Shown: positions 1 to 64,000 of the stretch, one piece after another
Layout of the letters: every line of letters begins with the position of its first letter
How positions within the stretch are numbered: the first letter of the stretch is position 1
Source of the DNA: SAR202 cluster bacterium AC-409-J13_OGT_754m
GTDB lineage: Bacteria > Chloroflexota > Dehalococcoidia > Lucifugimonadales > GCA-2712585
DNA: 64,000 bases
Assembly (NCBI GenBank): GCA_009391235.1
Contig: VEXD01000002.1
Span: forward strand, 1 to 64,000
Direction: 5' to 3'
Notes under the pieces: model-generated
The model's input: only the letters and a program-made list of their open reading frames with translations
Told to the model about the DNA's origin: nothing
The model's database searches: none
Made by a program: the position numbers and the translations under genes

Positions 1-349
1 CTAGGTCAATTCCACACGGTCTGGATTGAAGCGGTTAAAACTATTGATTCAAGTGGTAAAAAGTTTCACAAAACCTAAACTTTTCACAATTTTGCATCAT
101 GGAAAATTAATAATCAATATATCGTCTTACGCGAGGCGACGAAAATATAGTTCCACGGTCTTTCAGGTTTTTGCCCTTCAAATAAGGAGGTCTACTTATA
201 TTCCAGTATACATATGGTGCCAATAGGGATAATTATTACCAATTATTAGTGGCTTACGTTTATAATATAAAAGCACAATATGAAAAGAATATTGGTTTTA
301 GCCAAACCTTTTCATTGGTAAGGGCTGAGTACTTAAGGAGGACCCCTAA
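1..349. other. Intergenic leader before yajQ
   Basis: No convincing gene is visible. The 66-codon ORF at 26-226 has no clear ribosome site and a low-complexity, basic composition, so I do not call it. A TATAAT hexamer near 261-266 could be a -10 element for yajQ, but I see no good -35 partner. A strong Shine-Dalgarno AAGGAGGA sits about ten bases before the yajQ ATG. Confidence 0.4.
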
Positions 350-835
350 ATGCCGTCCTTTGATGTCGTATCGAAGACAAATATTGACGAAGTCGATAAT
401 GCTGTTAATGGCATAATGCGTGAAGTTAGGCAACGCTTCGACCTTAAAGGCACTATGTGCTCCATAGAGCGTTCCACCAACATTCTTACTATTACTGCTG
501 ACAACCCCTTCTTTCTTCAGCAGATGCACGATCTCTTGTACAAATATTGCGATAGACGTGGAGTCGATAGCAGATTTTTGGATTTCAAATCTCCTCAAGA
601 CGCCACGAAAGGCAGTTTGCGTCAGGAGGTATCAATTCTCCAGGGCATTGATCAACCACTAGGCAAGCAAATCATCAAGATGATCAAAGGCACTAAGCTT
701 AAGGTTCAAGTAGCCATTCAGGGAGAGGAGCTGCGTATAAAGGGGAAAAACCGCGATGATCTGCAGGATGCCATTAAGTCAATTAAAGAAATGGAAATCA
801 CACTGCCGCTTCAATACATTAACTTCAGGGACTGA
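350..835 (+). CDS. yajQ: YajQ family nucleotide-binding protein
   Basis: This is a 161-residue protein of the YajQ/UPF0234 family, whose members bind nucleotides and, in some bacteria, cyclic di-GMP. The family's opening PSFDVVSK and the later segments NAVNG, DLKG and LPLQYINFRD are all visible, and the length is normal, so the protein is complete. It is cytoplasmic, with two ferredoxin-like halves in solved relatives. The ATG is fixed by an AAGGAGGA ribosome site. It appears monocistronic, followed by 350 bases with no protein gene. Identity is secure from sequence; the ligand and role in this organism are unknown. Confidence 0.93.
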   Translation: MPSFDVVSKTNIDEVDNAVNGIMREVRQRFDLKGTMCSIERSTNILTITADNPFFLQQMHDLLYKYCDRRGVDSRFLDFKSPQDATKGSLRQEVSILQGIDQPLGKQIIKMIKGTKLKVQVAIQGEELRIKGKNRDDLQDAIKSIKEMEITLPLQYINFRD

Positions 836-1015
836 AACTGTTACCTTCTAAAGGATAGTGAAAGCCTGTCTGATAAGTTCCAAGGAATCATGAATAGGAT
901 ATTTGGTAATGGAATTGGGAACCAATCCTTCTGTTTTAGGGTGGGGTAGGCGTGAAAGGTGGGGCATATAATAAGCACTTAGTAGGTGGAGACCCCCTAT
1001 ATTATATATAGTGTA

Positions 1016-1160
1016 TAGTGGCTCGCGATTTGCACCAGGTTCTGGTATTTTTGCATCCACTGACAAGTTATAATGGGCAAATAGGGTTCCCTAGGATTAG
1101 GGAGAACAATCTAGGCCTGCTATCAGGGGGGTCAGGGTTAGAATCCCCTCAGAGCCACTA
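1016..1160 (+). ncRNA. Candidate structured RNA or 5' leader element
   Basis: A perfect 9-bp closing helix (TAGTGGCTC at 1016-1024 with GAGCCACTA at 1152-1160) encloses about 127 nt. Inside are a 5-bp hairpin ACCAG/CTGGT (1034-1046), an imperfect hairpin GTTCCCTA/TAGGGAGAAC (1085-1106), a 4-bp hairpin CCTG/CAGG (1116-1127) and GGGG/CCCC pairing near 1128-1148. It ends 25 nt before the start of the transporter gene, so it could be a riboswitch-like leader or a free small RNA. It does not match SRP, 6S, tmRNA, RNase P or common riboswitches as I know them. Part of it (GGGTTAGAATCCCCTC) equals the T-arm of the tRNA-Gly remnants near 58.6 and 60.2 kb. Structure is seen; function is unknown. The other bases between 836 and 1185 show nothing else. 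Confidence 0.45.
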
Positions 1161-1185
1161 CTAAATTCAGAAATAGGTATACCTA

Positions 1186-2436
1186 TTGACTAATAGTAAC
1201 TTTCCCAATGGCCGGAAAGCTATCATTTCTTGGGCCTTATATGATCTAGCAAACACAATCTTTTTTCTGAATATTGTGTCCATTCATTTCGGCCTATGGG
1301 TAGTCAATCATATGGGTGGGAATGACTCTATTTACGGGTATGCCAATGTAGCTTCAATGTTACTAGTTGTTGTTACGGCACCAATGCTAGGAACCATGTC
1401 TGATCGCTCTGGTCGGAGGATTCCTTTTTTGGTGACGACGACTTGTTGTTGTGTTTTCCTGACGATGTTGTTAGGTGTTGGCGGACTTTTCCTATCGTTG
1501 GTTATATTTGTAGGTGCTAACTACATGTTTCAGTCAGGCCTCATATTTTATGACTCTCTGCTACCAACAGTGGCGCCAGAAAAGGATTGGGGGAAGATCG
1601 GAAGCTTTGGTGTAGGCGTGGGATACATTGGTTCCTTGATAGGAGCTACCACGGGAATCTTACTACTAGATTCTATCGGCTACACTGGTATGTTTAAGGT
1701 TACTGCTCTTCTGTTCCTAGTTTTTTCGATTCCATGTTTTATTTTCATAAAGGAACACGGATCGCAGAATTTAGAGTTTAGAATAAGACTCATAGGGGGT
1801 TCTATTACTCAGTTGATCAAAACAATGGCAAGGACAAGAGAATATCCGGGATTATCCCGTTTTTTGTTAGGTAGGCTATTCTATGCTGATGCAGTGAATA
1901 CTTTGATCATATTTATTGGCATATACGTTACCAACGAGCTCGGTTTGACAGATGCAGAGCTCCAGCTTGTTTTATTGCTAGCCATTGTTTCATCCATTAT
2001 TGGAGCATTCATTTGGGGTTTCATAGTTGATTCAATAGGTCCTAAAAGGACGCTTAATCTAGTTTTATACCTATGGGTCATTGTTCTTGGAGGGCTTGCT
2101 TTCGTCCCTCTTTTAGGTCTCGACAGTGCCATCCTGTGGGTCAGTGCTTTTTTGGCTGGTATTGCGATGAGTGGCACATGGTGTGCTGACCGTCCTTACC
2201 TGTTGCGCCTAGTACCACCAGGACACGTCGGTGAATTCTTTGGTGTTTATAGCATAGTAGGCCGCTTTGCAAGTATCATCGGCCCTCTTGTATGGGTTAT
2301 GGTTGCTGATACGCTAGGGCTTGGTCGGCCAATTGCAGTGTTGACATTGACTATTTCTATAATGATCTCTTATGTAATTCTTCAGGGCGTCGACGATAAA
2401 CCACGCCTATTAACCTTGAATGCATCAAAGACTTAG
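1186..2436 (+). CDS. MFS transporter, UMF1/Atg22-like
   Basis: This 416-residue polytopic membrane protein belongs to the major facilitator superfamily. The N-terminal SWALYDLANT resembles the signature of the UMF1 (Atg22-like) branch, and the loop GTMSDRSGRR between helices 2 and 3 is the classical MFS motif. About twelve hydrophobic segments are seen. The start is TTG at 1186, chosen because the frame has no upstream ATG and the protein begins correctly just before the SWALYD motif; AATAGG lies about nine bases upstream. The substrate cannot be read from sequence. The structured RNA candidate directly upstream may regulate it. No partner gene is on the same strand nearby. Confidence 0.8.
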   Translation: MTNSNFPNGRKAIISWALYDLANTIFFLNIVSIHFGLWVVNHMGGNDSIYGYANVASMLLVVVTAPMLGTMSDRSGRRIPFLVTTTCCCVFLTMLLGVGGLFLSLVIFVGANYMFQSGLIFYDSLLPTVAPEKDWGKIGSFGVGVGYIGSLIGATTGILLLDSIGYTGMFKVTALLFLVFSIPCFIFIKEHGSQNLEFRIRLIGGSITQLIKTMARTREYPGLSRFLLGRLFYADAVNTLIIFIGIYVTNELGLTDAELQLVLLLAIVSSIIGAFIWGFIVDSIGPKRTLNLVLYLWVIVLGGLAFVPLLGLDSAILWVSAFLAGIAMSGTWCADRPYLLRLVPPGHVGEFFGVYSIVGRFASIIGPLVWVMVADTLGLGRPIAVLTLTISIMISYVILQGVDDKPRLLTLNASKT

Positions 2437-2524
2437 TAATATAGGTCATCCCAGCTATTACTCCCATCCCTGTCATATCTACTACTCTCTGCATTTGCGT
2501 GGGATTTGCACCATGGTTTCAGGT

Positions 2525-2683
2525 TCAGGGGTACATAAAAAAAATGGCAACAAAGGATAGAATAATTACAACAAGAACAAACAGGAGAAAGCCGAACACG
2601 ATAAAACCACCGCACCCCATCACCATTATACCGCTGATATTATCTAATCTATCTAAGCTTCTTTCTAGGATATCTTTACCCAT
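2525..2683 (-). CDS. Small single-pass membrane protein (52 aa)
   Basis: This gene is too short for the ORF track. It reads MGKDILERSLDRLDNISGI, a charged N-terminus, followed by a continuous hydrophobic stretch from about residue 19 to 50 ending MYP. That is a typical small one-helix (possibly two-helix) membrane protein. The ATG is preceded by AGTAGG, a modest ribosome site. It occupies the 364-base gap between two plus-strand genes and runs against them. Codon use looks coding, and the plus-strand ORF in the same place is basic and unconvincing. I do not recognise a family. Confidence 0.5.
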   Translation of the reverse strand: MGKDILERSLDRLDNISGIMVMGCGGFIVFGFLLFVLVVIILSFVAIFFMYP

Positions 2684-2800
2684 GCCTACTTATACACCGA
2701 TATTAATTTTGAGCCAATAGGCATAAATAGTACCAATCATTGACGGTTATACACCATTGCGATACCGTATCTCAATATCTGAGAACTAGGGGGTATTGAT

Positions 2801-5800
2801 ATGGCTTCTAAATCTTTAGTCAATAATGCGGGCGTTGACCCTAAATTACTGCAATCCCTCCAATGGCGTTCGATAGGGCCATTTCGGGGTGCACGAGTTG
2901 GAGCTGTAACGGGTGACCCTATTAATTCTCAGGTGTTTTACTTCGGAGCGTCGGGTGGCGGGGTTTGGAAATCGGTGGATGCTGGCACATATTGGGAGAA
3001 TGTTTCAGACGGATTTTTTTCTACGGCAGCTGTTGGAGCAATTGCGGTAGCTGATTCCGACCCTAACGTTATTTATGCAGGTACGGGTGATGGATGCTTT
3101 CAGAGTGGTGAGTCACATGGTGATGGTGTTTATAAATCCACGGATGCTGGGAAAACCTGGACAAATATCGGACTAAGTGATACTAGGCATATAGCAAAAA
3201 TACGAATCCATCCTCAAAATCCAGACATAGCTTATGTGGCTGCCCTTGGTCATACTTGGGGAGATAATGTAGAACGTGGCGTATTTAGAACTGTGGACGG
3301 GGGGGGAACTTGGGAACATGTTTTGTTCAAGAGCGATAAAGCTGGAGCTGTTGATATTTCTATGGATAGTACTAATCCCAGGATTCTCTACGCGTCTATA
3401 TATGAACTTTTAGGTTCTCCCTGGACGCATAAAAGTGGTGGACCGGATAGTGGTTTACATAAAAGTGTAGATGGGGGAGATACTTGGATCGATATAAGCA
3501 ATAACCCTGGATTACCTACAGGTGTCAAAGGGAAAATCGGCGTGGCTGTATCACCGGCTAAACCAGATAGAGTATGGGCGTTAATTGAGGCCGAAGACGG
3601 GGGGCTTTTCCGTTCGGATAATGGTGGAGAATCTTGGGATAAATTGACGGGTCAAACTAATCTTTGGTGGAGGGCTTGGTACTACATACATCTGTTTGCA
3701 CATCCTACAGATCCTGAGACCTGTTATGTTCTTTCTGTTGAATTTTTTAAGTCTTCTGATGGAGGACGTTCTTTTGTAAGTTTCCCTATGCCTCATGGGG
3801 ACAATCACGATCTCTGGATCGATCCGCGTAATCCGGACCGTATGATTGAGGGTAATGATGGAGGGGCGACGGTTAGTCTAAATGGTGGTGGGACATGGTC
3901 TTCTATTTATAACCAACCCACTTCTGCCTTTTTTCATCTGACTACTGATGAACAATTTCCTTATAGAGTTTATGGTACTCAAATGGATAATACGGCTATA
4001 TCTGTCCCTAGCATGACCAATGATCATGCTATTCCTTGGACAACCTGTTACCCAGTTGGTAGCTCTGAGAGTGGTCATATTGCTGTTAGACCAGATGATC
4101 CCAATATAGTTTATGCAGGTGCAATAGGGAGTTCACCTGGAGGTGGAGGCAACCTACTCAGATATGATCACCATACCGGACAAACTCGTATCATTACTGT
4201 TTGGCCTGAGGATCAAGGTATTACAGCTGGGAAGGATATGAAGTACAGATTCCAATTTCACTTTCCTACCCTTTTATCTCCGCATGACCCAAATACGTTG
4301 TTAGTGGCGGCTAATATAGTTTTCAAGTCATGCGATGAGGGAACTAGTTGGGAGGCCATAAGCCCAGATTTGACCAGGAATGATATTTCAAAGATGTCTG
4401 AACCAGCGGGCGGGCCGATAGCGACTCAGGTTGTAGTGCCATTTAATATGGGTAGTATTGTTGCACTAGCAGAATCAAAGATTAAGCAGGGTCTAATTTG
4501 GGCAGGTTCTGATGATGGATTGGTTCATGTCACTAGAGACGGTGGTAATACCTGGACCAATGTAACTCCTAAGGATTTGCCTGACTGGACAATGATACAT
4601 ACTGTAGAACCCTCGCCTCATGATGAAGCAGTAGCCTATTTTGCTGGTACTAGGTGGAAGTTGGATGATACTAAGCCTTACCTTTATAAGACTACTGATT
4701 ATGGTGAAACATGGAGTTTGATTACTAATGGTATTCCATCGCATGAATTCACAAGAGTAATACGAGAGGATCCTGCAAGGCAAGGCCTACTTTATGCGGG
4801 CACTGAATTGGGAATACATGTGTCATTTGATGATGGTAATAACTGGCAATCTTTACAGCTTAATTTACCGGTGTCTCCTGTCCATGATTTTGTAATTAAG
4901 AATAATGATCTTGTGGTAGCAACTCATGGTAGAGCTTTTTGGATCTTAGATGATTTAACTCCTCTTCATCAAATAGATGCAAATACAGCTAATTCGAGTG
5001 TTCATCTTTTCAAACCGCGAGTTTCTTACCGTACAGCGCCTGCTTTAGGGTTTTCATTTCCAGTAGGTCCGGGAAGAAATTATCAGTTCGTTCGTGGGTG
5101 GACTGCTGCATTCTTTAACACACGTAATTCTAACGGAGATATACAAAGAAGATTCATAGATGCTGGGGAAAATCCTCCCAGTGGTGTGGTAGTTCACTAT
5201 TATCTAAACGAAAAAGTTGACGGTGAAATAAAACTGACTTTTTCAGATGTTAACGAGAACATTCTAAAAACTTTTTCTTCTGGCGACAGTGAAAGTCCTA
5301 TAGTTGGCACAAAGGCCGGAAATAATCGTTTTGTTTGGGATATGAGATGTTCTGATACAAGTCCTCTAGTCGGTAGCAACGGTATCACTGGCCCTGTGGT
5401 TCCACCAGGGGTTTACAATATTAGCTTGACCGTAGATAGCAATACTTTTTCCGAATCATTTGAAATTCGGAAAGATCCAAGGGTTGCTGCCTCGCAAAAG
5501 GATTTAGAATCTCAATTTAGTTTGCTGACAGCAATAAATGAAAAAATCTCTTCTGTAAATAATTCAGTCAACTCAATACGTAAAATAATACAACAAGTTG
5601 GGGAATGTGTAGAAAGGGCTGGGAATGATCCTAAATTTAAAGGGTTATTTGAGCCTGCTAAAGAATTAACAAGTGCATTGTCCTTAATTGAGGCTGAACT
5701 GGTTTCTTTGCCTGGGACTAGCCCCCAAAAACCACCCCCAACTAGACTTGCTTCTAAGCTTACGTCTCTTATAAGTGTTGTTTCTAGTTCAGATTGGGTC

Positions 5801-5956
5801 CCAACTAATCAATCCTATGAAGTATTTGAATCAATTCGTTTGAATGTAGAATCACTGATTCAGGATTTGCATACGGTAGTAGAAGAACAACTGCCCAAAT
5901 TTAGTGGTCTTGTCAAAGAATTGGGGTTGGCAGAAGTTGTCACTGGTAAAAGCTAA
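2801..5956 (+). CDS. BNR-repeat/VPS10-like beta-propeller protein
   Basis: This is a 1051-residue protein of the sortilin/VPS10-like glycosidase group found in many environmental bacteria. The N-terminal two thirds carry many Asp-box (BNR) units of the form S.DGG.TW, for example KSTDAGKTW, RSDNGGESW and VTRDGGNTW, which build one or more beta-propellers. Around residue 770-880 follows a beta-sandwich-like region (GPVVPPGVYNISL), then a helical tail from about 900. Relatives usually have a signal peptide, but none is seen here: the protein begins MASKSLVNNAG and goes directly into WRSIGPFRGARVGAV. The start is ATG after a GGGGG-rich site. Secretion or substrate cannot be stated. A strong terminator follows. 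Confidence 0.8.
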   Translation: MASKSLVNNAGVDPKLLQSLQWRSIGPFRGARVGAVTGDPINSQVFYFGASGGGVWKSVDAGTYWENVSDGFFSTAAVGAIAVADSDPNVIYAGTGDGCFQSGESHGDGVYKSTDAGKTWTNIGLSDTRHIAKIRIHPQNPDIAYVAALGHTWGDNVERGVFRTVDGGGTWEHVLFKSDKAGAVDISMDSTNPRILYASIYELLGSPWTHKSGGPDSGLHKSVDGGDTWIDISNNPGLPTGVKGKIGVAVSPAKPDRVWALIEAEDGGLFRSDNGGESWDKLTGQTNLWWRAWYYIHLFAHPTDPETCYVLSVEFFKSSDGGRSFVSFPMPHGDNHDLWIDPRNPDRMIEGNDGGATVSLNGGGTWSSIYNQPTSAFFHLTTDEQFPYRVYGTQMDNTAISVPSMTNDHAIPWTTCYPVGSSESGHIAVRPDDPNIVYAGAIGSSPGGGGNLLRYDHHTGQTRIITVWPEDQGITAGKDMKYRFQFHFPTLLSPHDPNTLLVAANIVFKSCDEGTSWEAISPDLTRNDISKMSEPAGGPIATQVVVPFNMGSIVALAESKIKQGLIWAGSDDGLVHVTRDGGNTWTNVTPKDLPDWTMIHTVEPSPHDEAVAYFAGTRWKLDDTKPYLYKTTDYGETWSLITNGIPSHEFTRVIREDPARQGLLYAGTELGIHVSFDDGNNWQSLQLNLPVSPVHDFVIKNNDLVVATHGRAFWILDDLTPLHQIDANTANSSVHLFKPRVSYRTAPALGFSFPVGPGRNYQFVRGWTAAFFNTRNSNGDIQRRFIDAGENPPSGVVVHYYLNEKVDGEIKLTFSDVNENILKTFSSGDSESPIVGTKAGNNRFVWDMRCSDTSPLVGSNGITGPVVPPGVYNISLTVDSNTFSESFEIRKDPRVAASQKDLESQFSLLTAINEKISSVNNSVNSIRKIIQQVGECVERAGNDPKFKGLFEPAKELTSALSLIEAELVSLPGTSPQKPPPTRLASKLTSLISVVSSSDWVPTNQSYEVFESIRLNVESLIQDLHTVVEEQLPKFSGLVKELGLAEVVTGKS

Positions 5957-5983
5957 ATATATATGAACATTAAGAAAAATCGA

Positions 5984-6011
5984 GAGGCCCCGATAGTTAT
6001 ATCGGGGCCTC
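5984..6011. terminator. Bidirectional intrinsic terminator
   Basis: A perfect 12-bp inverted repeat (GAGGCCCCGATA, loop GTTA) lies between the convergent propeller gene and ftsZ. An A-rich run before it (AAGAAAAAT) gives a U-tract to minus-strand transcripts, so it best terminates ftsZ transcription and may also stop the plus-strand gene. Confidence 0.85.
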
Positions 6012-6110
6012 ACTCTGATTCCCGGTTGCCTACGGTATCTAATCTAGTTAAAAAACAAGTGCTTCAGGCTCCGAGAACAATATCATAATTTTGGAGGACA
6101 GATGATTAAA

Positions 6111-7253
6111 TCATCCGAAATATCCTCTGGTATTTGCAGTAGCATCTTTTCGTAGAAAGCTTGGGACATCTAGTTCGTCTCCTTCCACCGAGACACTATC
6201 CCTTAGCAGTCTTCTTAGTTCCTCCTGTCTATGAAGGAGATTTTCTTGTGCCATCGGGAATGAAGCCGCAACCAAGGTTATCTTGACTTCATCGTCCATC
6301 TTAGGATCTTTGACAGTGCCGAAGATGACGTTGGCTTCTGGATCGGCCAACTCATGTATTATTTCTGAGGCCTGTTCTATTTCCTTAAGACCAAGTGATG
6401 GCCCTCCTGTTATTACAAATAGTATCCGTTTTGCCCCCTCGATTGCAATATCTAAGAGAGGACTTTTCGTCGCCATTTTAGCTGCATCTACTGCTCTGGT
6501 TTCACCTTTACCTTTACCTATGGCCAACCAGGCTGGTCCAGCATTGTGCATGATGGTCTTCACGTCTGCGAAGTCAACGTTTATTTCACCTGGAATAGTA
6601 ACGACTTCCGCTACTGCCTGTATGCCTTGTTGCAATACTGAATCAGCTAATCGCAATGCATCATCCCATGTTTTCGAGTGATCGTTAGCAAAATCCATTT
6701 GCAATAAACGATCGTTTGGTATTGTGATCACTGTATCTACATTTTCTTGCAGTCTGGCTAAGCCGTCCTCTGCATTTTTACGACGTGTCGCAACTTCGAA
6801 CCCGAAGGGTTTGCTTACCACAGCTATGGTAAGAGCTCCTGACTCCTTTGCGATCTGAGCGATTACAGGAGCTGCACCAGTTCCTGTGCCGCCACCCATG
6901 CCTGCTGCTAAAAATACCATATCCGATCCTTGAACCATCTTCTCTAATTCCTCTCTACTTTCTTCAGCGGCTTGCCTTCCTATGTCAGGATTGCCACCAA
7001 CGCCAAGACCTCGTGAGATATTTTGGCCTATAGCCATTTTGTTTGGCACTTCTGATCGGGAAAGGTGTTGAGCATCCGTGTTGACGGCAAAGTACTCTAC
7101 GCCATTAGCCTTTTCCTTAAACATTCTTGCTACTGCGTTACTACCACCTCCCCCTACTCCTATTACCTTAATAATTGGATTTCCATAAGGTTTGGGCGGC
7201 TGAAATTTCTGTCCTTCAAAGTTTCCGAAAGTGTTCTGGTCTTGGGTATCCAT
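6111..7253 (-). CDS. ftsZ: Cell division protein FtsZ
   Basis: FtsZ is the tubulin-like GTPase that forms the cytokinetic ring. The 380-residue protein has the G-box GGGTGTGAAP (about residue 121), the N-terminal VGGGGSNAV, the RKNAEDGL segment and the T7-loop NVDFADVKTIM needed for GTP hydrolysis. The C-terminus keeps a short conserved-tail-like peptide (DVPSFLRKD). The start is ATG with an AAGGAGG site. It lies 36 bases downstream of ftsA in the order rsmH-ftsA-ftsZ, probably one operon ending at the 5984 terminator. Length and motifs are normal. No mur or pbp genes accompany it. Confidence 0.97.
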   Translation of the reverse strand: MDTQDQNTFGNFEGQKFQPPKPYGNPIIKVIGVGGGGSNAVARMFKEKANGVEYFAVNTDAQHLSRSEVPNKMAIGQNISRGLGVGGNPDIGRQAAEESREELEKMVQGSDMVFLAAGMGGGTGTGAAPVIAQIAKESGALTIAVVSKPFGFEVATRRKNAEDGLARLQENVDTVITIPNDRLLQMDFANDHSKTWDDALRLADSVLQQGIQAVAEVVTIPGEINVDFADVKTIMHNAGPAWLAIGKGKGETRAVDAAKMATKSPLLDIAIEGAKRILFVITGGPSLGLKEIEQASEIIHELADPEANVIFGTVKDPKMDDEVKITLVAASFPMAQENLLHRQEELRRLLRDSVSVEGDELDVPSFLRKDATANTRGYFG

Positions 7254-7289
7254 AGGTTCCTCCTTAAATTAACTTGTAGTGAATGCGAA

Positions 7290-8525
7290 CTAGTTGACCA
7301 TTATTACTTGCTTAATTCGTTCCAATAGCGGTTTTTGACTGAAGGATCTTTTATCCATTGGGGGCCTGACCCTTCTTTCACTGTGTTGTTTAATACCCCA
7401 TTGTAGTAGTCCCATTACCGTGGAATATGATGGTCTTTGGTGGTCGATGGAGATCTCTGGTATGTTACGTGGAGCACCGACTCTGACTGGGCAGCCCAGG
7501 GCTTCTGAAGCCAATTTTTGAAAACCTGGCATTTCAGATGTGCCACCAGTAAATACGATTCCGCCTGCGGGTATTCTATGTAATCCGGCTTGCTGAGTTT
7601 TTACCACAATGAGACCAAATGTTTCTCGCAGACGATCGACCATTGGGGCACAAAGAGCGGTTCTATTTATTAGACGACGTTGTCTACCTTGGAAACTGGG
7701 CAGCAAAACTTCTGCTTCCCGGTCTATAGCCTCTGGCTTAGCATGTCCCCATTTGATTTTCAGTTCCTCTGCAAAGTAGTAGGGCATTCCCAAGGCAACG
7801 GAAAGGTCACGGGTTAATTGGTTCCCCCCCACTGGGATAGATGCTCCGTACCACACTGTTCCATTTTTGAAAATAGCGACATCGGTGGAACCTGCTCCCA
7901 TATCTACCAATACTACACCTAACTCCTTTTCGCTTTCAGTTAATACTGCTTCTCCAGAAGCTAGACCACCCATGACTAGACTACGAACCTCGACATTGGA
8001 GTTCTGAATTACCTTAGTCGTTTCATTAACATTATCGTGGTCCCCAAAAACTGCTAGTGATTCGACTTGCAATCGTCCGGCATGAATACCGACGGGATTA
8101 CGCATGGATCGATACCCATCTACTACATAGTTGATAGGTATCACGTGAATTACTTCTTTCCCGAATGGTACTTCAGGATATGACATGTCAGTTAGTGTGC
8201 GAACGTCCTCTAGTGAAACTTGGCCATTTTGATCTGATGGGTGCAAGAGAGCGTTAGTATTAGTACAGGTAATATGGTTACCGGAGATGCTCACATAAGC
8301 CCAAGGAACTCTACTGCCTAGGGAACTGTGAGCCTCTTCTATTGAGGCTTCTATGGCTTCTTGAGCTTCATCAACATTTATGATTTGGCCTTTTTTAACT
8401 CCTTGAGAGGGGGCCAATCCATGTCCAACAATCTTTAGTTGTCCCTCTGGTCCTACTCGTGCAACCACGGTACAAACTTTGCTGGTTCCTATGTCTATCG
8501 CTGTGTAATAGATATCGTTAAGCAT
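7290..8525 (-). CDS. ftsA: Cell division protein FtsA
   Basis: FtsA is the actin-like ATPase that tethers FtsZ to the membrane. The protein begins LNDIYYTAIDIGTSKVCTVVARV, the phosphate-1 motif of the actin fold, and contains VVLVDMGAGSTDVAIF (phosphate 2) and GGIVFTGGTSEMPG (adenosine motif). The C-terminus ends in a basic, amphipathic segment (QKPLLERIKQVIM) that fits the membrane-targeting helix. I place the start at the ATG at 8525, because a GGAGGAAAGG ribosome site lies between it and the upstream ATG that the ORF track uses. It sits between rsmH and ftsZ in the same direction. Confidence 0.95.
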   Translation of the reverse strand: MLNDIYYTAIDIGTSKVCTVVARVGPEGQLKIVGHGLAPSQGVKKGQIINVDEAQEAIEASIEEAHSSLGSRVPWAYVSISGNHITCTNTNALLHPSDQNGQVSLEDVRTLTDMSYPEVPFGKEVIHVIPINYVVDGYRSMRNPVGIHAGRLQVESLAVFGDHDNVNETTKVIQNSNVEVRSLVMGGLASGEAVLTESEKELGVVLVDMGAGSTDVAIFKNGTVWYGASIPVGGNQLTRDLSVALGMPYYFAEELKIKWGHAKPEAIDREAEVLLPSFQGRQRRLINRTALCAPMVDRLRETFGLIVVKTQQAGLHRIPAGGIVFTGGTSEMPGFQKLASEALGCPVRVGAPRNIPEISIDHQRPSYSTVMGLLQWGIKQHSERRVRPPMDKRSFSQKPLLERIKQVIMVN

Positions 8526-8564
8526 AATTATTTTCCTTTCCTCCATGCGTTATGACTACTTTTA

Positions 8565-9554
8565 TTAGATCACCTCGGCTACTCGCATACGGGCACTTCT
8601 ACTCCGGGGGTTAATGGATTTCTCTGTATGAGAAGGGGTTATGATGCGTTTGTTCACTAGTTTTAACTTTGCTAAATGATTACAAGAGCAAATCAGTGTT
8701 TCAATCTGGCATATGCAATCTCTCGATTCGGTTTTGAAAAATTGTTTAACTATTCGATCCTCAAGGCTGTGGTAACTGATGACAACTAAACGGCCTCCTG
8801 GTCTTAGCACAGAAATTGCTTTCGTCAGACCGATGGATATGTTTTCTAATTCGTTATTAACGGCCATTCGAATAGCTTGAAATGTTTTGGTGGCTGGGTG
8901 AATTCGACCTCTTGAAGATCTATATGCTCGTTCTACTAGAGAAGCTAACATTCGAGCTGTTGTTATTGGTCTACTCTGAACTATTCGTCTAGCGATGGTT
9001 TTTGCACGTGTCTCTTCCCCATACGATAAAAGAATCAGTTCAAGATTGTCCTCGGGATAGGTATTTATAATATCGTAGGCTGTGACATTTCCCGTAGGGT
9101 CAAAGCGCATGTCTAATGGTTCGTCACGCTGGAAACTAAATCCCCTATCCGAGCTATCTAGCTGGAACGAAGATAGGCCGAGATCAAATAATATACCGTC
9201 GATGTGTGGTAGGACGGATTTCTTATGGACCGAATCCAATTCGGTGTAGTTGATTTGAAAGAGGGTAAGGTTGTCCATGTATGACGTTAGTCTTGAATGG
9301 GTGGAGTTGATTGCAGATGGATCTAAATCTAATGCTAGTACTTTCCCAGAGGGTTCGCATTTTAAAAGGATGGCTTCAGTGTGCCCACCTTGACCAGTTG
9401 TGCAATCTATATAGTTGCCACCGGGGAGAACGTTTAGGCCTTCTATTACCTCATCTGCAAGTACCGGTTGATGATAGGTGCTTTCCATCGGCCAACTCGC
9501 CCATTGCGTGATGGATTGTGTCAGGGATAAAGGTTTGTAATCAGCTGTTATCAC
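8565..9554 (-). CDS. rsmH: 16S rRNA C1402 N4-methyltransferase RsmH
   Basis: RsmH (MraW) methylates N4 of C1402 in 16S rRNA using S-adenosylmethionine. Seen are HQPVLADEV, the SAM-binding DCTTGQGGHTEAIL, ILFDLGLSSFQLD, RGFSFQRDEPLDMRF, and the C-terminal PGGRLVVISYHSLEDRIVK. All are hallmarks of the family. The ORF is 329 codons from a GTG placed five bases after AGGAGG; an internal ATG at codon 23 (MESTYHQP) would give the more usual family N-terminus, so the start is uncertain. It is the first gene of the rsmH-ftsA-ftsZ operon, as in dcw clusters, but mraZ and ftsL are absent. Confidence 0.94.
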   Translation of the reverse strand: MITADYKPLSLTQSITQWASWPMESTYHQPVLADEVIEGLNVLPGGNYIDCTTGQGGHTEAILLKCEPSGKVLALDLDPSAINSTHSRLTSYMDNLTLFQINYTELDSVHKKSVLPHIDGILFDLGLSSFQLDSSDRGFSFQRDEPLDMRFDPTGNVTAYDIINTYPEDNLELILLSYGEETRAKTIARRIVQSRPITTARMLASLVERAYRSSRGRIHPATKTFQAIRMAVNNELENISIGLTKAISVLRPGGRLVVISYHSLEDRIVKQFFKTESRDCICQIETLICSCNHLAKLKLVNKRIITPSHTEKSINPRSRSARMRVAEVI

Positions 9555-10127
9555 CTGGCCTCCTTAACTAGGGCGCCTCCTTAACATTGGTCCGGATTGA
9601 TCTACTCAGGGTGCATACGTTTTACAAGAGCAAGATCTTTCTCGTGAAGAATCCGTGTATCGGAGGGGTCCTATTTTTAGGACAACCCTAAAGGCCAAGT
9701 AACGATGGTGTTCGCTACCCGAGATTGATTCGAAATGATTAGTGTGTTTGTAGAGGATTAAACATATCGACTTGGGCCAGATTACCATAATATAAATTAA
9801 ACATCAAGCATTCCCAATATTAATTTTAAAATTAATTTTAAAATTAATATTTTTCTACAAATGAACAGAAATGCGCGCGTGGGTGTTAATTCATATGTAT
9901 AATTGGTGATCCAATTTTGTAATCAGGGCATATATAATGTATAAATATTGAAATATGCCATATATAGATTTTTATTTTTCTTAAAAAAAACTCAACTTAT
10001 CTTGTTCTTATAGAATACTCTCGTCATTTGATCAAATGCAGGGTGTTTATTACCAAAAGTTCTTCTGGAAAGAGGGGTCAGGGATTAGTGAATATGGTTG
10101 GGGGGGGGGTTAGGGGGAGCGATCCGT
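9555..10127. other. 573-bp AT-rich intergenic region
   Basis: No protein gene is convincing; the 60-codon minus ORF at 9606-9788 lacks a ribosome site and family. The section nearest rsmH (9560-9780) is less AT-rich and holds a hairpin GTCCTA/TAGGAC with AAAA loop (about 9667-9682) and two AGGAGG-like sites; it is probably the rsmH promoter and leader. The section 9790-10020 is very AT-rich and contains a 36-bp palindrome. Near 10098 there is a run of nine G. I found no DnaA-box cluster (TTATNCACA), so I do not call an origin. Confidence 0.4.
9816..9851. repeat. Perfect 36-bp AT-only palindrome
   Basis: The sequence is identical to its reverse complement over 36 bases with no spacer and is made only of A and T, built from the unit TTAATTTTAAAATTAA. 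It lies about 280 bases downstream of the pheA stop and 260 bases upstream of rsmH. It could extrude as a cruciform, bind a protein, or act as a weak terminator for the pheA-side transcript, as T-rich sequence borders it. Confidence 0.8.
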
Positions 10128-10952
10128 TTATTTCCAGCGAGGATATGATCCGAAAACTCGTAGCATTGAGGTTTGTTTGTCCAATTGGGTAAGAGCCTCT
10201 TTAACAGCTGGATCTGTTCTATGTCCTTCAATATCTATGAGAAATATATAGTCACCAAGGAATTGTTTGGATGGTCTTGATTCCACTTTAGCCATGTTTA
10301 TATTCCGTTGAAGGAACTCACCCATAACTTCATGAAGCAATCCTGGTTTATCTTGGTTGAAGGAAAAGCATAGAGATGTTTTGTCGTCGCCAGTAACTTC
10401 ATGGTCACTAGTGGATAGAACGACAAATCTTGTCATATTTGTGTCTATGTCCTGTATTCCTTCAGCAATAACCTGAACTTGATGCAACGATGCGGACCGT
10501 TTGGGTGCTATTGCTGCAGAGGGGGATCCACTTTGTTTCATATCTAAAACAGCTGCAGATGTGCTTAATGATGCGATCATTTGTGCGTTAGGGAAACAGC
10601 GTTCTATGAACCCCCGGCATTGTGCTATGGCCTGTGGATGTGAATAAATTAATTCTATATCTGACACTGTTGTCTCAGGTATGACTAATAAGCAATGTTC
10701 AATGTCTATTACTAATTCCTGTCGTATAAATAATTTGGGCTGTTGAATAAGAATATCAAGTGTGTCGTTTACAGAACCTTCGAGACTGTTTTCTATGGGA
10801 ATAATTCCTTCATCTGTAATTCCCGAAGTTACTGCTAAGGCTACGCCCTGTATTGTCGGAAACGGCTGAAGTGTAGCCAGTTGATCGTATCGGTTGGCTG
10901 CTTCTTCTGAAAACGTTCCAGATGGCCCAAGGAATGCCACCCTTTTATTCAT
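10128..10952 (-). CDS. pheA: Prephenate dehydratase
   Basis: The enzyme converts prephenate to phenylpyruvate in phenylalanine synthesis. The 274-residue protein starts KRVAFLGPSGTFSEEAA, has the PIENSLEGSVNDTLD substrate region, the TRFVVLS catalytic motif around residue 175, and a C-terminal ACT regulatory domain (LCFSFNQDKPGLLHEVMGEF, KVESRPSK) that binds phenylalanine in relatives. It is a stand-alone dehydratase, not fused to chorismate mutase; an AroH-type mutase is at 22.7 kb. Its start shares one base with the stop of the preceding RCK gene, so it is cotranscribed at the end of the potassium operon, an unusual partner for it. Confidence 0.94.
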   Translation of the reverse strand: MNKRVAFLGPSGTFSEEAANRYDQLATLQPFPTIQGVALAVTSGITDEGIIPIENSLEGSVNDTLDILIQQPKLFIRQELVIDIEHCLLVIPETTVSDIELIYSHPQAIAQCRGFIERCFPNAQMIASLSTSAAVLDMKQSGSPSAAIAPKRSASLHQVQVIAEGIQDIDTNMTRFVVLSTSDHEVTGDDKTSLCFSFNQDKPGLLHEVMGEFLQRNINMAKVESRPSKQFLGDYIFLIDIEGHRTDPAVKEALTQLDKQTSMLRVFGSYPRWK

Positions 10953-11614
10953 TACTCTACCCCTGTGAGCTTCTCGTAAAGGATCTGTTCTTCGGACGGA
11001 ATAGTTACTACTATGACTTCATCATTCGTTTCAATTATCGTATCTTCTTTGGGTATAACAGGTCCATCATTCTTGACGACAAGAGAGATGAAACTATTTG
11101 GTGGGAGATCGATGTCATTAACATTTTGTCCGATGATGGATGCATCAGGAGGTATGGGCATAGCAACAATATCCATGCTATGGGTTTTCAGGTTCAAAAG
11201 ATGTATTAATGGCCATTTGGGGACCTCTTCCTCAATTGTGGTAAGAATTAAATGAGTGCTATTTATTACTGTATCTACTTCTAGCAGTCTAAAGAGTGCT
11301 TCATGGGCAGGGCTTTTAACCAAGGCCATAGTTCTGTCTGTATTGTATCCATGTTTGGCCAGCTGGCATGTTGCCAAATTTGATTCATCTGAACCTGTCA
11401 ATGCGACTACAAGATCTGCCCTGTTGGCACCAGCTAGTGAGAGTGTTTGCATAGAAGTGCCATCTCCTTGCATCACGACACTGCCCAAAAGGCGGTTGAC
11501 TACCTTGTATCTGGGTACGTCTTTCTCTATGGCAGTCACCTCATGCCCAACTGCCAACAGTGCTTTTGATAACTGAAGGCCAAGTCGGCCGCATCCTACA
11601 ATGATTATGTACAT
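10952..11614 (-). CDS. TrkA/KtrA-type RCK potassium regulator
   Basis: This 220-residue cytoplasmic protein has a Rossmann RCK-N domain with the nucleotide motif VGCGRLGLQLSKAL at the start and an acidic adenine-ribose site (VTAIEKD), followed from about residue 140 by an RCK-C domain (PPDASIIGQNVNDIDLPPNSFI). Such proteins gate TrkH/KtrB potassium channels in response to NAD(H) or ATP/ADP. It abuts the truncated RCK gene upstream (stop and start share a base) and pheA downstream. It is one of three RCK-type genes in the operon; which one pairs with TrkH here is not decided by sequence. Confidence 0.85.
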   Translation of the reverse strand: MYIIIVGCGRLGLQLSKALLAVGHEVTAIEKDVPRYKVVNRLLGSVVMQGDGTSMQTLSLAGANRADLVVALTGSDESNLATCQLAKHGYNTDRTMALVKSPAHEALFRLLEVDTVINSTHLILTTIEEEVPKWPLIHLLNLKTHSMDIVAMPIPPDASIIGQNVNDIDLPPNSFISLVVKNDGPVIPKEDTIIETNDEVIVVTIPSEEQILYEKLTGVE

Positions 11615-12018
11615 TAGGAAGGTGACTCCACAGTTGATAGTATATTTTCTGCAATAATATTCGTTGAACTTATTAATTCTAGATTCAATTTCCGGAAAAC
11701 CTCAAGCTTTTCGTAGTGATTGACTAAGCATAAAACATTAGGCACGTTGAAAATGTGCTTTGCTATTTGTGCAGACATAGTATTTTTGTTGTCGTCTTCA
11801 GATAATGCCCAGAAGGCGTCTGCCACTCCTATTCCGGCTGATGTCATGCCATCTATGAGAATTCCATTGGGTTCAACGATCTTTGGATTATCATTAGGGT
11901 ATACCTCGTTATAACAATTCAAACTTGAGGTTAAAATGGTCAGTTTCCAATCTTTCTGGATCAGTGAAGGAACCAAATTATGGACTAATGGATTACAACC
12001 TAGTATTAAAAGCTGCAT
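11614..12018 (-). CDS. Degenerate half-length RCK-N-like protein
   Basis: The 134-residue protein aligns in style with only the N-terminal Rossmann half of TrkA. It starts LLILGCNPLVHNLVPSL, where the nucleotide-binding glycines of GxGxxG are replaced, and ends near residue 130 without an RCK-C domain. The segment GVADAFWALSEDDNKNTMSAQIAKHIF matches the usual DA.IAL..DDE.N..... region. It probably no longer binds nucleotide and may serve as a structural partner of the full RCK protein encoded immediately downstream. It is in frame, intact and tightly packed in the operon, so it looks functional rather than decayed. Confidence 0.65.
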   Translation of the reverse strand: MQLLILGCNPLVHNLVPSLIQKDWKLTILTSSLNCYNEVYPNDNPKIVEPNGILIDGMTSAGIGVADAFWALSEDDNKNTMSAQIAKHIFNVPNVLCLVNHYEKLEVFRKLNLELISSTNIIAENILSTVESPS

Positions 12019-12031
12019 TTGAATATCTCAC

Positions 12032-12490
12032 TTAAGAAGGTATCGATTCTAAATTTGTGGTTTTCCAGAGAAGTACTGGGCAATGGGCATTTTGCATAAT
12101 ATGTGATGTTGTTTTACCCAAGTGGAAATCTGCAGACGTACTATTATGACCCAGACTCAACACTATCAGATCTATGTTTCTATTTTTGGCTTGTCGAACT
12201 ATGGTGGGTCCTGCATGCCTAGCTTGGACTAACTCTGCTTCTAGGGGGCATTTCTGGTTTTTGCTCATTGTTTCAATAACTGATAATGCGGATTCACCTT
12301 TTTCTGTTTCGCTAGGCACTTCGGCATCAAGAGGCAACTTTCTTGATACTTCGATAACGTAAAACGCGTGTATTTTGCCCTTAGATTGTTTTGCTAAAGA
12401 GCATGCTAAGTTAAAGGCTTGAGTTTGCCCCGGTCCACCGTTCACTGGTAGCAAAATGTTCTTGGCAGAAATTAATTTCCCTATGTCCAT
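12032..12490 (-). CDS. Universal stress protein UspA family
   Basis: The 152-residue protein has the USP fold: ILLPVNGGPGQTQAFNLACSLA at the N-terminus and a C-terminal LIVLSLGHNSTSADFHLGKTTSHIMQNAHCPVLLWK, close to the ATP-binding signature G-x2-G-x9-G-(S/T). The first glycine of that signature is seen in LGHN, but the rest is imperfect, so ATP binding is uncertain. It is fourteen bases from the RCK-like gene and lies between RCK genes. USP proteins encoded with ion transporters often bind nucleotides and modulate transport, so a regulatory role in potassium uptake is a fair inference. Confidence 0.85.
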   Translation of the reverse strand: MDIGKLISAKNILLPVNGGPGQTQAFNLACSLAKQSKGKIHAFYVIEVSRKLPLDAEVPSETEKGESALSVIETMSKNQKCPLEAELVQARHAGPTIVRQAKNRNIDLIVLSLGHNSTSADFHLGKTTSHIMQNAHCPVLLWKTTNLESIPS

Positions 12491-12622
12491 TGTAATGATT
12501 CTCTGTACTGATTTTAGACCGGGATATCTTATAGGTAAAACTCTTGTTGCACAAGCAAATGCCTATCTTAATTTGTGCATTGGAATAAGCTATTGGTTGA
12601 TATTTATTGCTAACTGATGGGT

Positions 12623-13312
12623 TTACTTTATTTCTTTATCGTTATTATTCTGGTCTGGTGCATGCAGTTTTCCCAAAGATTCAGCAGTACCTGCAACTAT
12701 CAACATATCGCCAGGTTGAATAATTTCCTCTTTTGACGGAACCAATATACATTCCCGTCCTCTACGGATGGCTAATACCGCTATACCATATTTGTCTCTA
12801 GGCCCACTAATGCCAGACTCTTCTAAAGTGTGGTCAATCATTTTGTCTGTCGGTCGCATTTTGGTCACACCATAATCGGAAGATATGTCCATGTAGTCGA
12901 CGATTCCCGATTGGAATTCTACGTGTGCTAATCGTTTGCCAGTTTCTTCTTCGGGATGGACAACTTTGTCAGCGCCTATCCGGTTAAGGGTATTACCGTG
13001 AAGTTCAGTTGTAGAACGAGCTATAATGAATGGAATGTTCAGACTTTTCAAAAGTACTGTTACTAGTATGCTTGATTGAATGTCAGAACCAATCGCTACT
13101 ATTGCTACATCGAAATTTTGTGCACCTAGCTCTTTGAGCAGAGTTTCACTCGTAGCGTCTCCTTTTACCGCGTAAGTAACTTGGCCTAGAGTGTCTTGAA
13201 CCTTTTTTTCATCTAAGTCTATAGCCAGCACATCGTGCCCTGATTGATAAAGTTCCATAGCTATGCTATGTCCGAATCTACCTAATCCAACCACTATTAC
13301 TTGTTTTTTCAT
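12623..13312 (-). CDS. trkA: TrkA-type potassium uptake regulator
   Basis: This 229-residue RCK protein has an intact N-terminal nucleotide motif (VVGLGRFGHSIAMEL) with the acidic DLDEKKV following, then DVAIVAIGSDIQSSI and a C-terminal RCK-C domain from about residue 135 (GVTKMRPTDKMIDHTLEESGI). It is one base from the trkH gene and is the best candidate for the gating ring of that channel. Family length is normal (KtrA-like). The start ATG has an AATGAAAA context with weak ribosome site, in keeping with translational coupling to trkH. Confidence 0.9.
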   Translation of the reverse strand: MKKQVIVVGLGRFGHSIAMELYQSGHDVLAIDLDEKKVQDTLGQVTYAVKGDATSETLLKELGAQNFDVAIVAIGSDIQSSILVTVLLKSLNIPFIIARSTTELHGNTLNRIGADKVVHPEEETGKRLAHVEFQSGIVDYMDISSDYGVTKMRPTDKMIDHTLEESGISGPRDKYGIAVLAIRRGRECILVPSKEEIIQPGDMLIVAGTAESLGKLHAPDQNNNDKEIK

Positions 13313-14749
13313 TTAACCTATTCTTACCCGTTCCTGTGCAAACCTATAAGATGGAGTGTCCTCCCTAGGTGTCAGAGCTAAAGCGACAGCTAGTGGTCCT
13401 ATTCTTCCTAGTATCATTATACCTGTTAGCATCATTTTACCCCAAATCGTCAGTAATGGTGCAACTCCCATTGAGAGTCCTGCTGTTCCGAAAGCTGATA
13501 CAGTTTCAAATAGCAGGTCAAGGAATGGAAATCCTTTATCAGATTCTACAAGAGTAAGACTAACAGATACCAAAATTATTAATACAAGTCCTAAAATTCC
13601 TATCGTAATTGCTCGTAACACTTGATACTGTGGTATCTCTCTTCCAAATGCTTCAACCTGGAGTCTGCCTTTGAGCGACGAAACAACCGCTGCCACTATG
13701 ACGGCAAAAGTTCCTATTTTTATGCCTCCAGCGACAGATCCGGCTGCTCCTCCTATAAACATTAGAGTTATCAGTAAAAGTTTGGTTAACTCGTTAATTC
13801 CGATCATAGGCATTGCCGCAAAACCAGCCGTTCTTCCGCTGATGGAATGAAACAGTGATTGAGAGACTTTTTCATGTATAGGCATTTCACCTAGAGTTAA
13901 TGGATTTGCGAACTCCGATAATAAAAGGATTAGTGCACCGAATACCCATAAAGATATGCTAGCAGTAGTGATCAATTTCGTATCCAGTGTGAATCTTGAA
14001 AACCGGCGTGACTTATAAGTATCCACAATAACTGACCAACCAATTCCTCCCAAAAGGATTAGAATCGTTACTGTAATTAGTATTGTGACGTTATTATTAA
14101 CTCCTTCCAAGCTATTAGAATCTGGAAGTATAGTAAATCCTGCATTATTAAATCCGGATACTGAGAGAAAGGCGGATTGCCAAACGGCTTCCTTTAGGGG
14201 GAATATTTGTATCATCTGCCAAAATATTAGTACCATTCCTATCCCGTAAATAACAATTACCACAATGAAAATACGGCGAAGAAGACCCACTATGCCTCCT
14301 AGTTTTTCGCCGCCAACACTATCTCTAATAAGAATTCTTTCGGATAAAGTTATACGTTGTCCAATTACGATTAATATGAAAGTTGCGAAGCTCATGAACC
14401 CAATTCCACCAACTAGCATCAAAACGAATATCACGCCTTTACCGAATGAGCTCCAGTGATCTGTGGTAGATACAACCGTTAATCCTGTCACCGTGATGGC
14501 TGATGTGGCGGTAAAGATGGCATCTTCAAAATGGGTATAGGATTGGTCGTTACTGGAAATTGGAAGCATCAAAGTGATGCTTCCAATTAGTATAAGTATT
14601 ATAAAGCCATAAAATAATAGTAATGTAGGTGAAAATATTCGTTGAGGCTTTCGGGTTTTATTCAATACAATCGACGTAGGTTGAATATCCCGTAATCTAG
14701 GCCTCTTGACTATTCGATCTCCATTCTTATTGAGGTCTGCTTGATTCAA
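13313..14749 (-). CDS. trkH: Trk/Ktr-type potassium channel subunit
   Basis: This is a 478-residue polytopic inner-membrane protein of the TrkH/KtrB superfamily. Four pore-like repeats can be seen through their filter segments, for example TSAITVTGLTVVST, SGFNNAGFTI, SGRTAGFAAM and SAFGTAGLSMG, each with the conserved glycine. About eight transmembrane helices follow the TM-P-TM pattern. It is the first gene of a minus-strand operon trkH-trkA-uspA-RCK-RCK-pheA. A basic cytoplasmic N-terminus of about 40 residues precedes the first helix. It moves K+ (possibly Na+ coupled), driven with the RCK proteins. Confidence 0.92.
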   Translation of the reverse strand: MNQADLNKNGDRIVKRPRLRDIQPTSIVLNKTRKPQRIFSPTLLLFYGFIILILIGSITLMLPISSNDQSYTHFEDAIFTATSAITVTGLTVVSTTDHWSSFGKGVIFVLMLVGGIGFMSFATFILIVIGQRITLSERILIRDSVGGEKLGGIVGLLRRIFIVVIVIYGIGMVLIFWQMIQIFPLKEAVWQSAFLSVSGFNNAGFTILPDSNSLEGVNNNVTILITVTILILLGGIGWSVIVDTYKSRRFSRFTLDTKLITTASISLWVFGALILLLSEFANPLTLGEMPIHEKVSQSLFHSISGRTAGFAAMPMIGINELTKLLLITLMFIGGAAGSVAGGIKIGTFAVIVAAVVSSLKGRLQVEAFGREIPQYQVLRAITIGILGLVLIILVSVSLTLVESDKGFPFLDLLFETVSAFGTAGLSMGVAPLLTIWGKMMLTGIMILGRIGPLAVALALTPREDTPSYRFAQERVRIG

Positions 14750-14793
14750 TGAGGGGTCTCTAGAATAATTACTTTACTTGATTATATTTCCGT

Positions 14794-14820
14794 AATAGAG
14801 ATATTCATGATATCTCTATT
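14794..14820. promoter_or_regulatory. 11-bp inverted repeat between divergent genes
   Basis: AATAGAGATAT and its exact complement are separated by TCATG, about 45 bases upstream of trkH in a divergent intergenic region. No T-tract follows, so an operator or leader hairpin for trkH is more likely than a terminator. The rest of 14750-15016 is AT-rich with no gene. Confidence 0.5.
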
Positions 14821-15016
14821 GATTGTATTCTACTGGTTATTCCCATAACAATACACCAATAATTTTGGAAGCACTATTTGAATTTGGTTAAAAATAAATG
14901 AAACGATGGTATATGCAACCTTGATCTAAATTGCTCAAAAACCCCGCGGGATTTTATGGATATAGGCCCCTATTGTCAACCATACTAGCGATTGACTAAA
15001 AATAGAGAGGAATATT

Positions 15017-15280
15017 ATGGCTATAACTCAGGTATCAAATTATACAGCAGAGGGTTCAGAGATAAGTGAAAGTTGTTGCCATCATTGGGTTATTTCCGCG
15101 CCAGACGGGCCTGTTAGTATGGGCAAGTGTCGCATATGCAGCGAAACTCGTGAATTTAAAAACTTTGTCGAGTCATTTCAGTGGGGTGAAGATGGGCGCG
15201 AAGAAGGGCGTGAAGCTCAAGTTGATTCCCCTATTGCTGCTGTTATCAATGAATACCAGTCCGAAGATACCGAAGAATAA
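15017..15280 (+). CDS. Small putative zinc-binding protein
   Basis: The 87-residue protein contains CCHHWVISAPDGPVSMGKCRICSETREFKNF, an arrangement of cysteines and histidines (C-C-H-H then C-x2-C) consistent with one zinc site. The C-terminal third is acidic and probably flexible (EDGREEGREAQV...). Similar short proteins with the W-x-I-x-x-P-x-G-x-x-x-x-G-x-C-x-x-C pattern occur in Chloroflexota, but I know no function. ATG follows a GAGAGG ribosome site. It is monocistronic, converging on gltX. Confidence 0.75.
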   Translation: MAITQVSNYTAEGSEISESCCHHWVISAPDGPVSMGKCRICSETREFKNFVESFQWGEDGREEGREAQVDSPIAAVINEYQSEDTEE

Positions 15281-15349
15281 AATTCTGATTGCTGACTTAA
15301 GAAACAAATTCTTTGGGTGAAAGTGACTCAAGGCTAATTAAGAATCCTT

Positions 15350-16822
15350 TTAATTAAAAGTCTCTATCCATGCTATACATGATAGGATCCTATCTTTGCA
15401 AATTCCTCTTCCAAGAACCTCCATAGTTTCAAATAAAGGTGGAGAAACAGAACGGGCAGTAATAGCTATCCTTAACATTCCAAAATATTTACGTGGAGAT
15501 AAATTCAAATTTTCTGCTAATGACCTTAGCTTGTTTTCTAGAGAGTCTCTTGAAAACAAGCTTATTTGGTCAATGATAGTTAGCGTTTGTTGCAAAACAT
15601 AGGTTGGCTCTTGCTCAGTTATGTTTTCGATGGCTAGTTCGTGGGAGGTATAATCCAGGGTATCGCATACGAAAAACGAGATTTTATCTTCAACTTCAGC
15701 CAAGGTTTTGAGACGTTCTTGTACAAGGGGCACTATTTGTGAAAGAAATGAATGATCTATGGGCATGGATATTTGCTCAGGAGGGAAATCTGTCCAGTAG
15801 GAAATTATAGAGTCGGTTAATTGTTCAACGCTCATTTGGCGAATGTAATACCCGTTCATCCAGTCTAACTTCTCTCGATTAAATATAGCCCCTGATTTGA
15901 CAACGCGGTCCATGGAAAAAACTTCTGAAAGTTGGCGCGAATCAAATATTTCTGTTTTGTCATCTAGTGACCATCCAAGCAAAACTATGAAATTTACCAA
16001 AGCTTGAGGTATAAACCCCATTTCCTTGTAATCCAAAACTGAGGTAGCACCATGTCTTTTTGAAAGTTTGGATCGGTCTGGACCTAGAATCATTGGTAGA
16101 TGCCCAAATATAGGTGGGTCTAATTCTAGTGATGAATAGAGAGCTAGATGTTTAGGTGTGCTAGGTAGCCATTCTTCTGCTCGGAAGACATGGGAAATTT
16201 CCATGGCAGTATCATCCAACACGCTGGCAAGATGATAAGTTGGGAATCCGTCGGATTTTAATATGACAAAATCGTCTAAGATGTCGCTTTTCCAAGAGAC
16301 CTTTCCCCTGACAATGTCATTTAGTACGATGATAGTTCCAGTAGGACTTTTAAATCTGATTGCCGGGATCCTGTTTTGATCTTCGAATCTCTTAATTGCA
16401 TCTTCTCCAATGTTATAACAATTATCCCGATATCCTATGTCGCTGTGATGTTTGGCGTGTACTTCACGAGCCCTAGTAAGTTCCTCTGAGTTGCAGTAAC
16501 AATAATATGCCTTTCCTTCATTTAATAGCTTGTATGCGGCTTTTTGGTATAAGTTCAACCTTTTAGATTGAAAATAAGGTTTGTATGGTCCCTCTATTGA
16601 TGGTCCTTCGTCCCAGTTGATTCCTAACCATTCAAGTGACTCCAAAATATTTTCTGTAGCTCCAGGTACCATCCTGGTTTGGTCAGTATCCTCAATACGT
16701 ATAATAAATGTTCCACCATATCGCTTAGCAAACAGCCAGTTAAATAGAGCTGTTCGGATATTACCTATGTGAGGCTGTCCGGTAGGGCTAGGTGCGTATC
16801 GTACTCTTGGATTAGTGTTCAC
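15350..16822 (-). CDS. gltX: Glutamyl-tRNA synthetase
   Basis: GltX charges tRNA-Glu. The 490-residue class I synthetase has the HIGH-type motif PSPTGQPHIGNIRTALFNW at the start and the KMSKS-type motif KLSKRHGA near residue 250, with the family's FIIRIEDTDQTR in between. The C-terminal anticodon-binding helical domain is complete. Since a GatC/GatA-like pair without GatB is at 47.5 kb, it cannot be judged from this window whether GltX is discriminating or also charges tRNA-Gln. It overlaps rluD by four bases in the operon lspA-rluD-gltX. Confidence 0.96.
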   Translation of the reverse strand: MNTNPRVRYAPSPTGQPHIGNIRTALFNWLFAKRYGGTFIIRIEDTDQTRMVPGATENILESLEWLGINWDEGPSIEGPYKPYFQSKRLNLYQKAAYKLLNEGKAYYCYCNSEELTRAREVHAKHHSDIGYRDNCYNIGEDAIKRFEDQNRIPAIRFKSPTGTIIVLNDIVRGKVSWKSDILDDFVILKSDGFPTYHLASVLDDTAMEISHVFRAEEWLPSTPKHLALYSSLELDPPIFGHLPMILGPDRSKLSKRHGATSVLDYKEMGFIPQALVNFIVLLGWSLDDKTEIFDSRQLSEVFSMDRVVKSGAIFNREKLDWMNGYYIRQMSVEQLTDSIISYWTDFPPEQISMPIDHSFLSQIVPLVQERLKTLAEVEDKISFFVCDTLDYTSHELAIENITEQEPTYVLQQTLTIIDQISLFSRDSLENKLRSLAENLNLSPRKYFGMLRIAITARSVSPPLFETMEVLGRGICKDRILSCIAWIETFN

Positions 16823-17790
16823 TCTCTACCTACTTTAATATGCTGTTGAGGAGAGTTGATACCGTCTGTATTGTATTCTATATCGTTATCTGCATAGATC
16901 AATGCAGTTTCTAAAGAATTAGGAAGAGGAATGCTGAACTCTAGGTAGTTTTCAGTAACAGGATGGTCAAATCCTAATAAATGGGCATGAAGAAATTGGT
17001 GCGGAAGTATTGGGCTCATATGGCCATATAGTTTGTCCCCTACTAATGGGTGGCCAATGGAGGCCATATGAACTCTTATCTGATGAGTCCTTCCAGTTTC
17101 AGGGTATATGTGAGCTAAAGTAAAATTATTCACATACCGTATCACGCTGTAGTGAGTTTTTGATGGCTTTCCTCCATCCACAATAGCCATTCGTTTTCTA
17201 TGTCTTGGATCTCTTGCTATACAGGCATCTATTAATCCTGTTTTATGATTGATGTGACCGTTAAGTAGTGCGGTGTATCCTTTACGTATCCGTCTATTTT
17301 TTATCGCATTAGAAAGAGTTCTGTGGGAATGAGCCGTTTTTGCGACCAACATTAGCCCTGATGTGTCTTTATCAAGTCTGTGTACTATCCCAGGTCTCCG
17401 TTCTCCACCTATCCCAGGAAGATTTGGATAGATAGCTAACAAGGCATTTACCAATGTATGTGATGGGTGACCTGGTGCTGGATGGACCGTTAATCCAGCG
17501 GGTTTATTTACAATTAATAGGTGTTGGTCTTCCCATATAATATCCAGATCCATAGGTTGTGGAATAAGATGTGTAGGACTAGGTTCTGGGACATGTATTA
17601 TAATGTTGTCTCCAATCTTTACACGGTCACTTGCTTTACTAGTTTTTCCGTTTACATTAACTAATCCACTTTTAATCAGTCTTTGTATCTCGGCACGACT
17701 GAATTCTGAACAATGGTTAGTTAAGTATTGATCTAAACGTCTTGATTCGACTTTGGCTTCGAATATCCTACTTTCCATTTTTCTGTCCAT
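16819..17790 (-). CDS. rluD: RluD-type 23S rRNA pseudouridine synthase
   Basis: The 323-residue enzyme has an N-terminal S4 RNA-binding domain (RLDQYLTNHCSEFSRAEIQRLIKSGLVNVNG) and the catalytic domain with HRLDKDTSGLMLVAKT, whose aspartate is the nucleophile, and later GRTHQIRVHMASIGHPLVGDKLYG. RluD-type enzymes modify 23S rRNA positions 1911, 1915 and 1917; the exact target is inferred. It overlaps lspA at its start by about 20 bases and gltX at its end by four, so the three are one operon. Confidence 0.93.
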   Translation of the reverse strand: MDRKMESRIFEAKVESRRLDQYLTNHCSEFSRAEIQRLIKSGLVNVNGKTSKASDRVKIGDNIIIHVPEPSPTHLIPQPMDLDIIWEDQHLLIVNKPAGLTVHPAPGHPSHTLVNALLAIYPNLPGIGGERRPGIVHRLDKDTSGLMLVAKTAHSHRTLSNAIKNRRIRKGYTALLNGHINHKTGLIDACIARDPRHRKRMAIVDGGKPSKTHYSVIRYVNNFTLAHIYPETGRTHQIRVHMASIGHPLVGDKLYGHMSPILPHQFLHAHLLGFDHPVTENYLEFSIPLPNSLETALIYADNDIEYNTDGINSPQQHIKVGRE

Positions 17791-18475
17791 GGTTGCAGTC
17801 GTCGGGCGAACTATTTGAATCTATAAGAGACTCGCATGAAATAATTGTTGTATTTTCAGTTTCTGCCACTTGAGTCCGACTTTTGAATATTAGCAACCAT
17901 CCTAATATACTTACCCCAGCTACTATACTTGAATCCGCTAGGTTAAATACGGGCCAAAATCCTATCTGGATAAAATCTGTTACCTGACCAAACAGAATCC
18001 TATCAGTTAAGTTTCCAGTTGCTCCACCTAGTTGTAAACCTAGACTTAATCTGAGGAGATATCCATGAGTTGGATGATTGTGATATATCCACAACATTAC
18101 ACCTATGGCTATAAATGATGAAAATATTAAGAATATCGTTTGGTCATTAAACAAACCGAATGCTGAACCTGAGTTGTAAGTACACGTAATCCTAAGTGGC
18201 CCCTGATTGGGAATGGCGCCGAATGGGCAAAGTTGTCGTTCTACCCAAAACTTGGTAATTTGATCCAATATATAAACTACGATTACTATTGGCACCAGTA
18301 GCCAATCTTTATACCATGGCCTTAAGGTTTTTAGAGTATAACTTCTCATTTGGGGGTGTTCACATTGCTGACAATGTTTAAGGGAGTGCTCTTTAATAAT
18401 TATTTCGACGCTTAATCTCATATTAGAGACCGCCTTGGTCTTTGGCAAGATAGCCTGATAGAATAGTTTAGTCAT
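17768..18475 (-). CDS. lspA: Lipoprotein signal peptidase
   Basis: LspA (signal peptidase II) removes signal peptides from prolipoproteins. Four transmembrane segments and the two catalytic-aspartate motifs are visible: GGATGNLTDRI and FNLADSSIVAG. The ORF of 235 codons is longer than the usual 150-190, with an N-terminal tail carrying CQQCEHP; an internal ATG at 18349 (MRSYTLKTLRPWYKDW) would give 193 residues and may be the real start, though neither has a clear ribosome site. Several lipoproteins in this window (26.3, 56.5, 60.6 kb) would be its substrates. It leads the lspA-rluD-gltX operon. Confidence 0.9.
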   Translation of the reverse strand: MTKLFYQAILPKTKAVSNMRLSVEIIIKEHSLKHCQQCEHPQMRSYTLKTLRPWYKDWLLVPIVIVVYILDQITKFWVERQLCPFGAIPNQGPLRITCTYNSGSAFGLFNDQTIFLIFSSFIAIGVMLWIYHNHPTHGYLLRLSLGLQLGGATGNLTDRILFGQVTDFIQIGFWPVFNLADSSIVAGVSILGWLLIFKSRTQVAETENTTIISCESLIDSNSSPDDCNHGQKNGK

Positions 18476-18497
18476 TTCATGTTAGGAGGTAGTTTTG

Positions 18498-19556
18498 ATG
18501 TCTGTAGTGGACCTAAGGAGCGATACTGTAACGCTGCCTACTGATGATATGAGGCAAGCGATGGCTAAGGCAGAAGTTGGGGACGATGTTTCTGGAGAAG
18601 ATCCTACCGTAAATAAATTAGAGGAAATGGCAGCGTCATTAATGGGGAAAGAGGCCGCTCTTTTCGTTACCAGTGGCACCCAAGGTAATCTATTGGGTGT
18701 TTTAGCGAATTGCCAAAGTGGTGACGAAATCATAGTCGGAGCGAATTCCCATATATTTTGGAATGAATCCGCTGGTGTTTCAGCATTAGGTGGTATACAG
18801 ATGCACCTGGTGCCAAATCAAATTCAAGGTTCTTTGTCTCCGGCTGATGTTGAACAAGCGATTAGACCTACAGGTAATCCTCATTTCCCACCTACTAAAT
18901 TGATTTGTCTTGAAAATACACAAAACCGATCCAACGGTGGAGTGCTTACAGTTGATGAAACTGCATCTATTTGGAATTTAGGACATGAATATGGAATCCC
19001 AATACACATAGATGGTGCGAGAATTTTTAATGCTGCCGTGTATTTGGAAACACCGGTTGAAGAGTTAGTGAAAGGAGCCGATACCGTCACTTTTTGTTTG
19101 TCTAAAGGGCTTAGTGCCCCAGTGGGTTCTCTTTTATGTGGAACGGCTGATTTTATAGATAATGCAAGACGATGGCGCAAAATGGTAGGTGGAGGTATGA
19201 GGCAGGCGGGTGTTATAGCTGCAGCTGGCATAGTTGCACTGGAAAGTATGATAACTAGATTGGCAGAGGATCATTCTAATGCCAGACGACTTTCGGAAGG
19301 TTTGGCTCAGATACACGGGATCCAACATGATCCGGGCGTGGTTCAAACCAATATCATATTTGCGGATATTGCTCCTGAGTTGGGCTCTATGACGGAATTT
19401 GTAGAAAGATTAGGCAGAGAGAATGTAAAAGTGCACTATGTTTACGGCCGTATTAGAATGGTGACTCATCGTCATATAGGATCTGAGGAAATTGATTTAG
19501 TATTATCTGCCACAGCTAGAGTAATCGAGGACATGCGCAGCAACCGAATTGGCTAG
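18498..19556 (+). CDS. ltaE: Low-specificity L-threonine aldolase
   Basis: This PLP enzyme cleaves L-threonine or L-allo-threonine to glycine and acetaldehyde. The 352-residue protein starts VVDLRSDTVTLPTDDMRQAM, includes GDDVSGEDPTVNKLE and the PLP-lysine motif TFCLSKGLSAPVGSLL near residue 205, and IHIDGARIFNAAV with the PLP-contacting aspartate. The start is ATG at 18498 after TAGGAGG; the track's TTG one codon earlier is less likely. It is divergent from lspA and convergent with rarA, apparently monocistronic. Confidence 0.93.
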   Translation: MSVVDLRSDTVTLPTDDMRQAMAKAEVGDDVSGEDPTVNKLEEMAASLMGKEAALFVTSGTQGNLLGVLANCQSGDEIIVGANSHIFWNESAGVSALGGIQMHLVPNQIQGSLSPADVEQAIRPTGNPHFPPTKLICLENTQNRSNGGVLTVDETASIWNLGHEYGIPIHIDGARIFNAAVYLETPVEELVKGADTVTFCLSKGLSAPVGSLLCGTADFIDNARRWRKMVGGGMRQAGVIAAAGIVALESMITRLAEDHSNARRLSEGLAQIHGIQHDPGVVQTNIIFADIAPELGSMTEFVERLGRENVKVHYVYGRIRMVTHRHIGSEEIDLVLSATARVIEDMRSNRIG

Positions 19557-19568
19557 CATTGAAATAAG

Positions 19569-20906
19569 TTACGGTTCCGTTTTACTCCGCCAAATTTTAA
19601 TTTGCTTTTCTATAGCTAATTCTTTGCCTTGGCTGCTTGGTTTGTAATAGCGTTTGTTTTTTAACTTATTGGGTAAGTAGTCTTGGGCCACATGGTGATC
19701 ATTATAATCATGCGGATATTTGTATGATTCACCATGTCTCATTAGGCTGTCTAAAGGTGTGACAGCATTACGGAGGTGTAGTGGAACTGGTTCCAACTTC
19801 ATATTTTGGATGTCGTGTGTTGCTTTCTGTATTGCACTGTATGCTGAATTACTTTTGGGGCATGTTGCCATAAATAACGTAGCTTGCGCCAACGCTATTT
19901 TCCCTTCCGGCATGCCAATAATTTGAATGGCTTGTTGTGTTGCGATTGCTAAGGATAGAGCTGTCGGTTCTGCTAATCCGATATCTTCTGAAGCAAGTAT
20001 TATTAATCGCCTAGCAATAAACTTAGGATCTTCACCAGATTCTATCATTCGGGCTAACCAGTAAATTGCTGCGTCCGGGTCTGACCCACGTATTGATTTT
20101 ATGAAAGCAGATATAGTGTCATAGTGTTCAGAGCCACCCTTATCATAGTTTAGCGTTCTTGATTGAAGGGTTTCTTCGATCGTTTTGAGCTTTACCCTTC
20201 TTATTTGATCGTTGTCTGGGTTAGTAACGTTTGAGGCAATTTCTAATGCGTTTAAAATAATTCTGGCATCTCCGTTAGCCATGTTTACTAAGAATTCGAT
20301 TGCTTCTTCTTCAATTTGTACGTTTAGCTGACGTAGACCTTGTACATGATTATTTAAAGCGTTAGAGACTAGGTTTCGTAGATCCTGAACTGTAAGGGAT
20401 TTTAGTGTGAATACCCGGGTTCGTGATAATAGTGGGGTTATGATCTCAAAGGACGGATTTTCAGTTGTAGCACCTATTAAAGTAATAGTTCCATCCTCTA
20501 TATAAGGCAGAATGACATGTTGTTGGGCCTTATTAAACCTGTGTATCTCATCAATAAACAAAATACTTTTGTAATTTTGTTCTTTCCTGATTACTTGGGC
20601 ATGGCCAATTAACTTTTTAACTTCTGGCACTCCTGATGTTATTGCACTTATAGATATAAAATGAGATTGGGTGTGCTTGGCTATTAAGTGAGCTAGTGTA
20701 GTTTTGCCACTTCCGGGAGGTCCCCAAAGTATAATAGACGGCACCTCTCCCTTTTCGATGGTTCTTCGAAGGACCTTATCTTTACCTATAATATGCTGCT
20801 GGCCTACAAATTCATCAAACGATTGTGGTCGCATTCTCGTAGATAAAGGAATAAAGTTATTGTCGTTATCTTTCCATTGACTATCAAACATATTTTTTGA
20901 TTGCAT
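19569..20906 (-). CDS. rarA: Replication-associated recombination protein RarA
   Basis: RarA/MgsA is a AAA+ ATPase related to clamp loaders that acts at stalled forks. The 445-residue protein has RMRPQSFDEFVGQQHI, Walker A GPPGSGKTTLAH, Walker B ILFIDEIHRFNKAQQ, sensor 1 GATTENPSFE, and the C-terminal MgsA domain with SIRGSDPDAAIYWLARM and RRLIILASEDIGLA. Length is normal. It is separated from ltaE by 12 bases in convergent orientation and has no obvious operon partner. Confidence 0.94.
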   Translation of the reverse strand: MQSKNMFDSQWKDNDNNFIPLSTRMRPQSFDEFVGQQHIIGKDKVLRRTIEKGEVPSIILWGPPGSGKTTLAHLIAKHTQSHFISISAITSGVPEVKKLIGHAQVIRKEQNYKSILFIDEIHRFNKAQQHVILPYIEDGTITLIGATTENPSFEIITPLLSRTRVFTLKSLTVQDLRNLVSNALNNHVQGLRQLNVQIEEEAIEFLVNMANGDARIILNALEIASNVTNPDNDQIRRVKLKTIEETLQSRTLNYDKGGSEHYDTISAFIKSIRGSDPDAAIYWLARMIESGEDPKFIARRLIILASEDIGLAEPTALSLAIATQQAIQIIGMPEGKIALAQATLFMATCPKSNSAYSAIQKATHDIQNMKLEPVPLHLRNAVTPLDSLMRHGESYKYPHDYNDHHVAQDYLPNKLKNKRYYKPSSQGKELAIEKQIKIWRSKTEP

Positions 20907-21049
20907 TTAGATTGGGCCCCATCGGGATTGATAGTGAATTTTAACATGTTAGAAGCTATTTGTTAGATTAGCTATAATGTAAGAAAATGAGATGTGTAAT
21001 TAGACATGTATGGTCGTTTTGTGGATTACGATAAATTGTTAAGATAGTT

Positions 21050-21832
21050 ATGCTGAATTACTTGACGCAAATATTTAGAAACAAATCGAGATGGCAGGCA
21101 CCTTTAGTGCCCTGGGGAGCATCGGATAAAGCTTTCAATATAGTTTTGATTGCATTTATGACCTTGTTAGGTTTCTCGTTTGTATATGGTCTGAAAAGTG
21201 ATACAGCTAGCCTAAGTGATTCCACTCATTCTATTTGGCGTCTCACGATAACGGCAGGATTAGTTTATGGAATACTATTAACAGTCGCTTTTGTTCTAGG
21301 TCCATTTAAACATAGAGAACACACATCCAAGTTTGGTTTTGGTTCAGGGCCTTTGGCATATGGAAATGGTGAAACCAATGGTTTCCTCTTCCAATTACGT
21401 ATGATATTAGTGGCCTTATTTGCGTTGCTTTTAATTAATGTTTTATGGACTTTGTTAATTCATACGTTGGCTTGGGATTTATTACCCAGTCCCGAATATC
21501 CCTTTATGGACAACACTTCAGGATTTCTATACCTCTCGGTGACAGGGTTTCTGGTGATTATATTAGGCCCATTTGCGGAAGAAGTATTCTTCAGAGGCTA
21601 TATTTTATCAGGATTAGCACATAAGTTGGGGACTGCTGGCTCTCTTATTATGAGCTCAGTGATTTTTGGTTTTGCTCACATGACACTATCCCTTGTGGTG
21701 CCAACTTTTTTAATGGGATTGGTCCTAGGGCTATTGTACTTGCGCACAAAATCAGTACTATCTTGCACGGTGGCTCATGGTATCCAAAACGGAATGGCTT
21801 TTCTTGCATTGGTTCTGGTAGGTTCTTCGTGA
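21050..21832 (+). CDS. CPBP family intramembrane metalloprotease
   Basis: The 260-residue membrane protein has the CPBP (Abi/CaaX-like) motifs: EEVFFRGYI (EExxxR) near residue 176, FGFAHMTLS (FxxxH), and HGIQNGMAF. These form the probable zinc-bound active site within transmembrane helices. About six to seven helices are seen. Substrates of bacterial CPBP proteins are mostly unknown. It is 63 bases upstream of trpA on the same strand, but a link with aromatic synthesis is not implied by sequence. Confidence 0.88.
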   Translation: MLNYLTQIFRNKSRWQAPLVPWGASDKAFNIVLIAFMTLLGFSFVYGLKSDTASLSDSTHSIWRLTITAGLVYGILLTVAFVLGPFKHREHTSKFGFGSGPLAYGNGETNGFLFQLRMILVALFALLLINVLWTLLIHTLAWDLLPSPEYPFMDNTSGFLYLSVTGFLVIILGPFAEEVFFRGYILSGLAHKLGTAGSLIMSSVIFGFAHMTLSLVVPTFLMGLVLGLLYLRTKSVLSCTVAHGIQNGMAFLALVLVGSS

Positions 21833-21895
21833 TCTCTGAACTAATGGAGTACTGTGCTATACTTAAAGGAATTTCGTACTGGTCGTTTTTAGACA

Positions 21896-22693
21896 TTGGT
21901 TTTCAACAGAATAAAACACAAATTTGCTAGGATTAGAGAAGAAGGCGAAGTTGGCCTGATATTGTTCCTAACCGCAGGTTTCCCTGATCTTGAAACCACT
22001 GAAAAAATGATTCCCGCGTTAATTGATGCTGGTGCTGACGGAATTGAGATAGGCGTTCCTTTTAGTGATCCTTTAGCTGATGGAGCAACCATACAAGCCT
22101 CTAGTTTTCATGCATTAGAACAGGGTGTTTCGATTAAGGATTGTTTGGGCTTAGTAAGTCGATTGAGATCTAAAGTACCTGAAACGCCTCTCATATTGTT
22201 TGGATATTATAATCCTATCTTTGTATATGGATTGGGGAAATTTGGTGTAGATGCACAGTTGGCTGGAGTAGATGGACTAATTGTTCCTGATTTACCTATA
22301 GAAGAAGCTGGGCCTTTGAATAATGAATGTAGGTCTACCGGTATCGATTTGATACAATTATTAACACCTACCAGCACAGAGGAGCGAATTAGTATGGTGT
22401 GTGATTCTGCCACGGGATTCATTTACTGTGTAAGTGTGGCTGGAGTTACGGGGGCAAGAGAAGCGTTGCCCTCGGATGTCTCCAACATGCTGAAAAGGAT
22501 AAGAAAGCATACGGATTTACCCTTGGGAGTAGGATTTGGTGTATCCACTAAGGAACATCTAAAATATGTCTCTCAGCATGCAGAGGCTGCTATAGTTGGT
22601 AGTGCATTAATAAAGGCTATAGGCGATTCTGTTGGTGATGAGGCTGTCTCCAAGGCAGTTAATTTTGTGAAAACGATAAGGGGAACAGTTTGA
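21896..22693 (+). CDS. trpA: Tryptophan synthase alpha chain
   Basis: TrpA cleaves indole-glycerol phosphate to indole for TrpB. The 265-residue TIM barrel shows the catalytic glutamate and aspartate in GIEIGVPFSDPLADGATIQ, LILFGYYNPIFVYG, and the phosphate loop GVGFGVSTKEH. The start is TTG at 21896, since there is no earlier in-frame ATG and the N-terminus is then of family length. The partner trpB is not in the window. It is 25 bases before aroH, within an aromatic amino-acid operon trpA-aroH-aroF. Confidence 0.94.
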   Translation: MVFNRIKHKFARIREEGEVGLILFLTAGFPDLETTEKMIPALIDAGADGIEIGVPFSDPLADGATIQASSFHALEQGVSIKDCLGLVSRLRSKVPETPLILFGYYNPIFVYGLGKFGVDAQLAGVDGLIVPDLPIEEAGPLNNECRSTGIDLIQLLTPTSTEERISMVCDSATGFIYCVSVAGVTGAREALPSDVSNMLKRIRKHTDLPLGVGFGVSTKEHLKYVSQHAEAAIVGSALIKAIGDSVGDEAVSKAVNFVKTIRGTV

Positions 22694-22718
22694 TGGCTAA
22701 ACTTTGGAGGGATTGGAA

Positions 22719-23093
22719 ATGACCAATTGTTGGGGCATTAGAGGAGCCACCACTGTTGATGATGATAATGGTGAATCTATCCTTGAGGCTACTCGTGAGC
22801 TTCTAGAAGCCATAATGGATGCTAATCAGTTAGATAAATCGCAAGTAGCTGCTATTTGGTTTACTACTACTAGTGATCTTAAAGCTGAATTTCCAGCCTT
22901 AGCTGCTAGAAAAATGGGGTGGGATAAAGTCGCACTGCTTTGTGCGCATGAAATGAATGTTCCTAATAGTTTGCCAAAATGCATAAGAGTTCTATTGTTG
23001 GTAAATACGAACAAAGCTGCTGAAGATTTAAAGTTTGTTTATTTAAGGGAAGCTAGAGGGTTAAGGGATCACGGTTCTCATGACGAGGAATAA
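22719..23093 (+). CDS. aroH: AroH-type chorismate mutase
   Basis: This monofunctional chorismate mutase converts chorismate to prephenate. The 124-residue protein begins MTNCWGIRGATTVDDDNGESI, has WFTTTSDLKAEFPALAAR, and CAHEMNV with the cysteine-glutamate pair and KCIRVLLLVNT with the active-site arginine of the Bacillus AroH fold (trimer). I start at ATG 22719, eight bases after TGGAGG, rather than the upstream TTG of the track. It supplies PheA (10.1 kb) and lies between trpA and aroF. Confidence 0.94.
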   Translation: MTNCWGIRGATTVDDDNGESILEATRELLEAIMDANQLDKSQVAAIWFTTTSDLKAEFPALAARKMGWDKVALLCAHEMNVPNSLPKCIRVLLLVNTNKAAEDLKFVYLREARGLRDHGSHDEE

Positions 23094-23125
23094 TGCCTAC
23101 AATTAGCAAGGATGGTGATATTTAA

Positions 23126-24142
23126 TTGATAGTTGTAATGAAATCAGGAAGTACGGCGGCTCAAATAGATGCTGTTAAAATACGAATAGAATCTCATCCT
23201 GGATTGCAGGGTCATTTATCAGTTGGTGCGGAGCGTACTGTTATCGGAGTAGTTGGTCAAATTACTCCAGAGGTTCAATTTGAAATGGAGAGAATGTCTG
23301 GAGTTATGGAGGTGGTAAGAATATCTAGGCCTTCAAAGCTTTCAACTAGAGAGTTTAAGGAAGAAAACACCACCATAGTTGTAGGTGATGCGGTTATAGG
23401 GGGGCGCGAACCAGTTGTGATAGCAGGTCCTTGTGCAATAGAAAGTGAAGAGCAGCTTATGGCTACTGCCAAAATAGTCAAGGAAGAAGGAGCTCAAATA
23501 TTAAGAGGAGGTGCATTCAAACCCCGCACTTCTCCCTATAGTTTCAGAGGATTGGGTGTAACCGGATTGAAAATGCTTAGGGAAGCCAGCAAAGAATTCA
23601 ATATTCCGGTTGTCACTGAGGTTATGTCTCCGGAAGATGTGGATATGGTTGCTTCTTATGCTGACATTTTGCAAATAGGTACTAGGAACTCTCAGAACTT
23701 TAATCTTTTAGAGGAAGTTGGAAAACTACGAAAGCCGATTTTGTTAAAGCGAGGATTTTCGCAATCTTATGAAGAGTGGCTTCTGGCTGCTGAATATATA
23801 CTCTATGGTGGTAATAGCCAAGTTATTCTTTGCGAGAGGGGTATTAGAACCTTTGAACAATACACTCGGTTCACAGTAGATTTGGCGGCAGTTCCTGTTA
23901 TCAAGAAACTAAGCCATTTGCCGATAATTGTCGACCCAAGCCATAGTACAGGAATGTGGGAGTTGGTTACACCCATTTCTCTTGGTTCCATTGCTGTTGG
24001 AGCCCACGGGATTATATTGGATGTCCATCCCGATCCAACGTCTGCTAAATGCGACGCTGCTCAGGCTCTTAGCTTTGATAACTTCAGGAATCTTACTAAG
24101 AGAGTGCGAGCGGTATCTGAGGCCATACTGTCTGAAGCTTAA
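23126..24142 (+). CDS. aroF: DAHP synthase (AroF, Thermotoga/Bacillus type)
   Basis: The enzyme joins PEP and erythrose 4-phosphate in the first step of the shikimate pathway. The 338-residue protein has an N-terminal ferredoxin-like regulatory domain (about 1-75, starting MIVVMKSGST as in thermophile homologues), then VVIAGPCAIESEEQL, LRGGAFKPRTSPYSFRGLG, VTEVMSP, KPILLKRGFSQ and IVDPSHSTG with metal and substrate residues. The start is TTG at 23126, supported by the conserved N-terminus. The ACT-like front domain is the likely site of tyrosine or phenylalanine feedback. Third gene of the operon. Confidence 0.95.
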   Translation: MIVVMKSGSTAAQIDAVKIRIESHPGLQGHLSVGAERTVIGVVGQITPEVQFEMERMSGVMEVVRISRPSKLSTREFKEENTTIVVGDAVIGGREPVVIAGPCAIESEEQLMATAKIVKEEGAQILRGGAFKPRTSPYSFRGLGVTGLKMLREASKEFNIPVVTEVMSPEDVDMVASYADILQIGTRNSQNFNLLEEVGKLRKPILLKRGFSQSYEEWLLAAEYILYGGNSQVILCERGIRTFEQYTRFTVDLAAVPVIKKLSHLPIIVDPSHSTGMWELVTPISLGSIAVGAHGIILDVHPDPTSAKCDAAQALSFDNFRNLTKRVRAVSEAILSEA

Positions 24143-24216
24143 GACTATAATTTAAATCAACTAGATAGGCAATCTGCAACCTTGTCTGGAGTAACCGTCA
24201 ATTTTGGTTACTGGCT

Positions 24217-25443
24217 TTATTCTACTCTTCGCAGGTTTCCGCTTGTTATTAGCATAATCAATGTCACTCCTATTAGCATGAAGGCCATTAATCCAAGTGC
24301 TTGGGGAGCTCCTACCAAGTTTATTGCGACCGTCATGGGTATTACGCCTGCCGGAATTAGTGCAAAACTTAGGGCGTTAATGCTTATTACTCTACCCCTA
24401 AATGAATGCACTGCATGTTGAACCATAATGGAGTTATTTAACGTCATCCGATAGGATTGTGAACCCCCAATTAAAACTAAAAATCCTATAGTTGCTAGAT
24501 ACGTCGGATTTAGTAGGCAATACATGGATAATCCCAACATTAATAAACCTGAGATTATTGCACTAGAAAGCATAACAATACCAGGACGGGCTATGCGATT
24601 TTGCGATGCGATAATAAAGGCGCCAATTAAACTGCCGAATCCCACAGAGCTTGACATTATGCCCAATCCGAGAGGGCCAACCGAGAATATATCCTGAGCA
24701 AAGATTGGTAGGACGAATGTTAAAGGCATAGCAAGTATCATCATTGCAAACGATAGCAGAATTGATTGAAGGAGCACCTTATTGCTTAAGACGTATCTTA
24801 AACCATCCAACAAATCCGATATAACTGGTGAGGGCTGTTCTTGAGTCTTAACGTCCACGATTGGAACTTTTGCGGTAAATAGGAAAGCCAATACATACAT
24901 TGCAGCTATAACATAATAAACACCGTCGACATTGATTAATGCGATTAACGCTCCGGCTATAATGTGACCTGCCATTGTGGTTAAGCTTCGAGCGAGTGAT
25001 ACCAATGCTACCGCATTCGTTACGTGTTCTTTAGATACTAACTGGGGTATAAGAGATTGGCGAGCCGGTATCATTAGGGGCATGGTAAATCCTTGGATTA
25101 GAGAAACGAATAGTAGGTGTTGCCAAGTGACCATACCGCTGGTTATGGCATAACCTATAAACACGGACATTGAAATGGATATCGCATGGCCTATTTGGAT
25201 AAGTAGTTTTTTGTTTAGACGATCTGCCAGAACACCGCCAAAGAGACCAAATATTAGTGCGGGTGCTGCCCAAGCTCCACTTACAATTCCCAGCAAGATT
25301 GGAGATCCAGTTATTTGGTAGACAAAAAACCCTCTGGCCATTCCCTGCATTTGCATAGCCCCAGTTTGAAATAGCGAACCCAGCCAAAGGTTTCTATATG
25401 GCTTTTCTTCTAGCGCAACAAACGTTTTTCTGAATAGTCTCAT
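24217..25443 (-). CDS. MFS exporter, enterobactin-exporter-like group
   Basis: The 408-residue protein has about twelve transmembrane segments and the MFS loop GGVLADRLNKK. The N-terminal pattern FVALEEKPYRNLWLGSLFQTGAMQMQGMARGFFVYQIT is typical of the MFS_3 group, whose members export siderophores or drugs. The substrate is not predictable. It is on its own strand, convergent with aroF, divergent from the FixH/YtkA-like gene across a 231-base AT-rich gap that probably holds both promoters. Confidence 0.85.
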   Translation of the reverse strand: MRLFRKTFVALEEKPYRNLWLGSLFQTGAMQMQGMARGFFVYQITGSPILLGIVSGAWAAPALIFGLFGGVLADRLNKKLLIQIGHAISISMSVFIGYAITSGMVTWQHLLFVSLIQGFTMPLMIPARQSLIPQLVSKEHVTNAVALVSLARSLTTMAGHIIAGALIALINVDGVYYVIAAMYVLAFLFTAKVPIVDVKTQEQPSPVISDLLDGLRYVLSNKVLLQSILLSFAMMILAMPLTFVLPIFAQDIFSVGPLGLGIMSSSVGFGSLIGAFIIASQNRIARPGIVMLSSAIISGLLMLGLSMYCLLNPTYLATIGFLVLIGGSQSYRMTLNNSIMVQHAVHSFRGRVISINALSFALIPAGVIPMTVAINLVGAPQALGLMAFMLIGVTLIMLITSGNLRRVE

Positions 25444-25674
25444 TAGGAATACTTTTGCTCAGAACCTTTTTAACTTGTTATACCGTAGATTAAAAGTTTA
25501 GTGCTTTCAGATACGTGAGACAAGGACATATATGTGTTGGCCCCGGTGTGAAGTATAACTCCTTCAAGTTTTTGTATCAGGTTTCCAGTTTATTGGATTT
25601 AATGTAAGATCTTTATGTAGGTACGAGTCTTAGGTTTATACGAATTCGCTTCATTTGTTATTTGAGGAATATCA

Positions 25675-26286
25675 GTGTTTAAGATAGAGAGCATCGATCT
25701 TTATAGGATAGTAACAACAATTTTGATTCTGGCAACAGTTTTAAGCGTTGTGATGTTTTTCCTCGTTAATCAAGTTTTTGCTAATGGTAGGCATCCAGGT
25801 GCAAAAGAAGTTTTTGCAGGTCCTGTCGACTTATATCATGTATCTGTATTCAGTGTAGTTCTAACTCCTGTATTACATATTAATGTTTACGTTGACCAAC
25901 TAGAGAATAGAGAACCAGTTAATGACGCAATTATTGATATTTCTACGTCTGCAAATGATGGTGCGGTGATCACTGTTAGAGCAACTGCTTACCCTGAACC
26001 TAATAATAGATTGCCGGAGCAGATACCATATTATATTGTAAATTTTCCGATTCAGGATGTAGCAGAATATGAGAACAAAAATCTGTTTCATATGACTGTG
26101 AACAGCAACCTTGGTCAATCCAGGGTCCAATTCCCTATAGATGTTAAAAGCCCTGAGGGTACTATAGGTATAGAAATCATCGGATTTGCTGTGATATTTT
26201 TGAGTGGTTCAGCTTGGTTATTATTTGTTCGAAAAAAACGGTCCCGTAAGATCATCGGGAAGGTGTTGAATGACATACATAACTAA
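25675..26286 (+). CDS. Membrane-anchored FixH/YtkA-like protein
   Basis: The 203-residue protein has an N-terminal hydrophobic segment (ILATVLSVVMFFLVNQVFA), an extracytoplasmic beta-sandwich-like region with GPVDLYHVSVFSVVLTPVLHINVYVDQLENREPVNDAIIDI that resembles YtkA/FixH-type domains, a second helix (IIGFAVIFLSGSAWLLFV) and a basic C-terminus. The start is GTG at 25675 after TGAGGAA. It overlaps the next gene by 17 bases. FixH/YtkA domains occur beside copper proteins and oxidases; a metal-related envelope role is inferred from the neighbours. Confidence 0.6.
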   Translation: MFKIESIDLYRIVTTILILATVLSVVMFFLVNQVFANGRHPGAKEVFAGPVDLYHVSVFSVVLTPVLHINVYVDQLENREPVNDAIIDISTSANDGAVITVRATAYPEPNNRLPEQIPYYIVNFPIQDVAEYENKNLFHMTVNSNLGQSRVQFPIDVKSPEGTIGIEIIGFAVIFLSGSAWLLFVRKKRSRKIIGKVLNDIHN

Positions 26287-26716
26287 AGGATGGGAATTGA
26301 ATATAGGGCCTTTTATTGTATTGTGTATATTAGGGCTATTGATTTCTAGTTGTGCAAATACTGGATCAACCGTGCATAATTTTGATATTGAAATCGAAGA
26401 TTCTTCCATGATTGCTGGAGAATCTACTTTAACTGTTAAGCAAAGAGATCAAGTTGTTCTAAATATTAAAAGTGACGAAGATATCTTCTTCCATATTCAT
26501 GGATATAATCATAAAATCCAAGTTCAAATGGGAAAGGCAACTACCTTTGAGTTTGGGGCAGAAGTTACTGGCAGTTTTCCCTTTACTATTCATACTCTAG
26601 GGTTTGATGAGAACCATGTCGATGTAACCCATGATGATGGTCACGATTCCCACCAACAGAATGAAGGTAACAAGGGAGAGATTGAACTTGGACGATTGGA
26701 TGTATACCCACGTTAA
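26270..26716 (+). CDS. Cupredoxin-like lipoprotein
   Basis: The 148-residue protein has a lipoprotein signal ending LLISSCAN (lipobox LISSC, about residues 22-26). The mature domain looks like a cupredoxin sandwich: QRDQVVLNIKSDEDIFFHIHGYNHKIQVQMGKATTFEFGAEVTGSFPFTIH. Histidines in HIHGYNH and a terminal His/Asp-rich stretch (HDDGHDSHQQ) may bind copper or another metal; the classical cysteine of type 1 copper sites is absent. It overlaps the FixH/YtkA-like gene and precedes the polytopic protein, suggesting one envelope complex. Confidence 0.65.
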   Translation: MTYITKGWELNIGPFIVLCILGLLISSCANTGSTVHNFDIEIEDSSMIAGESTLTVKQRDQVVLNIKSDEDIFFHIHGYNHKIQVQMGKATTFEFGAEVTGSFPFTIHTLGFDENHVDVTHDDGHDSHQQNEGNKGEIELGRLDVYPR

Positions 26717-26755
26717 TTTTATGGACCTTGCTAAATTAGCATAATATCTGAGCTT

Positions 26756-28300
26756 ATGAATAGACAAATACTCGTGTTGCTTGGCAGTTTGGCTTTAGCT
26801 GGTTTAGTGGCATTCATGCCGAATAGTTTGGCGTTTGCCCATGGATTTGGTGAACGCTATGATTTACCGCTACCGCTGTGGTTATATATAGTTGGCGCTG
26901 CAAGTGCGGTGGTTCTATCCTTTGGCGTTGTTAGCTTATTTATAAATAAGCCCAATCTGGTTCATGATTATCCACGTATAAACATATTGAGATGGGCAAT
27001 GGGGCGTTCATTGGTTCATCCTTTAGTGCTTATTCCCATAAAGATTTTGTCTATATTACTGCTTCTACTTGTGATTTTTGGTGGACAACTGGGGAATCAA
27101 GGTTCAACTGAAAATATTACACCCACATTTGTTTGGGTAATTTGGTGGGTAGGACTGGCATATGTTTCGGCTTTAATAGGCAATGTTTGGGTATTAATAA
27201 ATCCTTGGAAAGCCAGTTTTGAGATGATGGAATTGTTGCATAGAAAACTCTCGTCAAAACAAGAATTATCGCTGAATAAACAATACCCCGAAAGTTTAGG
27301 TGTTTGGCCTGGATTGGCTTTGTTTGCGGGTTTTGCATGGATAGAACTTGTCTATCCTAATACAGATGTTCCATCAAAAATATCCCTGATGGCACTGATA
27401 TATTCTGTCATCACCTGGTTAGGAATGTTTTGGTTTGGGAGAGAACGATGGCTTCGTCAAGGCGAGGCATTTGCTATTGTTTTTGGATTCCTTGGAATGT
27501 TTTCTCCCACTGAGATACGAGTGTTGAATGCTGATAATTGTAGACAGTGTGATGTTGATTGCATGGATTTGGACGGTTTTTGTATAGATTGTGCTACTTG
27601 TTTTAATGTAACTGCCCCTACCGATAGAGAGTTGAACCTTAGACCATATGCTGTGGGGTTATTACGGAATGTGCCGATTTCAACTTCGAAATTGTTATTT
27701 GTAATACTATTACTATGTACGGTTACATTTGATGGGTTTGTTGCGACTCCTGCATGGTCTAATTTGGGAACCTTACTCATGAATATATTTTCAGATTGGA
27801 CCACTATTACGACTCTGGCTCTGTTTGGTTTCCCGTTTATATTTCTGGGGATTTATTTGAGTGTGACTAAGATAATGACGTTTTTTGTTAAGGATGACAT
27901 GTCCTTATTGGATGTGGCTTGTTCTTTTGTTTACTCACTTATTCCTATTGCCCTGGCATATCATGTGGCGCATTTCTTGGGATTTCTTCTTATACAAGGA
28001 CAGTTGGTTATACCATTGATATCCGACCCGCTGGGGTTAAATTGGGATCTTATTGGTTCTGCTGACTATATAGTTAACATTGGTATTATTAACGCAAAAG
28101 TTACTTGGGTCATTGCTGTAATCTCAATTGTTATAGGGCACATAGTATCTGTTTTCTTAGCTCATGTTATTGCAAGTCGTGTCATTGTGAATCGTCGTCT
28201 AGCATTGTATAGTCAGTATCCGATGCTAGTTTTCATGGTTGGCTATACTATGATCAGCTTGTGGATATTAGCTCAGCCAATTGTCGAATTTACTGGATAA
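26756..28300 (+). CDS. Polytopic membrane protein with Cys-rich loop
   Basis: This 514-residue protein has a signal-like first helix ending FAHGFGERYDLPLPLWLY and about ten to twelve further membrane segments. In the middle (about residues 260-285) sits a cysteine cluster, NCRQCDVDCMDLDGFCIDCATCF, six cysteines within about 23 residues, suited to bind metal or an iron-sulfur cluster or to form disulfides. I recognise the AHGFGERYDLP opening from uncharacterised membrane proteins but know no function. It is 39 bases downstream of the cupredoxin-like gene, so the three likely form an operon. Confidence 0.65.
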   Translation: MNRQILVLLGSLALAGLVAFMPNSLAFAHGFGERYDLPLPLWLYIVGAASAVVLSFGVVSLFINKPNLVHDYPRINILRWAMGRSLVHPLVLIPIKILSILLLLLVIFGGQLGNQGSTENITPTFVWVIWWVGLAYVSALIGNVWVLINPWKASFEMMELLHRKLSSKQELSLNKQYPESLGVWPGLALFAGFAWIELVYPNTDVPSKISLMALIYSVITWLGMFWFGRERWLRQGEAFAIVFGFLGMFSPTEIRVLNADNCRQCDVDCMDLDGFCIDCATCFNVTAPTDRELNLRPYAVGLLRNVPISTSKLLFVILLLCTVTFDGFVATPAWSNLGTLLMNIFSDWTTITTLALFGFPFIFLGIYLSVTKIMTFFVKDDMSLLDVACSFVYSLIPIALAYHVAHFLGFLLIQGQLVIPLISDPLGLNWDLIGSADYIVNIGIINAKVTWVIAVISIVIGHIVSVFLAHVIASRVIVNRRLALYSQYPMLVFMVGYTMISLWILAQPIVEFTG

Positions 28301-28435
28301 GACTAGTTTCTGTTTCCTACTGGTATGGATGGAAATATTTTATTAATGAGTTGCACATTTTAGATTAGTTTTGCTGATCTATGTGATGTCAAATGGAACT
28401 ATATTGCTTTTAACAATAGGGTGTCCGGTTTAGCA

Positions 28436-29713
28436 ATGAAATTTCTACGGTTAAGAATCTTTTATGGTTGGATTGTTGTCATGATTGGAGTCGTCTGCAT
28501 GGCAGTGTCTTCTGGTCTCTTTTTCCATGGATTTGCATTCTACGTTGAACCTATGCGTAGACAATTTGGGTGGAGCCGAGCTAGTCTTTCTGGCGCTTAT
28601 TCTGTTTCTCAGATAGCAAGGGGAATTTTCGCACCAATCGAAGGATTCTTGATTGAAAGAGTTGGTGCACGATGGGTTACATTTATTGGATTCATGCTTT
28701 TTGCCACAGGTTTTGGGATATTAGGTATTGTAGATAATATAACGACATTTTATATAGCGTTCCTTGTTTTGTCTTTCGGGTCTGGGATGGCTGGGCATAG
28801 TGCAGCAATAGCTAGTATAAATAATTGGTTCCGCCGTTACAGGGTTAGAGCTATATCTATTGCTATGATGGGACTAGGGCTTGGTGGAATAATTTTCTCA
28901 CCCATATTGGCAATTGCTATAGCTAATTTTGGTTGGGAGATGACTGCCTGGGCTTCAGGGATTCTGTTGGTCATGATAGCAATTCCTATAACTCTCCTTA
29001 TTAGATTTCATCCAGAGCCATACGGATACTTGCCTGATAATGCTCCAGCGGTAATGACAAGAGACACTACATCTTATAAAAGCGAAGTAACTGTTACTAA
29101 GGTTGATACAGGTAAACCCGAATATGATTTTACCGTTAATGAAGCTTTAAGATCTTCGGCTTTTTGGTTAATGTCTATAGGCCATGGATTGGCTATGCTT
29201 TTAATTTCTACCATTACTTTCCATCAGGTTGCTTATTTAGAAGCAGACCTAAATTTTTCAACAACTTCTGCTGCTACAATAGTGATGATAACCACAGGTT
29301 TTAATATGGTTGGTCAGCCGATTGGTGGTTTGTTGGGAGATAGGTACCCTAAGCAATACGTTATAGCTGTTACAATGATAGGCCATTGTGTTGCTCTACT
29401 TTTGTTGGCTACGGCTACCCAATTTCCCCAAGTTCTTGCGGCTGCAATAATTCAAGGTTTATCGTGGGGTATACGGGGCCCAGTTCTTATGGCTATACGC
29501 GGGGATTTCTTTGGGCGTGCTCACTTTCCTATTATCATGGGCTTTTCACAGGGAATTATGATGATAGGTATGATAATTGGACCCCTACTAGCTGGGTATA
29601 TGGCAGACCATTACAGCTATGGAACTGGATTTGTAATTATTGCATTGACTACTGGATCTGGGTTTTTCCTGTTTCTTTTTATACGAAACCCCCAATTGTC
29701 CGTTTATAGGTAA
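28436..29713 (+). CDS. MFS transporter, monocarboxylate/oxalate-formate-like
   Basis: The protein has twelve predicted helices and the N-terminal YGWIVVMIGVVCM..GLFFHGFAFYVEPMRRQFGWSRA pattern typical of the OFA/MCT-like MFS branch. ARG and EGFLIERVGAR around helix 2-3 and GLLGDRYPKQ in the second half are the two MFS loops. I prefer ATG at 28436 over the track's GTG at 28421 because the latter has no room for a ribosome site. It likely imports an organic acid; its position before the CoA-transferase/hydratase block hints at uptake of the substrate for that block. Confidence 0.82.
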   Translation: MKFLRLRIFYGWIVVMIGVVCMAVSSGLFFHGFAFYVEPMRRQFGWSRASLSGAYSVSQIARGIFAPIEGFLIERVGARWVTFIGFMLFATGFGILGIVDNITTFYIAFLVLSFGSGMAGHSAAIASINNWFRRYRVRAISIAMMGLGLGGIIFSPILAIAIANFGWEMTAWASGILLVMIAIPITLLIRFHPEPYGYLPDNAPAVMTRDTTSYKSEVTVTKVDTGKPEYDFTVNEALRSSAFWLMSIGHGLAMLLISTITFHQVAYLEADLNFSTTSAATIVMITTGFNMVGQPIGGLLGDRYPKQYVIAVTMIGHCVALLLLATATQFPQVLAAAIIQGLSWGIRGPVLMAIRGDFFGRAHFPIIMGFSQGIMMIGMIIGPLLAGYMADHYSYGTGFVIIALTTGSGFFLFLFIRNPQLSVYR

Positions 29714-29806
29714 TCATGGTATTGTTACCTCGTCAACTTAAAACAGTTCTACTGTGGTCCTTCTGAACCGTTGATATATGACGTGCTTTGTCAAAGAGTT
29801 TAGTGA

Positions 29807-30016
29807 ATGGATCAGTCTAAGATTGGTATATATTTTAACTTAACCGGTCGTACGGTTGTTAGAGTTACGTCACCCTACTGGATTCCCGAAAGTCCTGATT
29901 GGGTAATGATTACCTGTGATCCCAACTCTACCTTGTTAAGGATTCGTGAGTTGATTTCAGAAATGGGATTAATGTGCGATTCAAGTAAGGTGACGTGGAG
30001 TAGTCTGCCCCACTAA
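29807..30016 (+). CDS. Small hypothetical protein (69 aa)
   Basis: The frame encodes MDQSKIGIYFNLTGRTVVRVTSPYWIPESPDWV and an acidic-basic helical end, with balanced amino-acid content that looks coding. The ATG has only a weak purine-rich site (AAGAGTTTAG). It lies between the MFS gene and the first hydratase on the same strand. No domain recognised; it might be a small partner of the hydratases, but nothing in the sequence proves it. Confidence 0.5.
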   Translation: MDQSKIGIYFNLTGRTVVRVTSPYWIPESPDWVMITCDPNSTLLRIRELISEMGLMCDSSKVTWSSLPH

Positions 30017-30103
30017 AATTGAAGTAGAGTACGGCAACTATGTTTGAATTCCCCAAAGCCCAGTTACGTAGAACTTAAAACAAAGCTTAGGGAGGTAAAC
30101 AAA

Positions 30104-31249
30104 ATGCTCGACAGACTTACGGATTTTAAAAAAGATTGTGAACCGTTTATAGGAAAAGAAGCAATGGATGTGCCTGTTGGTGCGGAAGTAGCTGACTGGT
30201 TAACTATACGTCGATTTTGTGCGGGTATAGGAGATGACAACCCTCTATATAAGGATCCATCTTCTGGTGTAGCTACCAAATATAACAGCATGATTGCTCC
30301 TCCGACTTTTGTGGCGGCTATTAGAACCCCTACATCGGCTGGTGCTTATTCTAGGAAGAATTATGGTGTAGCTAAGTTTCTCAGTCATTCAACTATGGAG
30401 TGGGTAGATATAATTAGAGTTGGGGATCGTTTGAATAGTAGACTTGTACTAACTAATTTAGAAGATGGGTTGTCATATCTGGGACATCCCTCTGTCAATG
30501 TTACATCGGAAGCAACGTACCACAATTCTTATGGAGGGCAGATAGCGACTGCTATAGGTAAGTCAAGCATTATTCCTTTTGATAGAGGACATCAGATGTT
30601 GATGGACCGTGGGATTTATGAATATAACGAGCAAGAAATAGATGGTATTGTTGCGGATCTTGATAATGAACTTCCACCGCGTGGGAAAATGCTGCGATAT
30701 TTCGAAGATGTAGAAGTGGGTGATAAATTACCGCATCTTGTTAAAGGACCATTAAATCTTTCGGATTTAATGGCTTGGGTTGTGGCAGAACAGAAACCAG
30801 TATCTTTGGGCACTCAGGCATTCAGATCTGTCAAGACAACTCCAGGATTAATAACTACTAATCCCACCACCAATTGGCCTTGGTGGGATGTAGAACAATG
30901 TGCTGAAGATATTCTTTCGTGCAAAAACGCAGGTTTCAGGGCACCATTTGGTAGGGGAATGCAACGCATTTGTCTGGTAGGGCAGCTTTTAACTGATTGG
31001 ATGGGAGACGATGGATTTCTCCGTTATATGAGTATAGATATATTAAATCACTATATATATGGAGACACTATATGGTTATTTGGGGAAGTATTAGATGCCG
31101 ATAAGCAGGATATTAACGGGCAATCATATGGTGCAGTTGGTGTAAGGGTTAAAGGGGTTAATCAGTTAGGAGAAGATGTTTTGAGTGGAAAAGCAGTGGT
31201 ATATCTTCCATCCCCTGGTCATCCAGTTAGTCTTCCTATTCCACACTGA
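30104..31249 (+). CDS. MaoC-like double-hotdog hydratase/dehydratase
   Basis: The 381-residue protein has two hotdog halves. The first (MaoC_dehydrat_N/FAS1-like) shows VPVGAEVADWLTIRRFCAGIGDDNPLY and NSMIAPPTFVAAI; the second starts near DVEVGDKLPHLVKGPLNLSDLMAW. Such proteins hydrate enoyl-CoA or dehydrate hydroxyacyl-CoA esters. I start at ATG 30104, seven bases after GGGAGGT, and not at the TTG 20 codons upstream. The next gene encodes a related protein; the two could form a heteromer. Downstream CoA-transferases support a role in degrading an acyl-CoA. Confidence 0.8.
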   Translation: MLDRLTDFKKDCEPFIGKEAMDVPVGAEVADWLTIRRFCAGIGDDNPLYKDPSSGVATKYNSMIAPPTFVAAIRTPTSAGAYSRKNYGVAKFLSHSTMEWVDIIRVGDRLNSRLVLTNLEDGLSYLGHPSVNVTSEATYHNSYGGQIATAIGKSSIIPFDRGHQMLMDRGIYEYNEQEIDGIVADLDNELPPRGKMLRYFEDVEVGDKLPHLVKGPLNLSDLMAWVVAEQKPVSLGTQAFRSVKTTPGLITTNPTTNWPWWDVEQCAEDILSCKNAGFRAPFGRGMQRICLVGQLLTDWMGDDGFLRYMSIDILNHYIYGDTIWLFGEVLDADKQDINGQSYGAVGVRVKGVNQLGEDVLSGKAVVYLPSPGHPVSLPIPH

Positions 31250-31311
31250 GGTATATAGTGGATGTGCACTGTGAATGGCTTTAATCAAGGTATCCGAAGG
31301 AGATTATTCTA

Positions 31312-32679
31312 ATGACAATTCAGCAGAGTTTTGAACAGGCTGTAGAGGAGTTCATTGAACTTACCAAACGTCAATTGGGTAAGGAGGCGTTAGAACATCT
31401 TCCTCCTCCTCCTCCGTCTCCGTTCGACCAATCCGGTCCTCCTTTTGAAACATCACATCGATTTGATGAGCGAACGATACGCAACTTTGTCTTAAGCATA
31501 GGTGATGATAATCCCTTATTTTTAGATCCTGAATATGGCACTAATTCAGTATATGGCTCTCAAATTGCCCCTGGGCCAATACTTGCTTTGGCAAGATATC
31601 CCTCGGCACATGGTGTGGTGCGCCCACTAGGATATCCTATGGCCAATTTTATCTCTGGTACCGCGTGGGAATTCTATGATGTAATTAGAGCAGGGTCCAA
31701 ATTCCGCTCATCTAAAGTAACCAAAGAGCTTCTAGAAAGAGATGGCTCTCAAGGCAAATTGATTTTTTTGATATCAGAAACCTTCTATTGGGATTTTCAT
31801 GGTGATCTGCCTGCGAAATCCTATGGTACTCAGATAATGGTCCCTCAACAAAATATGGGGTCTACTAGGACCGTTCCGTTGGAAAGACTTGGAAAACAGA
31901 TGATGTATAAAAGGAAAGCTTCTGATTATAGTGAACACCAGATCAAAGAATACGTTGACCAAATCGAAAAATTCACGCGCCGTGGGTCTACTCCTCTGTA
32001 TTGGGAAGATGTAAGAATAGGGGATAAAATCGGACCGCTTGTCATGCCTCCATGGAGCTTGCAAGATATGATAGCAAGGCATTTTATGGATTATTGCGCT
32101 GATGTTCTGACACCTAAGTCAGACAAACTGCCTCATCTTGCAGCGGATGCTTTGGCATTTGAACCTCTTTATAGAAGGGCAAGGGATAAAGGTGCAGTAG
32201 GAAGGATTCATCCGGTAACTCGGTGGCCATGGGCAGCTGGTAATGAGCATGAGGATGCACTTATGGCAATATATCGGGGACAGCCAGGCCCATTTGATTT
32301 CGGCGTGCAAAGAGTTCAAATTCCGCAAAAATTACTGACTGATTGGGCTGGTGACCATGGCTTCATTCGCCGTCTTTACATTGCCTTGAGAAGACCGACG
32401 TTTTATGGGGATGTGAGTATATATTCTGGTGAAGTGGTTAAGAAATTCAAGGAGATACAAGAAGGTGAGTCTTTACCTGGAGGGCATCCAGGTAAAATTG
32501 AATATTGTGCTGTAGGAATTTCTATTAGTGGGACAAATCAGGTAGGAGAATCACATGCACCTGGGACGGCTACTGTGTACCTGCCTTCTAAAGATAATGG
32601 GCCCGTTATTTTGCCAGTACCACATTTGAGCCGTCCGCCCTTTATAGGGTATGAGGAATACAGGAAAGATTGGTATTAG
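31312..32679 (+). CDS. MaoC-like double-hotdog hydratase paralogue
   Basis: The 455-residue protein is related to the preceding one: DERTIRNFVLSIGDDNPLFLDPEYG and SQIAPGPILALA match its N-terminal hotdog, and DVRIGDKIGPLVMPPWSLQDMIA its C-terminal one. It has an N-terminal extension with a proline run (LPPPPPSPFDQSGPP) of unknown use. ATG follows AAGGAGA. Tandem divergent copies suggest either a two-subunit enzyme or two steps of one pathway. Motifs for the catalytic His/Asp of hydratase 2 are not clear enough to state activity. Confidence 0.78.
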   Translation: MTIQQSFEQAVEEFIELTKRQLGKEALEHLPPPPPSPFDQSGPPFETSHRFDERTIRNFVLSIGDDNPLFLDPEYGTNSVYGSQIAPGPILALARYPSAHGVVRPLGYPMANFISGTAWEFYDVIRAGSKFRSSKVTKELLERDGSQGKLIFLISETFYWDFHGDLPAKSYGTQIMVPQQNMGSTRTVPLERLGKQMMYKRKASDYSEHQIKEYVDQIEKFTRRGSTPLYWEDVRIGDKIGPLVMPPWSLQDMIARHFMDYCADVLTPKSDKLPHLAADALAFEPLYRRARDKGAVGRIHPVTRWPWAAGNEHEDALMAIYRGQPGPFDFGVQRVQIPQKLLTDWAGDHGFIRRLYIALRRPTFYGDVSIYSGEVVKKFKEIQEGESLPGGHPGKIEYCAVGISISGTNQVGESHAPGTATVYLPSKDNGPVILPVPHLSRPPFIGYEEYRKDWY

Positions 32680-32741
32680 AATTACTTAGCAAGTTAGTAA
32701 TTAAAGGCTGTCAAATTAATTAGACTATTAGGAGCTATCGT

Positions 32742-33701
32742 ATGGTCCTACTTTTAGGGGATAAAGAAGTTAACAGTGTTTTAGATATGCATGAATGCGT
32801 CAATGTTATGGAAGATGCTTTTACGCAAATTGGTCAGGGTGAAACTTGGAATAGGCCACGATCACGTATTAGAATGCCGAAAGGCTTCCATCATCTTATG
32901 GCCGCTTCCGTGTTAGGAAGTAATTCCTTTGGGTTAAAAACCTACACTAGTTTTCGTGCAGGCATTCGATTTTTGACTATTTTGTACGATAGTAATACAG
33001 GAGATTTGCAGGCACTAATTCAAGGGGGCAGGTGTAGTCAAATTCGAACTGGTGCTGTTAGTGCTATAGCTACTAGATATATGGCAAGGACTGATTCAAC
33101 AAGAGTAGGAATTATAGGAGCTGGTTATCAAGCTAGAGCTCAATTGGAAGGGGTATGTGCAGTTCGTTCCATTAATGAAATTAAAGTTTATGATCGATCC
33201 TTAGAGACTAGCCAGAAGTTCAGTTCGGAAATGTCTAGTTGGTTAGGTCAAGGAATTTCGGTTGTGCCTACAGCCCAAGATGCGGTAAATGATGTAGACA
33301 TTGTAATAACTATGACTACTTCTAGAGAACCGGTTTTATTTGGTGAATGGCTTAAACCTGGCATGCATGTCAATGCTGCAGGGAGTAATCACTGGATTCG
33401 ACGTGAAGTGGATGATGATGTTATACGACGTTCGGATATTGTTGTAGTAGATAGTATAGCTGATGCTCAGGTAGAGTCAGGGGATTTATTGTATCCAATT
33501 GAGAGAGGGCTAATTAGATGGGACCAAATACATGAACTGTCTTCCATTGTAGTGGGGAGAGTCAGCGGTAGAGACTCTGATGAACAGATCACGCTATTTG
33601 AATCTCAAGGTATAGCCGTTAGTGATGTTGCTGTGGCGTCTCATATATATGCTAAGGCTAAAGAAGCTGGTTTGGGTTTGGATTTGCCTTTGGAAAACTA
33701 A
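32742..33701 (+). CDS. Ornithine cyclodeaminase/mu-crystallin family dehydrogenase
   Basis: The 319-residue protein has the OCD/Mu-crystallin fold: substrate half at the start (MHECVNVMEDAF, RPRSRIRMP, LKTYTSFRAG), Rossmann NAD(P) site VGIIGAGYQARAQLEGV, and MHVNAAGSNHWIRREVDDDVIRRSDIVVVDS. Members include ornithine cyclodeaminase, alanine dehydrogenase and imine reductases; the substrate is uncertain. It lies between the hydratases and CoA-transferases on the same strand, so it likely belongs to the same catabolic unit, possibly handling an amino or imino acid. Confidence 0.85.
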   Translation: MVLLLGDKEVNSVLDMHECVNVMEDAFTQIGQGETWNRPRSRIRMPKGFHHLMAASVLGSNSFGLKTYTSFRAGIRFLTILYDSNTGDLQALIQGGRCSQIRTGAVSAIATRYMARTDSTRVGIIGAGYQARAQLEGVCAVRSINEIKVYDRSLETSQKFSSEMSSWLGQGISVVPTAQDAVNDVDIVITMTTSREPVLFGEWLKPGMHVNAAGSNHWIRREVDDDVIRRSDIVVVDSIADAQVESGDLLYPIERGLIRWDQIHELSSIVVGRVSGRDSDEQITLFESQGIAVSDVAVASHIYAKAKEAGLGLDLPLEN

Positions 33702-33729
33702 TAATGGCTGACGCTGTTTTTGAGGTGAA

Positions 33730-35082
33730 ATGATGAGAGGTGCTTTATCCGGTTTAAGGGTAATTGATTCTACAACCATGGTAGCTATGCCTACGGCAAT
33801 GCATATTATGGCGGATATGGGAGCTGAAGTTATCAAGGTAGAGACCCACACTCTGTTTCGCACAGAAGCAGCCAGGTTAATGTATGCGGATAACGTTCCA
33901 GGAGATCAACCATGGAATAGAGATGGTGCATTTAATACTGTCCAGAGGAGTAAATTGGGCCTAACCCTTAATCTCAAGATTAAAGAGGGGGTGGAAGCTT
34001 TTAAAGATTTAGTTAGGGTAAGTGATGTTGTTGTGGAAAACAATCGTGCCGGTACTATGGAGAGACTAGGATTGGGTTACGAAGAACTGAAAAAAATAAA
34101 ACCTGATCTCATATACTTGTCTAATACTGGGTTTGGTCATACAGGACCATGGAGTAGTTACGCAGGTATAGGTCGAATGTTTGAGTTGACATGTGGTTTA
34201 AGTAATTTTACGGGGTATATTGATGAAGGCCCTAGACGAGTTGGGAAAGCCTTTTTCGATCTTCATGTTGGATGGACTGCCGTATTCGCTATATTAGCTG
34301 CACTACATTATCGACAACGTACCGGTATAGGCCAGTGGATAGATTTTGCCATGTATCAAGTAGGAGTTTCTACAATGGGCGATGTCATACTGGATTTTAT
34401 AGCGAATGGACGGAACGGTTCAGTAATGGGGAATCGTCATCCCTATATGGCGCCACATGGAGTTTACCCTTGCAAAGGTAATGATAGATGGATAGCTATA
34501 GCTGTTGAGAATGATAAACAATGGTTGGCTTTATCCAAGATTATAGGTCAACAGGATTGGACCAACAGAATTGAATTTACTTCAATGGATTCCAGGTGGC
34601 GTAACCAAGATGAATTAGACCATTATATTAGTAAATGGACGAAATCTCTTAGTGATGTGGTTCTTATGAAGATATTACAAGGTCAGGGTGTTCCTGCAGC
34701 TTCTGTAATGAATAGTAGGGATATTTTAACTGATCCACATATGAGAGCACGTGGATTCTACGAGATGATCAAGCATGCTCCTGAAACTGGAATGGGTAGC
34801 AAATTATATTATGGAAGACCTTGGAAAATGTCTAAGACTCCGAGTTATGTAAGAAGTCCAGCTCCCAAATTAGGTGAACATAACGAACTTATTCTTGGGG
34901 ATTTACTTGGGCGCACCGCAAACCAAATTGCTGACCTTTACGAATTAGGAGTTGCTGGTATATCTCCTACTAATCCTTCTATGTACAAACCTCCTACATA
35001 TGAAGAACAGTTAAATGATGGGACATTGGAAGGTTATGATGAGAACTTTAACGAAATCTTAGGAAGTGAATCAAATGATTGA
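33730..35082 (+). CDS. CaiB/BaiF family CoA-transferase (copy 1)
   Basis: The 450-residue class III CoA-transferase shows GLRVIDSTTMVAMPTAMHIMADMGAEVIKVE at the N-terminus and GFGHTGPWSSYAGIGRMFELTCGLSNFTGY in the middle, with the usual KPDLIYLSNTGFG segment. The position of the catalytic aspartate (after the G-x-G-G/ D.Q.G region) can be compared but not proven here. These enzymes move CoA between carboxylic acids. ATG follows TGAGGTG. It overlaps the next CoA-transferase by eight bases, so the two are co-translated and may form a heterodimer, or handle two related acids. Confidence 0.88.
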   Translation: MMRGALSGLRVIDSTTMVAMPTAMHIMADMGAEVIKVETHTLFRTEAARLMYADNVPGDQPWNRDGAFNTVQRSKLGLTLNLKIKEGVEAFKDLVRVSDVVVENNRAGTMERLGLGYEELKKIKPDLIYLSNTGFGHTGPWSSYAGIGRMFELTCGLSNFTGYIDEGPRRVGKAFFDLHVGWTAVFAILAALHYRQRTGIGQWIDFAMYQVGVSTMGDVILDFIANGRNGSVMGNRHPYMAPHGVYPCKGNDRWIAIAVENDKQWLALSKIIGQQDWTNRIEFTSMDSRWRNQDELDHYISKWTKSLSDVVLMKILQGQGVPAASVMNSRDILTDPHMRARGFYEMIKHAPETGMGSKLYYGRPWKMSKTPSYVRSPAPKLGEHNELILGDLLGRTANQIADLYELGVAGISPTNPSMYKPPTYEEQLNDGTLEGYDENFNEILGSESND

Positions 35083-36298
35083 ATCTGCATTAGGATCTTT
35101 TAGGATTTTGGATCTAAGTTCTTATATAGCTGGACCTTACTGCGCAAAAATGCTCGCCGATTATGGTGCAGATGTGATTAAAATTGAGCCAACTGGTACA
35201 GGAGATGTTTCAAGGCAAATAGGTCCATTCTTGAATGATGAGCCTCACATTGAAAAAAGCTTACTCTACTTTTATCTGAATTGTAATAAACGTGGAATCT
35301 CCCTTAACTTAGAAACTGATGATGGTCGTAACATGTTTTTGGACCTTATTAAAACGTCTGATGCTTTAATTGAGAGCTTTCCTCCGGGTTATTTGCGCGA
35401 TTTGGGGTTAGGATACAAGGAATTACAAAAATGCAATCCAGGTCTTGTTATGGCTTCGATAACACCGTTCGGTCAGACTGGACCGTATCGCGACTATGCG
35501 GGAAATGATCTAGTTTACTATGCAATGAGTGGAATGATGTATGCCAGTGGAGCCTATGATAGGGAACCGTTAAAGCATGGACATCCACAAAGTTACTATA
35601 TGGGTGGAATGATTGCGGCTTACACTATTTCAGCAGCACTTTTCGCTAGAAGTTGGAGTGAAGAAGGACAGTATATAGATTTGTCTTTGCAGGAGTGCAT
35701 GGCGGCACATCATCATGAGGGTGCGACCAGATATGCTTACACTGGAACTATTGAAAGACGTGCTCCTAAAATTGGGAGTGGATCTACGAAAGGGATAGGA
35801 TTTGAAGGAATAGTGCCGGCTAAGGATGGATTTATTGGGCCTACTACGCAAAAAGGTCGCCCAGCAGTTTCGTTTGTAGAATATGCAGAACTACTAGGAC
35901 GTACTGATATTGTTGACCCAAAATTTGAAACACGCGAACTACGTAATCAAAATGCTTTGGAATTAGACGATGTGTTACTGCCTATATTGAAGAGTTGGGG
36001 CAAACTGGACTATTTTAATACCATGATGTCAGAAGGATTTGTTGCTGGGGTGGTTCAAACTCCCGAAGACTTAATACGTTGTGTTCAGCTTCAAGCAAGA
36101 AATTTCTATACCAAAGCGTCCCATCCCATTATAGGAGAGATTAAAATACCTGGCGAAATGTTTCGACTACCCGAGTGTCCTTGGGCATTTAGACTTCCTG
36201 CACCCTTGTTGGGCCAACATAACCAAGATATTTATGGTAAGGAAATGGGATATACTGATGCACAATTGGACTTGTTTAAAGGATTGCACGTAATCTAG
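35075..36298 (+). CDS. CaiB/BaiF family CoA-transferase (copy 2)
   Basis: The 407-residue protein has FRILDLSSYIAGPYCAKMLADYGADVIKIEPTGTGD, GISLNLETDDGR, and ASITPFGQTGPYRDYAGNDLVYYAMSG, all typical of class III CoA-transferases. I start at ATG 35075 (overlapping the end of the previous gene, with AGGAAG nine bases upstream) and not at GTG 35066. It is clearly different from copy 1, so not a recent duplicate. The convergent DUF6282 gene follows after eight bases. Confidence 0.88.
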   Translation: MIESALGSFRILDLSSYIAGPYCAKMLADYGADVIKIEPTGTGDVSRQIGPFLNDEPHIEKSLLYFYLNCNKRGISLNLETDDGRNMFLDLIKTSDALIESFPPGYLRDLGLGYKELQKCNPGLVMASITPFGQTGPYRDYAGNDLVYYAMSGMMYASGAYDREPLKHGHPQSYYMGGMIAAYTISAALFARSWSEEGQYIDLSLQECMAAHHHEGATRYAYTGTIERRAPKIGSGSTKGIGFEGIVPAKDGFIGPTTQKGRPAVSFVEYAELLGRTDIVDPKFETRELRNQNALELDDVLLPILKSWGKLDYFNTMMSEGFVAGVVQTPEDLIRCVQLQARNFYTKASHPIIGEIKIPGEMFRLPECPWAFRLPAPLLGQHNQDIYGKEMGYTDAQLDLFKGLHVI

Positions 36299-36306
36299 AC
36301 TTCACC

Positions 36307-37305
36307 TTAATCTAAACCCAATAATTTGGCCGGATTAGTCTTAACCAGCTTTTGTATATCATCTATTGGCATTCCTAAATCCATCAGAGCCGCTATAAAT
36401 TCTCGCAGTCCTTCCACTGGTTCTGGTAGAGTGTATACACCGAAATCAGTTCCAATTATGCAATTGTCTGCTCCCAGTTCTTGGATTTGTTCAGCCGCTA
36501 ATCTGATACCTCCACTCACTTCACCTCCCATACCCTCGTCTATAGCTGCATATTTTAGTTCGGGGTAATAGTGAGTTTTTGGTATAGGTGTGGTATGGGT
36601 ATATGCCGCTAATGTATATTCTATAAAAGCTCCCTTTTTAACCATGTAATCTAGCTGTTCCGTTGTAGATGCTTTTGTTACTGCAGTTGCGACCAGCATG
36701 TTTTTGATACCGTATTCCTGGCCCAGTTCTACCAGTCTGATAGCTTCCTCTGGTGAAACATGACCGGTATTCATAAAAATATGTGGATTTGCGGCAATAA
36801 TTCGCAATATCTCCTCTAACGCAGGGCCGGGTTCACCAGAAACGGGTATGCGTATTGCTTTATCTACTTCCTCTTTTTTAAATTCCGGGTATAGTTTGCT
36901 TAGTGGAATGAACTTTCCATCTACTAATCGGCCTTCACGACTTGCTTGATAATGTGTTGAATGTGTACCGAAACTAATGAATTTAGCCCCGTCACCATAA
37001 CTTACAGCTATTTTTACGGCTCTGGGGTTTAAGCTACCATAGGCTGTATTTAATATCAGTCCACCATAAACTTTGAAATCTTTAACTATTCTATTAACCA
37101 TCCATGCAACCCCGTTACTCATTTGGAAAACATCCATTAATACTATGGTCCGCATACCAGCGTCTCTAGCCTGTATGGCAGCTTCTATTGGGTCTAATCT
37201 GCGTGGACTACTCGGGAGGTGAGGAGTCGCGTGGACATGTATGTCTATGGAACCCTCCAATAACTCCTTTGAGAGTTCAAATGAACGTCCTTCTGGTAAA
37301 AACAT
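36307..37305 (-). CDS. DUF6282 family amidohydrolase-like protein
   Basis: The 332-residue protein resembles metal-dependent TIM-barrel hydrolases: SIDIHVHATPHLP gives the HxH motif of strand 1, MNTGHVSPEEAIRLV a later histidine, and IIGTDFG the strand-8 aspartate. This pattern matches the family I know as DUF6282, without known substrate. I start at ATG 37305 after AGGAGGG; the track's GTG lies before that ribosome site. It converges on the CoA-transferases and may cleave a lactone, amide or cyclic intermediate in the same pathway (inference). Confidence 0.75.
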   Translation of the reverse strand: MFLPEGRSFELSKELLEGSIDIHVHATPHLPSSPRRLDPIEAAIQARDAGMRTIVLMDVFQMSNGVAWMVNRIVKDFKVYGGLILNTAYGSLNPRAVKIAVSYGDGAKFISFGTHSTHYQASREGRLVDGKFIPLSKLYPEFKKEEVDKAIRIPVSGEPGPALEEILRIIAANPHIFMNTGHVSPEEAIRLVELGQEYGIKNMLVATAVTKASTTEQLDYMVKKGAFIEYTLAAYTHTTPIPKTHYYPELKYAAIDEGMGGEVSGGIRLAAEQIQELGADNCIIGTDFGVYTLPEPVEGLREFIAALMDLGMPIDDIQKLVKTNPAKLLGLD

Positions 37306-37484
37306 TGCATTCCCTCCTGGCACGGGTTTGTTTGGGCAATTTCAGAGTATAGCACTATACGTTCGTTTGTTATATGAAAGAGCGAATTTAAATGTCCTTA
37401 GGATTCGTCACTATTGGCTCAAAGGTTGAATCAGTGTATAAGATAGATCTCTATTTGATTTTATCAATTTACGAAGTAGTTCAA

Positions 37485-38474
37485 ATGCCAGCAAATCTAA
37501 CCCCTCAATATCTTGAGGTAGAACAAAAGTATCGTGCGGCTAAGGCTTTGCCAGAAAAGATTGCTGCGTTACAAGAGATGCTAAAAGTAATACCTAAGCA
37601 TAAAGGAACCGATCATCTTAGGGCTGATATGCGCTCTCGACTTTCAAGGCATCTAGAACAATTAGAGAAACCTAGTGCCACTCGAAGTGGTGGTCCTCAA
37701 CCGTTTAATATTAGGAAAGAAGGAGCTGGGCAGGTGGTTGTTATTGGACTTCCTACTTCTGGCAAATCTGAGGTATTAAACGCCCTCACTAAGGCAACGG
37801 CTATAGTTGGAGACTATCCTTTTACAACTAAGGTACCCAATGTAGGAATGATGTCGTTTGAAAACATTAATATTCAACTTATTGATACTCCGGCATTGAC
37901 CTATAAGATTATCCAAACACAGCTTTTTGGATTACTTAGGAATGCTGATTTATTTCTAATAGCTTTGGATCTTTCTGCAGACCCAATTAATGAGATGGCA
38001 ACTATTGAACAGATTTTGAGCGGCTGGGGAATCGGACTACTGGATTATGGGAATCCAAGTTTTGATAGTGATGAGGGTGTTTATAAAGCGATACTGGTAA
38101 TAGCTAACAAATGTGACATGGACTTTAGGCGCAAGAATTGGTTGGCGGTTAAAGAACATTATGGGAATCGATTCAATATAGTCAGATTTTCTTGTTTGGA
38201 TGGCACGGGATTTCAGAGAACAAAGAAACAGACATTTAGTGGTCTAAATAAGGTTCGTATTTATACAAAAAGCCCTGGAGGGACTCCACAATATGATAAC
38301 CCCATGGTCATCAACTGTGGAAGCACTATATCGGACGTGGCATATAGACTCCATAAAGAATGGAAAGGTAAATTAAAATATGCTTTACTTTGGGGGTCGT
38401 CTAGGTTTGACGGTCAACGAGTTGGGAAGGAATATCTGCTGTCAGATGGTGATACCGTAGAATTACATGGGTGA
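37485..38474 (+). CDS. OBG/DRG-like GTPase with TGS domain
   Basis: The 329-residue protein begins with a helical region (EQKYRAAKALPEKIAALQEMLKVIPKHKGTDHLRADMRSRLSRH) as in DRG-type GTPases, then G1 VIGLPTSGKSEVLNAL, G3 IDTPAL (unusual, the glycine of DxxG replaced), G4 ANKCD, and a C-terminal TGS domain (INCGSTISDVAYRLHKEW to LSDGDTVELHG). I start at ATG 37485, the first Met that matches the family; the track's ATG adds 31 residues without homology pattern. The role is probably in ribosome or RNA-linked signalling. Confidence 0.82.
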   Translation: MPANLTPQYLEVEQKYRAAKALPEKIAALQEMLKVIPKHKGTDHLRADMRSRLSRHLEQLEKPSATRSGGPQPFNIRKEGAGQVVVIGLPTSGKSEVLNALTKATAIVGDYPFTTKVPNVGMMSFENINIQLIDTPALTYKIIQTQLFGLLRNADLFLIALDLSADPINEMATIEQILSGWGIGLLDYGNPSFDSDEGVYKAILVIANKCDMDFRRKNWLAVKEHYGNRFNIVRFSCLDGTGFQRTKKQTFSGLNKVRIYTKSPGGTPQYDNPMVINCGSTISDVAYRLHKEWKGKLKYALLWGSSRFDGQRVGKEYLLSDGDTVELHG

Positions 38475-38514
38475 CCTTTGGTTTGTGGACAACTTGGATG
38501 GCATTTTACTACTG

Positions 38515-39087
38515 TTATTTATTAAGTAATAATTCATTTCTGGCAGCTAGAAATGCAGGGTGAACTAACTCGTCATGTTCAATATGATATGCAAGTTGTT
38601 TAGTGAGAAATTCCATCAATCCCTCATCCAAACTTTTTTTGCTTAGAGTTAATAAAGATGGCAAATATGGGTATCGCTTGATTTTCCTGGGGTCTAACTT
38701 ATCGGCTAAGAATACTGTTTTTCCTACGGGCATCAGTCCTGGACAGGCAGTGCTGTGGTAATAAATACCTTGATAAATTTCCGGGTCTTTCATTCCTTCC
38801 TTCCATAAAGTAACTGCGGCTACTGGACCATGAAGTAAAATTGGAAGTTCACGTTCTACAGCGTTAATTTGAATGCCTAATTTTTGAGCCATATTAATCA
38901 GGGTGGTGGGTTTTTCCGATCTAAATAGATCATGAGCTTGGGCACATAGTCGTGCTTTATCGATATCTAACCCGTGTATTGTTGCTAATTCTACACTTAT
39001 AGTTTCTACTGTTTGAATATGTTTAATCAGTCCGGTGGGTAAGTTCGATAAGCGCTCTTGAATCATTAAGTCTAATTTGTCGTTCAT
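38515..39087 (-). CDS. YqeK-like HD domain hydrolase
   Basis: The 190-residue protein contains RLSNLPTGLIKHIQTVETISVELATIHGLDIDKARLCAQAHDLFR, with the metal-binding H...HD pattern, and LLHGPVAAV. YqeK-type HD proteins hydrolyse diadenosine tetraphosphate. The segment VFLADKLDPRKIKRYPYL is also typical (ADKIxP.R). It is followed on the same strand by the HIT-family gene, 18 bases away, and both handle dinucleoside polyphosphates or related nucleotides in other bacteria. Confidence 0.85.
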   Translation of the reverse strand: MNDKLDLMIQERLSNLPTGLIKHIQTVETISVELATIHGLDIDKARLCAQAHDLFRSEKPTTLINMAQKLGIQINAVERELPILLHGPVAAVTLWKEGMKDPEIYQGIYYHSTACPGLMPVGKTVFLADKLDPRKIKRYPYLPSLLTLSKKSLDEGLMEFLTKQLAYHIEHDELVHPAFLAARNELLLNK

Positions 39088-39105
39088 TTTGTAATGCTAA
39101 GATTA

Positions 39106-39459
39106 TTATGCTTCCCTCATTGGTCCCAGCGGAGTTCCTCCTAGGAGATGCATATGTAAGTGTTCAATCTCTTGTCCTGCGTCTTGTCCTTGATTAACAA
39201 TGAGCCGATAGCCAGATTGGCCAACCTTTTCCTTTATAGCAATTTGACCGGCCATAGTGAACATATGCCCGAGAATTTTACTCACTTCATCTGTTTTAAT
39301 GGAAAGGCTGGTAATATGCTTGTTAGGGATTATTAGTAGATGTTTCGGAGCTTTTGGGTATAGATCTCGGATAACAATTATCAAGTCATCTCGTAGAACT
39401 ATGGGTGATGTATCTTTACTGTTTATTATGTTACAAAAAATACAGGGTTTGTTTTGCAT
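39106..39459 (-). CDS. HIT family nucleotide hydrolase
   Basis: The 117-residue protein is a HINT-type histidine triad enzyme: it begins CIFCNIINSKDTSPIVLRDD, has LLIIPNKHI, and the catalytic triad motif HLHMHLLGG close to its end, then GPMRE. It hydrolyses purine phosphoramidates or related adenylates in the cytoplasm. It is the first gene of a two-gene unit with the YqeK-like hydrolase. Length is normal. Confidence 0.93.
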   Translation of the reverse strand: MQNKPCIFCNIINSKDTSPIVLRDDLIIVIRDLYPKAPKHLLIIPNKHITSLSIKTDEVSKILGHMFTMAGQIAIKEKVGQSGYRLIVNQGQDAGQEIEHLHMHLLGGTPLGPMREA

Positions 39460-39625
39460 AGTAGTATCAACCTATATTCCTAAAATGGTTCTGATTTATC
39501 TGTATGAAATTGGCTGCTACGAAAACATTGGCCCATTACTCGTGTCCATATAGTGCACATTTGCAAGTCATATACCATAGTGAATCCTATGGCCAACGAC
39601 ATTTATTGGCAAGGAACTATGCGTT

Positions 39626-39859
39626 TTAACTACCTACGGAAATGCAAGTAACGGTTCTAATGACTCCATCTGAATGCACATTGGCTGTTATTAGATCCCC
39701 CATGGAAGCGATGTCTGGGGCTTCAATGACTGCTATAATGTCATATGGCCCTGTGACCACATCCACAGATGCGATTTCGGTCACGCTTCTTAATGTGTTT
39801 GCTACCTCTTTGGTTTTACCAACTGACGTTTCAATTAGAATGAACGCTTTAGTTGCCAC
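39626..39859 (-). CDS. Lrp/AsnC ligand-binding (RAM) domain protein
   Basis: The 77-residue protein consists only of the C-terminal ligand-binding domain of Lrp/AsnC regulators (AFILIETSVGKTKEVANTLRSVTEIASVDVVTGPYDIIAVIEAPD), with no helix-turn-helix. Such stand-alone RAM domains are common in archaea and Chloroflexota and may bind amino acids, or regulate by pairing with full Lrp proteins. The ATG is preceded by a CGAGGTG site. Monocistronic. Confidence 0.88.
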   Translation of the reverse strand: MATKAFILIETSVGKTKEVANTLRSVTEIASVDVVTGPYDIIAVIEAPDIASMGDLITANVHSDGVIRTVTCISVGS

Positions 39860-40025
39860 AATACACCTCGTTCCTAATTTATGAGAGTATTAACGTTGGA
39901 AATTCGATTAACTTGAATACCATCTCGTTAAGGCAGTTATCATCATACGGTTCATCACAAATAGTGTCAATTTGGCACTTTCTATCAACGTGATGGTGCT
40001 AATTCTCTAATGCTATAATTTATAT

Positions 40026-40751
40026 ATGAGTAACGGTATGGAATTACTTCGCAGTAGGCTCTCTGTATTAGATATTGCATTCTCGTGTAGCCAAAGTAGC
40101 AATTTCCAAAAGTACTATAGTGAGTTGATGGTATGGAACAAGAAATTTAATTTAACACGCATAGTGGACTATTCTGGTGTTCAAATCCGACACTTTTTTG
40201 ATTCCCTCACTATCGTACAGGCACTAAATTCAGAACTACTTAAAAATGGGCATTTTTTAGATATTGGGTCGGGGGCTGGATTTCCAGGAATCCCTCTAAA
40301 AATTATGTTTCCAGGTATAAAATTGACTTTGATAGAAGCTACACAAAAAAAGGCCATATTTTTGAATCATATTGTGCAAACCTTAGAACTTGATTCGGTG
40401 AGTGTTTATAATGAGCGTTCTGAAATTTTGGCACATGACCCTGTATTGAGAAATAATTTTGATGTTGTATTGTCTCGGGGAGTCGCTTCGCTGCCTACAC
40501 TTGTTGAATTAACCCTTCCTTTTTGCAAACTAGGAGGGCTAGTAGTCGCGCACAAAGGGACTAACGCTATAGGGGAAATACAAGATGCTTCGAATGCCGT
40601 TGGGACCTTGGGTGGCAAGATACTGGAATGCATACCAACAAATATCGATAAAGGTAAACACCCCAAATATTTGGTAGTAATCACCAAGGATGCGCCTACG
40701 GCTGAGGCTTATCCTCGTAGAGTAGGAATTCCACGCAAACGACCCTTATAA
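40026..40751 (+). CDS. rsmG: 16S rRNA m7G527 methyltransferase RsmG
   Basis: RsmG (GidB) makes 7-methylguanosine at G527 of 16S rRNA. The 241-residue protein shows WNKKFNLTRI, IRHFFDSL, the SAM-binding FLDIGSGAGFPGIPLKI and VLSRGVASLPTLVELTLP, and a basic tail with PRRVGIPRKRPL as is usual. The start is ATG at 40026. It is followed after 75 bases by tatA on the same strand. Complete. Confidence 0.94.
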   Translation: MSNGMELLRSRLSVLDIAFSCSQSSNFQKYYSELMVWNKKFNLTRIVDYSGVQIRHFFDSLTIVQALNSELLKNGHFLDIGSGAGFPGIPLKIMFPGIKLTLIEATQKKAIFLNHIVQTLELDSVSVYNERSEILAHDPVLRNNFDVVLSRGVASLPTLVELTLPFCKLGGLVVAHKGTNAIGEIQDASNAVGTLGGKILECIPTNIDKGKHPKYLVVITKDAPTAEAYPRRVGIPRKRPL

Positions 40752-40825
40752 TAAAAATGTTCATTGCTCTAGCACTCTATCTGTGCTAGCATTGGCCCTG
40801 CTATAAATGTTAATAGGAGTTCGAA

Positions 40826-41020
40826 TTGCGAGTACCAGGACCTTGGGAACTAGCTATAATTTTAGCCATAGTATTGGTAGTTTTTGGAGCCGGAAGATTA
40901 CCACAGATAGGCTCATCTCTTGGACGAGGGATGAGAGCTTTCAGGCGGGGTATTAACGGAGCTGATGATTCCATTGATGAAACGTTAGAATCGACGGATA
41001 AATCCGAAAATAAAGATTAG
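40826..41020 (+). CDS. tatA: Sec-independent translocase protein TatA
   Basis: The 64-residue protein has the TatA layout: a short N-terminus (PGPWELAIILAIVLVVFGAGRLPQIG) forming one membrane helix and the FGxxxLP hinge, an amphipathic helix (SSLGRGMRAFRRGI), and an acidic tail. TatA forms the pore of the twin-arginine pathway that exports folded proteins. The start is TTG at 40826 after ATAGGAGT. A second Tat A/B-type gene and tatC lie across the convergent gap on the other strand. Confidence 0.93.
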   Translation: MRVPGPWELAIILAIVLVVFGAGRLPQIGSSLGRGMRAFRRGINGADDSIDETLESTDKSENKD

Positions 41021-41212
41021 TTTCTTAATCATTGACGAGGCCTTATATTGCATAGGGCATAAGTCCTCCCACACGGTATACTATCGACATCGGCCCACCG
41101 ATAAATCAATCGACAGAGATTTAATCATCTTGGTGAAGTAGACCAAGTCAAACCGACTCGGAGTTGCCAAACTTTTATTTCCTAAATCAATTTCTTTTGT
41201 TTAGCCTGTCTT

Positions 41213-41932
41213 TTATTTATTACCAGAAAATCTTGATAAAATAATTCCGATTTCGAATAAAGCGATTAATGGTATAGCTACAAAGGCTTGGTTTATAGGA
41301 TCAAATGTAGGTGTAATGAACGCGCCCAATACAAAAGCTACAACTATCCAATAGCGTCGCCAACTGCGAAATGTTGATGCTGAAACTACTCTTGTTTTAG
41401 CTAATATAAACATGACGATTGGTGTTTCAAAAACCAATCCCAACCAGAAAATTAGCATTATTACCAGGTTTATATAATTACTTATTCGAATCATTGGTTC
41501 AGCAATATTCCCACCAAAGTTAATTAAGAAATTCATTGCTGGTGGTATCAATATGTAATAAGCAAAGGCTGCCCCAGAAAAAAAGGATAGCAAGACACCA
41601 GGTAGGAAAAGGTATAAATAGCGCTTTTCGCTTGTCGTAAGACCAGGTGACACGAATAATATTATTTGAAACAGGATTATGGGAGAGGCTAGTATAAAAC
41701 CAGATAACATAGAGACCTTCATCATTACGCCGAACATTTCTGTAACATCTACGAACACTAATCTTCCAGGTGTAGAGGTTATAGCGTCTGCTGGTATCAA
41801 AAGGAATTCCAATATTTGTTTATGGAGAAAAAACGATAAAGCTGTAGTCACAACCAACACAAAGGAGGATATTAATATTCTCTTTCTAAGTTCTTCAAGA
41901 TGACCACGGAATGATAAATTTTGATTTACGAT
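41213..41932 (-). CDS. tatC: Sec-independent translocase protein TatC
   Basis: TatC is the substrate receptor of the twin-arginine system, with six helices; the ORF shows FVSPGLTTSEKRYLYLFLPG and FWLGLVFETPIVMF. The track starts at GTG 41860, which would delete the family N-terminus. Upstream in the same open frame I read SFRGHLEELRKRILISSF, the conserved TatC opening. No ATG, GTG or TTG is available before it. The likely start is the ATC at 41932, seven bases after AAGGAAG and overlapping the stop of the upstream tatB-like gene. This is a non-canonical start, or a sequence error. With it the protein has 239 residues, near the family norm. Confidence 0.85.
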   Translation of the reverse strand: MVNQNLSFRGHLEELRKRILISSFVLVVTTALSFFLHKQILEFLLIPADAITSTPGRLVFVDVTEMFGVMMKVSMLSGFILASPIILFQIILFVSPGLTTSEKRYLYLFLPGVLLSFFSGAAFAYYILIPPAMNFLINFGGNIAEPMIRISNYINLVIMLIFWLGLVFETPIVMFILAKTRVVSASTFRSWRRYWIVVAFVLGAFITPTFDPINQAFVAIPLIALFEIGIILSRFSGNK

Positions 41933-42156
41933 GGGTGTTCTTCCTTTTCTGAATCGGTTCTGTTTTCAACATCGGTTTTGTTTTCAGTGGTGTCTTCTTC
42001 TATTAGTCGAGTGAATTGGGTCACCGTTCCGCGAACCTCCCGAATTAATTGGCCAATTTGCTTAGACATAGTTACTAATTTGGTAGGACCCAGCACGGTA
42101 AACGCCACCAGTATTATCACAATTATTTCTAAAGGACCTGTGCTAAAAAAATTCAA
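41926..42156 (-). CDS. TatA/TatB-type translocase protein
   Basis: The 76-residue protein has an N-terminal helix (PLEIIVIILVAFTVLGPTKLVTMSKQIG), the hinge LGPTKL typical of TatB more than TatA, an amphipathic helix and a Glu-rich tail. It probably acts as TatB, recognising signal peptides with TatC. Its ATG overlaps the stop of the RlmD-Maf gene by four bases, and its stop overlaps the proposed tatC start, so the three genes are co-translated. Confidence 0.88.
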   Translation of the reverse strand: MNFFSTGPLEIIVIILVAFTVLGPTKLVTMSKQIGQLIREVRGTVTQFTRLIEEDTTENKTDVENRTDSEKEEHPS

Positions 42157-43973
42157 GGTGCATTTCCTTCTTTAACCAGATGAGTTTTACAGTCTTCCGG
42201 AAGGCTGTAATCTCGGCAGTCATACCCACCACTATCAAGAATTTGTATTAAAGAGCAAACTGGCAGTCCAATGGCGTTACTTATACATCCTTCAACAACT
42301 TCTGCAGGTCTCAAGGAAAGATCTTGTATAGCATAACTGCCTGCCTTATCCATAGGGTCACCTGAATCTATATATGATTCGATTTCATCATCAGATAAAA
42401 AGCGCATCTTTACGGTAGTTTCTTTACATTGAACCCATGAGCGTTGTTTTTTACGATCTACCACTGCAATGCCAGTAATAACTTGATGCATGTTACCTCT
42501 GAGGGCTTCTAACATTAGTTTGGCTTCTCTATTAGTTTTTGGTTTACCCATGACTTTACCGTTGAAGAATACCACCGTATCAGCTCCTACAATCAGGTGA
42601 TTCGTATTATCAGGTACGACTTTGTTTGTTTTTTCTAAAGCTAGATGTTTCACCAATGCACGTGGGTCCTCTGATTCTATGTTTTCGTTAACAGATGGTT
42701 CTTTTACCGAGAATGGTATTCCTAGTTCTACTAGAATCTGTTGTCTCCTTGGAGAACTTGAAGCCAATATTAGGTTGTCTAAAGTCGTACGTAGACCTAG
42801 AGTAGATATAGATTCTACATGATGTGTTTGGGGGAACATATCTATAGGCTGTACCTCTTCCAAATAAAACTCTTCTTTACATAAAATATCTAAGTCTCTG
42901 GCTAAGGTGTTGGGATCACATGAAATATATATTATTTTGCAGGGTTTCAGTAACTGTAAAGCCTTCAGTGTATTTGCATGGCATCCTTTCCTGGATGGAT
43001 CCAATATAACAGCGTATGGTTTTTCGTCGAGTTGACTTAGAATCTCCTCCGTTTTTCCAAGCATAAATTCAATGTTAGGATGGTTTGCACCATTAATCTT
43101 GGCGTCTTCAATTGCCGCAGAAGAATCCTCTATAGCAATTATTTTGCCTGCATGGGATGCTAATAATATTGCGAAGGTTCCCACACCGGCGTATGCGTCT
43201 ACTATCACCTCTGAACCAGAAAGCTGGAGTTTCTCTTTAATTATCCCAATCATGGTATCTAGCTGTTGAATATTGACTTGAAAGAATGATGGAGAGGCTA
43301 TTTGGAAAACATCTTTACTAATCGACTCTTTGTAATGCTTCTGGCCTGTTGGTATCTCTAAAGCTTGGTTTTTTAGAATAGGTTGAATCAGGAATTCGCC
43401 TGTGTTTATCCCATAGCGGATTGATAATTGGCTGGTTTCACTACATAATCCGTGTAATTGCTTCATAATGTCGTTTATACCATTGTCCATAATCATACAG
43501 TGCTCTATTGGTATGAACTTTCGGCTTTCACGATTAATAAAGCCCAAGTCCCCCTCACTCCCAATTGTGAATCTGGCATGATTTCGGTATTCGTAAATTT
43601 TAGGAGAAGGTATGGTTTCCAATACGTTAGGGTCAACAAACTCGCCTACTCTTTGCAGGGAATCTACTAATGTTTGCTGTTTTAACTTGATTTGATATTG
43701 GTAATCAATATGTTGGAGTTGACAACCTGTGCAGTTACCAAAATATTCACATGGTGGTTTTACACGTTCAGGAGATGGGCTTAGAATTTTCACGACTTCT
43801 GCGGCAATGTAATTCCTTTTTTCAGAAATAACCTTGGCAACAACTTCTTCTCCAGGGATACCTCCAAAAACGAAAACTAGTCTATTATCGAGATATGCCA
43901 TAGCCGATCCCAATCTTCCCCAATTTTGAAGGGTTAGTTGTATGTTGGTGCCTATAATATCTTGTTTGGACAT
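42153..43973 (-). CDS. Fused RNA m5U methyltransferase (RlmD/RumA-like) and Maf
   Basis: The 606-residue protein joins two enzymes. Residues 1-400 are a TrmA/RumA family methyltransferase: a TRAM domain at the start, four cysteines for a 4Fe-4S cluster (C at PPCEYFGNCTGCQLQH plus C of IEHCM), SAM site VVDAYAGVGTFAILLA-like (VDAYAGVGTFAI), LDPSRKGCH, and the nucleophile in YISCDPNTLARD. Residues about 405-595 are Maf: LILASSSPRRQQIL, VGADTVVFF, ITGIAV, MDKAGSYAIQ. Maf hydrolyses non-canonical or modified nucleotides such as m5UTP and dTTP. No frameshift is seen. It leads the operon to tatB and tatC. Confidence 0.9.
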   Translation of the reverse strand: MSKQDIIGTNIQLTLQNWGRLGSAMAYLDNRLVFVFGGIPGEEVVAKVISEKRNYIAAEVVKILSPSPERVKPPCEYFGNCTGCQLQHIDYQYQIKLKQQTLVDSLQRVGEFVDPNVLETIPSPKIYEYRNHARFTIGSEGDLGFINRESRKFIPIEHCMIMDNGINDIMKQLHGLCSETSQLSIRYGINTGEFLIQPILKNQALEIPTGQKHYKESISKDVFQIASPSFFQVNIQQLDTMIGIIKEKLQLSGSEVIVDAYAGVGTFAILLASHAGKIIAIEDSSAAIEDAKINGANHPNIEFMLGKTEEILSQLDEKPYAVILDPSRKGCHANTLKALQLLKPCKIIYISCDPNTLARDLDILCKEEFYLEEVQPIDMFPQTHHVESISTLGLRTTLDNLILASSSPRRQQILVELGIPFSVKEPSVNENIESEDPRALVKHLALEKTNKVVPDNTNHLIVGADTVVFFNGKVMGKPKTNREAKLMLEALRGNMHQVITGIAVVDRKKQRSWVQCKETTVKMRFLSDDEIESYIDSGDPMDKAGSYAIQDLSLRPAEVVEGCISNAIGLPVCSLIQILDSGGYDCRDYSLPEDCKTHLVKEGNAP

Positions 43974-44040
43974 TGATACCTCACATAGCTACTATAAACC
44001 AAGGTTGTAATCGTGCCAAGGTTGATTCATTTACCGTGTG

Positions 44041-44067
44041 TTGACCCTTACAGATGCTAGGTATAAA
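44041..44067 (+). promoter_or_regulatory. Likely trxA promoter
   Basis: TTGACC at 44041-44046 and TATAAA at 44062-44067 resemble -35 and -10 boxes with a spacing of 15 bases, two shorter than ideal. The expected transcript start, about 44074, coincides with the first bases of the 16-bp hairpin upstream of trxA. Confidence 0.5.
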
Positions 44068-44072
44068 CTGAC

Positions 44073-44108
44073 ATGTGTCGTTCTAATGGCAACATTAGAA
44101 CGACACAT
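44073..44108 (+). repeat. Perfect 16-bp hairpin with GCAA tetraloop
   Basis: ATGTGTCGTTCTAATG is followed by GCAA and by its exact complement. GCAA is a GNRA tetraloop, which stabilises RNA hairpins, so the element probably works as RNA rather than only as a DNA palindrome. No T-tract follows. It ends 23 bases before the trxA ATG, with the AGGAGG-like site free in between. It may form the extreme 5' end of the trxA mRNA. Confidence 0.75.
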
Positions 44109-44131
44109 TTACCTAATTTTGGAGGACAAGG

Positions 44132-44461
44132 ATGGCTGAGCCTTTTGCTGTAACTGACGCAGAATTTGAGGAAAAAGTTCTTAATGCAGAGATTCCGGTT
44201 TTGGTAGATTTTTGGGCAGAATGGTGTGGCCCATGTAAAATGATAGCGCCTATGGTTGATGAATTGGCAGAAGAGTTTGATGGACAAATGGCTTTTGCTA
44301 AAGTGGATGTGGACTCTAATCCAATCACTGCGGTTAAATATGGAATCAGAAGTATTCCAGCCCTTCTTATATTCAGGGATGGACAACCCATAGATCAAAT
44401 TATAGGGGCAATTCCCAAGGGACAACTTAGAAAGAAATTAGATTCAGTCCTAGCATCGTAA
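44132..44461 (+). CDS. trxA: Thioredoxin
   Basis: The 109-residue protein is a classical thioredoxin: VLVDFWAEWCGPCKMIAPMVDELAEE holds the CGPC redox site, then KVDVDSNP and the cis-proline loop GIRSIPALLIF. It reduces disulfides in the cytoplasm. Both active-site residues are cysteine codons (TGT), so it is not a selenoprotein, unlike the nearby rhodanese. ATG follows TTGGAGGAC. It is divergent from the RlmD-Maf operon. Confidence 0.96.
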   Translation: MAEPFAVTDAEFEEKVLNAEIPVLVDFWAEWCGPCKMIAPMVDELAEEFDGQMAFAKVDVDSNPITAVKYGIRSIPALLIFRDGQPIDQIIGAIPKGQLRKKLDSVLAS

Positions 44462-44552
44462 ATTGACTGCTGTATAGATTGTTGGAAAGGACGTTCGAAC
44501 AGTTTTTGTCCGATTAGTAGCTTATTCTTGTAAGGATCCTATTTCCAGGCTC

Positions 44553-44649
44553 GGGAGTGGATGGGGCCCGGTGGCTCTCACGGACTTCAAATCCGCTGTA
44601 TCCCGCTAGAACCGGGATGGGAGGGTTCGACTCCCTCCCACTCCCGCCA
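44553..44649 (+). tRNA. selC: Selenocysteine tRNA (anticodon UCA)
   Basis: This 97-nt gene, with encoded CCA end, has the features special to tRNA-Sec. The acceptor stem is 8 bp (GGGAGTGG with CCACTCCC), stacked on a 5-bp T stem (GAGGG/CCCTC) to give the bacterial 8+5 arrangement. The anticodon arm CGGA-CTTCAAA-TCCG holds UCA (44587-44589), which reads UGA. A long variable arm (TCCCG...CGGGA) follows, and G is the discriminator base as in E. coli selC. It sits alone between trxA and the MNT/HEPN pair. It implies that SelA, SelB and SelD exist elsewhere in the genome; none is in the window. Confidence 0.95.
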
Positions 44650-44793
44650 GAATATTGTTTCTGGATAACTGATAGGTAGTAATATGACGTTCGTTATGAG
44701 ACCTACTAGGAACCCTGATGTTGAACAAACTCTGGTCGTTGGAGCTACGGTTTTAAATAGATTTACATGATTATTTTAGGAGATGGTTGATAT

Positions 44794-45135
44794 ATGCCTT
44801 TGATGATTGGTTTCTCAGAGCAGCGTTTACGCATTTTGCAAAGCGAGTTGGATAGTATTGTTGAAAGGTTACCAGGTCTTGGTGTAATCAAGGCTTTTTT
44901 GCTTAATTCACTATATCCAGGGGTTGTAGAGAAGGATACGTCTTTAAATTTGGTGATGATTATGAACGACGATCGTCCATTTGTTCGGAGACCTGATTTT
45001 TTTTATAGTCATCTTTCTCCCAGTGTTGGTGTAGAATTTCTTGTGTTGACTCCCGCTGAACTAGAATCCGAATATAAAGAAAATAGTTGCCTTGCCTTAG
45101 CTATAAGGAAAGGAGAAATCATTCATGGTGTTTAA
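44794..45135 (+). CDS. MNT-like nucleotidyltransferase, degenerate
   Basis: The 113-residue protein has the size and layout of the minimal nucleotidyltransferases paired with HEPN toxins. At the active-site position, however, it reads [22 protein letters not shown], in place of GS(x)ARG(x)xxxSDxDL; neither the GS nor the paired aspartates are intact, so catalysis is doubtful. The rest ([21 protein letters not shown]) keeps the fold pattern. It overlaps the HEPN gene by 11 bases. Probably an antitoxin-like partner without transferase activity. Confidence 0.7.
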
Positions 45136-45544
45136 TAAGGAGAGAGAATCTGAACGCTGGATTAAGCAGGCGGAGCATGATCTTTATGATGCAAAGATAG
45201 CTCGGGAGAACGAACGACACAACCTAGCTTGTTTTATGGGACAGCAGGCTGGTGAAAAAGCTGTCAAAGGCTATTTGTATTTCCAGGGTGCCGAGGATGT
45301 TTGGGGTCACTCTTTGGCCGATCTATGTGAAGATGCAAAAATGTTTGACATGATGTTTGATGTTTTGAAAATTAATGCTATGTTCCTGGATAAATATTAC
45401 AACCTGACGCGCTACCCGAATTATTTGCCAGGCGGTATACCTTCAGATCTTTTCGACGATCTGGAATCTGAACGTTCAATAGGATTGGCTGAAGAAGTAC
45501 TGAAATTTGTTAAAGATAGAATATCTGAGGCTCAACAACTTTAA
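45125..45544 (+). CDS. HEPN domain protein
   Basis: The 139-residue helical protein fits PF05168: [41 protein letters not shown], then [11 protein letters not shown] and [12 protein letters not shown], the usual order in HEPN proteins paired with MNT. HEPN proteins may be ribonuclease toxins through an Rx4-6H motif; here no clear such motif is seen, so activity is uncertain. Translationally coupled to the MNT-like gene, forming a probable toxin-antitoxin-type or small-molecule-modifying pair, directly downstream of tRNA-Sec. Confidence 0.85.
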
Positions 45545-45604
45545 GTCTATTAGGCATATAAACAGTATCACATGTTTTAAATTCACTACTAGGGAAATCA
45601 TTCA

Positions 45605-46534
45605 GTGTCAGTTAAATTTAATAGAGAATACGAGTTTTACACGGCTGATGTATTTACCGATCAAGCTTTTGGAGGAAACCAACTAGCGGTTTTTCCTCAA
45701 GCATCTGGACTCACTACACAGCAAATGCAGAATATAGCTGCTGAGTTTAACATTTCAGAGACGGCCTTTGTTTTTCCTTCTACTAATGATGATTGCACTA
45801 ACTCGCTTCGTATATTCACACCTGATGCCGAACTCCCATTTGCTGGACATCCTACGATCGGGGCAGCCCATATATTGTCTTTAATAGGGGATGTTAACCT
45901 GGACAATAAAATTACCAAGATCGTATTTGAAGAAGGATCTGGCCCTGTGCCAGTACTAATTCATCAGTTGGATGGTTATCCTGCTTTCGTCGAATTGACT
46001 GCTCCTCAACTTCCAATATATGGTTCGGAACATCCTTCAGTTCAATCTATAGCCAACGTATTGTCGCTTGATATTGCAGATATACTTCATGAAAAACTAA
46101 AACCCCAGTCTGTCTCTTGCGGTCTTCCTTTTCTTTTCATACCTATTAGTAACAGAGCTGCAATAAAGAAGGCGCGTTTAAATAGAGAGGTCTGGGAACG
46201 TGAATTTATGGACTATTGGGCACCAGATTTCTACCTATATACTTTTGATCCAGAATCGGCTGGAGTTGATATTAGAGCAAGAATGTTTGGGCCATCTAAA
46301 GGTATAGGAGAAGATTCGGCTACTGGTTCTGCCGCAGTTGGGTTGGCTGGATACCTAGGATCTCTAGAATCAAATACCGATGGCACCATAAAATGGAAAA
46401 TAGAGCAGGGTTTTGAAATAGGTCGACAAAGTTTTCTTAATATTGAAGTTGATAAAAAGGATGGAGAAATAAGCGCAATTAGAGTTGGAGGTTCTTCTGT
46501 GCTTGTCACTAAGGGTGTGATGTATATTACGTAG
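45605..46534 (+). CDS. PhzF family isomerase/epimerase
   Basis: The 309-residue protein has the PhzF pattern: FYTADVFTDQAFGGNQLAVF with NQLAV, FNISETAFVFPS containing the catalytic glutamate, LRIFTPDAELPFAGHPTIGAAHIL, and the second half GEDSATGSAAVGLAGYLG. The two halves form pseudo-symmetric beta-barrels of the diaminopimelate-epimerase fold. Most members have unknown substrates outside phenazine synthesis. The start is GTG at 45605. Convergent with the rhodanese, 17 bases apart. Confidence 0.9.
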   Translation: MSVKFNREYEFYTADVFTDQAFGGNQLAVFPQASGLTTQQMQNIAAEFNISETAFVFPSTNDDCTNSLRIFTPDAELPFAGHPTIGAAHILSLIGDVNLDNKITKIVFEEGSGPVPVLIHQLDGYPAFVELTAPQLPIYGSEHPSVQSIANVLSLDIADILHEKLKPQSVSCGLPFLFIPISNRAAIKKARLNREVWEREFMDYWAPDFYLYTFDPESAGVDIRARMFGPSKGIGEDSATGSAAVGLAGYLGSLESNTDGTIKWKIEQGFEIGRQSFLNIEVDKKDGEISAIRVGGSSVLVTKGVMYIT

Positions 46535-46551
46535 ACCCTTATTCTTTTTTG

Positions 46552-47391
46552 TTATTCAATTGGTGTGTCAGTTCGGTTTCCCCATTCCCCCCAAGAGCCA
46601 TCATAGTTGCTGGCATTGGGAAAGCCGAGTAATTTGAGGACAAAGTTAACGTGCGCCGCACGAATGCCGCTTTGTCAATATGAATGGATTCGTTTGTCTT
46701 TGGTTATACCGTGATTACCTAGCAACGAAAATAATTCCTTAGCCGGTTTGAGGAGATGGGTTTTTTCATCAACTAAGTTGAGCCATTCTAGATGTGTAGC
46801 CCCTGGTATGTGTCCTGCAAATTTATTGCCCCGGTCATTTTCACCTGTGTATTCTTCTTTGCTTCTAACATCCCAAATAATGACCTCTCTATTATTCTTA
46901 ATATCTAGAATCTGGGTTGTAGTACTCATCAATGATTGATTCTCATGTGGTTCAAATTTAGAAGATGTGGCCTGAATTGTTGAGTCAGTAGTTATCGGGC
47001 GGCCTTCCGTGGTCCATTTTTTCCATCCTCCGTTAAGTACTTTTACATTGGTGTGACCGTAGTAGTTTAGGGCCCACCATAAACGTGCTGCGTAAAGACC
47101 ACGAGAATTATCATAAGCTATAACTAGGGTATCTTCTCCTATTCCAAGAGACTTGGCCATTTCAGAGAACTCTGTCGGCCCCATTATATTGAGGTGGTTG
47201 GGTGGAGCTCCTTTTTGATAGTGATCCTTTTGGATTACTGCCCCTGGTATATGGGCTCTTTTATATTGTTCTAAGACGTCACAGTCGACAATCCTGAGGT
47301 CTTTTTGGCACATATGTTCGTTAAGCCATGCAGTATCGACCAAGAGGTTAGGATTAGCATATTCGTTGTTCTTGTTAATTTCCTTATCCAT
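46552..47391 (-). CDS. Selenocysteine-containing thiosulfate/mercaptopyruvate sulfurtransferase
   Basis: The 279-codon gene encodes a two-domain rhodanese. The N-terminal inactive domain starts [12 protein letters not shown] and has [16 protein letters not shown] and [23 protein letters not shown]; the C-terminal one has [26 protein letters not shown]. At codon 239 (46677-46675) there is an in-frame UGA: ...[23 protein letters not shown]...[10 protein letters not shown], ending at TAA 46552. In Cys homologues this position is the catalytic Cys of YCxSGxRAxH. A SECIS-like hairpin begins at the UGA and tRNA-Sec is 2 kb away. The ORF track stops at the UGA and misses the last 40 residues. A nonsense mutation is unlikely as the rest of the domain is perfectly conserved. 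It probably transfers sulfur from thiosulfate or mercaptopyruvate. Confidence 0.9.
46639..46676 (-). promoter_or_regulatory. Bacterial SECIS element
   Basis: On the minus strand the mRNA forms GACAAAG/CUUUGUC (7 bp, starting with the GA of the UGA codon), an internal loop, and CGUGC/GCACG (5 bp) closing a GGC loop. The apical loop lies 17 nt after the UGA, within the range known for bacterial SECIS hairpins that bind SelB. The stem also encodes the conserved [12 protein letters not shown]. Confidence 0.85.
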
Positions 47392-47508
47392 AACTTTTAG
47401 ACCTGTTCTAGCCCTAATTTTGGAAACTGAGTTGGCTTGTTTCGATACCCTTATGGGATTATACTTTGATTGTTACCATGTCGTATAGGGTTATTTATGG
47501 AGATGGAA

Positions 47509-47700
47509 ATGAAGGCAGATCTTTCTAAAGAAGTTAGAACTCTTATGGGTAGAACCGGGTTGGATTTAGATGATGATCGTATCCAGAAACTCACTGAAGC
47601 ATACGAACAGATTGTTGCTAAATTGAATGATCTTCATGATATCGAAGTTGATGAAGAAGAAGTGTCAGGTATATTTGATCCTACGGCTTACAGTGCATAG
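47509..47700 (+). CDS. GatC-like subunit
   Basis: The short protein (63 residues from ATG 47509; ATGs at 47503 and 47497 are alternatives) has GatC character: LSKEVRTLMGRTGLDLDDDRIQKLTEAYEQIVAKLNDLHDIEVDEEEVSGIFDP. GatC wraps and stabilises the amidase subunit GatA. GGAG six bases before 47509 favours that start. It is ten bases before an amidase gene, forming a C-A pair without the GatB subunit, so it may serve the amidase outside tRNA amidation. Confidence 0.7.
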   Translation: MKADLSKEVRTLMGRTGLDLDDDRIQKLTEAYEQIVAKLNDLHDIEVDEEEVSGIFDPTAYSA

Positions 47701-47709
47701 GTTATATAT

Positions 47710-49116
47710 ATGAATGACAAAGACTTGGAATTGTGTTTTTTGACTATTCCTGAGGCTGCCAAACTCATTCAGGGCAGGAAACTGTCTCCTGTTGAGTTAG
47801 TTAGTGCCTTTATGGAGAGAATAGCTAGAGTAGATCCTATTATAAAATCCTACATCACGCTACTTGCTGACCAAGTAATGGAAGAAGCCAAAATTGCTGA
47901 GGCAGAAATATCTGCTGGTCAATACAAGGGCTTACTACATGGAATTCCATTAGCACATAAAGATTTGTACGATACCAAGGGTATAAGAACTACAGCCCAA
48001 TCAAAAGTTTATGAGACACGGGTCCCAGATGTAGACTCTACCGTGATTGAAAGGTTGAACCGAGCCGGGGCAATGATGTTGGGCAAGTTGTCTATGTTTG
48101 AATTTGCTGCTGGGGGACCTGAAACTAGCATATTCGATTATTCGCGTAATCCATGGAACACGGATTATATTACAGGAGGGTCTAGTAGTGGTTCTGCTGC
48201 CGCAGTTGCTGCGTCTTTATGCATGGGCTCGATGGGTTCGGATACTGGTGGGTCAGTAAGAGGACCTGCCGCAGCTTGTGGCATCGTTGGTCTAAAGCCT
48301 ACATATGGTCGTGTGAGTAGATATGGAGTAATCCCTATAAGTTGGTCTTTAGATTATTGTGGTCCAATGACATGGTCTGTTGAAGATAATGCTGTAATGC
48401 TTCAGGCTATTGCAGGATTCGATGAGAAAGATCCTACTACTAGCAGGTCTAGTGTTCCTAATTATATGGATTCATTAACAGGTGATATTAAAGGAATGAC
48501 GATAGGTGTCCCCAAACACTTTTGTTTTGATAAAGAAGCTGGGGATATTGATATTGAAACTATAGAGGCTTGTGAAAAAGCATTAGTTGATTTGGAGGCC
48601 TTAGGGGCGAATATAGAGGAAATTCATATTGAGTCTTTGGAGTATGCAAATATAGCCAACAATGTGATATGTATGACGGAAGGATTTGCTTATCACCTTT
48701 CTGGCTTCAAGGGGCAACCTGAAAATTATGGAGAAAATTTTATCGGACACCTTTATACTGGAGGTCTTTACTCCTCTAATGATTACATCCAAGCTCAGAG
48801 AGTACGGGCTAAGATAACGCGTGAATTTGCACAGGTTCTTACAAAAGTTGACGCTATTGTTACGCCGACATCTCCCAGGCCAGCATGGCCTTTCAATGAG
48901 AAACCTGTTGGAGCTTTAATATCTGAACGAAGCTTTTATGCCCCATATAATCAAACAGGTATGCCAGCAATATCTGTTCCATGCGGCTTTAATGCAAATG
49001 GCATGCCTATAGGATTGCAATTTGCGTCAGGTCCGTTTGAAGAATCAACGATATTTCGAATGGCATATGCCTATCAACAATATGCTGAATGGTATAAATG
49101 TAGACCTGGAATTTAA
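47710..49116 (+). CDS. Amidase signature enzyme (GatA-like)
   Basis: The 468-residue enzyme has the Ser-cisSer-Lys triad of the amidase signature family: lysine in GIPLAHKDLYDTKG (about residue 80), the Gly/Ser-rich GGSSSGSAAAVAASLC, and GSDTGGSVRGPAAACGIVGLKPTYGRVSR. It hydrolyses an amide, giving ammonia and acid. Preceded by a GatC-like gene, it may be an atypical GatA, or an amidase that adopted a GatC-like chaperone. GatB is absent here. ATG is close behind the gatC stop. Confidence 0.85.
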   Translation: MNDKDLELCFLTIPEAAKLIQGRKLSPVELVSAFMERIARVDPIIKSYITLLADQVMEEAKIAEAEISAGQYKGLLHGIPLAHKDLYDTKGIRTTAQSKVYETRVPDVDSTVIERLNRAGAMMLGKLSMFEFAAGGPETSIFDYSRNPWNTDYITGGSSSGSAAAVAASLCMGSMGSDTGGSVRGPAAACGIVGLKPTYGRVSRYGVIPISWSLDYCGPMTWSVEDNAVMLQAIAGFDEKDPTTSRSSVPNYMDSLTGDIKGMTIGVPKHFCFDKEAGDIDIETIEACEKALVDLEALGANIEEIHIESLEYANIANNVICMTEGFAYHLSGFKGQPENYGENFIGHLYTGGLYSSNDYIQAQRVRAKITREFAQVLTKVDAIVTPTSPRPAWPFNEKPVGALISERSFYAPYNQTGMPAISVPCGFNANGMPIGLQFASGPFEESTIFRMAYAYQQYAEWYKCRPGI

Positions 49117-49218
49117 GGTCAAATAACCTCATAAATTATTGAGACACTGTGGGCCATTTGGATAATCTATTGTTAGATGTGCTCATGTCTCATGAGTGCT
49201 GCTGAGGAGGTAAGGTTA

Positions 49219-49878
49219 ATGTGTGGGAGATTCGCTTTATATTCCGATATAAAAGTCTTGGGCTCCAGGTTTAAATTCTCAGATTTAACAGGTGTTTACA
49301 AATCTAGTAGAAACGTTTCTCCGACTGAAAGGATATTGACTGTTGTAGACCATGGTGGCCGTCAAGCAATGATGATGAAATGGGGGCTTATACCATCTTG
49401 GGCTAAAGATTCCAAGTTTGGTGCAAGAATGATAAATGCCAGGGCCGAAACGATTGATCTCAAACCTGCTTTTAGGGAGTCATTCCATCGCAAAAGGTGT
49501 CTAATATTAGCTGATGGTTTTTTTGAATGGACTAGAATTAATGGAAAAAATACCCCTTATTTTATACAATTGAAATCAGGGTTAAGTTTTGCTTTCGCGG
49601 GTTTGTGGGACACATGGTCAGCCCCTGATGGTGAACAAATTGATACTTGCACTATTGTCACTTGTGAACCTAATGAATTAATGGCCTCTATTCATTTAAG
49701 AATGCCTGTGATATTGAATGAAGCAGGAGAAACCCTATGGTTGAACACAAAAAGCCAAGGAACTCGTTTGTTGAAAGGACTTATGGTGCCGTATCCGTCA
49801 GATCAATTATATGCCTCTAAAGCATTGATTGCAGATAGTAATGTGGCTAAGCAAATAGACATGTTAGATCTCGTTTAG
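49219..49878 (+). CDS. yedK: SRAP domain protein (YedK/HMCES)
   Basis: The 219-residue protein shields abasic sites in single-stranded DNA by covalent bonding. The catalytic cysteine must be residue 2, and the ATG at 49219 gives MCGRFALY exactly, after GAGGAGGTAAGG; the track's start 14 codons upstream is therefore wrong. Other motifs are NVSPTERILTV, WGLIPSWAKD, MINARAETI, RCLILADGFFEW (active-site glutamate), and SIHLRMPVIL (active-site histidine). Cytoplasmic SOS-like DNA repair role. A short hypothetical gene follows. Confidence 0.95.
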   Translation: MCGRFALYSDIKVLGSRFKFSDLTGVYKSSRNVSPTERILTVVDHGGRQAMMMKWGLIPSWAKDSKFGARMINARAETIDLKPAFRESFHRKRCLILADGFFEWTRINGKNTPYFIQLKSGLSFAFAGLWDTWSAPDGEQIDTCTIVTCEPNELMASIHLRMPVILNEAGETLWLNTKSQGTRLLKGLMVPYPSDQLYASKALIADSNVAKQIDMLDLV

Positions 49879-49914
49879 ATTAATAAAGAAAAAAGCTTCT
49901 ATTTAGGATGGTGA

Positions 49915-50187
49915 ATGGTGAAGATCTATTGGCAAGAAAGTAGGAATGGACAGAAATTGATTTTAGATATTGAGACAGGTGAAACTATAACACTTGGAGC
50001 AGTTAGAAAGACACGAAATGGCTTTGATGCTTTCGCAACAACATTGGGGTATGACCCTGGAAGAGCAGTAAAAGGAATCCCCGAATTACAGGGAGCAAAA
50101 GTTTTTGTTGAATCGTTTGAACCATGGAATTTATTCCAAGGGGGAGATGAATCCCTTCCTATCGAACCCGATGTTAGAACCATGTAA
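49915..50187 (+). CDS. Conserved-looking small hypothetical protein
   Basis: The 90-residue protein (VKIYWQESRNGQKLILDIETGETITLGAVRKTRNGFDAFATTLGYDPGRAVKG) is soluble, with a mixed beta/alpha pattern and no membrane segment or metal motif. The amino-acid mix is natural, and the frame is preceded by AGGATGGTG. It lies 36 bases after the SRAP gene on the same strand and could be cotranscribed. Family unknown to me. Confidence 0.65.
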   Translation: MVKIYWQESRNGQKLILDIETGETITLGAVRKTRNGFDAFATTLGYDPGRAVKGIPELQGAKVFVESFEPWNLFQGGDESLPIEPDVRTM

Positions 50188-50360
50188 ACCTAATGTTTAT
50201 TACACAAGGCTTATTTAGCTAGGTTGTAATCCAAATCGTATTATGTTTTTGAAATAAAATTCATTCTATTTGATACTCCATTAGAAAGCACCATTTGTGT
50301 ATTTGCGAAGACACTGATTCAGGTGGTCGAGCACAGAAGAAATTTTTAAAGGGGGTTGTG

Positions 50361-51947
50361 ATGAGTGACGTTGTTATCAAGAATGGACGCATTATAGATG
50401 GTTCAGGTAATCCCTGGTACAAAGCTGACATTGCTATAGAAGATGGGGTTATCAGAGATATTGGCAAGATCGATGGTAGCGGTGACATTGAAATTGATGC
50501 TCGGGGTAAATACGTATGCCCAGGGTTTATAGATATGCATAGTCATCCTGATCTCACTTTGTTTTATAAAAAGGTGCAGGATTATAAATTACGTCAGGGA
50601 GTAACTACCGAGGTTGGAGGCAATTGTGGATTTACAGCTGCACCTCTAAATCCTTCTACTCGAGATGCACTTAGAAAATACATGGCATTTATTACTCCTC
50701 CTTCTGGTGTCAACTGGAATTGGCAAACCTTCGATCAATATTTGCAGGCGGTTGAGGATTCACATCCTTCTACCAATTTAGTTTTTCTAGTAGGTCAAGG
50801 CACCGTAAGAATCGCTGCCATGGGTTTTGAACAACGACCGCCCACAGATTCAGAAATACTTTATATGGAATCCTTAGTGAAAGAGGCGATGGAATCAGGA
50901 GCATTTGGGCTTTCGACAGGATTGGTTTATGTTCCGGGGGCGTATTCTGAGACTTCTGAAATTATTCGACTTGCCAAAGTGAGTGCGGATTATGGTGGCT
51001 TTTATGCTACTCATATGCGGAATGAGGGAGATAAACTATTGGACTCTGTAAGAGAAGCCATAGATATTGGAATTAGCGGGGGACTACCTGTGCAAATTTC
51101 TCATCATAAGGCAACAGGTAAGCTAAACCATGGCAGGGTTTCTGATTCTTTGTCCATGTTGGTTGAGGCTCGAAACAATGGTTTAGACGTTACTTTGGAC
51201 CAATACCCATACATTGCTGGAAGCACGACCTTGCAGGCGGTACTTCCACCTTGGGCACAGGAAGGTGGAGTTGAAGATGTTGTACAGAGATTAGAGACTT
51301 TTGATATCCGATGCAAAATCAGAAGTGAAATTTTGGCCAACAAGGGTGAATCAAGAATGGGAGGTGATCTCGGTGATATTTTGATTACTACTTTGGCCAC
51401 TGAACTCAATCAGAGATTCATAGGGTTGACGATTAAAGAAATAAGTGAGCTGAGAGGACAGGAATATATTGATACAATTTTGGACCTTTTGAAAGAAGAA
51501 CAATGTGCCGTTGGAATGGTGGTTTTTTCTATGGCTGAATCGGATGTACGTGTGGTGATGTCTCACCCTTATACAATGATTGGATCTGACGGCCTATACT
51601 CCCCAGGGAATCCACATCCCAGAATCTATGGTACTTATCCAAGGGTATTGGGGAAATATGTAAGAGAAGAGGGTTTGTTCTCATTGGAGGAAGGGGTAAG
51701 GAAAATGACTTCATTCCCAGCACAGAGATTAGGTCTGCACTCTAAGGGTCTACTAAAGCCTGGTGGAGATGCAGACATAGTGGTTTTTGATGCCAAGACA
51801 GTTATTGATAAATCGACCTTCCGTGACCCGCATCAATACCCATTAGGAATAGAATATGTTTTAGTTAATGGCGTAATTAGCGTAGACGAAGGGGAGTTTA
51901 CAGGTAATACAGCCGGCAGAGTTATTAGGAGCACTCAACTAAGTTGA
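50361..51947 (+). CDS. N-acyl-D-amino-acid deacylase family amidohydrolase
   Basis: The 528-residue enzyme matches D-aminoacylases. VVIKNGRIIDGSGNPWYKADIAIEDG opens the protein, GFIDMHSHPDLTL gives HxH, TEVGGNCGFTAAPL the metal-bridging cysteine, THMRNEGDKL and SHHKATGK the next histidines, DQYPY and MIGSDGL the final aspartate. Such enzymes release D-amino acids or act on N-acyl-glutamates and related amides. I start at ATG 50361 after GGGGG; the upstream ATG of the track adds 22 residues outside the fold. Convergent with livF. Confidence 0.92.
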   Translation: MSDVVIKNGRIIDGSGNPWYKADIAIEDGVIRDIGKIDGSGDIEIDARGKYVCPGFIDMHSHPDLTLFYKKVQDYKLRQGVTTEVGGNCGFTAAPLNPSTRDALRKYMAFITPPSGVNWNWQTFDQYLQAVEDSHPSTNLVFLVGQGTVRIAAMGFEQRPPTDSEILYMESLVKEAMESGAFGLSTGLVYVPGAYSETSEIIRLAKVSADYGGFYATHMRNEGDKLLDSVREAIDIGISGGLPVQISHHKATGKLNHGRVSDSLSMLVEARNNGLDVTLDQYPYIAGSTTLQAVLPPWAQEGGVEDVVQRLETFDIRCKIRSEILANKGESRMGGDLGDILITTLATELNQRFIGLTIKEISELRGQEYIDTILDLLKEEQCAVGMVVFSMAESDVRVVMSHPYTMIGSDGLYSPGNPHPRIYGTYPRVLGKYVREEGLFSLEEGVRKMTSFPAQRLGLHSKGLLKPGGDADIVVFDAKTVIDKSTFRDPHQYPLGIEYVLVNGVISVDEGEFTGNTAGRVIRSTQLS

Positions 51948-52005
51948 GTTAAGTTAGGTGGTTCCCTTCGTGTGTTTTCGCTTTACTTCAAGAATCTTTA
52001 CACAT

Positions 52006-52722
52006 TCAGGAATGCAATCCAAGGAAATAGTCACCAATTTTGGGATCGTTAAGAATGTTTTTGGCATTATCAGTATGAACTACTTTCCCATTGGAGAATA
52101 TGTATCCACGATCAGACCTAGAGAGTGATAATCTTGCATTCTGTTCTACTAGAAGTATTGAGATTCCTTTACTACGAAGAGCGTCAAGATTTGTCAAAAT
52201 TTGCTGTTGATATTTGGGTGAAAGAGCTGCAGTCGGTTCGTCTAAGAGGAGGAAGCTAGGATTTGAAATAAGTGCACGAGATATGGCTAGCATCTGTCTT
52301 TCTCCACCAGACAATGAGGCAGCCAAGTCATTCATTCGGAGTTCCAATTCAGGAAACATGCTAACGGCTCGTTCTATACCCGGTTTAAGTTTTTTGGGGG
52401 CTAACCGTATTCCGCCCATTTGCAGGTTTTCGCGAACTGACAGGGAGGGAAAAATATTATCTACCTGAGGCACATAGGCAATCCCACGTTCAACTAACTT
52501 GTCTGTGCGCCATCCGGAGACATCTGAACTATAATGCAAAACGGTGCCTTTGTGGATCGTAGCAAGCCCGAAAAGCACTTTAAGGAATGTCGATTTCCCG
52601 CATCCATTAGGACCAATAATCGTGACGAATTCCCCCTCATCAACATATAGATTAATTCCGTTCAGGATCTGAACGGAGCCGTAACCTCCTTCGAGGCCTT
52701 TGATTTCAAGTATCCTATTCAT
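52006..52722 (-). CDS. livF: Branched-chain amino-acid type ABC ATPase LivF
   Basis: The 238-residue ATPase has Walker A GPNGCGKSTFLK, the signature LSGGERQMLAISRALI, Walker B FLLLDEPTAAL and the LivF-type ending. I start at ATG 52722 (MNRILEIKGLEGGYG), which overlaps the livG stop by eight bases; the track's upstream start adds 21 residues inside livG. It powers the importer encoded upstream on the same strand. Last gene of the operon livK-livHM-livG-livF. Confidence 0.93.
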   Translation of the reverse strand: MNRILEIKGLEGGYGSVQILNGINLYVDEGEFVTIIGPNGCGKSTFLKVLFGLATIHKGTVLHYSSDVSGWRTDKLVERGIAYVPQVDNIFPSLSVRENLQMGGIRLAPKKLKPGIERAVSMFPELELRMNDLAASLSGGERQMLAISRALISNPSFLLLDEPTAALSPKYQQQILTNLDALRSKGISILLVEQNARLSLSRSDRGYIFSNGKVVHTDNAKNILNDPKIGDYFLGLHS

Positions 52723-53506
52723 TTTGTGGCTGCCCAGTGTCGCCGAGATAGGCTTCAACGACATCCCTACTCTGCCTGATTTCATCAGGTGCGCCTTCCA
52801 TTAATATTCGTCCTCTATCCATGACGATAATTCTGTCAACATCACGACGGAGGATGAAATCCATGTTATGTTCGATCACTAACATGCCAATTCCTTTATC
52901 TGATGTTAGAGTTCGGAGGTTTTGAAAAATTCTTTCGGCAAGTGGTCCAGCAACACCAGCGACCGGTTCGTCGAGCAAGAGAAACCTAGGCGAACTCATC
53001 AAAGCACGGCCAATATCGACAAGCTTACTTTGTCCTCCGGATAGCTCGCTCGCAAGGTTGTGCGCCATGTGCGACATCTCCAACAAGTCGAGAGTAGAAT
53101 ACGCATCTATTACTCGCTGGTTTTCTTTGTATCGGGAACCGGGTCGCAGGAGCGCAGATAAAATGTTAGGAGCAAACTGATTTCGAGGAGGAACAAGAAG
53201 GTTTTCGATCACTGTCATTTCACGCCAGAGCCAGGTGTGTTGGAATGTCCTTGTTAATCCCAAACCCTGTATCTGATCGGGCCTCATGCCAGTGGCAATC
53301 TTGCCCAGTACTTCTATGCTTCCAGAAGTCACTTCTAACAAACCGGAAATGCAATTGAATGTGGTAGTTTTGCCACACCCATTAGGGCCGATTAGCCCAA
53401 CAAGTTCACCTTCTTCAACCTGAAACGAAATTTGGTCAACCGCCCTCAATCCGCCGAAATATTTGGTCAGACCTGATATTCGAAGAGCAGGCATTGTCGT
53501 TATCAT
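52715..53506 (-). CDS. livG: Branched-chain amino-acid type ABC ATPase LivG
   Basis: The 263-residue ATPase shows ALRISGLTKYFGGLRAVDQISFQVEEGE, Walker A GPNGCGKTTTFN, QGLGLTRTFQHTWLWREMTVIENLL (the LivG Q-loop region), signature LSGGQSKLVDIGRALM and Walker B FLLLDEPVAGVAG. LivG and LivF form the heterodimeric motor. ATG overlaps the permease stop by four bases. The last residues continue to the livF start. G+C is above that of the window average. Confidence 0.93.
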   Translation of the reverse strand: MITTMPALRISGLTKYFGGLRAVDQISFQVEEGELVGLIGPNGCGKTTTFNCISGLLEVTSGSIEVLGKIATGMRPDQIQGLGLTRTFQHTWLWREMTVIENLLVPPRNQFAPNILSALLRPGSRYKENQRVIDAYSTLDLLEMSHMAHNLASELSGGQSKLVDIGRALMSSPRFLLLDEPVAGVAGPLAERIFQNLRTLTSDKGIGMLVIEHNMDFILRRDVDRIIVMDRGRILMEGAPDEIRQSRDVVEAYLGDTGQPQNE

Positions 53507-56436
53507 TTGTTACCCTCTTCTTCAATCGGATTTGAAGCTATTGTAGTGGGGCGTTGAGGCCTGCTTGGAACTTCTGGCAAAAGCCCTTTCGAAGACATAA
53601 GCAATGCTCCTACAATTACTGTCCCAATGAGTGCTAGCTTGAGGTGCGGCAGCGATATGAGAACATCCCCTTTAGCAAAAATTTCGGTAATAGATCGATC
53701 TGACCATATGATTCCCCCAACGTTTACTACCAACCATGAGAATACACTATCGAGATAAGCAGTCATGTTGTGGAACGGTAGGCTTGCGCTTCCTCTTGAG
53801 ACGACCATAACATTAAAGAGGAATTCAACGATGACAATTACGAATGCGCCAATAATCATCCCACGGTTATTGGCACGCCCTCCAATGATGTAGGCAGCCC
53901 AAATGAGAAATGTCGTGCGAACCGGGTTCATGAATTCTGGCCATACGTTCGTGTTGAGCCATGCCCAAAGTGCTCCTGCAAGGGCTGCGATTGCAGCTCC
54001 AAGGGCAAGGCTTGCGGCTTTGTGCATGAGTATGTTGTGTCCGTGATGCTGGCTCACAACCTCATCTTCTCTGATTGAACGAAGAATACGTCCCCACGGA
54101 GAGGAGAGTATAGTATTGAGCAGAATCCAGACCGCAACCAAAGAAATAATCGCTAAGATAGCAAGTAGGACGACATATGGTGCGTCGACGTGTAGACCGA
54201 GCAAGTTGCCCATCGTTCCAGACGGTCCATTTTCCCACCAACTCTCCAGAGGCCTAGAAAATTGTGATATGCCTATGGCGGAGGTTACTGTTCCGGCTCG
54301 GAGCATAGGCTCGGCTTGGAGAGAGATTCTGAGCATTTCACCGAGCGAAATGGTCACTATGGCAAAGTAATCCATTCGTAATCTGGCCGTCGGATAAGCA
54401 AGTAACCAGCCTGCTATTGCCGCTATCAACACTGCAACAATTGTCGCCATCCATGGGTTCCAACCATATCCGTTCGTCTCTACTGGAGCGGAAAGTAATC
54501 CAACGGTGACGGCGCCGATTCCGACGAAAAATATCACACCGAAATTAGTCATACCTGTTATACCAGTATGGAGATTGAGTGAGAAACAGGCCAATCCAAA
54601 AATTCCCAGGAGAGAAATAATGCGAGCAACCTGCATGGTTTTGGTAAGCGCGGTTACGCTGGGAAGTAATAAAACTATGGTCACCAGGAGGAGGAAAAAC
54701 AGTATAAATGCAATCCAGGATCCTCGCTCAGTATCCCGAGCTATTCGGATTGGATTCGTTAATGGGACACCCAACCTTGACAGAGTGCCAGGAATTAAGC
54801 TGCAAGCTGATCGTATAACTGCTGAGACACGGGACCAACATTTGTCTGGTATGGCCCAAGCGGAAGCGACCGTATTCACCATTAATCCGATTACCTTGTC
54901 TTTAAATTCGTTGATTTGGTCGATGTAGACCGATCCCCTGGCCAGCATGCTTGACACAGGTCCGAGCATATCCGATGTTGTATTCATTAGTGCATGATTG
55001 CTGTTTTGTTGAATCAAGCGTCGGTTCCTGATTCGTTCGATGTTCCAGTTTTCAATCGCGGAGCCAATGCCGCGTGGAGCTAACAGGAGTACTCCGACCA
55101 AAAAAACGAAGGGCATTACTTCGGCGAAGCCACTGGCTGTAGGGCGATCAAGGGCATTCCCTGCACCGACTAACACGGGTTCAGATATAGCTCTTAGAAG
55201 ACCTACAATTAGGGCTCCAATGATCACACCCGGTATAGATCCAATCGTGCCGAGTACGATTACCGCAAAAGCTGGTAGCAGTAGCATAAGTCCAAGTTCA
55301 GGATTAATCGGTAAGATTGCTGCGAGCAGCGCGCCTCCAAGTCCGGCAATTCCAGCTGAAAGAAAGGCGGTATTGCTATAGACACGTTCCAGATGGATCC
55401 CACTTGATGCCGCCAGGTCCGGATTATCAGCTACTGCGCGCATCTGCCTGCCGAGACGTGTGCGATTTAAGAGAAACAATAGGAGCAAGACGGCGCCGAA
55501 TACCCCTACAACAAGAGCTACCTTCGTATATGAGAATGCATATGCGTTAACGCTTGGAGCAAGTTCCATTAAAGGGGCGTTAACACGGTCACCTAGATGG
55601 AGTTGCAATCGCTCCGTAGGTATCTCGAATGTGGATGTCGTGAGCCTGAAGTCCCGATCTGGGACGAAGCGATGGGTACTTGCACTATATCGCATAAAGA
55701 GTATGGCACGGACAACCATGGATACTCCAAGGGAAGCAATCATCATAACTTGGGGTGTTCCCATCTTGTTTCGAAGTTTTCTGAAAACTGTTCTGTCGAT
55801 AATTACGCCAACAATGCCACTGATAACAAAGGCGCTGATTCCAGCCCAGATTAACAGCTCCCAGTTGAGGACCCCGTCTTTAGGGGCATTTGATATCGGG
55901 AAAAACCTATCTGACCACATTAATGTAATGGCTACGTACGATCCCAAGAGCATCATTTCGGCCTGGGCAAAGTTAGCGAAGTGTTGGACCTTGTAAGTCA
56001 GGGTCAAACCAATTGCAATACTGAGATAGACAGCCGCCCAGTAGAGGCTACTTATTCCGATAGAAGAAAGATTGAAATTCATCGTTGCTGATCGACCTAA
56101 GCCAGTCAACAATAGTTCAAGAACTCCGAAAGCCATTAAAACTACGAGAAGTGGGATTGAAACCGTAACCAAACCCTTCCATTTGGGCTGTGTCTGACTG
56201 AGTAATGCTCGAACAAACATCAGACCACCGGCCATCATTTCAATCGATAATACTAGCCATTTTAATTCGCTTGTTAATAGGCCGGACCAGCCAATGATTC
56301 CCGCGGCATAAATCATTCCAAGATATGAGTCGCATAGAAGGAATAGCCCCAATACCATTTGACGTAGCCACAATGGACTGGTTTTAAATCGTTGCCATAT
56401 TTCTTTTAGAGACAATCGTGTATGTTCAGGCACCAC
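53503..56436 (-). CDS. Fused LivH-LivM ABC permease
   Basis: The 977-residue membrane protein combines both permease subunits of a HAAT-family importer. Residues about 120-465 are LivH-like (IAIGLTLTYKVQHFANFAQAEMMLLGSYVA, RRTRLGRQMRA-type loop with MRAVADNPDLAASSGI, VLGTIGSIPGVIIGALIVG). About 580-950 are LivM-like (ISLLGIFGLACFSLNLHTGITGMTNFGVIFFVGIGA, SPWGRILRSIREDEVVSQHHGHN, a typical EAA-like loop). A 100-residue soluble linker separates them. The N-terminus adds two extra helices. No frameshift is seen. Usual LivH and LivM are separate proteins of about 300-400 residues each. Confidence 0.9.
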   Translation of the reverse strand: MVPEHTRLSLKEIWQRFKTSPLWLRQMVLGLFLLCDSYLGMIYAAGIIGWSGLLTSELKWLVLSIEMMAGGLMFVRALLSQTQPKWKGLVTVSIPLLVVLMAFGVLELLLTGLGRSATMNFNLSSIGISSLYWAAVYLSIAIGLTLTYKVQHFANFAQAEMMLLGSYVAITLMWSDRFFPISNAPKDGVLNWELLIWAGISAFVISGIVGVIIDRTVFRKLRNKMGTPQVMMIASLGVSMVVRAILFMRYSASTHRFVPDRDFRLTTSTFEIPTERLQLHLGDRVNAPLMELAPSVNAYAFSYTKVALVVGVFGAVLLLLFLLNRTRLGRQMRAVADNPDLAASSGIHLERVYSNTAFLSAGIAGLGGALLAAILPINPELGLMLLLPAFAVIVLGTIGSIPGVIIGALIVGLLRAISEPVLVGAGNALDRPTASGFAEVMPFVFLVGVLLLAPRGIGSAIENWNIERIRNRRLIQQNSNHALMNTTSDMLGPVSSMLARGSVYIDQINEFKDKVIGLMVNTVASAWAIPDKCWSRVSAVIRSACSLIPGTLSRLGVPLTNPIRIARDTERGSWIAFILFFLLLVTIVLLLPSVTALTKTMQVARIISLLGIFGLACFSLNLHTGITGMTNFGVIFFVGIGAVTVGLLSAPVETNGYGWNPWMATIVAVLIAAIAGWLLAYPTARLRMDYFAIVTISLGEMLRISLQAEPMLRAGTVTSAIGISQFSRPLESWWENGPSGTMGNLLGLHVDAPYVVLLAILAIISLVAVWILLNTILSSPWGRILRSIREDEVVSQHHGHNILMHKAASLALGAAIAALAGALWAWLNTNVWPEFMNPVRTTFLIWAAYIIGGRANNRGMIIGAFVIVIVEFLFNVMVVSRGSASLPFHNMTAYLDSVFSWLVVNVGGIIWSDRSITEIFAKGDVLISLPHLKLALIGTVIVGALLMSSKGLLPEVPSRPQRPTTIASNPIEEEGNK

Positions 56437-56531
56437 CCCTCACCTTGTGGGTTACACGAATCTGGCCTGCGCCGGTTATATCGCCGACTGCAGGCCAATC
56501 TCGTAACCAAAATTTTGGGTTTTAGGGTCTG

Positions 56532-57683
56532 TTACTTTAGTCCACCATCTTGGGTCCAGGTACGCGGACATGAGAATGCTGTGCCATCAAACTGGCAGAC
56601 CTCGTATCCAGTACCAAGGACGTCGCCAGCAGCGTCAAATGTATGCGTTCCGCTGGCTCCGACATAATTTTGGCCTGTACTATTAATTGCTCCCACGAGG
56701 CTTCCATCTCCAGCGGAAACTATGGCTGCAGCTACAAGTTTGATTGCATCATAGGTCTCGCCGGTATAGATGGCTCCATCAGCACCGCCCGCAGCAGCGT
56801 AAGCTGCCTCAAAGGTGGACTTAGCTTCGGATTCCACACCTGGGCGAGGCCTGGTTGCAATGAGGCCATCAACTGCGCTTGAGTCGGTGAATGATGTGAG
56901 GAAAGCTGCGTCGGCCAGACCGTCAGCGCCGATGATCGTGCCTTTGAATCCTTGTGACGAAAGTGCTTCCATTATTGCCGCACCATCAGTGGCATAGGAC
57001 ATCAGCAGAGCGGAATCACAGCCGCCGTCAATCACGGACTGGGCTAAAGCAGAAGCATCATAAGATCCTTCAGAGGGATCGTATCCGACGGAAGTACAGA
57101 CGCTTCCTGACCAGTTGGATGCAAAGTTATCTCCGAGCCCCGAGCCGTAATCATTTGTCATGTACAAGACTGCTGGATTACTTGCACCGGCTGCAGCTGC
57201 CACATCGGTTAGGGCAACGGCTTGCTGAGCATCGCTCGGAACAACGCGGAAGAAATGCCCATTATCGTCTGCCGTAGTTAGGGCAGGTGAGGTGCTTGCG
57301 TAAGACACCATCGGGACTCCTGCGGGAGCAGCTACCGCGATTGCGCCAGTAGTTGCACCTGAACAGGCTGCTCCAACGATTGCAGAAACGCCACTATCAA
57401 TAAGTGTTTGCGCGGCTGTCGCGGCTTGAGTGCCGTCACAACCTGAGTCGCCAACAATTAACTCAAACACGAAATCCCCCTGATGCGTGGCGTTGAGTTC
57501 GTCTATAGCTACCTTACCTGCATCCTCAAATCCGGGTGCGTATTGTGCTATAGGACCAGTTTGGGGACTTAAAAGTCCAATCTTTACTGCCTGACTAGTG
57601 CTTCCGCATCCTACTAATAGAAAGGCTAGCATGGTTATGGACAATAACAATAAACCTATTTTTGTACTACGAACTATTCCCAT
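56532..57683 (-). CDS. ABC substrate-binding lipoprotein, LivK type
   Basis: The 383-residue protein has a lipoprotein signal (LLLLSITMLAFLLVGCGS; lipobox LVGC) and a type I periplasmic-binding fold: VKIGLLSPQTGPIAQYAPGFEDAGKVAIDELN, IVGAACSGATTGAIAVAAPAGVPMVSYASTSPAL, and FFRVVPSDAQQAVALTDVA. It captures a branched-chain or other hydrophobic amino acid or amide at the cell surface and delivers it to the permease. High expression may explain its strikingly higher G+C (some lines near 60%) and Ala/Asp-rich composition. First gene of the liv operon. Confidence 0.93.
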   Translation of the reverse strand: MGIVRSTKIGLLLLSITMLAFLLVGCGSTSQAVKIGLLSPQTGPIAQYAPGFEDAGKVAIDELNATHQGDFVFELIVGDSGCDGTQAATAAQTLIDSGVSAIVGAACSGATTGAIAVAAPAGVPMVSYASTSPALTTADDNGHFFRVVPSDAQQAVALTDVAAAAGASNPAVLYMTNDYGSGLGDNFASNWSGSVCTSVGYDPSEGSYDASALAQSVIDGGCDSALLMSYATDGAAIMEALSSQGFKGTIIGADGLADAAFLTSFTDSSAVDGLIATRPRPGVESEAKSTFEAAYAAAGGADGAIYTGETYDAIKLVAAAIVSAGDGSLVGAINSTGQNYVGASGTHTFDAAGDVLGTGYEVCQFDGTAFSCPRTWTQDGGLK

Positions 57684-57910
57684 TGATATCCTCCTTTTGC
57701 CTTATAGGCCCTGGTTCGCATAACTACGTCTTTCGTTAGACGTAAGACCGACTGTCGTTATTTGGGCGTCATTATGAACTCTATAGGCATATAAAGCAAC
57801 AACATGTAGCTATTATTGTCTTTCTTTGGGCATAACTATTAAACTCATGAAAATGATAATTGACTATGGAATAAAATAAGCAATATGAATGAGAAACTGG
57901 TTCATACCCT

Positions 57911-58549
57911 ATGGAACTAACATCATGGTTGCAATTAGCTCTGGTTTGTTTGCTTGGGGCTATGTCTCCAGGGCCTAGTTTGGCTGTGGTCATAGGGAAC
58001 TCTTTGTCATTTGGCCGGAGTTATGGGGTTTTCACTAGTCTAGGCCATGGTGTAGGTATTGCTTGGTGGGCTATGGTGACCGCATTTGGATTAGTAGGTA
58101 TTTTAGCGGGTCACAAAGGTTTATTAGTGACGATGCAATTATTGGGGACTGGACTAATAATTTACATTGGATTACGCTCGGTATTTTCAAGTAAGGTATT
58201 AAAAATAGTGGACACGCAAGATGGTCCATCCAGCCCTACTTTACTAATGCGAGCGTGGATAGAGGGATTTCTCTTAGCTTTGTTTAATCCCAAGATTGCT
58301 ATATTTTTCCTAGCTATATTTAGTCAATTGGTTGATTCTAGTTATGGTTGGCAAGAAACTGGGCTTATGGGTGTTACCGCGGCTACAATTGATGCTTTAT
58401 GGTACATAGTTGTATCTATAGCAGTAACTGGCGCAGGCGTTCTGGAGTTTATTAAGAAAAGACAGGTCATTATTAGTAGGATTAGTGGAACTATTCTTAT
58501 TGTTATAGGGTTAAACTTTTTCTTAAGGATGGCAACTACGTTAATTTAA
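57911..58549 (+). CDS. LysE/RhtB family amino-acid exporter
   Basis: The 212-residue protein has six helices and the family signature LLGAMSPGPSLAVVIGNSLSFGRSYGVFTSLGHGVGIAW, followed by FLLALFNPKIAIFFLAIFSQ. These proteins export amino acids such as lysine, homoserine or threonine by proton exchange. ATG at 57911. It is divergent from livK across a 227-base AT-rich gap; together they might balance amino-acid pools, but regulation is unknown. Confidence 0.92.
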   Translation: MELTSWLQLALVCLLGAMSPGPSLAVVIGNSLSFGRSYGVFTSLGHGVGIAWWAMVTAFGLVGILAGHKGLLVTMQLLGTGLIIYIGLRSVFSSKVLKIVDTQDGPSSPTLLMRAWIEGFLLALFNPKIAIFFLAIFSQLVDSSYGWQETGLMGVTAATIDALWYIVVSIAVTGAGVLEFIKKRQVIISRISGTILIVIGLNFFLRMATTLI

Positions 58550-58600
58550 ATTCTTTGGAATCTGTTTATTATGGCCATATCGGCCTTGTGACTAGACGAA

Positions 58601-58645
58601 TGGACCGGAAGAGGGGATTCTAACCCCCGACCTTCTCCTTGGCAA
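58601..58645 (-). repeat. tRNA-Gly(GCC) 3'-half remnant, copy 1 (att-like)
   Basis: On the minus strand the 45 bases read as tRNA-Gly from the anticodon loop TTGCCAA to CCA, with T loop TTAGAAT and acceptor side CTTCCGG. It differs from copy 2 by two bases; one spoils the acceptor stem. No 5' half precedes it. The break at the anticodon loop is where tyrosine integrases commonly cross over, so this is a probable old attachment site. The rest of 58550-58769 shows no gene. Confidence 0.8.
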
Positions 58646-58769
58646 TAACAATGACTGACCCATTAGCTTGCAAATGGATGTAAACCTATGAAGCTATTCA
58701 CGCCTAAATCTATAAGCCTATGTAAGCCAATGGCAATGGGCGTCTGCGACCAAGTCTGCGAATTTGGAA

Positions 58770-59063
58770 TTATGAAAGCAAGATGTCTAGCTGTTGCTCT
58801 ATGGCAGACCGGACGCGTCCTTCAAATGGACGGGCCATAAAAGGTAACTCGGATTCGATGATGATCTCATCATCAGTCACCAGGAAAGTGCCTTTGATAT
58901 TCATGCCATAAGTGTGGAAGGCGAAGCGCAACACGTTACCATCCCATTGCTGTTGTATATTCGAGACATTATCACCAGCCTTTTCCATGAATCCTGGTAG
59001 GATCTGACCGGCCAACTGCACCGCAGAATCCATAGTCATGTTGTGATGGCGTCTGATTTCCAT
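58770..59063 (-). CDS. Polyhydroxyalkanoic acid system family protein
   Basis: The 97-residue protein resembles the PHA granule-region family: MEIRRHHNMTMDSAVQLAGQILPGFMEKAGDNVSNIQQQWDGNVLRFAFHTYGMNIKGTFLVTDDEIIIESELPFMARPFEGRVRSAIEQQL. In proteobacteria members are encoded near PHA-granule genes; no PHA gene is nearby here. It lies within the module flanked by the tRNA-Gly half repeats and is divergent from the DHH gene, with a 17-bp inverted repeat between them. Base composition is richer in G+C than the surrounding island. Confidence 0.85.
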   Translation of the reverse strand: MEIRRHHNMTMDSAVQLAGQILPGFMEKAGDNVSNIQQQWDGNVLRFAFHTYGMNIKGTFLVTDDEIIIESELPFMARPFEGRVRSAIEQQLDILLS

Positions 59064-59101
59064 GTTTGCCTCTGGGGGCAGTATAGTCTAATGAACGACT
59101 T

Positions 59102-59145
59102 CCTTCCTTAATATTACTGAGTAATAATAGTAATATTAAGGAAGG
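59102..59145. promoter_or_regulatory. 17-bp perfect inverted repeat upstream of DHH gene
   Basis: CCTTCCTTAATATTACT and its exact complement are separated by ten bases (GAGTAATAAT). It lies in the divergent gap, ending 20 bases before the DHH ATG with its ribosome site just outside. The core ATTACTGAGTAATA (59113-59126) recurs at 62848-62861, suggesting a shared operator or a family of hairpins. Confidence 0.7.
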
Positions 59146-59165
59146 CTAATTCAGGAGATCGAAAA

Positions 59166-59990
59166 ATGAAGGTTCTATACCATGATGGATGTGATGATGG
59201 ATTCGGAGCCGCTTACGCTATTTGGCTCAAACATGGGTACCAAGCCGAATATATTCCAGTCCAGCACGGGCAACCTTTTCCGGATGTCTCATTTGATGAG
59301 ACTGTTTATGTGGTCGACTTCTCGTATCCGCGTGACATACTCCAGAGCGTTGCCGCTCGGTGCAAACTGGTTGTGTTAGATCATCATAAAACTGCAATGG
59401 ATGACTTAGCAGATTTGCCATTCGCACATTTTGATATGAATAAATCTGGTGCTGTCTTGGCATGGGAATATTTTCATCCAAATAAACCCATTCCCCTGTT
59501 ATTGGAATACGTACAAGATTACGACCTATGGACTAAAGAACTCCCTCATACTGAAGAGAATAAAGCCTGGAGGCGATCATTTCCAAGGACATTCGATAGT
59601 TGGAAGGAAATGGATCTAGTTGTTTCTAGTGATTGCAGATGGAAGACAGAAGGGGAAGCGATATTGCGCTCCGAGAGAATACAGATTCAACAGAGAGTTG
59701 CAAAGGCATTTGAAGTAACAATTGACACCCATGTAGTACTTGCAGTAAATGAGACACAACATGGTAGTGAGGTAGCCGGTGAACTCGCCAAGAATACCCG
59801 ATACCCTTTTGGGGCATGCTTTTCTGTACAGGGTGATGGTCTCAAGGTATGGAGTTTACGCTCGGATAGGAATCTAGGAGATTTTGATGTGAGTGCAGTA
59901 GCCAAGTTAAGAGGAGGTGGCGGTCACCGGAACGCGGCCGGATTCAAAGAATCAGCCGAGCACCCAATATTGCTATCTAAGTCCAGTTGA
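59166..59990 (+). CDS. DHH/DHHA1 family phosphoesterase
   Basis: The 274-residue protein has the DHH motifs: LYHDGCDDGFGAAYAIWL (first metal aspartates), VYVVDFSYP, LVVLDHHKTA (the DHH triad), DYDLW, and a C-terminal DHHA1 domain ending LRGGGGHRNAAGF. Substrates in the superfamily range from oligoribonucleotides and cyclic dinucleotides to pAp. The layout resembles small nucleotide phosphoesterases; no CBS or RNA-binding domain is present. ATG follows CAGGAGA. It is inside the tRNA-Gly-repeat module and may be cargo. Confidence 0.9.
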   Translation: MKVLYHDGCDDGFGAAYAIWLKHGYQAEYIPVQHGQPFPDVSFDETVYVVDFSYPRDILQSVAARCKLVVLDHHKTAMDDLADLPFAHFDMNKSGAVLAWEYFHPNKPIPLLLEYVQDYDLWTKELPHTEENKAWRRSFPRTFDSWKEMDLVVSSDCRWKTEGEAILRSERIQIQQRVAKAFEVTIDTHVVLAVNETQHGSEVAGELAKNTRYPFGACFSVQGDGLKVWSLRSDRNLGDFDVSAVAKLRGGGGHRNAAGFKESAEHPILLSKSS

Positions 59991-60022
59991 CGACATTGCC
60001 CTCTACTGACTAAGGGGTAAAA

Positions 60023-60061
60023 CAATGGTTCCATAGGGGGCGACCCATCATGGAACCATTG
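60023..60061. repeat. 12-bp inverted repeat downstream of DHH gene
   Basis: CAATGGTTCCAT pairs exactly with ATGGAACCATTG across a 15-base loop, beginning 33 bases after the DHH stop codon. No T-tract follows, so it may be a stabilising 3' hairpin or factor-dependent terminator. Confidence 0.7.
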
Positions 60062-60239
60062 CCATGGGATAGAAAGTCCCATGTGAATGTCCCATGTGAT
60101 AGACGGGACAGTACAATTGTAACATCTTAGTAAATATAGTTGTTTTTGTCCTGCTCGCGGCTGAAGAATCAATTGGTGCACAAACTGGTGTGCAAAAGGA
60201 GCGGGCTGAGACCAAGTCTGTGGATTCGTGCCTAATAAA

Positions 60240-60284
60240 TGGAGCGGAAGAGGGGATTCTAACCCCCGACCCTCTCCTTGGCAA
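60240..60284 (-). repeat. tRNA-Gly(GCC) 3'-half remnant, copy 2 (att-like)
   Basis: On the minus strand it reads TTGCCAA (anticodon loop, GCC), GGAGA, GGGTC, T arm GGGGG-TTAGAAT-CCCCT, acceptor CTTCCGC, T discriminator, CCA. This is a perfect tRNA-Gly 3' half, including CCA. The bases before the loop do not complete the anticodon stem, so the gene is broken at the crossover point. T-loop position 56 is A instead of the universal C, in both copies. Confidence 0.88.
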
Positions 60285-60392
60285 TGAGGGGGTTCCCTGT
60301 TTCAGTATAGCCCCACACGTTCCCGTGTACCAAGAAGAGTATCTAACCGTGCCACTTGTGGGGTTCGCTGTACCTCGGTGTTACTGTAAATT

Positions 60393-60412
60393 TTACTGTA
60401 AAAAGAATTTTG
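60393..60412 (+). repeat. TTACTGTAAAAAGAAT repeat, copy 1
   Basis: Twenty bases starting TTACTGTAAAAAGAAT and ending TTG occur here and at 62471-62490 with one mismatch. A partial copy TTACTGTAAA immediately precedes this one (60381-60390). Both lie within 60-160 bases upstream of plus-strand genes of the island. Confidence 0.6.
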
Positions 60413-60568
60413 GTATTATTGGTAATGTCGGATAGTAATATTGTAATCGGTTCCCCGCTTCCGTTAAGATGTGCTTCCCCCAGCTTGCGAACTGAATGAC
60501 CCATCCGGAAGTTCCAAAGTAAGAGAGACTCTCAACTCGGCTCAAAACCATCAAACAGAGGTAGTTTC

Positions 60569-61219
60569 ATGAAAAGGATAGTCAGACAAAACAAGATTGC
60601 AAAACAGTTACTTAGTAGCACCAAGTTAGTCCGTATAATACCGGCTTTGCTACTTAGCATGATCCTAAGCATATCGATAGTTGCTTGTGGAGGAGGCAGT
60701 GATGACACTGAGCCTACAGCATCATCAAGTTCAACTGCGATCCAAACGACATCTGACTCCAACGGATCGACAGCTTCATCTCAAGCCGCTAAAGGAGCAT
60801 CTGCATCAGACGAACCAGCCAGAGAAACGAGTGTGGGAACAGCTGAATTCTTTGTCTCTGCTGGCGAATTCGAAAATACGGAGATTGAAGTCAACGCAGG
60901 TGACCTGGTTCGAATTAGATTCCAAGCGGTAGGTAGATCCCAAGGTGAGGGTGATCCTTCTGTATTAGCAGCTTTTTGGGCAGACGAGTCAGAAGGTTCG
61001 GGTGCTAACCTGGGCGGAGGGGTAGGAGAAGGAGAGATTACCTTAGTTGTTTTGGATACCCTGAGTGATACCATTTATTCCGGAGATACAGTCGCTGCCG
61101 ACACAGTAGACATTGATATTGAATTGTCAGGAATTCACATCATTAGTTTTGTAAATATGCATATCTACAAAGCAAATGATGTGTTGGTGGAATGGACTAT
61201 CAATCCAACATCCCAATGA
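60569..61219 (+). CDS. Secreted lipoprotein of unknown function
   Basis: The 216-residue protein has a long basic N-terminus, a hydrophobic signal and a lipobox (SISIVACGGG), then a Ser/Thr-rich linker (about residues 48-85), and a beta-rich domain with EIEVNAGDLVRIRFQAVGRSQGEGDP and DIDIELSGIHIISFVNMHIYKANDVLVEW. It is expected on the outside of the membrane. No family recognised. ATG follows AGAGGTAG. Stand-alone gene in the accessory region. Confidence 0.72.
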   Translation: MKRIVRQNKIAKQLLSSTKLVRIIPALLLSMILSISIVACGGGSDDTEPTASSSSTAIQTTSDSNGSTASSQAAKGASASDEPARETSVGTAEFFVSAGEFENTEIEVNAGDLVRIRFQAVGRSQGEGDPSVLAAFWADESEGSGANLGGGVGEGEITLVVLDTLSDTIYSGDTVAADTVDIDIELSGIHIISFVNMHIYKANDVLVEWTINPTSQ

Positions 61220-61309
61220 GAAGACTTAGGCCTCTCTGTATATCACAGAGTTTAGCAACCAAGGAAAGACGTCTAGCCTTATCATGATCCTCGGCTAGTA
61301 GGGTGCCAA

Positions 61310-61714
61310 TCAACGATTTATCATCAGCGTGGCGGTACTTTTAAAGTAGTCCTCCATTTGTGTGGAGTCATCCACCGAAATCTCCATAGAGTCCAGTGCG
61401 GAGATCATGTGTGTCACCCATGTGTCCCTTTCTTCCTGGCCTATGGGAAATTGCATGTGGCGATGGCGAAGTCTAGGGTGGCCCCGCTCCAGGAAATATC
61501 GGTGTGGCCCTCCCCAGTACTGCGACAGGAAAGCGGCTAGGTGGGCTTTACCTGGCTCCAGGTCTTCTGGATAGAGGGATCGTAGAGAGAGGTCCGCTTC
61601 TACAAACTCATAGAATCGTTCAACAAGTTCCACAAAGAACTCATGCCCTCCCACTCGTTCGTATGTGGTGGCAACTTCATTTTGGAAACCTGAATTATCT
61701 TGAGGTGTATTCAT
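61310..61714 (-). CDS. glbO: Group II truncated haemoglobin
   Basis: The 134-residue protein has the trHbO pattern: VGGHEFFVELVERFYEFVEADLSLRSLYPEDLEPGKAHLAAFLSQYWGGPHRYFLERGHPRLRHRHMQFPIG, with the proximal histidine in LRHRHMQF and the WGGP segment. It binds O2 or detoxifies NO/peroxide in the cytoplasm. It ends a minus-strand cluster with small membrane protein genes upstream (61740 and 61849), maybe cotranscribed, 26 bases apart. Confidence 0.93.
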   Translation of the reverse strand: MNTPQDNSGFQNEVATTYERVGGHEFFVELVERFYEFVEADLSLRSLYPEDLEPGKAHLAAFLSQYWGGPHRYFLERGHPRLRHRHMQFPIGQEERDTWVTHMISALDSMEISVDDSTQMEDYFKSTATLMINR

Positions 61715-61739
61715 ACCTATAAAAAAGGAATTAATCCTC

Positions 61740-61832
61740 TCACCACTCCTTGTCTTTAGAACGAATCACCGAATAAACAAGAATCCCTACTATTAGAACA
61801 AATATACCTAATGCGCCCCACAGTAAGTTCAT
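61740..61832 (-). CDS. 30-residue single-helix membrane protein
   Basis: A gene too short for the ORF track. It encodes an N-terminus MNLLWGALG, one transmembrane helix (IFVLIVGILVYSVI) and a charged end RSKDKEW. A good ribosome site AAGGAGT lies seven bases before the ATG, strong support for translation. It is 16 bases after the stop of the 78-residue membrane protein and 26 bases before the globin gene on the same strand. It may be a small subunit of a membrane complex; no family recognised. Confidence 0.7.
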   Translation of the reverse strand: MNLLWGALGIFVLIVGILVYSVIRSKDKEW

Positions 61833-61848
61833 GATTTACTCCTTATGC

Positions 61849-62085
61849 TCACGCTCTTTGGTTAGCAATAACCCAGTAGCCTGCTAGAAAGATTACAGCT
61901 AAGCATGCAAACAAAGTTATCGTCCATAATATAAAACTTGGCTTGCTAATTTCTTCCTGTTTCCTAATTACACGACCATCCTCAATAACAACAACTTCAC
62001 CATTTCTCCGTACGTTATAAAGGAAAAAAGCTATGCCTGCGACAGCTAAACTTATTAAGATTGTTCTAATCAAATCCCAATCCAA
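61849..62085 (-). CDS. Small two-helix membrane protein (78 aa)
   Basis: The protein has two hydrophobic segments (IRTILISLAVAGIAFFLYNV and FILWTITLFACLAVIFLAGYWVI) separated by a charged loop with a beta-like turn (GEVVVIEDGRVIRKQEE). It begins MDWDL. It heads a likely operon with the 30-residue protein and the globin. Upstream at about 62090 is the palindromic CAGTAATATTACTAG motif. No known family. Confidence 0.7.
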   Translation of the reverse strand: MDWDLIRTILISLAVAGIAFFLYNVRRNGEVVVIEDGRVIRKQEEISKPSFILWTITLFACLAVIFLAGYWVIANQRA

Positions 62086-62133
62086 TACAGTAATATTACT
62101 AGTAATACTTGTCAGTTGCTTTTGGGTATTTTG

Positions 62134-62394
62134 TCATTGCGTGAGTCTCTTCACTCTCATAGAAGCCTTTCTCAAGGATATTAGCATCGGCCGGAAGCTG
62201 AGTACGTTGTCTACAATTGGTTTGGAGATTTGACCTCGTTGCCACCCCAACAGTAGTTGCACCAGCACCTCTGTTATAGCTTCCTCATCATCTCGGCACT
62301 CCTGAATAGACCTTTTCCAACTTTCAACTTCGGAAGCCCTTTCACCAGCTTCTGCGCCCCGCTCTACGCTGCTATCTTCGTTAGACCTTTTCAT
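62134..62394 (-). CDS. Hypothetical helical protein (86 aa)
   Basis: The 86-residue frame reads MKRSNEDSSVERGAEAGERASEVESWKRSIQECRDDEEAITEVLVQLLLGWQ, charged and helical, then a basic end. The ATG is preceded by a weak AGAGGC site. There is no domain that I recognise; the composition is reasonable for a soluble helical protein, but a chance ORF cannot be excluded. Confidence 0.5.
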   Translation of the reverse strand: MKRSNEDSSVERGAEAGERASEVESWKRSIQECRDDEEAITEVLVQLLLGWQRGQISKPIVDNVLSFRPMLISLRKASMRVKRLTQ

Positions 62395-62412
62395 GCCTCT
62401 ATATTACACTAA

Positions 62413-62456
62413 GCGTCTACTGAACGGGTAAGCTGGAGTAACCGCCTACTGGCAGT
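62413..62456 (+). repeat. 44-bp direct repeat, copy 1
   Basis: GCGTCTACTGAACGGGTAAG and following bases up to CTGGCAGT match 63215-63258 at 40 of 44 positions in the same orientation. The two copies bracket the paired small genes at 62542 and 62919. Confidence 0.75.
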
Positions 62457-62470
62457 CCTTTTCCTTGGTC

Positions 62471-62490
62471 TTACTGTAAAAAGAATGTTG
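62471..62490 (+). repeat. TTACTGTAAAAAGAAT repeat, copy 2
   Basis: Nineteen of twenty bases equal the copy at 60393-60412. It lies about 50 bases upstream of the first paired small gene, right after the 44-bp repeat, with TAGTAATAT following. Confidence 0.6.
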
Positions 62491-62541
62491 TAGTAATATG
62501 TACCATGATAATATCTTAAGGCTAAATATGAAGGAGGAGTC

Positions 62542-62811
62542 ATGAAAATTATAATCAGTTCGGAACTTACAAAAGGTTACGAGCTTTGGAAAAATCTTTT
62601 TTTGAGTACAGATTCTCAAAGAGAAAAATATGGGGTTAAAGTTTTGGCATATGGTCATGCCCAAGATAATGAAAATAAAATTTACCAAGTTCTTGAAGTA
62701 GAGTCTATGGAGAGAATGCAAGAAGGTTTGCAAGACCCTGAGATAGCTAAACTTAGAACAGATGCAGGTGTTAATTTAGATTCTCAAGAAGTTGTATTCT
62801 TAGTTGAGTGA
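62542..62811 (+). CDS. Small paired alpha/beta protein, paralogue A
   Basis: The 89-residue protein (MKIIISSELTKGYELWKNLFLSTDSQREKYGVKVLAYGHAQDNENKIYQVLEVESMERMQEGLQDPEIAKLRTDAGVNLDSQEVVFLVE) follows a beta-alpha-beta-beta-alpha-beta pattern like dimeric ferredoxin-like barrel proteins. It shares the ending DPE...R.(D/E)AGV..DSQEVV with the gene at 62919, so the two are tandem paralogues. ATG follows AGGAGGAG. A 16-bp hairpin lies just after its stop. Function unknown. Confidence 0.8.
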   Translation: MKIIISSELTKGYELWKNLFLSTDSQREKYGVKVLAYGHAQDNENKIYQVLEVESMERMQEGLQDPEIAKLRTDAGVNLDSQEVVFLVE

Positions 62812-62825
62812 GATAAGGCTAACAG

Positions 62826-62862
62826 GTATTACTCAGTAATTTTAGTAATTACTGAGTAATAC
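62826..62862 (+). terminator. 16-bp AT-rich hairpin after paralogue A
   Basis: GTATTACTCAGTAATT and its exact complement with a five-base loop start 15 bases after the stop codon of paralogue A, a usual place for a terminator. It has no T-run, and shares ATTACTGAGTAATA with the repeat upstream of the DHH gene, so an operator for paralogue B is the alternative. Confidence 0.55.
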
Positions 62863-62918
62863 TCGACAATCTATCTCGGGTCTTTATAATCTAAATTGAG
62901 AATAGGAAGGGAAAAGAA

Positions 62919-63212
62919 ATGAGATTTCTGACAACATTCAAAAAAACCAAAGAATGCAGCTTTGAAAGCTGGTTGAAACTAGTTGATGACTTAAAGTCTC
63001 ATATGCAAAAAAATGGACTAAAGCTAATAGTGGCAACGGAAACCGAAGATGGAACAAGAATTTATGATATAGCTGAAGCGGAAACTATGGAAGGCATCAC
63101 GGCATTTATGTCTGACCCAGAGGTAATTAGAATGAGACAAGAAGCTGGTGTAGATACTGATAGCCAAGAAGTAGTCAGTGCCGTAAGTGAATATCACATC
63201 TTTCAGAATTAA
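62919..63212 (+). CDS. Small paired alpha/beta protein, paralogue B
   Basis: The 97-residue protein resembles paralogue A over its whole length: a KxxxFESWLKLVDDLKSHMQKNGLKLIVATETEDGTRIYDIAEAETMEG core and DPEVIRMRQEAGVDTDSQEVV at the end, then SEYHIFQN. It probably forms the same dimeric alpha/beta barrel, and A and B could make a heterodimer. ATG follows AGGAAGGG. The 44-bp repeat copy 2 follows three bases after its stop codon. Confidence 0.8.
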   Translation: MRFLTTFKKTKECSFESWLKLVDDLKSHMQKNGLKLIVATETEDGTRIYDIAEAETMEGITAFMSDPEVIRMRQEAGVDTDSQEVVSAVSEYHIFQN

Positions 63213-63214
63213 TA

Positions 63215-63258
63215 GCGTCTATTGAACGGGTCAGCTGCAGTAACCGTCTACTGGCAGT
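63215..63258 (+). repeat. 44-bp direct repeat, copy 2
   Basis: Copy 2 of the repeat described at 62413-62456 (40/44 identical). It contains an imperfect dyad CTGCAGTA...TACTGGCAG that could form a short hairpin. Confidence 0.75.
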
Positions 63259-63355
63259 ACGTATACGTTGAACGGTTATGCCTATACCGAATGTAAGCGT
63301 GATTAATGGCGATGCAGTTTGAAGTTTATGCGCTAGCGCCTTCTGAGTTATCAGT

Positions 63356-63904
63356 TCACTCTGCTCTTCTCATAGTGAATATTCCCAAGATGACTAAAAC
63401 TAGACTATTAAGCATCCATAAAGGTATCACAATGCTTTCACCGTTGTTTGATAAAAACTCAGGACTCGAGATAGCAATAGAAGCAAACGTTACTAAGGAG
63501 ACAACTGATAATAAACCCGATAGCCATTTAGGGAAAAGGTTGGTTTGTAAATATCCTATTCCAGTTATGAAATATCCAAGATACATAATAGACCAAGCTG
63601 TCATTCCAACCGCTTCTGCAATTAAGTCAGATTCGGCGCTTATTTCTGTACTGTTTATAGCATCTCCAACAAGTCCCATGGTCAAACCAACAACTATTAT
63701 TAGTAATCCTGTATCAATGAAAGGATTTCTTGCAACATTCCTTGTCATCATAAAAGCTAGTGGGATAGTAACCAATGCATAAGCAGCAATTTTTTCTGTA
63801 TGCGCCGTACCTAGAAGTCCTGTTTCGCCTAGAACCATATAAACAGCGATTGAACCAAGACCCGCGATTATAAACAATATTCCATTCATCATTTTAGCTG
63901 TCAT
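63356..63904 (-). CDS. Polytopic membrane protein of unknown function
   Basis: The 182-residue protein has about six transmembrane segments and begins MTAKMMNGILFIIAGLGSIAVYMVLGETGLLG. Loops are short. I do not recognise the family; the layout loosely recalls DUF4386-like membrane proteins, but that is not firm. Start: ATG at 63904, with a GGACGG site. It is at the window edge; bases 63905-64000 hold its likely promoter and nothing else seen. Confidence 0.72.
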   Translation of the reverse strand: MTAKMMNGILFIIAGLGSIAVYMVLGETGLLGTAHTEKIAAYALVTIPLAFMMTRNVARNPFIDTGLLIIVVGLTMGLVGDAINSTEISAESDLIAEAVGMTAWSIMYLGYFITGIGYLQTNLFPKWLSGLLSVVSLVTFASIAISSPEFLSNNGESIVIPLWMLNSLVLVILGIFTMRRAE

Positions 63905-64000
63905 AATTTACCGTCCTAAAACTATATTTTATCATTTCATAATAAGTCCCAGCTACAAGTTTTTCGGCTGTTGTTAGGTAGGTAGCGGATATATATCTAT

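Follow-up and report, generated by a model that had tools for sequence, protein, structure and literature searches.

Layout and contents of the tRNA-Gly(GCC) locus

The window analysed here comprises bases 1-64000 of a 135-kb contig (C2) belonging to a 1.03-Mb genome which is 70% complete (G000). We compared it with two genomes of a sister genus (G002 and G005, which share that genus) and with two further genomes of the same family (G003 and G006). Towards its end the window contains two 45-bp copies of the 3' half of tRNA-Gly(GCC), both of which run from the anticodon loop (TTGCCAA) through CCA (Table 1). As a preliminary description of this DNA had claimed, these copies are identical at 43/45 bases, share one orientation and start 1639 bp apart. 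They were the sole matches when the window was searched with ≤ 11 mismatches per 45 bases, while a shuffled window gave 0 matches at ≤ 14. ARAGORN and Rfam found no tRNA-Gly within the window; the intact tRNA-Gly(GCC) gene of matching 3' sequence, which the preliminary description had proposed to look for, was located by genome search at C2:64855-64929 on the minus strand, its start 855 bases beyond the window end, with tRNA-Phe standing behind it. It is on the same contig and in the same orientation as the two copies, 4.6 kb from the module. Read in the direction of the tRNA, the order is tRNA-Gly, element 2 (60285-64854), copy 2, element 1, copy 1 and a LysE gene. The locus is a tandem array of two elements at tRNA-Gly(GCC), of which the 1.6-kb element 1 is the distal member.

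Table 1 Features of the two elements, with coordinates in the window.
Feature	Position	Strand	Remarks
Copy 1, 3' half of tRNA-Gly(GCC) from anticodon loop through CCA; forms the distal end of element 1	58601..58645	-	5 mismatches to intact G000 tRNA, 3 to G005 halves
Distal tail of element 1	58646..58770	-	Adjacent to half copies in G002 (L035, L037) and G005 (L039) are homologous tails: 86%, 81% and 73% identity
Distal arm-like repeat of element 1, CAGACTTGGTCGCAG, includes GACCAAGTCTG	58744..58767	-	Best match between element 1 ends, p = 0.005
PHA_gran_rgn-family gene, 97 aa	58770..59063	-	PF09650, E 5.5e-14
DHH phosphoesterase gene, 274 aa	59166..59990	+	phrog_4771, E 2.6e-71; Pfam DHHA1 below its cut-off
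Tandem 12-mer TTTTGCACACCA/GTTTGTGCACCA, ~+42 after copy 2	60174..60197	-	9/12 identical; shuffling gives p = 0.013
Proximal arm-like repeat of element 1, CAGACTTGGTCTCAG	60206..60222	-	From comparison of island ends
Signature TTTATTAGGCACGAA, immediately 3' of CCA	60225..60239	-	Common to tRNA-Gly(GCC), tRNA-Thr(CGT) and G002 islands
Copy 2, 3' half of tRNA-Gly(GCC), where elements 1 and 2 join	60240..60284	-	1 mismatch to G005 halves, 3 to G000 tRNA
Element 2: lipoprotein, bacterial globin, small ORFs; without integrase	60285..64000, on to C2:64854 beyond window	.	4.6 kb
Distal arm-like repeat of element 2, TTTACAGTAAAA/TTTACAGTAACA	60380..60403	-	Inverted match to TTTACTGCAAAG/TTTACTGCAATG beside tRNA, ~C2:64775-64798
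Element 2 block with 86-aa ORF	62142..62444	-	95% identical to block within G002 tRNA-Pro island

The only convincing genes of element 1 are those encoding the PHA_gran_rgn protein and the DHH phosphoesterase, and the profile matches agree with the earlier claim that the module carries a DHH and a PHA-family gene without an integrase. Neither an integrase nor a serine recombinase was found in elements 1 and 2. The packaging-hijack genes by which PICI-like phage satellites are recognised were not found in element 1 by Pfam, PHROGs or NCBIfam, and PADLOC gave 0 defence matches. A PDB search gave only a marginal match for the DHH protein, which in GTDB and IMG/VR has only distant relatives (27-39%), those in G002 excepted.

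Two non-coding stretches of element 1 also recur elsewhere. The first, GCCTCTGGGGGCAGTATAGTCT (59066-59092), lies upstream of the PHA gene and has exact matches in further genomes of the order (L146 and L147), two of them on one contig; this recurring 24-bp stretch was rejected as an att site and looks like a shared promoter or leader. The second is a 76-bp stretch 3' of the DHH gene (60050-60125), which has a 97% match at G000:C15:3494-3570 (L014), ~3.5 kb from the tRNA-Pro(GGG) on that contig. It contains a hairpin with arms that differ between the copies, plus a 13-bp tandem repeat, GTCCCATGTGAAT.

Could the array be something other than a pair of integrated elements? It is very improbable that a MITE-like, tRNA-derived interspersed repeat flanks two ordinary genes by chance. 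The half copy with its ~125-bp tail is indeed also found in G002 and G005, but within G000 the Gly 3' half is present solely in line with the tRNA-Gly(GCC) gene, and the other islands described below carry halves of their own tRNAs (Thr, Pro and Gly CCC). An artefact of assembly or binning is less probable still: every genome is a draft MAG, and at contig ends there are several related copies (L037, L038 and L039), but the array is internal to its 135-kb contig, the G002 islands are internal to contigs of 49, 74 and 26 kb, and the tRNA-Phe and polyamine-gene side of the locus is conserved in relatives.

Signature and repeats at the element ends

The tRNA-proximal ends of both elements have in common TTTWTTAGGCACRAA and tandem repeats of 11-12 bp. 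Among the tRNA flanks of G000, TTTWTTAGGCACRAA or a one-base variant was found right after CCA at tRNA-Gly(GCC), at tRNA-Thr(CGT) and at copy 2, and a weaker form of this signature at tRNA-Pro(GGG); it was absent from the remaining flanks, and the tRNAs which carry it are those that bear islands. The Gly(GCC) and Thr(CGT) flanks, both of which carry the signature, also have tandem 12-mers ~55 bp out with 11/12 identity, whilst the other G000 tRNA flanks (32 in all) reached ≤ 9/12. In three genomes the tRNA-Thr repeats were of TTTGACCCCCAG type, TTTGACCACCAC and TTTGACGCCCAC, with both units altered together.

A motif near each copy had been noticed in the preliminary description, and this proved to be GACCAAGTCTG, part of a repeat inside both ends of element 1: the window has it at 58748 and 60210 and nowhere else (once inside each module end), against 0.03 occurrences expected. 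For each of five complete islands we compared one end with the other, using shuffling to obtain p values. The ends matched each other in 3 of the 5: element 1 (CAGACTTGGTCKCAG), element 2 (TTACTGYAAA, inverted) and the G002 Pro island (GGATGCAGTTTG). These self-matches had a score of 12 (p = 0.005), whereas cross pairs scored ≤ 10; the G002 Thr and Gly(CCC) islands had no repeat matched at both ends. Judged by their sequence and placement, the element-specific end repeats look as arm-type sites of tyrosine integrases would look.

A further tRNA 3' half was seen at G000:C38:759-776 (L118 and L100), distant from any tRNA on its short contig. It ends in TACAGTTCCTGCCA, perhaps belongs to tRNA-Trp and is followed by TCTTTTAGGCATGAA and tandem repeats.

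Exchange of cargo between genera

Relatives of the cargo, 94-95% identical to the window, were found in G002 in integrase-free islands at tRNA-Gly(CCC), tRNA-Thr(CGT) and tRNA-Pro(GGG). The DHH block (59149-60013) is 94% identical to a G002 block adjoining a half copy at the tRNA-Gly(CCC) array, the PHA block (58771-59092) is 95% identical to the interior of the tRNA-Thr island (4.3 kb), and the block of element 2 corresponds to the interior of the tRNA-Pro island (3.3 kb). Presence or absence in close relatives had been suggested as a check on the module, and among the relatives compared its content does vary: the DHH, PHA and third blocks are at other tRNA genes in the sister genus and are absent from other relatives. 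It should be noted that this variation in content was seen between genera only, in a comparison which included one genome of the species. On the far side of the array, the LysE and binding-protein genes were not found at the tRNA-Gly locus of the relatives, all of which belong to other genera.

At fourfold sites, the three cargo ORFs of the window were 86, 91 and 100% identical to the sister genus; for two chromosomal genes, a permease and a BioD-like one, the values against G005 were 31 and 36%. A non-island stretch of 18 kb was 63-79% identical to G002 and G005, save for one 98-bp piece at the tRNA-Sec position, and the other blocks of ≥ 80% among the compared loci of both genera were nearly all tRNA genes and their flanks. 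Cargo has been transferred between genera and, because the DHH block is 94% identical across them, this gene moved recently relative to their divergence. Copy 2, moreover, is closer to the G005 halves (1 mismatch) than to the tRNA of its own genome (3). The simplest reading of these alignments is that transfer between genera would have occurred together with the attachment site.

Not all of the movement can be accounted for by exchange at attachment sites alone, since two of the cargo blocks are inside G002 islands; cargo also moves between islands by other recombination. These interior positions of the PHA and 86-aa blocks, together with the mosaic nature of the islands, would fit an alternative in which homologous recombination or transformation between the short tRNA repeats and their flanks explains the locus, with no site-specific recombinase involved today. 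We think this improbable: 45 bp is short for homologous exchange, and the signature, the matched end repeats and the half copies at other tRNA genes are left unexplained.

An integrase-free element, its possible helpers and its relation to known systems

The 1.6-kb module is likely to be an integrated element that lacks an integrase and is of the cis-mobilizable or tycheposon-like kind, for which the recombinase would be supplied in trans. A tyrosine recombinase encoded by another element would act on element 1 and join the tRNA-Gly 3' half of its circular form to the tRNA gene, leaving the intact tRNA at one end and the 3'-half copy at the other. Apart from its two cargo genes, the element would retain only the parts required in cis by a cognate integrase (a core half, TTTWTTAGGCACRAA after CCA and arm-type short repeats at both ends). 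Successive integrations would stack elements into an array, and the elements and their cargo would move among genera of the family. Repeated integration at tRNA-Gly had already been suggested for this locus, and the suggestion is strengthened by the end-matched repeats of three islands and by element 2, which separates the tRNA from copy 2. We infer that a particular integrase acts on element 1 in trans, and that the element can be excised and may be mobile at present.

Alternatively, the module may be a decayed relic of an integrative element or prophage at tRNA-Gly which lost its integrase and most of its genes and is now fixed and immobile. The missing integrase, the small size, the divergence of the copies from the tRNA (3 and 5 bases) and the degraded tails in some relatives are all compatible with decay. 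We nevertheless regard a relic as rather unlikely, given that the signature is kept in four integrase-free islands of two genera, that repeats are matched at both ends in three islands and that the DHH gene, 94% identical across genera, moved recently relative to their divergence.

Several observations count against integration of an integrase-free element at an intact tRNA gene. Neither a circular junction nor an empty site was seen, and two of the five islands have no end-matched repeat. In addition, the T loop has an A in copies 1 and 2 and a C in the intact tRNA (GGTTAGAAT vs GGTTCGAAT), and a functional tRNA should not have carried this change common to both copies. The ssrA islands of Dehalococcoides have a conserved T-loop disagreement between gene and repeats (PMC3146451), and because they also show it, their analogy hints that the crossover may lie more 3' than the anticodon loop. 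The C-to-A change is absent from the G002 and G005 halves as well as from the intact tRNA. Separately, the anticodon-stem pair is CCTCC/GGAGG in the intact tRNA vs GGAGA in all copies.

Candidates for the helper were sought among the integrases. Both PF00589 genes of G000 are Xer-like and belong to two groups conserved across the family, and were rejected. An integrase on G005:C81 was also rejected, with neither signature nor tRNA adjacent on its 5.3-kb contig. G000 and the sister genus, the genomes of which are incomplete, yielded no integrase accompanied by matching repeats. Elsewhere in the family, integrase-bearing insertions were found at G006 tRNA-Leu (L109, 378 aa), G003 tRNA-Gly(CCC) (L112, 439 aa) and G006 tRNA-Glu (L107, 393 aa). 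Like the islands described here, these have a TTTAGGCACAA-like motif next to the tRNA CCA, with tandem 11-12-mers beyond it near +55; unlike them, they encode an integrase of 378-439 aa beside the tRNA, and their repeat sequences differ. Phage-like helpers are plausible because the G006 tRNA-Leu insertion also encodes an HTH protein and Terminase_2. A search of IMG/VR with two exact att patterns gave 0 matches.

Among known systems, element 1 has, at the level of sequence, what is expected of a cis-mobilizable element (CIME): putative attL and attR bounds in the form of 45-bp halves on both sides with the intact tRNA in line, and a gene content of PHA_gran_rgn and DHH only, without integration or transfer genes. 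Tycheposons, which are 4-200 kb with a tyrosine recombinase (PMC10872708) and have been classed among satellites (PMC11389934), likewise carry cargo, occupy tRNA genes in marine bacteria and remodel genomic islands. Element 1 has the tRNA location and two cargo genes, but no tyrosine recombinase was found in elements 1 and 2 and only the two Xer-like genes genome-wide; at 1.6 kb it is outside the size range, while element 2 (4.6 kb) is within it. In additive flexible genomic islands, described from Alteromonas (PMC5217437) and with tRNA-Lys repeats from Methylophilaceae (PMC10872708), cassettes are added at a tRNA gene and marked by repeated tRNA 3' ends, and here too the cassettes are parted by such repeats. 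Those islands are a strain-level phenomenon, whereas in the present case different genera have nearly identical cargo and repeats are matched at the ends.

The ssrA islands of Dehalococcoides, from the same bacterial class, are tandem units delimited by an RNA gene together with direct repeats of the 3' end of that gene, and some units are without integration and transfer genes but keep attL and attR (PMC3146451). The tandem units and the T-loop base differing between gene and repeats are shared. However, ssrA islands use tmRNA, 20-bp repeats and serine recombinases (PMC3146451), whereas here there are several tRNA genes, halves of 33-45 bp, tyrosine-type arm-like repeats and far smaller units; the site is tRNA-Gly and not ssrA, and the elements lack DsiB. 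That the repeats are tRNA 3' halves argues against an integron or CALIN.

The idea is covered by CIMEs, tycheposons and additive flexible islands; the lineage is new for it and little explored, and element 1 stands out by its unusually small size and by the exchange between genera. More tentatively, and with some doubt on our part, the islands of marine Dehalococcoidia may be a separate class of mini-satellites that lack an integrase. These would keep only TTTTTTAGGCACGAA as a common signature, the attP core and element-specific arm sites that fit particular helper integrases, would use several tRNA genes and would act as a network through which genera exchange cargo. Little seems to have been described of the mobile elements in these uncultured bacteria of the ocean, and our searches of the SAR202 literature listed no paper devoted to them. 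The anatomy seen here (signature after CCA, tandem arm-like repeats and 3'-half copy) lets integrase-free islands be spotted in draft genomes, gene exchange between genera at small tRNA islands is documented, and helper specificity becomes testable from the repeats.

Some smaller observations were also made. The first gene after the G002 tRNA-Pro (L141:9000-9908) and the first gene after the G005 tRNA-Thr (L038:883-2226) encode proteins of unassigned function that are related to each other (E 3e-17, 26% over 197 aa) and may represent a gene of the elements. L038 (G005:C159, 3.6 kb) starts in tRNA-Thr with the signature, has at its other end a Gly 3' half of opposite orientation, and is either a mixed island or a chimeric contig. 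The window also contains a tRNA-Sec gene (44553-44649; Rfam RF01852, 72 bits), which suggests selenoprotein synthesis.
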